Positions 1 through 33,593 of a stretch of 33,593 bases of DNA are shown one piece after another. The first letter of the stretch is position 1. Every line of letters begins with the position of its first letter. Source of the DNA: an uncultured Pelagibacteraceae bacterium (lineage in GTDB: Bacteria > Pseudomonadota > Alphaproteobacteria > Pelagibacterales > Pelagibacteraceae); assembly GCA_902552705.1 (NCBI GenBank), contig CACDHZ010000001.1, forward strand, positions 1 through 33,593. The letters run 5' to 3'. The position numbers and the translations under genes are program-made. The notes beneath the pieces were generated by a model that was not told the DNA's origin, searched no databases, and saw only the letters and a program-made list of their open reading frames with translations.

Positions 1-2008
1 GCATGTCACCATCAAATTCAAAATCTACATTTTTATTTTTTAAAATTTCAACAGCTTTTTTAATATGTTTAGTTCTACTTGTAAGTGGTTGACCAAATGT
101 TGAATGAGAAACAAAAGCAACTCTAGGTGTGAATCCAAATAATTTTGCTACTCTTGATGAGGAAATAGCGATTTCAGCTAATTGTTCTGAGCTAGGATAT
201 TCATTAACACTTGTATCTCCAATAAATATAGTTTTACCTTTATAAACAACTAAATTTAAACCAAACATTATTTCACCTGGTCTTTCTTTAACAACTTGTT
301 TAATTTTATCTAGTGAGGACCCAAATCTTCTAGTATTTCCAGTAACAGCACCGTCAGCATCTCCACATGCTACCATGCATGATGCCCAAATAACTCGGTC
401 ATTCCTCACAAGTCTATCACAATCTCTTTCTAAAAGTCCTTGTTCTCTCTGCATTTTTTCAAATAAGTAATTTACATATTTTTTTCTTTTTTCAGAATCT
501 GTAGAGTTCACTATTTCGATTCCAAAATGATCTTCATAACCAATCTTATGTAATTGATCTTTAATCTTTTCCTTTTTACCAACTAATATGGGAGTTCCTA
601 ATTTAGAGTTTTTAAAAGCTATAGCAGCTTTTAATGTATTTTCATCTTCACCGTCAGCAAAAACAATTTTTTTCTGATTCTTTTTAATATAAGAATTAAT
701 ACCTTGCATAATTGTGAGAGATGGGTTTAGTCTTTGTTTAAGTTGTTCTTTATAAATTTCAAAATCATCAATATTCTTTCTTGCTACACCAGTATCCATA
801 GCAGCTTTCGCTACAGCTGCTGGAATTATACTTATTAATCTTGGGTCAAATGTTGATGGTATGATATAATCTTTTCCATAGTGAGGTCTATCTCCTCCCA
901 TAGCTGAGACTACTTCATCAGGAACATCCTCTCTAGTAAGTTTTGCTATAGCATTTGCTGCAGCAATTTTCATTTCTTCATTAATTGTTTTTGCTCTTAC
1001 ATCTAAGGCACCTCTAAAAACATAAGGGAAACCGATCAAATTATTTACTTGATTGGGGTAGTCCGATCTTCCAGTTGCTATAATTGCGTCATTTCTAACT
1101 TCTTGAACATCTTCCGGTGTAATTTCAGGATCTGGGTTTGCACAGGCAAAAATTATTGGATTTTTTGCCATTTTCTTTACCATACTTTTTGTAAGTATAC
1201 CTTTTGCAGACAAACCCAAAAATACATCAGCATTATTAATTGCTTCATCCAATGTTCTTAATTTTGTTTCAATAGCATGAGATGATTTCCATTGACTTAA
1301 ATCTTTTCTTCCACGGTATAAAACACCAGATCTATCAACCATGATTATATTATTTTGTGGTACCCCAATACTCTTAAATAAGTTAGCACAAGACATCGCT
1401 GATGCTCCAGCTCCATTTACAACAATTTTTATTTTGTTTATTGATTTTCCAGATATGTCTAAAGCATTAATTAATGCTGCTGAAGTAATTATTGCTGTTC
1501 CGTGTTGATCATCGTGAAAAACTGGAATTTCCAAAATTTCTTTTAATTTATCCTCTATAACGAAACAATCAGGAGCAGCAATATCTTCTAAATTTATTCC
1601 ACCAAAAGAGCAGGATATATTTTTTATAGTATTGATAATTTCATTACTATCTTTTGAGTCGATTTCTATATCAATAGAGTCTATATCTGCAAATCTTTTA
1701 AATAAAATTGCTTTTCCTTCCATTACTGGTTTTGAAGCAAGAGCTCCCAAATTTCCCATTCCTAGTATTGCAGACCCATTACTTACCACGGCAACTAAAT
1801 TTCCTTTTGAGGTATAGTCAAAGGCTGAGTCCGGATTTTCTGAAATTGCTTTGACAGGAGCCGCTACGCCAGGAGAATAAGCCAATGCTAGATCTCGTTT
1901 TGTAGTCATTGGTTTGGAAGAATTAATCTCTATTTTTCCTGGTTTACCCTTAATATGGAAATCCAAGGCTTCTTTATCTGTATAATGATTTATTTTAGTT
2001 TTTTTCAT
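1..2008 (-). CDS. maeB: NADP-dependent malic enzyme (MaeB-type, probably fused to a phosphotransacetylase domain); 3' end truncated by window edge
   Basis: Minus-strand translation from the ATG at 2008 reads MKKTKINHYTDKEALDFHIKGKPGKIEINSSKPMTTKRDLALAYSPGVAAPVKAI...; contains DDQHGTA and VVNGAGASA motifs; open to the window edge, so absent from the ORF track. Confidence 0.93.
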   Translation of the reverse strand, partial: MKKTKINHYTDKEALDFHIKGKPGKIEINSSKPMTTKRDLALAYSPGVAAPVKAISENPDSAFDYTSKGNLVAVVSNGSAILGMGNLGALASKPVMEGKAILFKRFADIDSIDIEIDSKDSNEIINTIKNISCSFGGINLEDIAAPDCFVIEDKLKEILEIPVFHDDQHGTAIITSAALINALDISGKSINKIKIVVNGAGASAMSCANLFKSIGVPQNNIIMVDRSGVLYRGRKDLSQWKSSHAIETKLRTLDEAINNADVFLGLSAKGILTKSMVKKMAKNPIIFACANPDPEITPEDVQEVRNDAIIATGRSDYPNQVNNLIGFPYVFRGALDVRAKTINEEMKIAAANAIAKLTREDVPDEVVSAMGGDRPHYGKDYIIPSTFDPRLISIIPAAVAKAAMDTGVARKNIDDFEIYKEQLKQRLNPSLTIMQGINSYIKKNQKKIVFADGEDENTLKAAIAFKNSKLGTPILVGKKEKIKDQLHKIGYEDHFGIEIVNSTDSEKRKKYVNYLFEKMQREQGLLERDCDRLVRNDRVIWASCMVACGDADGAVTGNTRRFGSSLDKIKQVVKERPGEIMFGLNLVVYKGKTIFIGDTSVNEYPSSEQLAEIAISSSRVAKLFGFTPRVAFVSHSTFGQPLTSRTKHIKKAVEILKNKNVDFEFDGDM

Positions 2009-2058
2009 TTATGTTAATTAGATATACAATTGGAGCTAAATTAAGACTAATATGATTT

Positions 2059-3582
2059 ATGAACATAATTAAGTCAACAGGCACATTTAGTTTTTTTACT
2101 ATAATAAGTAGATTGCTTGGCTATTTAAGAGATATATTGATAGCTATATTTCTTGGAGCTGGTCCTATTGCAGATGCTTTTTTTGTTGCATTTAGAATTC
2201 CTAATACTTTTAGAAGGTTATTTTCAGAAGGAACATTTAATGCTGCATTTATTCCAAGTTATTCATCTTTACCAAATAAAAAAAAAGCTGAATATTTTGC
2301 AAATAATATTTTTAGTTTACTTATTATAGGATTACTTTTTTTCATTATTTTGATTGAAATATTGGCACCATTATTTGTATTTTTAATTGCTCCAGGATTT
2401 GAAGGTGATTATGAAAAAATGCAATTGGCTATTAATTTGACAAGAATAACTATACCTTTTTTATTATTTATAAGTTTAGCATCTTTTTTTTCAGCAATTT
2501 TAAATTCTCATAATAAATTTGCAATTGCTTCAGCTGCACCAATTATTTTAAATATTTTATTAATTGGTGTTTTACTTTTTGGAAAAATTTTAAATGATCA
2601 GTTAGTTTATTATTTATCTTTTGCTGTTACATTATCAGGAGTATTTCAATTAATATTTTTATATTTTTTTGTTAAAAAATATTATTCACCCCAATTTACC
2701 GTTATTATAAATATCAGCAAAAAAGTTAAAGTTTTTTTCAAAAAATTACTACCTAGTATATTTTCATCAGGTGTTACTCAAATAAATATTTTAGTAGGTA
2801 CGATCATTGCATCTTTTCAAGCTAATGCAGTGTCTTATCTTTACTATGCAGACAGAGTTTATCAAATAAATCTTGCAATAGCTGGAATTGCAATTGGTAC
2901 TGTAATACTTCCTCAACTTTCAAAGTATGTACATAATAAAAAATTAAAAAAAATAGATTTGATTCAAAATAAAGCTTTAGAATTAAGTTTATTTTTAAGC
3001 ATACCAGCAACCATAGCTTTATTGATAGCGTCAGAAGAAATTATTTCTTCTTTATTTGGATATGGTTCATTTGATGAAGAAAGTGTTAAAAATTCAGCAA
3101 AAGCATTATTTTATTTTGGATTAGGTTTACCGGCATTTTCTCTAATAAAAGTTTTTTCAGCATTCTTTTTTGCAAGACATGATACGAAAATTCCTTTTTA
3201 CATTTCTTTGATTTCAGTTTCGTTGAATATTTTAATTAGTATTGTTTTTTTTAGAGAAATCGGTTTTTTAATTATACCTATAGCAACCACAATTTCTTCA
3301 TGGTTTAATGCAATTGTTTTATTTTTTGTGCTTAAGAATAGAAAATTATTTAGTTTTAATTTACTTTTTATAAGTAGGTTCTTCAAAATTTTAATTGCTT
3401 CAGCATTAATGGGAATATTTTTCTATTATTTGATTCATTTTTTTCATGACAAATTTTTATTTGAGCAAGTTTTAAAATCTTTATATCTTATAGGCTCAGT
3501 AATATTAGGAATGACGTTCTATATTTTTGTATCAATTTTTATCAAAGCTTTTAATATTGGTGATATAAGTTTAAAGTACTGA
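2059..3582 (+). CDS. murJ: Lipid II flippase MurJ (MviN family)
   Basis: 507 aa polytopic membrane protein; N-terminus ISRLLGYLRDILIAIFLGAGPIADAFFVAFRIPNTFRRLFSEGTFNAAFIP is diagnostic of MurJ. Confidence 0.96.
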   Translation: MNIIKSTGTFSFFTIISRLLGYLRDILIAIFLGAGPIADAFFVAFRIPNTFRRLFSEGTFNAAFIPSYSSLPNKKKAEYFANNIFSLLIIGLLFFIILIEILAPLFVFLIAPGFEGDYEKMQLAINLTRITIPFLLFISLASFFSAILNSHNKFAIASAAPIILNILLIGVLLFGKILNDQLVYYLSFAVTLSGVFQLIFLYFFVKKYYSPQFTVIINISKKVKVFFKKLLPSIFSSGVTQINILVGTIIASFQANAVSYLYYADRVYQINLAIAGIAIGTVILPQLSKYVHNKKLKKIDLIQNKALELSLFLSIPATIALLIASEEIISSLFGYGSFDEESVKNSAKALFYFGLGLPAFSLIKVFSAFFFARHDTKIPFYISLISVSLNILISIVFFREIGFLIIPIATTISSWFNAIVLFFVLKNRKLFSFNLLFISRFFKILIASALMGIFFYYLIHFFHDKFLFEQVLKSLYLIGSVILGMTFYIFVSIFIKAFNIGDISLKY

Positions 3583-3584
3583 TT

Positions 3585-4586
3585 ATGAGTAAAAAAATTT
3601 TTTCAGGAGTTCAACCTACCGGAAATCTTCATTTAGGAAATTATTTAGGAGCCATTAAAAATTTTGTTGAATTGAATAATAATAAAGATAATCAATGTAT
3701 TTTTTGTGTCGTAGATTTACACGCGATAACAGTTAAACAAGATCCAAAAGAGTTAAAACAGAATATAAGGGAGACTGCAGCTACATTTATAGCTAGTGGA
3801 ATTGATCCAAACAAAAGTATTATTTTTAATCAGTCGGCGGTTTCTGCTCATGCTGAAGCAGCATGGATTTTGAGTTGTGTTTCAAAAATTGGTTGGCTCA
3901 ATAGAATGACACAATTTAAAGAAAAAGCAGGAAAGGATAAAGAAAAGGCAAGTATAGGTCTTTACTCTTACCCTGTTTTAATGGCTGCTGATATACTTTT
4001 GTATGACTCAACACATGTTCCTGTAGGTGATGATCAAAAACAACATTTAGAACTTTGCAGAGATATTGCTCAAAAATTTAATAATGATTTTAATGCTGTA
4101 AATTTTTTTAAAGTGCCAGAACCATTAATACAAAATAAATTTTCTAGAATTATGAGCCTTAAGGATGGAACAAAAAAAATGAGTAAATCAGATCCCTCAG
4201 ATTTAAGCAGAATTAACCTTACTGATAAAAAAGATGAAATTATTAATAAAATAAAAAAAGCTAAGACAGATGATCAATTGATGCCTGAGAGTGCTAAAAA
4301 TTTAGATAGTAGACCTGAGGTAGAGAACTTATTGGGTATATATTCAAGTTTAAAAAATCAAAGTTTAGAAAAATCTATAACTGAATTTAAAAGAAAAAAT
4401 TTTTCCGAATTTAAAGAAAAATTATCAGATATAATTGTTGATAAAATTGAACCTATTTCAAAAGAGATAAAAAAATTATTGGATGATAAAAACTATTTAG
4501 ACAAAATTTTGTTAGATGGTTCTAATAAAGCGAGTAAAATTGCTTCTAAGAAAATTAATGAAATACGTCAATTAGTAGGTTTTTAA
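3585..4586 (+). CDS. trpS: Tryptophanyl-tRNA synthetase
   Basis: FSGVQPTGNLHLGNYLGAI (HIGH-type) and KMSKS motifs. Confidence 0.97.
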   Translation: MSKKIFSGVQPTGNLHLGNYLGAIKNFVELNNNKDNQCIFCVVDLHAITVKQDPKELKQNIRETAATFIASGIDPNKSIIFNQSAVSAHAEAAWILSCVSKIGWLNRMTQFKEKAGKDKEKASIGLYSYPVLMAADILLYDSTHVPVGDDQKQHLELCRDIAQKFNNDFNAVNFFKVPEPLIQNKFSRIMSLKDGTKKMSKSDPSDLSRINLTDKKDEIINKIKKAKTDDQLMPESAKNLDSRPEVENLLGIYSSLKNQSLEKSITEFKRKNFSEFKEKLSDIIVDKIEPISKEIKKLLDDKNYLDKILLDGSNKASKIASKKINEIRQLVGF

Positions 4587-4644
4587 ATAAATATATTTAA
4601 TATTAATAGTTTAAATTTTCTTATTTATTATTATATATAGAAGT

Positions 4645-5187
4645 ATGTTCATTCAAACTGAAGCTACGCCAAATCCAAATTCTCTCAAGTTTTTACCAGG
4701 TAGATCTGTTTCTAACGATGGTTCTTTCGAAGTAACTAAAAAAGAAGATACAAATAATGAATTATTAAAAAATATCCTATCTATTAATGGGATAACTGGA
4801 ATATTTTTAGGAGCAGATTTTTTGTCTGTAAATAAGAAAGATAAAATAAACTGGGAAGATGTTAAACATATAATTATTTCATTGATTAATGATTTTTATT
4901 CAACCGGAAAAGAATACATAGTTGTTAATGAAGTGAAAAAAGAAAAAAAAGTTGAACATAACGAAATAGAAAAAAAAATTATAAATATTCTAGAAACCAA
5001 GATAAGACCAGCCGTTGCTAAAGATGGAGGTGATATTAAATTTAAAGAATTTAAAAAAGGCATTGTAAAAGTGGAATTGCAGGGTAGTTGTTCAGGTTGC
5101 CCAAGTTCAACTATGACACTGAAGCAAGGTGTTGAAAATCTTTTACGTCATTATTTACCAGAAGTGAAACAAGTAGAAGCAATATAA
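4645..5187 (+). CDS. NFU1-type Fe-S scaffold protein (Nfu_N plus NifU C-terminal domain)
   Basis: MFIQTEATPNPNSLKFLPG N-domain; C-terminal VAKDGGDIKF...GSCSGCPSSTMTL CxxC motif. Confidence 0.95.
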   Translation: MFIQTEATPNPNSLKFLPGRSVSNDGSFEVTKKEDTNNELLKNILSINGITGIFLGADFLSVNKKDKINWEDVKHIIISLINDFYSTGKEYIVVNEVKKEKKVEHNEIEKKIINILETKIRPAVAKDGGDIKFKEFKKGIVKVELQGSCSGCPSSTMTLKQGVENLLRHYLPEVKQVEAI

Positions 5188-5188
5188 T

Positions 5189-6346
5189 ATGATTAAAAAT
5201 AAAATATCATTGCCAAAAATAAATAAATTTTTTTTAAAAAATAAAATTTCAATTCATGAAATAAAAAAATTTTTAAATGAAAAAGGTTTTTCTATTAAAA
5301 AACAAAACAAAAAGATTAATGATCATAATATTTATGTTGTATCAAAAACTTTTTTGGTTAGCTTGATAGTAATTTCATTATTTTCGATTTCTCCGATACT
5401 TATTAATTTTACTAAACAAAAAATGATTTATTCGAAGGATTATGCAAATAATTCTAAGAATAATTTGACAAAAGTTTTAGAAAATCAAGATGCCAAATTA
5501 GATAGTGACCTAGACGAAAAATATTTATTTGATGACATATTTGAATTTGATGATCTGCCATCAGACACTGTAAGATTAAGCGCAGTAACAATTCAAGAAT
5601 TGTTTAAGTCAACAGACTATAACTTAAAAGATATAAGAAAAAATAAACTAGTTAAACCAATTTCATTAACATTGCTGCCTAATGAAATTAAAAAAATAGA
5701 AAATTCACAAAAAAGAAAAGATTTATTTATTCAAATTATTTTGCCCTTAATAATTAAGGAAAATAATTACATAAAATCTGATCGAATGAAACTTTTCCGT
5801 ATTCTAAATAAAAGTAAAAATACTAAAGTAGAAAAAAAATGGTTAGCAAATAAGTTTAAACAATATGGAGTAGTAAATAATGATTTATCAACATTAAAAA
5901 TTAGAATGGATGAAGTGCCCATTTCTATGACTATTGCTCAAGCAGCTAAAGAAACTGGTTGGGGTACATCAAGATTTGCTCTAGAAGGAAATGCTTTGTT
6001 TGGTCAATGGACTTGGTCTGGTAAAGGACTTAGACCTAAAGGTGCAGATAGTGACAGTACTCACAAAGTTATGAAATTTAAAGTTTTACAAGCTTCAGTT
6101 AAAGCTTATCAAAGAAATTTAAATACTCATTCTTCTTATAAAGCTTTTAGAAGTGCGAGAGCTGAATTAAGAGATGAGGGAAAAAAATTAGATAGTTTAA
6201 TTCTTTCTAACTATTTAGATAAATATGCTGAAACTGGAAAAGAGTATGTTAAAATATTACAAAAAATAATTAAGCAAAATAATTTAACAGATTTTGATGA
6301 CGCTAAATTATTACCTTCAAGTATTGAATTAGAGAGTTTAATTTAA
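5189..6346 (+). CDS. Bax-like glucosaminidase-domain protein with N-terminal membrane anchor
   Basis: MTIAQAAKETGWGTSRFALEGNALFGQWTW is typical of the Bax/mannosyl-glycoprotein endo-beta-N-acetylglucosaminidase family; hydrophobic segment VSLIVISLFSISPILINF. Confidence 0.85.
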   Translation: MIKNKISLPKINKFFLKNKISIHEIKKFLNEKGFSIKKQNKKINDHNIYVVSKTFLVSLIVISLFSISPILINFTKQKMIYSKDYANNSKNNLTKVLENQDAKLDSDLDEKYLFDDIFEFDDLPSDTVRLSAVTIQELFKSTDYNLKDIRKNKLVKPISLTLLPNEIKKIENSQKRKDLFIQIILPLIIKENNYIKSDRMKLFRILNKSKNTKVEKKWLANKFKQYGVVNNDLSTLKIRMDEVPISMTIAQAAKETGWGTSRFALEGNALFGQWTWSGKGLRPKGADSDSTHKVMKFKVLQASVKAYQRNLNTHSSYKAFRSARAELRDEGKKLDSLILSNYLDKYAETGKEYVKILQKIIKQNNLTDFDDAKLLPSSIELESLI

Positions 6347-7404
6347 TTTTCTTTAACAATAAATTGAACTCCAAACCATCGCCATTTTCCATTATCGTTT
6401 AAAGAACAGTTTACTCTGCCTCGTCTTGGCATAAAAGATTCTCTAAAATCGATTGTTAAAATTTTATTATCAATTTTTATTTTAGATTTTTCCCATTTAC
6501 CACCTTCATTTGAATAACAAGTAATATTATTTATATTATTTTGATTTTCAAAAAATTCGACTTTAAATCTTGGTGGATTACTTTTTTTGTTTATTTTTTT
6601 CTCTTCTGGTTCTAATTTTTTATATTCAAGAGGCGAATAATATATAATTGATTTAAATCTTTCTAATTTTCCATATTTTTCATTAATAGGAAATCTTGGA
6701 AGTTCATATTTATCTTTATTTACGTCAATAACACCTGAATGTTGTCCAAATGAGAGATCAAAATTTTTTGAAATATAATCTTTCATATCTTTTGAATATT
6801 CTCCAAATGGATAAGAATATATTGATGGAACATACCCAATATTTTTTAGAAATATCTTACTAGCCTTTTCTGTATCATTTATAAATTCTTCAATTGTTTT
6901 ATCGATTAAATAATCGTGAGTATGGGAATGATGACCTATAAGAACAAAATTTTCTTTTTCAATTTCTTTAATCTGATCCCAGGTCATATAGCCATTTTTA
7001 CCTACGGGTTCAGTAGAGATAAATATGATAAAAGGGATTTTATTTTCTTTAAGATAAGGCCATGCCTCTTCATAAAAAGATTTAAAACCATCATCGATAG
7101 TTATTAAAATTTTTTTTTGTTTTTTTGAAATATTAAATTCTTTTTGAATATTTTTTGGATTTAAGAAATCAAATTTAGAGCCTCTAATAAGATTAATATG
7201 TTCTTTAAAAACATCCATTTGGATGTTTGTAGATGGATATTTTGACTCATTAAAACGATGGTACATTATTGATAATATACCTTCATCTTTTGAATAACGT
7301 TTGATATTGTTATTTTCAGAATAAGAAAAAGTTGAAAAAAATAAAATTAAAATGAACAAGCTAGTTATAGATGCTGCAAATGAAAATATTTTTTTAGTGA
7401 TCAT
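6343..7404 (-). CDS. Secreted polysaccharide deacetylase (NodB-like) with an uncharacterised C-terminal domain
   Basis: ITIDDGF and HHSHTHDYL motifs; start probably the internal Met (MITKKIFSFAASITSLFILILFFSTFSYSEN, signal-peptide-like) rather than the track start at 7419. Confidence 0.85.
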   Translation of the reverse strand: MITKKIFSFAASITSLFILILFFSTFSYSENNNIKRYSKDEGILSIMYHRFNESKYPSTNIQMDVFKEHINLIRGSKFDFLNPKNIQKEFNISKKQKKILITIDDGFKSFYEEAWPYLKENKIPFIIFISTEPVGKNGYMTWDQIKEIEKENFVLIGHHSHTHDYLIDKTIEEFINDTEKASKIFLKNIGYVPSIYSYPFGEYSKDMKDYISKNFDLSFGQHSGVIDVNKDKYELPRFPINEKYGKLERFKSIIYYSPLEYKKLEPEEKKINKKSNPPRFKVEFFENQNNINNITCYSNEGGKWEKSKIKIDNKILTIDFRESFMPRRGRVNCSLNDNGKWRWFGVQFIVKEN

Positions 7405-7738
7405 TAGTAATGATAACATTTATAATGTTAGACACGAGAATAGTAAAACTAATTATGAAAAATTAATAGTTTTGATTGATGAGTTTTTAAATTCAAAAAA
7501 TCTTAAGATGAATGATATTTCTTCATTATATGTAAATAGAGGTCCAGGTAGTTTTGCTGGGATTAGAAACTCTCTTTCTATTGTCAAAGCAATACATTTA
7601 TCAAAGAAAATTGATTATTATTGTTATAGCTTTCAAGATTTTAGTAATGAAAGTGGCTTAAAACATGAAAATATTCCCAATCTATGCGATAAATTTAAAG
7701 TTAAAAAAAATTTGATTAATCCTATTTATATAAGTTAA
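7352..7738 (+). CDS. tsaB: Shortened TsaB (t6A biosynthesis, ASKHA fold)
   Basis: LVIDAANENIFLVI N-terminus, VNRGPGSFAGIRNSLSIVKAI motif, C-terminal NPIYIS; only 128 aa. Confidence 0.85.
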   Translation: MNKLVIDAANENIFLVIISNDNIYNVRHENSKTNYEKLIVLIDEFLNSKNLKMNDISSLYVNRGPGSFAGIRNSLSIVKAIHLSKKIDYYCYSFQDFSNESGLKHENIPNLCDKFKVKKNLINPIYIS

Positions 7739-7746
7739 AATTAAAT

Positions 7747-8160
7747 ATGTCAGATACAATTGAACAAAAGTGTTTATCAAAAGGTGTTAAACTCACTGAA
7801 CAAAGAAGAATAATAGCCAAAGTTATGTCTGAGTCTTCAGACCACCCTAATGTTGACGAGTTATATAATAGAGTTTCTAAAATTGACTCAAAAATAAGTA
7901 TTGCAACGGTATATAGAACTGTAAAACTATTTGAAGAAACTGGAATTCTTACTAAGCATGAGTTTAAAGGTGGTAAAGCTCGATATGAAGAATTACACGA
8001 AGGACATCATGATCATTTGATAGATGTTAAAACAGGAGAAATAATAGAATTTGTAGATGAAGAAATAGAAAGACTTCAAAAAAAAGTAGCTGAAAAATAT
8101 GGTTATAATCTTGTAGATCATAAATTAGAATTGTATGGGGTAAAGAAAAAACCTCAATAA
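7747..8160 (+). CDS. fur: Fur-family regulator (Fur/Mur)
   Basis: GVKLTEQRRIIAKVM...ISIATVYRTVKLFEETGIL...EGHHDHLID; lies upstream of miaB. Confidence 0.93.
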   Translation: MSDTIEQKCLSKGVKLTEQRRIIAKVMSESSDHPNVDELYNRVSKIDSKISIATVYRTVKLFEETGILTKHEFKGGKARYEELHEGHHDHLIDVKTGEIIEFVDEEIERLQKKVAEKYGYNLVDHKLELYGVKKKPQ

Positions 8161-9489
8161 ATGAGTCAAAAAATTTTTATTAAAACCTTTGGATGTCAAA
8201 TGAATGAATACGACTCTAACCGTATTTATGATACTGTAAAAAAAATTGGCTTCAACAAAACAAACAATTATGAAGATGCTAATTGTTTTCTTTTAAATAC
8301 TTGCCACATTAGAGATAAAGCTAAAGAAAAGGTTTACCACGAAATAGGAAGAGTCAAAAAGTTATTTAGATCAAAAAAAAAACCTTTGGTTATTGTTGCA
8401 GGTTGTGTTGCTCAAGCAGAAAATGAAGAAATGCTAAAGAGAGAACCTTTTATAGATTTAGTTATTGGTCCCCAGTCTTATCATAAAATTAATAATACGA
8501 TATTGAACCATATAAGAAAAAAGAAAAAAATAGAGGAAACAGAATTTGATGCAATTTCTAAATTTGAATATTTAAGTAAAATTGATAATAACACAAAAAA
8601 AGTTTCTTCATTCTTAACTATTCAGGAGGGATGTGATAAATTCTGTCATTTTTGTGTTGTGCCATACACAAGAGGCCCTGAATATTCAAGACCATTCAAA
8701 CAAATTTTAGATGAAGCTAAATATTTAATTGATAATGGTGTTAAAGAGATAATTTTATTGGGTCAAAATGTTAATGCTTATAACAATGAAGGTTTTAAGT
8801 TATCAGATTTAATTTTAGAAATTGAAAAATTTTCGAGTGTCGAGAGAATTAGATATACAACTTCACATCCAAAAGATATGACGGATGATTTAATAGAAGT
8901 TTATAAGAATTCCAAAAAATTGATGCCACTAGTTCATTTGCCAGTTCAAAGTGGATCAGACAAAATCTTAAATCTTATGAACAGAAAACATAGTATCAAA
9001 GAATATTTAAATACATTTGATAAGTTGATAAAAATCAATTCAAATATAAAGTTTTCTAGTGATTTTATTATTGGTTATCCTGGTGAAGAAAAACAAGATT
9101 TTGAAAATACGCTAGAGCTCATCAAAAAAATTAGGTTTATCAATTCGTATTCATTTATTTTTAGTCCAAGACCAGGGACTGTAGCTGCGGATTTAAAATT
9201 AACAGAAAAAAAAATTTCTATGGAAAGATTAGAAGAAATTCAAAATTTATTATTTGAAAATCAAATAAATATAAATAAATCTTTAGAAAATAATACAATT
9301 AATGTTTTGGTAGAAAACCTTACTGACAATAAAACACAAGTTTTTGGAAGATCCGAATATATGACATCAGTAATTTTTGATGGCAAAAAGGAAGATATTG
9401 GAAAAATTTTGCCAGTAAGAATAAAACAAAGTAATAGAAGTACTTTATTTGGTGAGTCAACTATTAATTCCAATAAGAGGGTAGCATAA
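8161..9489 (+). CDS. miaB: tRNA-2-methylthio-N6-dimethylallyladenosine synthase
   Basis: TFGCQMNEYDS; radical-SAM motif CDKFCHFCVVPYTRG; TRAM-like C-terminus. Confidence 0.97.
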   Translation: MSQKIFIKTFGCQMNEYDSNRIYDTVKKIGFNKTNNYEDANCFLLNTCHIRDKAKEKVYHEIGRVKKLFRSKKKPLVIVAGCVAQAENEEMLKREPFIDLVIGPQSYHKINNTILNHIRKKKKIEETEFDAISKFEYLSKIDNNTKKVSSFLTIQEGCDKFCHFCVVPYTRGPEYSRPFKQILDEAKYLIDNGVKEIILLGQNVNAYNNEGFKLSDLILEIEKFSSVERIRYTTSHPKDMTDDLIEVYKNSKKLMPLVHLPVQSGSDKILNLMNRKHSIKEYLNTFDKLIKINSNIKFSSDFIIGYPGEEKQDFENTLELIKKIRFINSYSFIFSPRPGTVAADLKLTEKKISMERLEEIQNLLFENQININKSLENNTINVLVENLTDNKTQVFGRSEYMTSVIFDGKKEDIGKILPVRIKQSNRSTLFGESTINSNKRVA

Positions 9490-9491
9490 AA

Positions 9492-10499
9492 TTGAGTAGC
9501 TTAACTAAAAAAAATTTAGACTCATCATTAAAGTTTGTTTATTCAGATAATAACTCATTAAGTGTTATATTTCATGATAATGATTTATTAATGGGTGTAG
9601 TTGGTGAGTTTAATGAAAACTTAAAAGAGCTAGAGAAACTTACTAATACAAATTTATATTCTAGAGGTAATTCTATTTTGATAAAATCAACTTTAGAAAA
9701 AAATGAAATAACAAAAAATGCTATTCAATTTTTAGTGAATCAATTTATTAATAATGGTAGTATAGAAAAAAAAGATATAATCTCTTCAGTAGATAAATTT
9801 ATGATACATGAAAAAGTTAAAAATAATAATGTTACAGATATAATTAAGACTCCAAAAAAATCTATTATACCAAGATCTGAAAGACAAAAAAAATATGTTA
9901 GAGCCTTAAGGCAAAATGACATTGTAATATCTGCAGGACCAGCTGGGACTGGAAAAACATTTTTAGCTGTTGCAGTTGGCCTTACAATGTTGCTTGAAAA
10001 AAAAATTGAAAGAATAATTTTATCTAGGCCAGCAGTTGAGGCTGGTGAAAGGTTAGGTTTTTTGCCAGGAGATATGAAAGAAAAAGTCGATCCTTATTTA
10101 AGACCATTATATGACTCTCTTTATGACTTATTTGATTTTGAAAAAATACAAAGAATGATCGAGATTGGTGATATTGAAATTGCTCCACTAGCTTTCATGA
10201 GAGGAAGGACACTAAAAAATTCTTTTGCTATTTTAGATGAGGCACAAAATGCGACTGATACGCAAATTAAGATGTTTTTAACACGTATTGGAGAAAATTC
10301 TAAAATTGTTGTTAATGGAGATCCAACACAAATAGACTTACCAAATAAAAGCATGTCTGGCTTAGTTAGATCAAAAGAATTATTAGGCCATCTATCAGAA
10401 ATATCAGTTGTTGATTTTGATCATTCAGATGTTGTAAGGCACCCACTTGTTACAAAAATAGTAAAAGCTTATTCAGATAAAAAAATGAATAATGATTAA
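9492..10499 (+). CDS. PhoH-like ATPase (apparent TTG start)
   Basis: SAGPAGTGKTFLAVAVGL Walker A, FAILDEAQNAT Walker B; miaB-phoH-ybeY-lnt order. Confidence 0.95.
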   Translation: MSSLTKKNLDSSLKFVYSDNNSLSVIFHDNDLLMGVVGEFNENLKELEKLTNTNLYSRGNSILIKSTLEKNEITKNAIQFLVNQFINNGSIEKKDIISSVDKFMIHEKVKNNNVTDIIKTPKKSIIPRSERQKKYVRALRQNDIVISAGPAGTGKTFLAVAVGLTMLLEKKIERIILSRPAVEAGERLGFLPGDMKEKVDPYLRPLYDSLYDLFDFEKIQRMIEIGDIEIAPLAFMRGRTLKNSFAILDEAQNATDTQIKMFLTRIGENSKIVVNGDPTQIDLPNKSMSGLVRSKELLGHLSEISVVDFDHSDVVRHPLVTKIVKAYSDKKMNND

Positions 10500-10926
10500 A
10501 GCAAATATAATTTTAGATTCTTCTAAATGGAAAAATAAAATAAAAAATCCAAATAATTACTTTAAAAAAAAATTAATTAAATTATCTAAAATTCCTTATT
10601 TAAAAAAAAAAAAACAAGAATTTTCAATACTTCTAACAAATAATAAGAAGATAAAAGATTTAAATTATAAATTTAGAAAAAAAAATAAACCAACAGATGT
10701 GTTGTCATTTCAATCTAATGATAAAGATTATATCGGTGATATAGCGATAAGTTATGAAATGATTAATAGGAAATCAAAATTATCAAATTTTTTTTTAGAA
10801 TTAGATAAAATTTGGATACATGGATATTTTCACTTAAATGGATATGACCATAAAAAAATAAAAGACTTTAAAAAAATGGTTAAAAAAGAAAATTTGGTTT
10901 TAAGTTATCTTTATAAAATAAATTGA
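10492..10926 (+). CDS. ybeY: rRNA maturation endoribonuclease YbeY
   Basis: KPTDVLSFQ...IGDIAIS...HGYFHLNGYDH metal-binding motif. Confidence 0.94.
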   Translation: MIKANIILDSSKWKNKIKNPNNYFKKKLIKLSKIPYLKKKKQEFSILLTNNKKIKDLNYKFRKKNKPTDVLSFQSNDKDYIGDIAISYEMINRKSKLSNFFLELDKIWIHGYFHLNGYDHKKIKDFKKMVKKENLVLSYLYKIN

Positions 10927-12449
10927 TGTTTCTATTACAAAATAAAATATCTACTTATATAATTCCTTTTGTCTTAGGACTAACAACTTCTTTTAGTCTT
11001 CCTCCATACAATCTTTTTTTTATAAATTTTTTAACTTTTCCGTTTCTTCTAATTTATTTAATTTATAATTATAAAAAAGGGAAAGTAACATCTTTCAAAA
11101 TTGGTTTGATGTTTGGATTTGGTTATTTCATTTCTAATTTATATTGGATCACGAATGCTCTAACCTTTGAAGAAAATTTTAAACCCTTAATACCATTTGC
11201 TTTAATATTAATTCCTTTATTTTTAGGAAGCTTCTATGGAGTAGCAACGTTTTTATCTTCTTTTTTTTCTTTAGATAAAAAATTTTCTTCAGTACTAATT
11301 TTTTCATTTTTTTTTTCTTTAATCGAGTTTATTAGAAGTTTTATTTTAGGTGGATTTCCATGGAACTTAATAGCATTTTCTTGGACAAATAATATAAATT
11401 TTTTACAAATTCTTTCAATTGTTGGCACTTATTCTTTCAACTTATTAAGTATAACTTTTTTTTTATTACCAACTGTTATTTTTTTTAATTATAAAAAGAC
11501 TACAAAATTAATCTTTTTATTTTTTATTTTTACAACATTATTTTTAAATTTTCTTTATGGATCATTTATTTTAAAAAAAAATAATCAAATAAATGAAGTA
11601 AATTTAGATTTTTCAATAAAAATAATTTCACCTGATATCGATATCAATAGGTATTTTCAAAATGAAGAAATTGAAAAAATAATTTTAGAATTAGTAAAAA
11701 TAAGTAATCCAAATGAGTTAGAAAAAACTGTTTTTATTTTTCCAGAAGGTGTTCTCCCCAATATATATTTAGAAGATCTGAAAAATTATAGTTATATTTT
11801 TGAAAAAAATTATTCGAAAAAACATAAAATTATTATGGGAATAAATAGCAAAGACGATATAGAAGTATTTAATTCAATGGTGGTTTTAGATAATAATTTA
11901 AATATTTTAGATCAGTATAATAAAAATAAATTGGTCCCCTTTGGAGAATATTTACCTTTTGAAAACTTATTAAAAAAATTAGGAATTAAAAAGATTACCC
12001 AAGGGTATGGTTCCTTTGCGATGGATAATAAACGAAATATGATAAATATTGATAATATAAATTTTCTACCTTTAATATGTTATGAAATAATTTATTCGGG
12101 AAATATTAATAAAACAAACAGTAATTTTGATTTCATATTGAATATATCTGAGGATGGTTGGTTTGGTAATTCTGTAGGACCTATTCAGCATTTTTCACAT
12201 TCTATATTTAGATCCATAGAAGAAGGAAAAAATTTAATTCGTTCAGCAAACAATGGTATTTCAGCATTTATTAACTCAAATGGGGAGATAATAGAATATA
12301 TAGAATCAACTGAGAAGGGAGTTATTGAGATTAAAAATTTTAAACAATCAAAAAAAACTGTCTTTAGTTCTTTTGGGAATAAGATCTTCTTTTATTTTTT
12401 GCTAATTTATATTACTTTAATTTTTTTTTTAAAAAAAATTAAAAGATGA
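10923..12449 (+). CDS. lnt: Apolipoprotein N-acyltransferase
   Basis: Multi-TM N-terminus, nitrilase domain with [35 protein letters not shown]. Confidence 0.95.
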
Positions 12450-13609
12450 AAAAAAATTATTTATTTACTAGCGAGTCTGTCTCAGAAGGACATCCAGATA
12501 AAGTTTGTGACAGAATATCAGATATGGTTGTAGATACTTTTTTAAGTGGAGAACCTCAATCGAGAGTAGCTTGTGAAACTTTAACAACAACAAATAAAGT
12601 TGTTTTAGCAGGAGAAGTAAGAGGGCCTGAAATTAAAAAAGAGGATTTAATTCAAAAAGTTAGAGAATGTATTAAAGATATAGGTTATGACCAAGAAGGT
12701 TTTAGTTGGAAAGATACTACTAAGGTTGAAGCCCATTTACACTCTCAGTCAGCAGATATAGCGATGGGTGTAGATTCATCAGGAAATAAAGATGAAGGTG
12801 CTGGAGATCAGGGAATTATGTTTGGATATGCGTGTAATGAAACTGATGTTCTAATGCCAGCTCCAATCCATTATTCTCATAGAATTTTAAGACAGATGGC
12901 TGAAGATAGAAAATCAGGAAAGCTAAAAGGAATAGAACCAGATTCAAAAAGTCAAATTACTATTGAGTATAAAGATGGTCTACCTAATGCAGTAAAATCT
13001 GTAGTGATCTCTACACAACATTCGAAAGATGTTGATCTAGCAAAAGTTAAAGAACTATGTATGCCATATATTGAGAGATCTATTCCAAAAAATTTATTAG
13101 GTAATCTCGATGAAAAAGAAATTTATATAAATCCTACAGGAAATTTTGTGATTGGCGGTCCTGATGGAGACAGTGGATTAACAGGAAGAAAAATAATAGT
13201 AGATACATACGGAGGAGCAGCACCACATGGAGGTGGAGCTTTTTCAGGAAAAGATCCTACAAAGGTAGATAGATCAGCAGCTTATGCTTCAAGATATTTA
13301 GCAAAAAATGTTGTTGCTTCAAAGATAGCTGATAAATGTTTAATTCAACTTGCTTATGCAATTGGAGTTTCAAAACCTTTATCAATCTATGTAGATCTTT
13401 TTGATAATGATGAAGAAAAAAATAGACACGTAGAAAAATTAATTAATGATAACTTTGATCTAAGCCCAAGAGGAATTAGAGAAATGTTAGGATTAAACAA
13501 ACCTATATATGAAAAAACTGCAGCATATGGACATTTTGGAAGAGAACCTGGTCCTGATGGCTCATTTTCTTGGGAAAAAACTGATAAAGCAGATATTTTT
13601 AAGAAGTAA
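12446..13609 (+). CDS. metK: S-adenosylmethionine synthetase
   Basis: [47 protein letters not shown]. Confidence 0.99.
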
Positions 13610-13614
13610 TTGAG

Positions 13615-13642
13615 TTGAAAATATAAAAAAAATACATATATT
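13615..13642 (+). promoter_or_regulatory. Possible promoter for the nusA operon
   Basis: TTGAAA (13615-13620), 16-bp spacer, TATATT (13637-13642); weak signal in an AT-rich background. Confidence 0.3.
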
Positions 13643-13664
13643 CACTTTACATTGTTAAAATCAC

Positions 13665-13691
13665 AAAATGGGCTCTGGCCCATTTTTTTTT
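13665..13691 (+). terminator. Intrinsic-terminator-like hairpin in the metK-nusA gap
   Basis: AAAATGGGC-TCTG-GCCCATTTT perfect 9-bp stem followed by a continuous T run, ending 14 bp before the nusA ATG. Confidence 0.85.
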
Positions 13692-13705
13692 GGGACTGAC
13701 AAAAT

Positions 13706-15259
13706 ATGTTAAATAGAAGATCTGATAAGTTAGAATTACTTAGAATAGCTGAGGCAGTAGCTTTAGAAAAATCTATAGATAAGGAATTAATCATAGAGTC
13801 CATGGAAACAGGAATTGCTAAAGCGGCCAAATCTAAATTTGGTCAAGATAATGAAATTAAAGTTTTAATTAATCGAGATAATGGTGATATTGGAATTTTT
13901 AGAAAACTAATTATTGTTGAAAAACCAGAAAATACCAACATAGAAATAACTCTTCAAGACGCAATAAGCTTGAATGCACAAAATAGTGGTAAAAAAATAG
14001 GTGATGAAATTTTACAACCTTTACCATCTTTTGATTTTGGAAGAATAGCTGCTCAAACAGCAAAACAAGTAATAAGTTCTAATGTAAGAGAAGCTGAACG
14101 TGAGAGACAGTATAATGATTTTATAGATAAAAAAGATACTATTTTAAGTGGTATTGTTAAAAGATTAGAATTTGGAAACGTAATTGTAGACTTAGGAAGA
14201 ACTGAAGCAATTATCCAAAAAAATGAAATGATACCTAGAGAAAATATTAAAGCAGGTGATAGGGTTAAAGCATATTGTTATGATGTAAAAAGAGAAACTA
14301 GGGGGCAACAGATATTTTTATCAAGAGCTCATCCAAAATTCATGGAAGGTTTATTTATTCAAGAAGTACCAGAAATTTATGATGGTTTAATAGAAATTAA
14401 ATCATCTGCTAGAGATCCTGGAAGTAGAGCTAAAATTTGTGTTAAAGCTGTTGATACTTCTTTAGATCCAGTTGGAGCATGTGTTGGTATGAGGGGATCT
14501 AGAGTTCAAGCGGTTGTAAATGAATTGCAAGGTGAAAAAATTGATATAGTTAATTGGTCAGAAGATCCAGCGATAGTTGTAGCAAATGCATTATCACCAG
14601 CAGAAGTTCAAAGAGTAAATGTTGACAGCACTGCAAAAAAATTAGATGTAATTTTAACTGAAGAAAATCTTAGTAAAGCAATTGGACGTAGAGGACAAAA
14701 TGTAAGACTTGCTACAAAATTATTAAATTATGAAATTAATATTATGACTGATGCTGAAGACTCAGAAAGAAGACAGGCTGAATTTAAGGAAAAAACAGAA
14801 AATTTTGTAAAAAATCTTGAACTAGATGAAACTTTAGGTCAATTACTTGTGGCTGAGGGATTTTCTTCTATCTCAGACATTAAAGACAGTACACCTGAAA
14901 ATTTAATCAAAATTGAAGGTATAGAGGAAGAGACTGCTATAGCATTGATAGAGAGAGCTAAAGAATTTTATTTAAAAGATCAGGAAGATATTACAAAAAG
15001 AATTAAAGATTTAGGTTTGCAAGATGATCTAATAAATCATAAAGGACTTACACCAGGTATGTTAGTTACTTTAGGAGAACAGAAAATTTTAAAATTAGAA
15101 GATTTTGCTGACCTTGCGTCTGATGAACTTACTGGTGATTACGATATTGTAAAAGGAGAAAGAATTAAAATTCAAGGGTATCTTGAGGATTTTGCATTAT
15201 CAAAAGCAGAAGCTGATGAGTTAATCATGTCGGCGAGAAAAATAGTTTATAAAGATTGA
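13706..15259 (+). CDS. nusA: Transcription termination/antitermination factor NusA
   Basis: S1/KH motifs: GACVGMRGSRVQAVVNELQGEKIDIV, LSKAIGRRGQNVRLAT; located upstream of infB. Confidence 0.97.
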   Translation: MLNRRSDKLELLRIAEAVALEKSIDKELIIESMETGIAKAAKSKFGQDNEIKVLINRDNGDIGIFRKLIIVEKPENTNIEITLQDAISLNAQNSGKKIGDEILQPLPSFDFGRIAAQTAKQVISSNVREAERERQYNDFIDKKDTILSGIVKRLEFGNVIVDLGRTEAIIQKNEMIPRENIKAGDRVKAYCYDVKRETRGQQIFLSRAHPKFMEGLFIQEVPEIYDGLIEIKSSARDPGSRAKICVKAVDTSLDPVGACVGMRGSRVQAVVNELQGEKIDIVNWSEDPAIVVANALSPAEVQRVNVDSTAKKLDVILTEENLSKAIGRRGQNVRLATKLLNYEINIMTDAEDSERRQAEFKEKTENFVKNLELDETLGQLLVAEGFSSISDIKDSTPENLIKIEGIEEETAIALIERAKEFYLKDQEDITKRIKDLGLQDDLINHKGLTPGMLVTLGEQKILKLEDFADLASDELTGDYDIVKGERIKIQGYLEDFALSKAEADELIMSARKIVYKD

Positions 15260-15269
15260 GTAATGAAAT

Positions 15270-17486
15270 ATGGACAAGAAAAAATCAAAATTAACACTTT
15301 CAGGCATTGCCAAGAAATCAATAAAGAATATAGAACTTGCAAAAACTAAAAGTAAAAATTCTGTTATAATTGAAAAAAAAACTAATAAGTTTGTTTCAAG
15401 AACAAATTTAAATAAATCATCAAGTTTTAAGCCTAAAGTAGCCTCTCATTCTAAAGGTGGCTTTAATCCAAGAACTGGAGGATCAGCTTTTAAACCTTCA
15501 CTTCCAATTACTAATGACTATGAAAAACGTAAATTAGCAGAACAAAGAGCAACTAGAAGACTTAAGGGTGACACTTTAGAAAAAGGAAAATCTGATACAA
15601 AAAAGAGAGAGAGAAAATTAACTGTTTCACAAGCTTTAAGTGATGAAATTGAAGCTCGAACAAGAAGTTTGGCTTCACTTAAAAGAGCAAAGTTAAAAGA
15701 AAATAAAGAACTTTCTAAAAAAGAAATTCAAGAAAATTTAAAACCAATAAAAAGAGATGTAAATATTCCTGAAGCTATTACTGTAAGAGAGCTAGCAAAT
15801 AGAATGGCCGAACAATCAAGCAATGTTATTAAGCATTTATTCGAAATGGGTGTAACCGTAACAATTAACCAAACACTTGCTTCAGACACTGCAGAGTATT
15901 TAGTAAAAGAATTTGGTCATAATCCAATACGAGAGGAAAAAGCAGAGGAAATTATAAAAAAGATTAAAGAAACAAGATCTGAAAATTTAAAAAATAGACC
16001 TCCGATAGTAACTGTCATGGGACACGTAGATCATGGTAAAACATCAGTTTTAGATGTATTAAGAAGCGCTAATGTTGTATCTGGAGAGTTTGGAGGAATA
16101 ACTCAACACATTGGTGCCTATCAAATAGAACATCAATCAAATAAGATTACTTTTATAGATACACCTGGCCATGCTGCTTTTACTGAGATGAGAGCAAGAG
16201 GGTCAAAACTGACTGATGTTGTGGTATTAGTTGTAGCAGCTGATGATGGCGTAAAACCACAAACAATAGAGTCAATTAAACATGCTAAGGCTGCTAATGT
16301 TCCAATTGTAGTAGCAATCAATAAATGTGACTTACCTGATGCAGATCCACAAAAAATTAAAAATCAACTTTTAGAATATGAACTGATTGCTGAAGAGTTG
16401 TCAGGCGATACTTTAATGGTTGAAATTTCTGCAAAAACAAAAAAAAATTTAGATAAACTTATTGAGTCAATTTTATTACAATCTGAAATTTTAGATTTAA
16501 AAACAGATTTTGATTCAAAAGCAACAGGTATAGTTTTAGAGTCAAAGATTGATGTAGGTAGAGGAGCAGTAGCAACAGTAGTAGTTACATCAGGTACGAT
16601 TAAAAAGGGTGATTTTTTTGTTAGTGGTTTAAAATGGGGCAAGGTAAGAGCTTTAATTAATGATAAAGGACAAAATGTTGATGAAGCTACGCCATCTTCA
16701 CCTGTTGAAATTTTAGGTATTAATGGTGCAGCTAAATCTGGAGATGATTTTATTGTTTTAGATACAGAAAAAGAAGCAAAAACTTTAAGTGAAAACAGAG
16801 CTGAAGAAAATAAAAATACTGGAAACCCATTAACTTTTGTAACACAAGATTCTGCATTTACAGACAAATCTGTTGATGAATTAAATATTATTGTAAAATC
16901 AGATGTACATGGATCATCTGAGGCAATTAAAAGTGCTATCAATCAAATTTTACATGATGAAGTTAAACCAAAAATTATTTTATCAGATATTGGAATGGTA
17001 ACCGAAACCGATGTTACATTAGCAAAAGCATCAAACGCAGTTTTGATTGCTTTCAATGTAAAACCAAGCAAAGAAGCAAAAAAATTAGCAGAAAATGAAA
17101 AAATAAATATTGCCACATATAATATAATTTATGAGGTTTTAGATTATATTAAGCAGAAGATGTCTGGTTTACTTGCTCCTGATGTTCAAGAAAATGTTAC
17201 TGGAACCGCTCAAATTTTAGAAATTTTTAAAGTTTCAGGCACAGGAAAAGTTGCGGGATCTAAAGTTTTAGAAGGAGAAATATCTAGTGGATCAAATGCA
17301 AGAGTTATTCGAGATGGAACAATTATTTATACTGGTAAAATTAGCACGATTTTTAGAGAAAAAAATCAAGCTAAACAGGTTAGTAATGGTCAAGAGTGTG
17401 GAATAACGCTTAAAGACTTTATAGATTTTCAAAAAAACGATACAATAGAGGCCTTTAAAACTGTCTCAACAGAAAGAATGGTATAA
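15270..17486 (+). CDS. infB: Translation initiation factor IF-2
   Basis: [43 protein letters not shown]. Confidence 0.99.
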
Positions 17487-17854
17487 TGGCTGATAGAATA
17501 GGTAAACCAGTGTCACAGAGACAATTACGAGTTGGAGAGATGATTAAGCAATCTTTAGGCATGATTTTTTCTAGAAATGAAGCTAAGGTTCCAAATTTAG
17601 AAACAAATACAATTACAGTCACTGAAGTAAAAATGAGTCAAGATCTTAAAATAGCCAAAGCTTATGTATTACCTTTAGGAGGAAAGGATACAGAGGAAGT
17701 CATTGAGAAATTAAAAGAATATTCTTTTTTAATCAGAAAAGTTTTGTCAAAAAAAATAATTACAAAGTATTTACCTAAAATTATTTTTGCAAAAGATGAC
17801 TCTTTTGAATACGCAGAAAAAATAGAAAATTTAATTAAACAATCAAATAAATAG
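17486..17854 (+). CDS. rbfA: Ribosome-binding factor A
   Basis: SQRQLRVGEMIKQSLGMIF; TAATG overlap with infB. Confidence 0.95.
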   Translation: MADRIGKPVSQRQLRVGEMIKQSLGMIFSRNEAKVPNLETNTITVTEVKMSQDLKIAKAYVLPLGGKDTEEVIEKLKEYSFLIRKVLSKKIITKYLPKIIFAKDDSFEYAEKIENLIKQSNK

Positions 17855-17866
17855 GAAAATAAAAAT

Positions 17867-18115
17867 ATGACAAAAAAAATAGAGGGATTAAAATTACACA
17901 GTAGTGACACTGGTTCTTCAGAAATACAAATTGCATTGTTAACTGACAAAATTGAAATTCTTTCAAAACATATTGACAAATTTAAAAAAGATAAGCATTC
18001 GTCAGTAGGATTGTTAAGAGCGGTAAATAGAAGAAAAAAATTGTTGGAATACCTTAAAAAAAATAAAGTGGATTCTTACAAAAATGTGCTGTCGAAATTG
18101 AATTTAAGAAAATAG
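17867..18115 (+). CDS. rpsO: 30S ribosomal protein S15
   Basis: SSDTGSSEIQIALLTDKIEILSKHI...LLRAVNRRKKLLEYLKK. Confidence 0.98.
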   Translation: MTKKIEGLKLHSSDTGSSEIQIALLTDKIEILSKHIDKFKKDKHSSVGLLRAVNRRKKLLEYLKKNKVDSYKNVLSKLNLRK

Positions 18116-18133
18116 AAATCAAGATGGATAGAA

Positions 18134-18158
18134 CGAAACGAAACGAAACGAAACGAAA
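18134..18158 (+). repeat. Pentanucleotide tandem repeat (CGAAA)5
   Basis: Direct read: gaa-cgaaa-cgaaa-cgaaa-cgaaa-cgaaa-ag inside a mostly purine leader. Confidence 0.97.
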
Positions 18159-18173
18159 AGAAATGGAAATGAA

Positions 18174-20246
18174 ATGTTTAAAGTGTATAAGAAGGAAATT
18201 GAAGTAGCAGGAAAGAAGATAAGTTTAGAAACAGGTAAAATAGCAAGACAAGCAGACGGTGCAATAATCGCAAGATGTGGTGAGACAGTTGTTTTAGCAA
18301 CAGTAGTGGGTGCAAAAAAAGTAAATCCTGATGTAGATTATTTTCCATTATCTGTAAATTACCAAGAAAAATATTATGCAGCTGGAAAAATTCCAGGCGG
18401 ATACTTTAAGAGAGAGGCTAGGCCAACAGAAAGTGAAACATTAATATCAAGGTTAATTGATAGACCAATCAGACCCTTGTTTCCAGATGAATTTAAAAAT
18501 GAAGTTCAGTTATTACCAACGGTAGTTTCTTATGATAAAGAAAATGAAGCTGACATTTTATCAATTACAGCTTCTTCTGCAGCATTAGCTATATCAGGAA
18601 TGCCTTTTATGGGTCCTGTAGGAGCATCAAGAGTAGGTTATGTTGATGGCAAATACGTTTTAAACCCTTCAAAAACTGAATTAGAAAAATCTAAGTTAGA
18701 TTTAGTTGTGGCAGGAACAAAAGATGCTGTGCTCATGGTTGAGTCTGAAGCAAGAGGCTTAACAGAGGAAGAAATGTTAAATGCAGTCAAATTTGGCCAT
18801 GAAGGATTTGTCCCTGTGATCAAAATGATAGAGGAACTTGCAAAAGAATGCAGAAAACCAGAGTGGACTGTTGAAAAAAAAGATTTATCTGAAGTTAAAC
18901 AAAAACTCGAAGAAACTTTCACTGAAGATTTAAAGAAAGCTTTTGCAACGAGAGATAAACAAGATAGATCTAATCAAATTTCAGAGATAACTGATAAAGC
19001 TAAAAAACTTTATGAGGAAGATGAAAATTATACAGATCTAGATATAAACTCTGTGCTTAAAAACCTAGAAAAATCAATAGTAAGAACTGATATTTTAAAA
19101 AATAAAAATAGAATTGATGGAAGAAGTTTGTCAGATGTAAGGGCAATTTCATGTGAAGTTGGTTTTTTGCCAAGAACTCATGGCTCTGCTTTGTTTACTA
19201 GAGGAGAAACGCAGGCAATTGTTACTGCAACTCTTGGTACTTCTGATGATGAGCAAAGAATTGAGAGCTTAGATGGATTGCAAAGAGAAAGATTTATGCT
19301 TCATTATAATTTTCCACCCTTTTCAGTTGGTGAAACTGGAAGAATTGGAACTGGTAGAAGAGAAATTGGGCATGGTAAATTAGCGTGGAGAGCAATTCAC
19401 TCTTCTTTACCGTCAAAAGAAACATTTCCGTATACATTTAGAGTAGTGTCAGAGATTACCGAGTCTAATGGTTCTTCTTCAATGGCTACAGTTTGTGGAA
19501 CCTCACTTGCATTGATGGATGCCGGAGTACCAATTAAGGAACCGGTTGCTGGAATTGCAATGGGATTAATTAAAGAAGGTAAAGATTTTAGTGTTTTATC
19601 AGACATTTTGGGTGATGAAGATCACTTAGGTGATATGGATTTCAAAGTTGCAGGGACTAAAAATGGAATTACCTCCCTTCAAATGGATATTAAAATTACA
19701 GGTATTACATTTGAAATTATGGAGCAGGCATTAAGTCAAGCTAAAGAGGGAAGAATTCATATTTTAGGTGAAATGAATAAAGCATTAGACAAATCAAGAG
19801 CGGATGTTGGAAAACATACTCCAAAAATGGAAAAGATTACTGTTGATAAAAAAGATATTGCTGCAGTTATTGGAAAAGGTGGCGCAACTATTAGAGAGAT
19901 TGTTGAAAAATCAGGAGCAAAAGTTGATGTAAATGATGAAGGTGTAGTAACTGTTGCTGCTCCAGATGAGGAGTCAAGAAATATCGCTTTGCAGTTTATT
20001 AAAGATATCACTGCAAAAGCTGAACTTAATAAAATTTACTCTGGTAAAGTTATGAAAATTATGGAGTTTGGTGCTTTTGTAAATTTCTTAGGAAAACAAG
20101 ATGGTCTTGTTCACATTTCTGAGCTAGCTCCTAAAAGAGTGGAAAAAGTATCAGATGTTGTGAAAGAAGGTGATGAAGTAAAAGTTAAAGTTATTGGTTT
20201 TGATAGAGGTAAAGTTAAACTTTCTATGAAACAAGCTACTGAATAA
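18174..20246 (+). CDS. pnp: Polyribonucleotide nucleotidyltransferase (PNPase)
   Basis: [35 protein letters not shown]-terminal KH and S1 domains. Confidence 0.99.
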
Positions 20247-20322
20247 ATCTTAGATGTACCAAATAACTGTACGTGGCGATCTATCATCTATACACTTAAT
20301 TTAAGATTTCGTATGGTTGATT

Positions 20323-20499
20323 ATGGCTAATCTAAACGGAATTATTGAACCAATATATTTTTTAATCACATCGATATCATTTATAATATTAAGTGCAATC
20401 CAATATAAAAAATTTGGAAAAAGTATAGAAACAATTTATCTGGCAATTTTGGCGGTTTTCTTCCTAATTAGTTATCTTGCTATAATTTTAAAAGGTTAA
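20323..20499 (+). CDS. Small hydrophobic (membrane) protein, 58 aa
   Basis: MANLNGIIEPIYFLITSISFIILSAIQYKKFGKSIETIYLAILAVFFLISYLAIILKG: two TM-like segments; ATG preferred over upstream TTG at 20317. Confidence 0.6.
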   Translation: MANLNGIIEPIYFLITSISFIILSAIQYKKFGKSIETIYLAILAVFFLISYLAIILKG

Positions 20500-20519
20500 A
20501 ATTATTGATTCTTCTTATT

Positions 20520-20669
20520 TTATTTAATTTTATATTTAATTTTACTTATTAGAAACAAGGCAATAGCGCTCAAAAGAGCAAATAATTCAAGAGCATGTCC
20601 TGAGTCACCTAAAATTAGTTGTACAAATGCGAATATTATACAAACAACGAACCAAACTAAAATTAACAT
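20520..20669 (-). CDS. Small hydrophobic ORF, 49 aa, not in the supplied track
   Basis: Minus strand reads MLILVWFVVCIIFAFVQLILGDSGHALELFALLSAIALFLISKIKYKIK*, two TM-like segments with a basic tail; fills the gap before fabI. Confidence 0.5.
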   Translation of the reverse strand: MLILVWFVVCIIFAFVQLILGDSGHALELFALLSAIALFLISKIKYKIK

Positions 20670-20676
20670 TTCTATC

Positions 20677-21462
20677 TTAAGTAATATTTTTTGGATCTGG
20701 CATTCCTACTTTGTTATATCCAGCATCTACATAGTGGATTTCACCAGTAACACCATTTGCAAGATCGCTTAATAGATATAATGCTGAATTTCCAACATCA
20801 TGAATATCGACATTTCTTCTTAGAAAAGAATGATCTTCATTCCATTTATATAAGAATTTTGCATCTCCAATAGCTGAAGCCGCCAATGTTTTAATAGGTC
20901 CTGCACTTATTGCATTTACCCTCACACCTTTAGTACCCAAATCTCTTGCAAGATACTTGACACTTGCTTCTAACGCCGATTTGCAAACACCCATCACATT
21001 ATAATTAGGAATAGCTTTAGTAGACTCATAAGTTAAAGTTAACAAGCTTCCACCTTTTCGTAATACTTTGGATGACTCTTTTGCAACTTCCGTAAAAGAA
21101 AAACATGAAATTAACATACTTCTCAAAAAATTTTCTCTAGTAGTATTCAAATATTCTCCAGATAATTCTGATTTATCTGAAAATGCAACTGCGTGTACAA
21201 CAAAATCTATTTCTCCCCATTGAGATTTTATATCTTCAAAAAGTTTTATAACTTCCTCTTTTTTTTCAACATCACAACTGAACGTTATCTTTGAATTTAA
21301 TTTTTCTGCTAAAGGTATAACTCTTTTTTTTAAAGCATCTCCTAAATAAGTAAATGATAACTCCGCACCAGCTTCTGCGAGTTTTTGTGAAATACCCCAT
21401 GCAATAGATCTTTCATTGGCGACACCCATGATTAATCCTTTTTTACCTTTCATTAAACTCAT
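20677..21462 (-). CDS. fabI: Enoyl-[ACP] reductase (NADH)
   Basis: GKKGLIMGVANERSIAWGISQKLAEAGAELSFTY; RVNAISAGPIKTLAA. Confidence 0.97.
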   Translation of the reverse strand: MSLMKGKKGLIMGVANERSIAWGISQKLAEAGAELSFTYLGDALKKRVIPLAEKLNSKITFSCDVEKKEEVIKLFEDIKSQWGEIDFVVHAVAFSDKSELSGEYLNTTRENFLRSMLISCFSFTEVAKESSKVLRKGGSLLTLTYESTKAIPNYNVMGVCKSALEASVKYLARDLGTKGVRVNAISAGPIKTLAASAIGDAKFLYKWNEDHSFLRRNVDIHDVGNSALYLLSDLANGVTGEIHYVDAGYNKVGMPDPKNIT

Positions 21463-21464
21463 AA

Positions 21465-22676
21465 TTAAACCTTCTCAAAAACTAAAGTTGCATTTGTTCC
21501 ACCAAACCCAAAGCTGTTAGACATTATAGAATTTAAAGTGATATCTTTTTCAACTTTTGTAACTATAGGATATTTTTTTGCTTCATCATCTATATCAGTT
21601 ATATTTACTGATGCCGAAATAAAATTATTTTTCATCATAATTAAACTATAAACTGCTTCATGTACTGAGGTTGCTCCCAAAGAGTGTCCAGAAAGAGATT
21701 TTGTAGAACTTATTTTAGGGATGTTTTCTTTAAATACTTCTCCTACTGCTTTTAGTTCAGTTATATCTCCTACTGGAGTTGAAGTTCCATGAGTATTAAT
21801 ATAATCAATCTTATTTTTACTGGTACTTAAAGCCATTTGCATACATCTAACTGCTCCTTCACCTGAGGGCGCTACCATGTCATATCCATCAGAAGTAGCT
21901 CCATAACCAGTCAACTCAGCATAAATTTTTGCCCCTCTTGCTTTAGCATGTTCATATTCTTCTAAAACTAAAACTCCACCACCACCAGATATTACAAATC
22001 CATCCCTAGTTTTATCGTATGGTCTAGATGCTTTTTCTGGAATATCATTATATTTAGAAGAAAGAGCTGTCATTGCATCAAACATTGCTGTCATAGCAAA
22101 GTGAACTTCATCGCTTCCTCCTGCAAATATAATTTTTTGTTTCCCTAGTTGAATTAATTCCATAGCATTTCCAATACAATGTCCACTAGTTGCACATGCT
22201 GAGCTAATTGTATAATTAACACCTTTAATTTTAAATGGTACTGCTAGTGTAGCAGAAGCAGTACTGGACATTGTTCTTGGAACTACAAATGGTCCCATTT
22301 TTTTTGGATTTTTTTCTCTAGTTTTGTCAGCAGCTAGAATAACATTTTGAATTGATGGTCCGCCAGATCCCATAATCATACCAGTAGAGGAATTACTTAT
22401 ATCTTTTTCTTCTAACCCCGAATCTTTAACAGCCTCTGCCATAGAAATATAGTTATAAGCTGAACCAGGCCCCATAAATCTTATAAATTTTCTATCAACA
22501 TGATCTTCAAGTTTAATATTAGGTTTACCATGTACATGACTTTTTAGATTGTACTCTTTATATTCTTCAGAAAAAGTAATTCCAGATTTGGAATTTAATA
22601 GAGATTTATAGACCTCTTCCTGGTTATTACCTAAACAAGATACAACTCCAATTCCAGTAATAACTACTCTTTTCAT
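21465..22676 (-). CDS. fabB: 3-oxoacyl-[ACP] synthase I
   Basis: [16 protein letters not shown] active-site Cys; [25 protein letters not shown]. Confidence 0.96.
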
Positions 22677-23176
22677 TATTTAAATAATCCTACTTTTAAA
22701 TTTTCTGCTGAATAGATTTTTTTTTCATCTGCAAGCAAAACTCCATTTGCTAAACCAACTGTTGTTCCACCAGGAGACATAATTTTTTTCATATCAATTA
22801 TATATTTCGCTCTCTTTACTTTCTTTAAAACTTCACCAGTAAATTTTACAGTACCAACTCCTAAGGCTCTACCTTTTCCAGGATTGCCAAGCCATCCTAA
22901 GTAAAAACCTACCAGTTGCCACATTGCATCTAAACCTAAACATCCAGGCATTACTGGGTCATCTTTAAAATGACAGTTAAAAAACCAAAGATCATCTTTT
23001 ATATCTAATTCAGCTTTAATTGAGCCTTTTTTAAACTCTCCACTATCATCATTGATATCAGTTATTCTATCAAACATTAGCATTGGTGGAAGTGGTAATT
23101 TTGCATTACCAGGCCCAAAAAGCTCTCCATTTGCACAGTTTATTAGCTCATCATATGTAAATGAGTTTTTTTTCAT
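22676..23176 (-). CDS. fabA: 3-hydroxydecanoyl-[ACP] dehydratase/isomerase
   Basis: [35 protein letters not shown]; likely start [11 protein letters not shown] (23176) rather than track start 23248. Confidence 0.95.
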
Positions 23177-23228
23177 AAATTTAAGAACCTTTATTACTTG
23201 ATTTATTAAGATTATAATATACAAATAG

Positions 23229-23245
23229 TTTAGAATAATTATAAA
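23229..23245. promoter_or_regulatory. ICE-like (Irr) operator in the fabA/irr divergent promoter
   Basis: TTTAGAATAATTATAAA, one mismatch from the dyad TTTAGAATNATTCTAAA. Confidence 0.65.
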
Positions 23246-23250
23246 CAATT

Positions 23251-23679
23251 ATGACAAATTTTGACATTTATACTAAAAAACTAAGAAATTCTGGGTTAAG
23301 ACCGACAAAACAAAGATTAAAAATATGCGAGGTTCTTTTTTCGCCAGAAAAAACTTTTCACTTTACAATAAATGATTTAACTAAAATTCTTCAGGATAAA
23401 TTGAGCGAGAAAATTGCTTTAGCTACTGTTTATAACACTGTTCATGCCTTTAAAAAAAAAGGTTATTTAAAGGAGATATCAATTAATAGTGATAAAAGTT
23501 ATTTTGATACAAATACTACTGAACATCATCATTTTTTTGATGAAGATACAAATGAGCTAATTGACTGCGGAAACAACGAGATTGATTCAGTTAATGTTAA
23601 ACAAAACATAACTGGGAAAAAAATAAAGTCAGTAGAAGTATTAGTCAAAGTTGCAACTGATAATCAAAATCAAAATTAA
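23251..23679 (+). CDS. irr: Fur-family iron response regulator Irr
   Basis: Fur fold LRNSGLRPTKQRLKICEVLF...ALATVYNTVHAFKKKGYLKEI with an EHHHFFDEDTNELIDC triple-His segment; divergent from fabA-fabB. Confidence 0.88.
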   Translation: MTNFDIYTKKLRNSGLRPTKQRLKICEVLFSPEKTFHFTINDLTKILQDKLSEKIALATVYNTVHAFKKKGYLKEISINSDKSYFDTNTTEHHHFFDEDTNELIDCGNNEIDSVNVKQNITGKKIKSVEVLVKVATDNQNQN

Positions 23680-23708
23680 TTCAATTATTTCAATAATTTA
23701 ACAATCAT

Positions 23709-23725
23709 TTTAAAATAATTCTAAA
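23709..23725. promoter_or_regulatory. ICE-like (Irr) operator 1 upstream of rubrerythrin
   Basis: TTTAAAATAATTCTAAA; one mismatch from the ICE-type dyad; just upstream of a TTGACA -35. Confidence 0.65.
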
Positions 23726-23728
23726 CTG

Positions 23729-23758
23729 TTGACATGTAGTTTGGAATGATTATATATT
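23729..23758 (+). promoter_or_regulatory. Sigma70-like promoter for rubrerythrin
   Basis: TTGACA (23729-23734), N18, TATATT (23753-23758); an imperfect second ICE-like half dyad TTTGGAATGATTATATA spans 23740-23756. Confidence 0.6.
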
Positions 23759-23780
23759 TAATTAAATCAAGGAGAAAAAT

Positions 23781-24197
23781 ATGTCATTAAAAGGAAGTAA
23801 AACAGAGGAAAACTTAAAGGCAGCATTTGCTGGCGAAAGTCAAGCTAACAGACGTTATTTATATTTTGCTCAAAAAGCTGATATTGAGGGTTATAATGAC
23901 GTCGCAACTGTATTCAGGTCTACTGCAGAGGGTGAAACTGGACACGCACATGGACACTTGGAATATTTGGAGGAAGTTGGAGATCCAGCTACAGGTAAAC
24001 CAATTGGTGAAACTAAAGCTAATTTAGCTTCAGCTGTTGCCGGTGAAACACATGAGTACACAGATATGTACCCTGGTATGGCAAAAACAGCAAGAGAAGA
24101 AGGTTTTGAAGAAATTGCAGATTGGTTTGAAACTTTAGCAAAAGCTGAAAAATCTCACGCAGGTAAATTTCAAAAGACTCTAGAATCTATCGCGTAA
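23781..24197 (+). CDS. Rubrerythrin, diiron domain only (no rubredoxin domain)
   Basis: AAFAGESQANRRYLYFAQKAD...EGETGHAHGHLEYLEEVGDP...AGETHEYTDMYPGMAKTAREEGF...EKSHAGKF; preceded by an AAGGAG SD; contains no cysteine. Confidence 0.97.
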   Translation: MSLKGSKTEENLKAAFAGESQANRRYLYFAQKADIEGYNDVATVFRSTAEGETGHAHGHLEYLEEVGDPATGKPIGETKANLASAVAGETHEYTDMYPGMAKTAREEGFEEIADWFETLAKAEKSHAGKFQKTLESIA

Positions 24198-24211
24198 ATA
24201 AAATTAATTTA

Positions 24212-24233
24212 TGGTGGAGATATATCTCCACCA
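24212..24233. repeat. Perfect 22-bp palindrome between rubrerythrin and the Fe-S gene
   Basis: TGGTGGAGATATATCTCCACCA; stable GC-rich arms, not followed by a T run on the + strand. Confidence 0.95.
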
Positions 24234-24255
24234 AAAATCTCTAAATTTAAAGTGT

Positions 24256-25587
24256 ATGAAAAAAGAAGGTAGTACAGAAGCACCTGTAAGACATCCAATA
24301 GATTTTGAACATCCGGATTTTTTGAATCCAGAAAAATTAGATGCTGAAATGCGAAGAGTATTCGATATCTGTCATGGATGTAGAAGATGTTTTAACTTGT
24401 GTGATTCATTTCCAAAATTGTTCGATATGATTGACGAGTCAGAAAATGAAGATGTTGAAAGTTTATCTAGTCAACAGTTTGAGCCAGTAGTTGATGCGTG
24501 TACTTTATGTGATATGTGCTTTATGACCAAGTGTCCTTATGTGCCTCCACATGATTTTAATTTAGATTTTCCACATTTAATGTTGAGATACAGATCTGCT
24601 CAAAAAAAATTAAATAAATTACCTTTTGTACCATATCAATTAGCCCAAATTGATAGAAATGCAAAAATTGGTGTCATGTTATCATCATTAGTAAATTGGG
24701 TTTCTAATATAAAAAATAAAATTTTTAGAAAAATATTAGAATTATTTGCTGGAATTGATATGAAAGTTAAACTTCCAGTTTATAATTCAGAAACATTTAC
24801 AAAATATTTTAAAAAAAATAATGATATGATAAATGCAGATGCACCATCAAAAAATAGAAAAGTTGTAATTTATTCAACGTGCTTTGTTAATTTTAATAAA
24901 AAAGATACAGGAGTAGCAGCTTTAAAAGTTTTAAAAAAAAATGGTGTTGAGGTTCAAGAAGCCTATCCTGGATGTTGTGGTATGCCTTTTCTAGAACAAG
25001 CAGATTTACCTAAAGTCGTTGAACAAGCTAAAAAAGTATCTAAGGATTTATTGGAATGGATTAATAAAGGTTATCAAGTAGTTACACTAACGGCTAGTTG
25101 TGGTTTAATGTTGAAGTTTGAATGGCCTTTACTTTTACCAAATGATGAAAAAATCAAAAAACTCTCAAAAAATGTAAGTGATATAGATGAATATATCGTT
25201 GATATTGCACAGAACGAGGGCTTAGCTGATGGTCTTAACGAAATTGATGGTGGAGTAACAGTTCATCATGCTTGTCATGCAAGAGCTCAAAACATGGGCA
25301 TTAAAGCAAGAGATATGTTGAAGTTTATTCCAAATATAAAAATTGATGTTGTCGAAAGATGTGCCGGACATGGAGGAACGTTTGGAGTTATGAAAGACAC
25401 ACATAAACTTGCAATGAAAGTTGGAAGACCAACGGCAAGACAGATTAAAAATAAAAATAATAAATACATGGCATCAGATTGTCCTTTAGCCGGAAAACAT
25501 TTAAAGCAATTAGAAATAGATACAAATATTTCTAATGATGAGGCACTACACCCCATAGAATTAATGGCAAAAAGTTATAAGTTATAA
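24256..25587 (+). CDS. Heterodisulfide reductase/GlpC-like Fe-S oxidoreductase (two 4Fe-4S motifs plus CCG domains)
   Basis: CHGCRRCFNLC and CTLCDMCFMTKCPY clusters; YPGCCGMPF; HHACHAR; RCAGHGGTFG; ATG at 24256 preferred since the 24211 start lies in the palindrome. Confidence 0.9.
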   Translation: MKKEGSTEAPVRHPIDFEHPDFLNPEKLDAEMRRVFDICHGCRRCFNLCDSFPKLFDMIDESENEDVESLSSQQFEPVVDACTLCDMCFMTKCPYVPPHDFNLDFPHLMLRYRSAQKKLNKLPFVPYQLAQIDRNAKIGVMLSSLVNWVSNIKNKIFRKILELFAGIDMKVKLPVYNSETFTKYFKKNNDMINADAPSKNRKVVIYSTCFVNFNKKDTGVAALKVLKKNGVEVQEAYPGCCGMPFLEQADLPKVVEQAKKVSKDLLEWINKGYQVVTLTASCGLMLKFEWPLLLPNDEKIKKLSKNVSDIDEYIVDIAQNEGLADGLNEIDGGVTVHHACHARAQNMGIKARDMLKFIPNIKIDVVERCAGHGGTFGVMKDTHKLAMKVGRPTARQIKNKNNKYMASDCPLAGKHLKQLEIDTNISNDEALHPIELMAKSYKL

Positions 25588-25594
25588 ATTAATC

Positions 25595-26188
25595 ATGAGT
25601 AAAGAAAAAAGATTAATAGAAAAAACAGACTTAATTCCAATTGATGTTTATACAAACAGTAGAAAACAGATTAGAAAAGAACTTGTAGAATTTAAAAAAG
25701 ATAGAAGAGTTGCAATAGGTCCCTATGCAACTTTTTACTTTGAGAGCTTTGAAACTATGTTAGCTCAAGTTCAGGAAATGCTATATATTGAAAAAGGTGG
25801 AGATGAGCAATTAAAAGATGAGTTAATTGCATATAACCCCTTAGTTCCGAATGGAAAAGAACTTACAGCAACGGTGATGTTTGAAATAGATAATCCAGTA
25901 TCTAGAGCGGCTTTTTTGGGAAAAGTTGGCGGGATAGAGGAAAAAATATTTATGAAAATTGACAACGAAAATGTTAAAGCAGTTTCTGAGAAAGATGTAG
26001 ATAGAACTTCAGATGAGGGAAAAGCTTCCTCAGTACAATTCATTCACTTTAAATTGAATGATAATCAAATTACTAAATTTAAATCAGGTAATGTGGACAT
26101 CGAAATTGGTATTAATCATAAGGAGTACGCGCATACTACAAAATTATCTGTAGATACTATTAAAGCATTATCAGCTGATTTTATTTAA
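25595..26188 (+). CDS. DUF3501-family protein
   Basis: LIPIDVYTNSRKQIRKELVEFKKDRRVAIGPYATFYFESFETMLAQVQEML; follows rubrerythrin and the Fe-S protein, as this family commonly does. Confidence 0.82.
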   Translation: MSKEKRLIEKTDLIPIDVYTNSRKQIRKELVEFKKDRRVAIGPYATFYFESFETMLAQVQEMLYIEKGGDEQLKDELIAYNPLVPNGKELTATVMFEIDNPVSRAAFLGKVGGIEEKIFMKIDNENVKAVSEKDVDRTSDEGKASSVQFIHFKLNDNQITKFKSGNVDIEIGINHKEYAHTTKLSVDTIKALSADFI

Positions 26189-26642
26189 TAGCTCCCCACA
26201 CGTTATCAGTTTTAATCCATCCGCTATAATTTTCAGTTTTTATATTACACCAACTTTTTTCACATTTTTTAATTACTAATAATCTTCCTTTTTCTAGCCT
26301 AGCTATAGGCTTTGAAAAGTTTGAAGCTTTTTGAAATAAAATTTTATTTTCTAAAACAATAATTGAATTAGCTTTTTTCAGTTGTGAAACATGTATCCAT
26401 CCACTATTATTTTTTAAATCGATAATTCTTTTAAAATTTTCTTTTTCATCTATTTGCTTTACAGGCAAATTTTTTTTTTTATAAACATATTTAATCTCTG
26501 AGTCGAAACTTGGATTATATCTAACATTGACTGTATCTTTTTTTAAAGATAAAAATTTTTCTTCAGCATAAGCAAATTTAATCAGTAAGATTAGTACAAA
26601 TAAAATAAAAGTACATATTTTTTTATTTATCCGCATAAACAA
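26181..26642 (-). CDS. Exported protein with bacterial SH3-like domains
   Basis: Signal-peptide-like N-terminus; DTVNVRYNPSFDSEIKYVYKKKNLPVKQI...SGWIHVSQL and WCNIKTENYSGWIKTDNVWG repeats. Confidence 0.85.
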   Translation of the reverse strand: MFMRINKKICTFILFVLILLIKFAYAEEKFLSLKKDTVNVRYNPSFDSEIKYVYKKKNLPVKQIDEKENFKRIIDLKNNSGWIHVSQLKKANSIIVLENKILFQKASNFSKPIARLEKGRLLVIKKCEKSWCNIKTENYSGWIKTDNVWGAIK

Positions 26643-27382
26643 TTATTTCTTTTTTTTAATTTAACTAATCTGAATTTTAAATTAAGTAAATCTAAAATAA
26701 ATATATATCCGTCAAGTCCTATTCCAATATTTAATATTTTTTTTAATACTTCATTTGCTTGAATTATTCCGACTATACCAGCGACAGTCCCAAGGATTCC
26801 TTCAGACTCACAGTTTAAAAAATCTTCTGAAATATTTGATTGTTGAAAAAAACATCTCAAACAAGGAATTTTTTTATTTTTAAAATTAAAAGTGAATATA
26901 TGGCCATCAAATTTACTTATTGCTCCAGTAACTAGAATCTTTTTAAATTTCAAACAAAAATCATTTATTAATAATTTAGTTTTAAAGTTATCAGATCCAT
27001 CAACAATATAATCATAATCATTAATAATTTTTTTAAAATTTTTTTTATTCAATCTAATATTAAAGACTTTTACTTGAGTATTAGGATTTATTTTTTTAAC
27101 TTTATCTTTTGTTATTTTTACTTTAAATTTTCCAATATCGTCTGTATTGTAAAGACTTTGCCTATGTAAATTAGATAGACTTACTCTGTCATCATCAATA
27201 ATCCCTAATAATCCAACACCAGCCCTTGAAAGATATTCAGCTACAGGAGATCCAAGGCCACCCGCTCCTATTATTAAAACTTTTGAAGAAAGAATTTTTT
27301 TTTGTCCTATTACTCCTATATCTTTAAGAACTATTTGTCTTGAAAATCTCTCTATTAATTTTTTATTTAATTGGCTTTTCAT
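26627..27382 (-). CDS. ThiF/MoeB/HesA-family E1-like adenylyltransferase
   Basis: RFSRQIVLKDIGVIGQKKILSSKVLIIGAGGLGSPVAEYLSRAGVG; SNLHRQSLY; DGSDNFKTK; CLRC. Confidence 0.93.
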   Translation of the reverse strand: MKSQLNKKLIERFSRQIVLKDIGVIGQKKILSSKVLIIGAGGLGSPVAEYLSRAGVGLLGIIDDDRVSLSNLHRQSLYNTDDIGKFKVKITKDKVKKINPNTQVKVFNIRLNKKNFKKIINDYDYIVDGSDNFKTKLLINDFCLKFKKILVTGAISKFDGHIFTFNFKNKKIPCLRCFFQQSNISEDFLNCESEGILGTVAGIVGIIQANEVLKKILNIGIGLDGYIFILDLLNLKFRLVKLKKRNNCLCG

Positions 27383-27816
27383 TTGCCAGTTGAGCCAAAT
27401 CCACCTTCACCTCTAACTGTATCAGGTAAATTATCTGTTTCTTCAAATCTTATTTTAGCAACAGGTGCTAGAATCATTTGTGCAACTCTATCTTTATTAT
27501 TAATTACAAAATCCTTCTTACCATGATTAAAAAGAATAATTTTAATTTCACCTCTATAATCACTATCTATAGTTCCTGGTGTATTTAATACTGTTACATT
27601 ATTTTTTGCTGCTAAGCCTGAACGTGGACGAATTTGTATCTCGTAATCGCTTGAGAAAGCTACAGAAAGTCCAGTAGGTATTAAGTATGAGCAATTTGGA
27701 GCTATTTTAATTGGCTTATCTATAAAAGCCATTAAATCAACACCAGATGCTCCATTAGTTTTATAGTTTGGTAATTCTACATCAGGATTTAATTTTTTAA
27801 TTAATACTTTTACCAT
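27379..27816 (-). CDS. dut: dUTP diphosphatase
   Basis: GASGVDLMA, RPRSGLAAKN, GTIDSDYRGE, RVAQMIL, GEGGFGSTGK. Confidence 0.98.
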   Translation of the reverse strand: MVKVLIKKLNPDVELPNYKTNGASGVDLMAFIDKPIKIAPNCSYLIPTGLSVAFSSDYEIQIRPRSGLAAKNNVTVLNTPGTIDSDYRGEIKIILFNHGKKDFVINNKDRVAQMILAPVAKIRFEETDNLPDTVRGEGGFGSTGK

Positions 27817-27822
27817 TAAATC

Positions 27823-29028
27823 TTAATTTAAATGCTCAACGACTCTATCAACTATTTCTTCTGAAATTTCAGACTTTTTCTTTATTTCAATTTTTTCATC
27901 TTTAAATTTTTTGTTTTTATAAAAGATTGAAACTTCATTATAATTGGAGTCAAATCCAATTGATTTATTTGATACATCATTAGCAATTACCCAATCACAA
28001 TTTTTTTCTGCTAATTTTTTTTTGGCATTCTCTGAGATGTTATTAGTTTCTGCAGCAAAACCAATTACTAATTTTGGTCTTAGGTAATTGTGGTTTGATA
28101 CATAATTTAAAATATCAATATTCTTTTCAAGTTCTAAGTTCAAACTATCTTTTTTTTTAATCTTTTTGTTCATTTTTTCTATTATTTTATAATCAGCTAC
28201 AGCTGCTGAAAATATTGCTACATCTACTGGTAAATTTTTTTGAGTAGCCTTGAACATTTCATCAGCTGTTTCAACTTTTACTAAATCTATATTATTATCG
28301 ACTTGTATATTAGTTGGACCTGAAATAAGAGTTGTTTGAAATCCTCTAATAGCTAGTGCTTTTGCCAAAGCATACCCTTGTTTTCCTGATGATTTATTTG
28401 TTATATATCTGACAGGATCAATATATTCGTTAGTTGGTCCTGCGGTTACTAAAGCTTTTAATTTTCTATTTTTATTTAATTGATCGAAATAAATCTTTAC
28501 ATTTGAAAATATATCTTTTGGTTCACTCATTTTACCTTCACCAAATTCTCCACAAGCCATATCTCCAATATCAGGACCAATTATTTTATAACCATAAGAT
28601 TTTAATGTAGAAATATTTTTATGAGTTGAGGGGTGCTCCCACATTCTAACATTCATAGCTGGTGCTAAAAAAACATTTTTATCTGATGCAAGAACTACTG
28701 TTGAAGCCAAGTCATCAGAAGATCCAGAACTTAATTTTGAGATAGTATTAGCAGTGGCAGGTGCAATTAGTATTAAATCAGCCCATCTAGATAAAGATAT
28801 ATGATCCATTTCTGTTTCATTTTCAGTATCAAATAGATCGTCATAAACTTTTCCATGAGAAAGAGAGGCAACAGACAGAGGTGTAACAAATTCCTTAGCA
28901 CTTTTAGTAAGGACAGTTTTAATTTCTACATTTTGTTTTTTAAACAGTCTAATAAGCTCTAAACTTTTATAAGCAGCTATTCCTCCACATATTATTAAAA
29001 GTATTTTTTTTTGTGATAAATTATTCAT
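27823..29028 (-). CDS. coaBC: Bifunctional phosphopantothenoylcysteine decarboxylase/ligase
   Basis: ICGGIAAYKSLELIRLFKK; FLAPAMNVRMWEHP; TAGPTNEYIDPVRYITNKSSGKQGYALA. Confidence 0.97.
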   Translation of the reverse strand: MNNLSQKKILLIICGGIAAYKSLELIRLFKKQNVEIKTVLTKSAKEFVTPLSVASLSHGKVYDDLFDTENETEMDHISLSRWADLILIAPATANTISKLSSGSSDDLASTVVLASDKNVFLAPAMNVRMWEHPSTHKNISTLKSYGYKIIGPDIGDMACGEFGEGKMSEPKDIFSNVKIYFDQLNKNRKLKALVTAGPTNEYIDPVRYITNKSSGKQGYALAKALAIRGFQTTLISGPTNIQVDNNIDLVKVETADEMFKATQKNLPVDVAIFSAAVADYKIIEKMNKKIKKKDSLNLELEKNIDILNYVSNHNYLRPKLVIGFAAETNNISENAKKKLAEKNCDWVIANDVSNKSIGFDSNYNEVSIFYKNKKFKDEKIEIKKKSEISEEIVDRVVEHLN

Positions 29029-29036
29029 GTTGTAAA

Positions 29037-30605
29037 TTAAAATACTAATAGCCCAAAAATTACAAGCAGTAATATGCCAATAATAGACTGGTTTCTAAAT
29101 GCAGTCATTTCGGATTTCTTTTGGTTTAAAGCTGTATAAGAGTTTGAATTTTGAGGTATTTGTCCACTAGCTAAAAAGGTAAGAGCTTGGTTAGCTTTAT
29201 CCATAATTTCTGGAAATTCAGGTAATCTTTTAATTACTTCAGTTGTATTTTTTAAACCCTCATTTATAATATTTGTAGGGTCTTTAGTTTCTTTTAGCCA
29301 ATTTTCTAAAACGGGTTTTGAAGTTTCCCATATATTGGTATTTGGATTAAGTTTTCTTGCCACACCTTCTACAACAACCATAGTTTTTTGCAGCATTAAT
29401 AATTGAGGTTGCGTTTGCATATTAAATTTTTCTGTAACATCAAAAAGTTGTTTCAATAATTTACCACCTGAAATATCTTTTACAGATTGTCCAAAAATTG
29501 GCTCACCAATTGATCGTAAAGCTTGAGCTAAATCATCTACGGGAACATTTTTAGGCACTAGCCCTGCAACTAAGTGCACCTCGGCAACTTTCTTATAGTC
29601 TCTTTTTATAAAACCAAATAAAATTTCTGCTAAGAATCTTCTGCTCATGCTATCTAGTCTACCCATAATTCCAAAATCAATAGGAACTATATCTCCATTA
29701 TCGTTGATGAATATATTTCCTTGATGCATGTCTGCATGAAAAAAACCATCTCTAACAGCATGTCTTAAAAAATTTTGAATAATATCAGAAGCAATTTTTT
29801 TAGTATCAATATTTTTCTTTTGAAGATCTTCAGTTTCACGAATAGATATGCCCTCTATCCAATCAAGTGTCATGACGCCCTCACTTGTAAAATTCCAATA
29901 GATTGTAGGAACCTTAAAACCTATATCATTTTTTGTATTTTCAGCGTATTCATTTGCAGCCGCTGCTTCGAATCTTAAATCCATTTCTAAATTAGTTATT
30001 TCTTTAAGTAAAAAAACCACTTCAACTAATTTTAATCTTTGAGTTTTTTTAACAAATGATTCAATAAAAAAAGCAAACAACATTAGTGCATCTATCTCTT
30101 CGTTAAATATTTTTTTAATATCTGGTCTTAAAATTTTAATAGCAACATCCTTAATCGTACCATTGTCATCTATCTTAGCTTTATGCACTTGAGCTATTGA
30201 AGCAGCAGCTACAGGTTCACTTAAATCTATTATCGAGTTAAAAGTTTTTTCTCCTAAATTTTTTTTAATAATCATTTGAGCCTCAGACAACGGAAATGGG
30301 GGGAGCCTATCTTGTAGATCTTCTAATTGCTTAGATAATTCATCCCCAATAATATCTGGTCTTGTAGCTAAAAATTGTCCTAATTTTATAAACGTAGTTC
30401 CCATAGCCTGTAATGATTTTGAAAGTTTTTCACCTTCTGTATCATTAGTATTTATTCTTTTTGAATCTGAAAAAGAAATAGAAAGTATTTTAAAAAATAT
30501 TTTTATTATTAAAGGAGGTTTTTTAAATTTAGATACAATTTTAAGAATATCAGATTTAGCAACCATTCTTCCTAATTTAAAAAGTGTAAATAATTTTTTA
30601 ATCAT
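29037..30605 (-). CDS. ubiB: Ubiquinone biosynthesis kinase-like protein UbiB
   Basis: GTTFIKLGQFLATRPDIIGDELSKQLEDLQDRLPPF; FHADMHQGNIFINDNGDIVPIDFGIMGRL; start at MIKKLF preferred over track start 30617. Confidence 0.96.
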   Translation of the reverse strand: MIKKLFTLFKLGRMVAKSDILKIVSKFKKPPLIIKIFFKILSISFSDSKRINTNDTEGEKLSKSLQAMGTTFIKLGQFLATRPDIIGDELSKQLEDLQDRLPPFPLSEAQMIIKKNLGEKTFNSIIDLSEPVAAASIAQVHKAKIDDNGTIKDVAIKILRPDIKKIFNEEIDALMLFAFFIESFVKKTQRLKLVEVVFLLKEITNLEMDLRFEAAAANEYAENTKNDIGFKVPTIYWNFTSEGVMTLDWIEGISIRETEDLQKKNIDTKKIASDIIQNFLRHAVRDGFFHADMHQGNIFINDNGDIVPIDFGIMGRLDSMSRRFLAEILFGFIKRDYKKVAEVHLVAGLVPKNVPVDDLAQALRSIGEPIFGQSVKDISGGKLLKQLFDVTEKFNMQTQPQLLMLQKTMVVVEGVARKLNPNTNIWETSKPVLENWLKETKDPTNIINEGLKNTTEVIKRLPEFPEIMDKANQALTFLASGQIPQNSNSYTALNQKKSEMTAFRNQSIIGILLLVIFGLLVF

Positions 30606-31306
30606 TATATTTTCCAACCAGAGTGAATTGCCACGATACCACCAGATAAATTTCTATAACTACAATTTATAAATTTATTTTTTTTCATTTGGTAAATTAA
30701 ATCTTCTTGACTGATGAATTCTTCAATACTTTTAACTAAATATTCATAAGGATTTTTTTGACCAACAACTGCCTTTCCAATCAAAGGAATAAGCTTTGAA
30801 TAGTTTTTATAAATAAAGTCTAGACCAGAGTTATTAATTTTTGAAAATTCGAGACATAAATATCGTCCACCTGGTTTTAAAACACGATAAGCCTCTGAAA
30901 GAGCTTTATCAAGATTTTTAGTATTACGTAAACCAAAACTTATTGTGTAATAATCACAAGAGTTGTCTTTAATAGGTAATTTCTCTGCTGAGGCGATTAT
31001 CCAATCAATATTTTTATAATTATTTAATTTAATCTTACCTTTATTAATCATTCCTTTATTTGGATCTACACAAATGACTTTATTATTATTTGTTGTTTCT
31101 AAAAAAAGTTTCCCAATATCACCGGTGCCACAGGCTACGTCAATTAAGGTTTTGTCTTTTGATGGATTCATTAAAGTGATTAACGTTTTTTTCCAAATTC
31201 TATGAATGCCTAATGACATAAAATCATTCATTAAATCATATTTGTCATATACATTGTCAAAGACACTTTGAACAAGCCCTTTTTTATTTTGGAGATATTG
31301 TTGCAT
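30605..31306 (-). CDS. ubiE: Ubiquinone/menaquinone biosynthesis methyltransferase
   Basis: VFDNVYDKYDLMNDFMSLGIHRIWK; DVACGTGDIG; SFGLRN. Confidence 0.97.
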   Translation of the reverse strand: MQQYLQNKKGLVQSVFDNVYDKYDLMNDFMSLGIHRIWKKTLITLMNPSKDKTLIDVACGTGDIGKLFLETTNNNKVICVDPNKGMINKGKIKLNNYKNIDWIIASAEKLPIKDNSCDYYTISFGLRNTKNLDKALSEAYRVLKPGGRYLCLEFSKINNSGLDFIYKNYSKLIPLIGKAVVGQKNPYEYLVKSIEEFISQEDLIYQMKKNKFINCSYRNLSGGIVAIHSGWKI

Positions 31307-31341
31307 ATAAAATTTATTATTTGCTGATAATATAGTATTAA

Positions 31342-32205
31342 ATGCCAGAATTACCAGAAGTAGAAATAGTCAAACAATCTTTATCTAAAAAAATAAAATA
31401 TAAGAAAATTCAAAAAACAATAATAAGAAATAGAAATTTAAGGTTTAAAATTCCTTCAAATTTTGATGAATTATTAAGGAATAAAGTTATTAAGAAAGTC
31501 ACTAGATTTTCAAAGTATTTAATTTTGAATTTTTCAGATAAATCTTTTTGTTTAATTCATTTAGGAATGTCTGGTACAATTCATTTAATACAAAAAAATA
31601 TACTCAATAAAAATACCAACACTAGTTTTTATAACTCTCCACAACTTCCAAAAAAACATAATCATGTAATATTACAATTTAAAGATTTAAGAGTTATATA
31701 TAACGATCCAAGAAGATTTGGTTTTTTTACTTATATTCGAAATGAGAAAGAACTTAAAAGTAAATTTAGAAATTTAGGACCGGAACCATTATCCAAAAAA
31801 TTTAATATAAAATATTTGTTAAAATATTTTTCTAATAAAAAAAAAAATATTAAGAGTTTTTTAATAGATCAAAAATTTGTATCAGGAATTGGTAATATTT
31901 ATGCTAGTGAAATTTTATTTTCAAGTAAAATTCATCCAAAAAAAATTGCAATGAAGTTATCAAAAAATGATTGTAAAAGAATTATTCATTTTTCTAAAAT
32001 AGTACTAAATAATGCTATTAAAAAAGGAGGTTCTAGCATTCGTGATTTTAAAAATATATCTGGTAATGATGGAAATTTTCAAAAAGAATTTAAAGTATAT
32101 CAAAGACAAAATCTAAATTGTTTACGAATGAAATGTGAAGGGACTATAAAAAAAATATTTTTAACCAATAGATCAACTTTTTTTTGTAATACTTGTCAAA
32201 AATAA
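31342..32205 (+). CDS. mutM: Formamidopyrimidine-DNA glycosylase
   Basis: MPELPEVEIVKQSL; HLGMSGT; C-terminal CLRMKCEGTIKKIFLTNRSTFFCNTCQK zinc finger. Confidence 0.97.
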   Translation: MPELPEVEIVKQSLSKKIKYKKIQKTIIRNRNLRFKIPSNFDELLRNKVIKKVTRFSKYLILNFSDKSFCLIHLGMSGTIHLIQKNILNKNTNTSFYNSPQLPKKHNHVILQFKDLRVIYNDPRRFGFFTYIRNEKELKSKFRNLGPEPLSKKFNIKYLLKYFSNKKKNIKSFLIDQKFVSGIGNIYASEILFSSKIHPKKIAMKLSKNDCKRIIHFSKIVLNNAIKKGGSSIRDFKNISGNDGNFQKEFKVYQRQNLNCLRMKCEGTIKKIFLTNRSTFFCNTCQK

Positions 32206-32255
32206 AGAATTATTTTATTGACCAGAATAAATTCTCAAGCTATACCACCTTGCTT

Positions 32256-32516
32256 ATGGCAAATACAAAATCAGCAATCAAAAGAATTAGAAGAATAGCC
32301 AAACAAACTCAAGTTAATAAGGCACGTAAGAGTAAATATAGAAATGTTATAAAAAAAATGAATCTTCTTCTTCAAGAAAAGAAAAAAGCTGATGCTTTAA
32401 AGTTCTTACCTAAGTTGAATTCTGAACTAATGAGAGTTGCAAAAACTGGAATTATAAAAAAAGCTAACGCATCAAGAAACGTTTCAAGGATTACAAAGAA
32501 GATTTACGCTTTATAA
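32256..32516 (+). CDS. rpsT: 30S ribosomal protein S20
   Basis: MANTKSAIKRIRRIAKQTQVNKARKSKYRN, 86 aa; start moved from the track start at 32193, which overlaps mutM. Confidence 0.96.
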   Translation: MANTKSAIKRIRRIAKQTQVNKARKSKYRNVIKKMNLLLQEKKKADALKFLPKLNSELMRVAKTGIIKKANASRNVSRITKKIYAL

Positions 32517-32828
32517 ATAACTACTTTTAGTTGTTTAAAAATTCTATCTAGGGTTTTAGCACTAAATAAGAAAATTTTCAGACATAGCATAACAATATAT
32601 TGATTTAGTAAAAAAAAAAAATTTATAAATCTTTAAAAGTAAGATCAAAAAATTTTGATTTGTAAAATGATTTTTTTTAAAATTCAATCAGCAAGGTAAA
32701 AAAAATTTTTAAAATATTATTCGCGTTAAAAACGATTCACTCAAAAGGTTTATTTTTTTTTGTTAAAATAAAATTATTTATTGCAAAAAATTCAATTTCA
32801 TTCTAACTGAGTTTATTCCTAAAAATTT

Positions 32829-33593
32829 ATGTCTAACAATAATATATCAAAAAATTTAAAAAATAATTCCTCACAAATATTAGACTGGAACATTATTCAG
32901 AAAGATATGAAAAGTAAGATGGGCACAGATATTTATGATAGCTGGCTAAGAAAAATAGATTTTGTTGAGGAGATGAACAATTATATTTTACTCTCTGTCT
33001 CAACTAGATTTATCAGAGATTGGATAACATCAAGATATTTAGATCAGATTCTAAAAATTGTTAAAGTTTATAAAAAAGACTTAACTAGAATTGAATTTAA
33101 AATCGTAGATAATAGTAATGAAAATAAAATTAAAAATGATAATCAATTTAATAAAAAAAATGAAAACATATCATTTATTAAAGACTCATACTTGCAATAC
33201 AATAGAATTGATCCTAACAAAAGATTTGATAATTTTATAACTGGGACAAGTAATAAATTAGCATACGAAGCATCTCTTAAAGTATCAGAAAATATATCTC
33301 ATTATAATCCTCTTTATATCTATGGAGGTGTTGGTATGGGAAAAACACATTTATTAAATTCTATTGGATTTTCACTAAAAGAAAAAAATAAAGTTATGTT
33401 TATTTCTGCTGAAAGATTTATGTATCAATTTGTAAAATCTATAAAGTCTAATGATATGGTAAAATTTAAAGAGTATTTTAGAAATACAGATATTTTGTTA
33501 ATTGACGATATTCAGTTCATGAATGGAAAAGAAGCTATGCAGGAGGAATTTTTTCATACTTTTAATGCGTTACTTGATAAAGGTTCTCAAATA
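32829..33593 (+). CDS. dnaA: Chromosomal replication initiator DnaA, 3' end truncated by window edge
   Basis: Frame open from ATG 32829 to window end: MSNNNISKNLKNNSSQILDWNIIQKDMKSKMGTDIYDSWLRKIDF...PLYIYGGVGMGKTHLLNSIG...DILLIDDIQFMNGKEAMQEEFFHTFNAL. Confidence 0.97.
   Translation, partial: MSNNNISKNLKNNSSQILDWNIIQKDMKSKMGTDIYDSWLRKIDFVEEMNNYILLSVSTRFIRDWITSRYLDQILKIVKVYKKDLTRIEFKIVDNSNENKIKNDNQFNKKNENISFIKDSYLQYNRIDPNKRFDNFITGTSNKLAYEASLKVSENISHYNPLYIYGGVGMGKTHLLNSIGFSLKEKNKVMFISAERFMYQFVKSIKSNDMVKFKEYFRNTDILLIDDIQFMNGKEAMQEEFFHTFNALLDKGSQI

What the first reader, a model, noticed from the sequence alone, without database searches (positions are those of the whole stretch)
18134..18158. 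(CGAAA)5 microsatellite in the pnp leader, 15 bp before the start codon
A pentanucleotide simple repeat in a mostly purine rpsO-pnp spacer (gatggatagaacgaaa...gaaatggaaatgaaatg). Such repeats are unexpected in a streamlined genome with spacers of a few bp. Copy-number slippage would change leader length and RBS context of PNPase, whose mRNA leader is an autoregulatory target in E. coli.
Basis: partly seen in the sequence, partly recalled or inferred. Interest (0 to 1): 0.6.

Follow-up and report, generated by a model that had tools for sequence, protein, structure and literature searches.

The report
Conserved purine-rich pnp leader in SAR11
The five CGAAA repeats in front of the RNA-degrading enzyme gene pnp are real, but they are one species' extreme version of a short, unfolded, adenine- and guanine-rich mRNA leader that more than half of the Pelagibacter-like junctions sampled keep at this one spot, probably as a landing site for ribosomes in place of the classical signal.

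Summary
It is not an isolated microsatellite. Of 139 distinct rpsO-pnp junctions from the same genus (Pelagibacteraceae), 85 carry a homologous 45-69 nt leader (60 nt, counting the rpsO stop, in 49). The leader is A/G-rich, predicted unstructured, built of spaced GAA units, and runs into the pnp start codon. It changes about three times more slowly than 4-fold sites of the flanking genes, and its last 14 nt about twenty times more slowly. Most other species have rpsO and pnp abutting (TAA-ATG), with a Shine-Dalgarno-like AGGAA in the last rpsO codons that leader species lack. On a gene tree the leader clusters in one clade with one secondary reduction. Exact (CGAAA)3 occurs in 8 of 399 genus genomes, always here. 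Lengths shift in 4-, 5- and 9-nt steps between species, so slippage is supported; within-species variation is untested. A protein-coding leader, structured RNA, RNase III hairpin, Hfq and CsrA are not supported. Best reading: an SD-poor translation-initiation leader that uncouples pnp from rpsO. Binding by PNPase or S1, or decoy AUGs, remain open.

The parts
17867..18115 (+). rpsO (ribosomal protein S15); its last codons AGA AAA lack the AGGAA found in the abutting rpsO-pnp arrangement
   Evidence: Pfam PF00312; rpsO 3'-end comparison
18116..18173 (+). pnp leader: A/G-rich, predicted unstructured, homologous to the leader in 85 of 139 genus junctions
18116..18133 (+). 5' segment AAATCAAGATGGATAGAA; genus consensus TCAAGATAGATAGAA
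   Evidence: alignment columns 11-26
18134..18158 (+). (CGAAA)5 array; replaces the usual GGAAT-GGAA-CGAAA-CGAA-CGAAA core
18160..18173 (+). near-invariant GAAATGGAAATGAA directly before the start codon: 0.71 inferred changes per column against 14.0 at 4-fold sites
18124..18207 (+). possible out-of-frame upstream ORF ([27 protein letters not shown], then TAG) overlapping the pnp start; AUGs in the same frame at -11 (18163) and -5 (18169) are conserved
   Evidence: its peptide is not under constraint
18174..20246 (+). pnp (PNPase, 690 aa, with KH and S1 domains)

Best explanation
The repeat is part of a lineage-specific translation-initiation leader of pnp. In the sister clade and in the more distant Pelagibacteraceae loci, rpsO ends directly at the pnp start, usually with an SD-like AGGAA inside the last rpsO codons, so pnp is probably translated by coupling to rpsO. 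In one clade about 58 nt of A/G-rich sequence was inserted, probably by tandem duplication of start-proximal (Y)GAAA units, and the rpsO-embedded AGGAA was lost. The leader keeps about 50-70 nt of mRNA before the pnp AUG single-stranded and A-rich, so that 30S subunits (perhaps through protein S1) can land and initiate independently of rpsO. Repeat units slip, so unit number drifts between species, while the 14 nt next to the AUG are held nearly fixed. Shown: homology, position, conservation, predicted lack of structure, AGGAA loss, clade pattern, unit-sized indels. Inferred: direction of evolution, uncoupling, ribosome landing, S1 contact, origin by duplication.
For: Clade-wide homologous leader at one locus. 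Mean pairwise identity 0.894 against 0.617 at 4-fold sites of the flanking genes; 4.4 inferred changes per column against 14.0, and 0.71 in the last 14 nt. Mean MFE -0.85 kcal/mol, z +1.3, 83 of 85 less structured than shuffles. Predicted openness around the start is higher than in the abutting clade: unpaired probability 0.73 against 0.58, MFE at -30..+30 of -0.09 against -1.33. AGGAA at the rpsO end in 45 of 50 short junctions but 1 of 85 leader junctions; the one abutting junction inside the leader clade (L028) again has AGGAA. Predicted anti-SD pairing is weaker with the leader, -3.6 against a median of -5.9 kcal/mol, although the anti-SD ACCUCCUUU is intact. A-rich upstream sequence and low structure promote initiation in E. 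coli and Flavobacterium (PMC7043885, PMC6847099).
Against: No expression data. Leader and short states differ mainly by one deep split, so the clade-level correlations are close to one event plus one reversal. The leader still has moderate anti-SD pairing (-3.6 kcal/mol), better than many genes in the window, so 'SD-independent' would be too strong. Two conserved out-of-frame AUGs at -11 and -5 are odd for a pure enhancer. Nothing shows why pnp alone needs it.
Confidence: 0.5

Rival explanations
1. The spaced GAA array is a single-stranded binding platform for a protein that controls pnp, most simply PNPase itself through its KH and S1 domains, repressing translation without RNase III.
For: Regular spaced GAA units with conserved letters; PNPase here has KH and S1 domains; E. 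coli PNPase also represses its own mRNA by pathways that do not need its phosphorolytic activity (PMC10362022); the motif occurs only at pnp.
Against: No binding data; the sister clade has PNPase but no leader; Hfq and CsrA, the obvious alternatives, were not detected in 21 genomes each.
Confidence: 0.22
2. Out-of-frame AUGs in the leader start a short overlapping ORF that runs past the pnp AUG and diverts ribosomes, setting PNPase output; the act of translation matters, not the peptide.
For: An AUG at -11 in 83 of 85 leaders, at -5 in 79, at -35 in 62, all in one frame, with ORFs ending inside pnp. Frequent 9-nt indels keep this frame and several 5-nt indels lie upstream of AUG(-35). CGA, about 1% of Arg codons in the flanking genes, is the canonical Arg codon of this ORF.
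Against: Synonymous positions are more fixed than in genes: no GAG in the four Glu codons of the array alignment against 22% GAG in flanking genes, and Asn AAC to Lys AAA differences outnumber synonymous CGA to AGA ones, so constraint is on nucleotides. Species with CGAAA runs lose the -35 AUG or its frame. In an A/G-rich leader any frame is mostly open.
Confidence: 0.15
3. A neutral or mildly deleterious microsatellite with no role, conserved only by recent descent.
For: Unit-sized length changes recur; the perfect array is species-specific.
Against: Inferred changes are about three times fewer than at 4-fold sites on the same tree, and twenty times fewer in the last 14 nt; exactly 60 nt in 49 of 85.
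Confidence: 0.07
4. A DNA-level element (promoter, operator or recombination site) or an antisense transcript.
For: The complementary strand is a C/T-rich tract.
Against: No plus-strand promoter-like match between 17895 and 18400 and no terminator-like match; no Rfam match near threshold; orientation and position are fixed relative to the pnp start codon.
Confidence: 0.06

Closest known systems
A-rich, low-structure translation-initiation regions (E. coli weak-SD genes; Flavobacterium johnsoniae Kozak-like sites; PMC7043885, PMC6847099)
   Same: A-rich upstream sequence, weak SD, low predicted structure around the AUG
   Different: Here it is a long, sequence-conserved, repeat-built leader at one gene in one clade, with variable unit number
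E. coli rpsO-pnp intergenic leader with RNase III/PNPase autoregulation
   Same: Same gene pair and same position; PNPase has KH and S1 domains
   Different: No hairpin is predicted, so the processed double-stranded target is absent; no sequence relation was seen, but the E. coli leader was not aligned here
Simple-sequence-repeat contingency loci in bacterial promoters and leaders
   Same: Short tandem units in a 5' region that change number by slippage
   Different: Mostly imperfect units under purifying selection; within-species variation not shown; housekeeping gene

Membership tests
E. coli-type PNPase autoregulatory leader (RNase III hairpin) | Stable stem-loop in the pnp leader | tested here: not met
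   MFE 0 in the window; mean -0.85 kcal/mol and z +1.3 over 85 leaders
E. coli-type PNPase autoregulatory leader (RNase III hairpin) | RNase III gene present | tested here: met
   16 of 21 genus genomes, many incomplete; not found in the 72%-complete window genome
E. coli-type PNPase autoregulatory leader (RNase III hairpin) | PNPase represses its own synthesis through the leader | not testable with these tools
   needs expression data
A-rich low-structure initiation region | A-rich sequence upstream of the AUG | tested here: met
   57% A, 24% G in the last 30 nt; but the AGGAA-containing short clade is 55% A too
A-rich low-structure initiation region | Weak SD pairing | tested here: inconclusive
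   -3.6 kcal/mol: weaker than the abutting clade, stronger than many window genes
A-rich low-structure initiation region | Leader raises initiation | not testable with these tools
   needs reporters or ribosome profiling
Simple-sequence-repeat contingency locus | Tandem short units with unit-sized length changes | tested here: met
   between species only
Simple-sequence-repeat contingency locus | High-rate variation within a population switching expression | not tested
Protein-coding upstream ORF | Amino-acid-level constraint with freer synonymous sites | tested here: not met
   no GAG at four conserved Glu codons; non-synonymous N to K differences more common than synonymous CGA to AGA
Structured cis-regulatory RNA (Rfam) | Match to a known family or conserved structure | tested here: not met
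   no match near gathering score; no structure predicted
Hfq- or CsrA-bound leader | Hfq or CsrA encoded | tested here: not met
   0 of 21 genomes each, with positive controls

The most novel reading that the evidence does not exclude
The GAA-unit array is a structure-free autoregulatory or rate-setting element of pnp: a tandem ssRNA-binding platform (for PNPase or S1), possibly combined with decoy out-of-frame AUGs, whose unit number is tuned by slippage in a streamlined genome.
Probability: 0.3. Interest if true: 0.68.

Novelty: new variant of a known kind. Interest (0 to 1): 0.45.

Why it matters
Pelagibacter-type bacteria are extremely streamlined, with a median spacer of 3 nt in 'Ca. P. 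ubique' (PMC2704228), so a conserved 58-nt unstructured insert in front of one housekeeping gene must earn its keep. The two sister clades form a natural experiment: coupled, AGGAA-driven pnp against an independent purine leader. This makes SD-poor initiation, and PNPase control without a hairpin, testable with simple reporters. Unstructured elements are missed by searches for structured RNA; the candidate-RNA survey of 'Ca. P. ubique' targeted long, GC-rich intergenic regions and does not mention pnp or rpsO (PMC2704228).

Tried and rejected
Leader peptide: rejected as a protein-level feature. N-terminal extension of PNPase: its frame is closed by a stop within the spacer in 80 of 85 leaders. 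Structured RNA, hairpin, terminator, promoter: no support. Hfq or CsrA target: neither gene detected. Dispersed repeat family: the 26-mer core with up to 3 mismatches was found only at rpsO-pnp in 61 genomes, and the 3' motif occurs once in the window. IMG/VR scan for the conserved 3' end: nothing. A first strict 16S-end pattern failed because this genus reads GGATTACCTCC. Paper searches gave no description of this leader.

Full report
OBSERVATION. The window reads TAG (rpsO stop, 18113-18115) AAATCAAGATGGATAGAA (CGAAA)5 A GAAATGGAAATGAA ATG (pnp start, 18174). The repeat is at 18134-18158 as stated. It is the only perfect period-5 array of four or more copies in the window, none appeared in 200 Markov sequences, and it is the only (CGAAA)4 in the 0.91-Mb assembly. 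Genes are confirmed as S15 and PNPase. By named relatives the window is a Pelagibacteraceae (SAR11) genome.

RELATED JUNCTIONS. The rpsO protein was located in 163 of 201 genus genomes, and junctions were read from fetched loci. After removing duplicates, 139 distinct junctions remained with pnp N-terminal identity of at least 90%. Lengths below count the rpsO stop codon. They fall into classes: 85 have 45-69 nt, 4 have 24 nt, 50 have 3-14 nt (43 of them simply TAA-ATG or TAG-ATG). The usual leader is TAGAAGTCAAGATAGATAGAACGGAATGGAACGAAACGAACGAAACGAAATGGAAATGAA-ATG. The window's leader is homologous to it at both ends; its middle has become a pure CGAAA array.

SITE SPECIFICITY. Exact (CGAAA)3 occurs in 8 of 399 genus genomes, and in all eight it lies directly after rpsO. 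The 26-nt canonical core with up to 3 mismatches was found in 14 of 61 genomes, each time at rpsO-pnp (positions compared).

SELECTION. Mean pairwise identity of the 85 leaders is 0.894; 4-fold sites of the flanking genes in the same species give 0.617; shuffled and realigned leaders give 0.377. On a tree of rpsO plus 720 nt of pnp, leader columns need 4.4 changes on average against 14.0 at 101 4-fold sites; the last 14 columns need 0.71. The most variable array letters are the C positions; GAA letters hardly change. This is nucleotide-level constraint.

STRUCTURE. The window leader has an MFE of 0. Over 85 leaders the mean is -0.85 kcal/mol, z +1.3, with 83 of 85 less structured than their own dinucleotide shuffles, so base composition alone does not account for it. 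Around the start codon the leader clade is more open than the abutting clade.

SHINE-DALGARNO EXCHANGE. The last six rpsO bases carry AGGAA in 45 of 50 short junctions and in 1 of 85 leader junctions. Predicted anti-SD pairing is -3.6 kcal/mol for leaders and -5.9 (median) for short junctions. The 16S tail here reads GGATTACCTCCTTTCT, so the anti-SD core is intact. Many genes in the window have weaker predicted pairing than pnp, so the leader is SD-poor, not SD-free.

PHYLOGENY. On a quick IQ-TREE of 139 rows, 90 rows form one side of a branch with SH-aLRT 99: all 85 leaders, the four 24-nt junctions and one abutting junction (L028). Leader against short needs two changes. L028 has AGGAA again. 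More distant Pelagibacteraceae loci (L055-L060) have 2-3 nt junctions, four of six with AGGAA, so the short state is probably ancestral. This is parsimony on a single-operon tree; the root is not inferred by the tree itself.

SLIPPAGE. Leader length needs 36 changes on the tree for 85 leaders. Indels between nearest neighbours are mostly 1, 4, 5, 9 or 14 nt. Runs of three or more CGAAA need five changes on the tree, that is, they arose separately (L001 = window, L034, L035, L037, L038); L229 and L231 look like single-unit loss and gain from the canonical core. So repeat slippage works on an evolutionary scale. Still, 49 of 85 leaders are exactly 60 nt. Single-cell assemblies can miscount repeats, and no within-species comparison was possible.

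OVERLAPPING ORF. The 3' end AUGGAAAUGAAAUG contains AUGs at -11 (83 of 85) and -5 (79 of 85), out of frame with pnp; AUG at -35 is in the same frame (62 of 85). The usual product would be [22 protein letters not shown], ending inside pnp; in the window an AUG at -50 opens the same frame. Protein-level constraint is not seen: the four Glu codons never use GAG, although GAG is 22% of Glu codons in the flanking genes; C-to-A differences at Asn third positions (to Lys) outnumber synonymous CGA-to-AGA ones. A role of the act of translation as a decoy is not excluded.

MECHANISM. The best-supported reading is a leader that gives pnp its own, unstructured, A-rich initiation region after losing the rpsO-embedded AGGAA. 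A-rich upstream sequence promotes initiation in E. coli (PMC7043885) and Flavobacterium (PMC6847099). E. coli PNPase controls its own mRNA in the leader, partly by binding without phosphorolysis (PMC10362022), so a binding platform is the main rival. The RNase III-hairpin form of that control has no predicted target here. Hfq and CsrA were not detected, RNase III was. All functional steps are inference; nothing here measures translation.

VERDICT. Observation confirmed; interpretation partly supported. The interest lies in the conserved leader and the two-state switch between sister clades, not in the five perfect copies.

Noticed in passing
genus genomes G000-G020: No Hfq (TIGR02383) match in 21 genomes while Caulobacter and E. 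coli controls are positive; only one model was tried and many genomes are incomplete.
   Followed up: partly
L224-L228: The 16S rRNA 3' end reads GGATTACCTCC, not GGATCACCTCC, in five genus genomes including the window's own.
   Followed up: partly
L160: In this leader an AUG at -21 is in frame with pnp and open, which could give an N-terminally extended PNPase ([10 protein letters not shown]...).
   Followed up: no
L006, L051, L159, L163: Four species have a 24-nt junction such as TAGATAGAAGGAAACGGAAATTAG with stronger predicted SD pairing (about -6.4 kcal/mol), apparently a reduced leader that regained an SD.
   Followed up: partly
window 5195-5274: Imperfect 42-nt tandem duplication (1.9 copies, 81% match), at the start of the ORF 5189-6346.
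   Followed up: no
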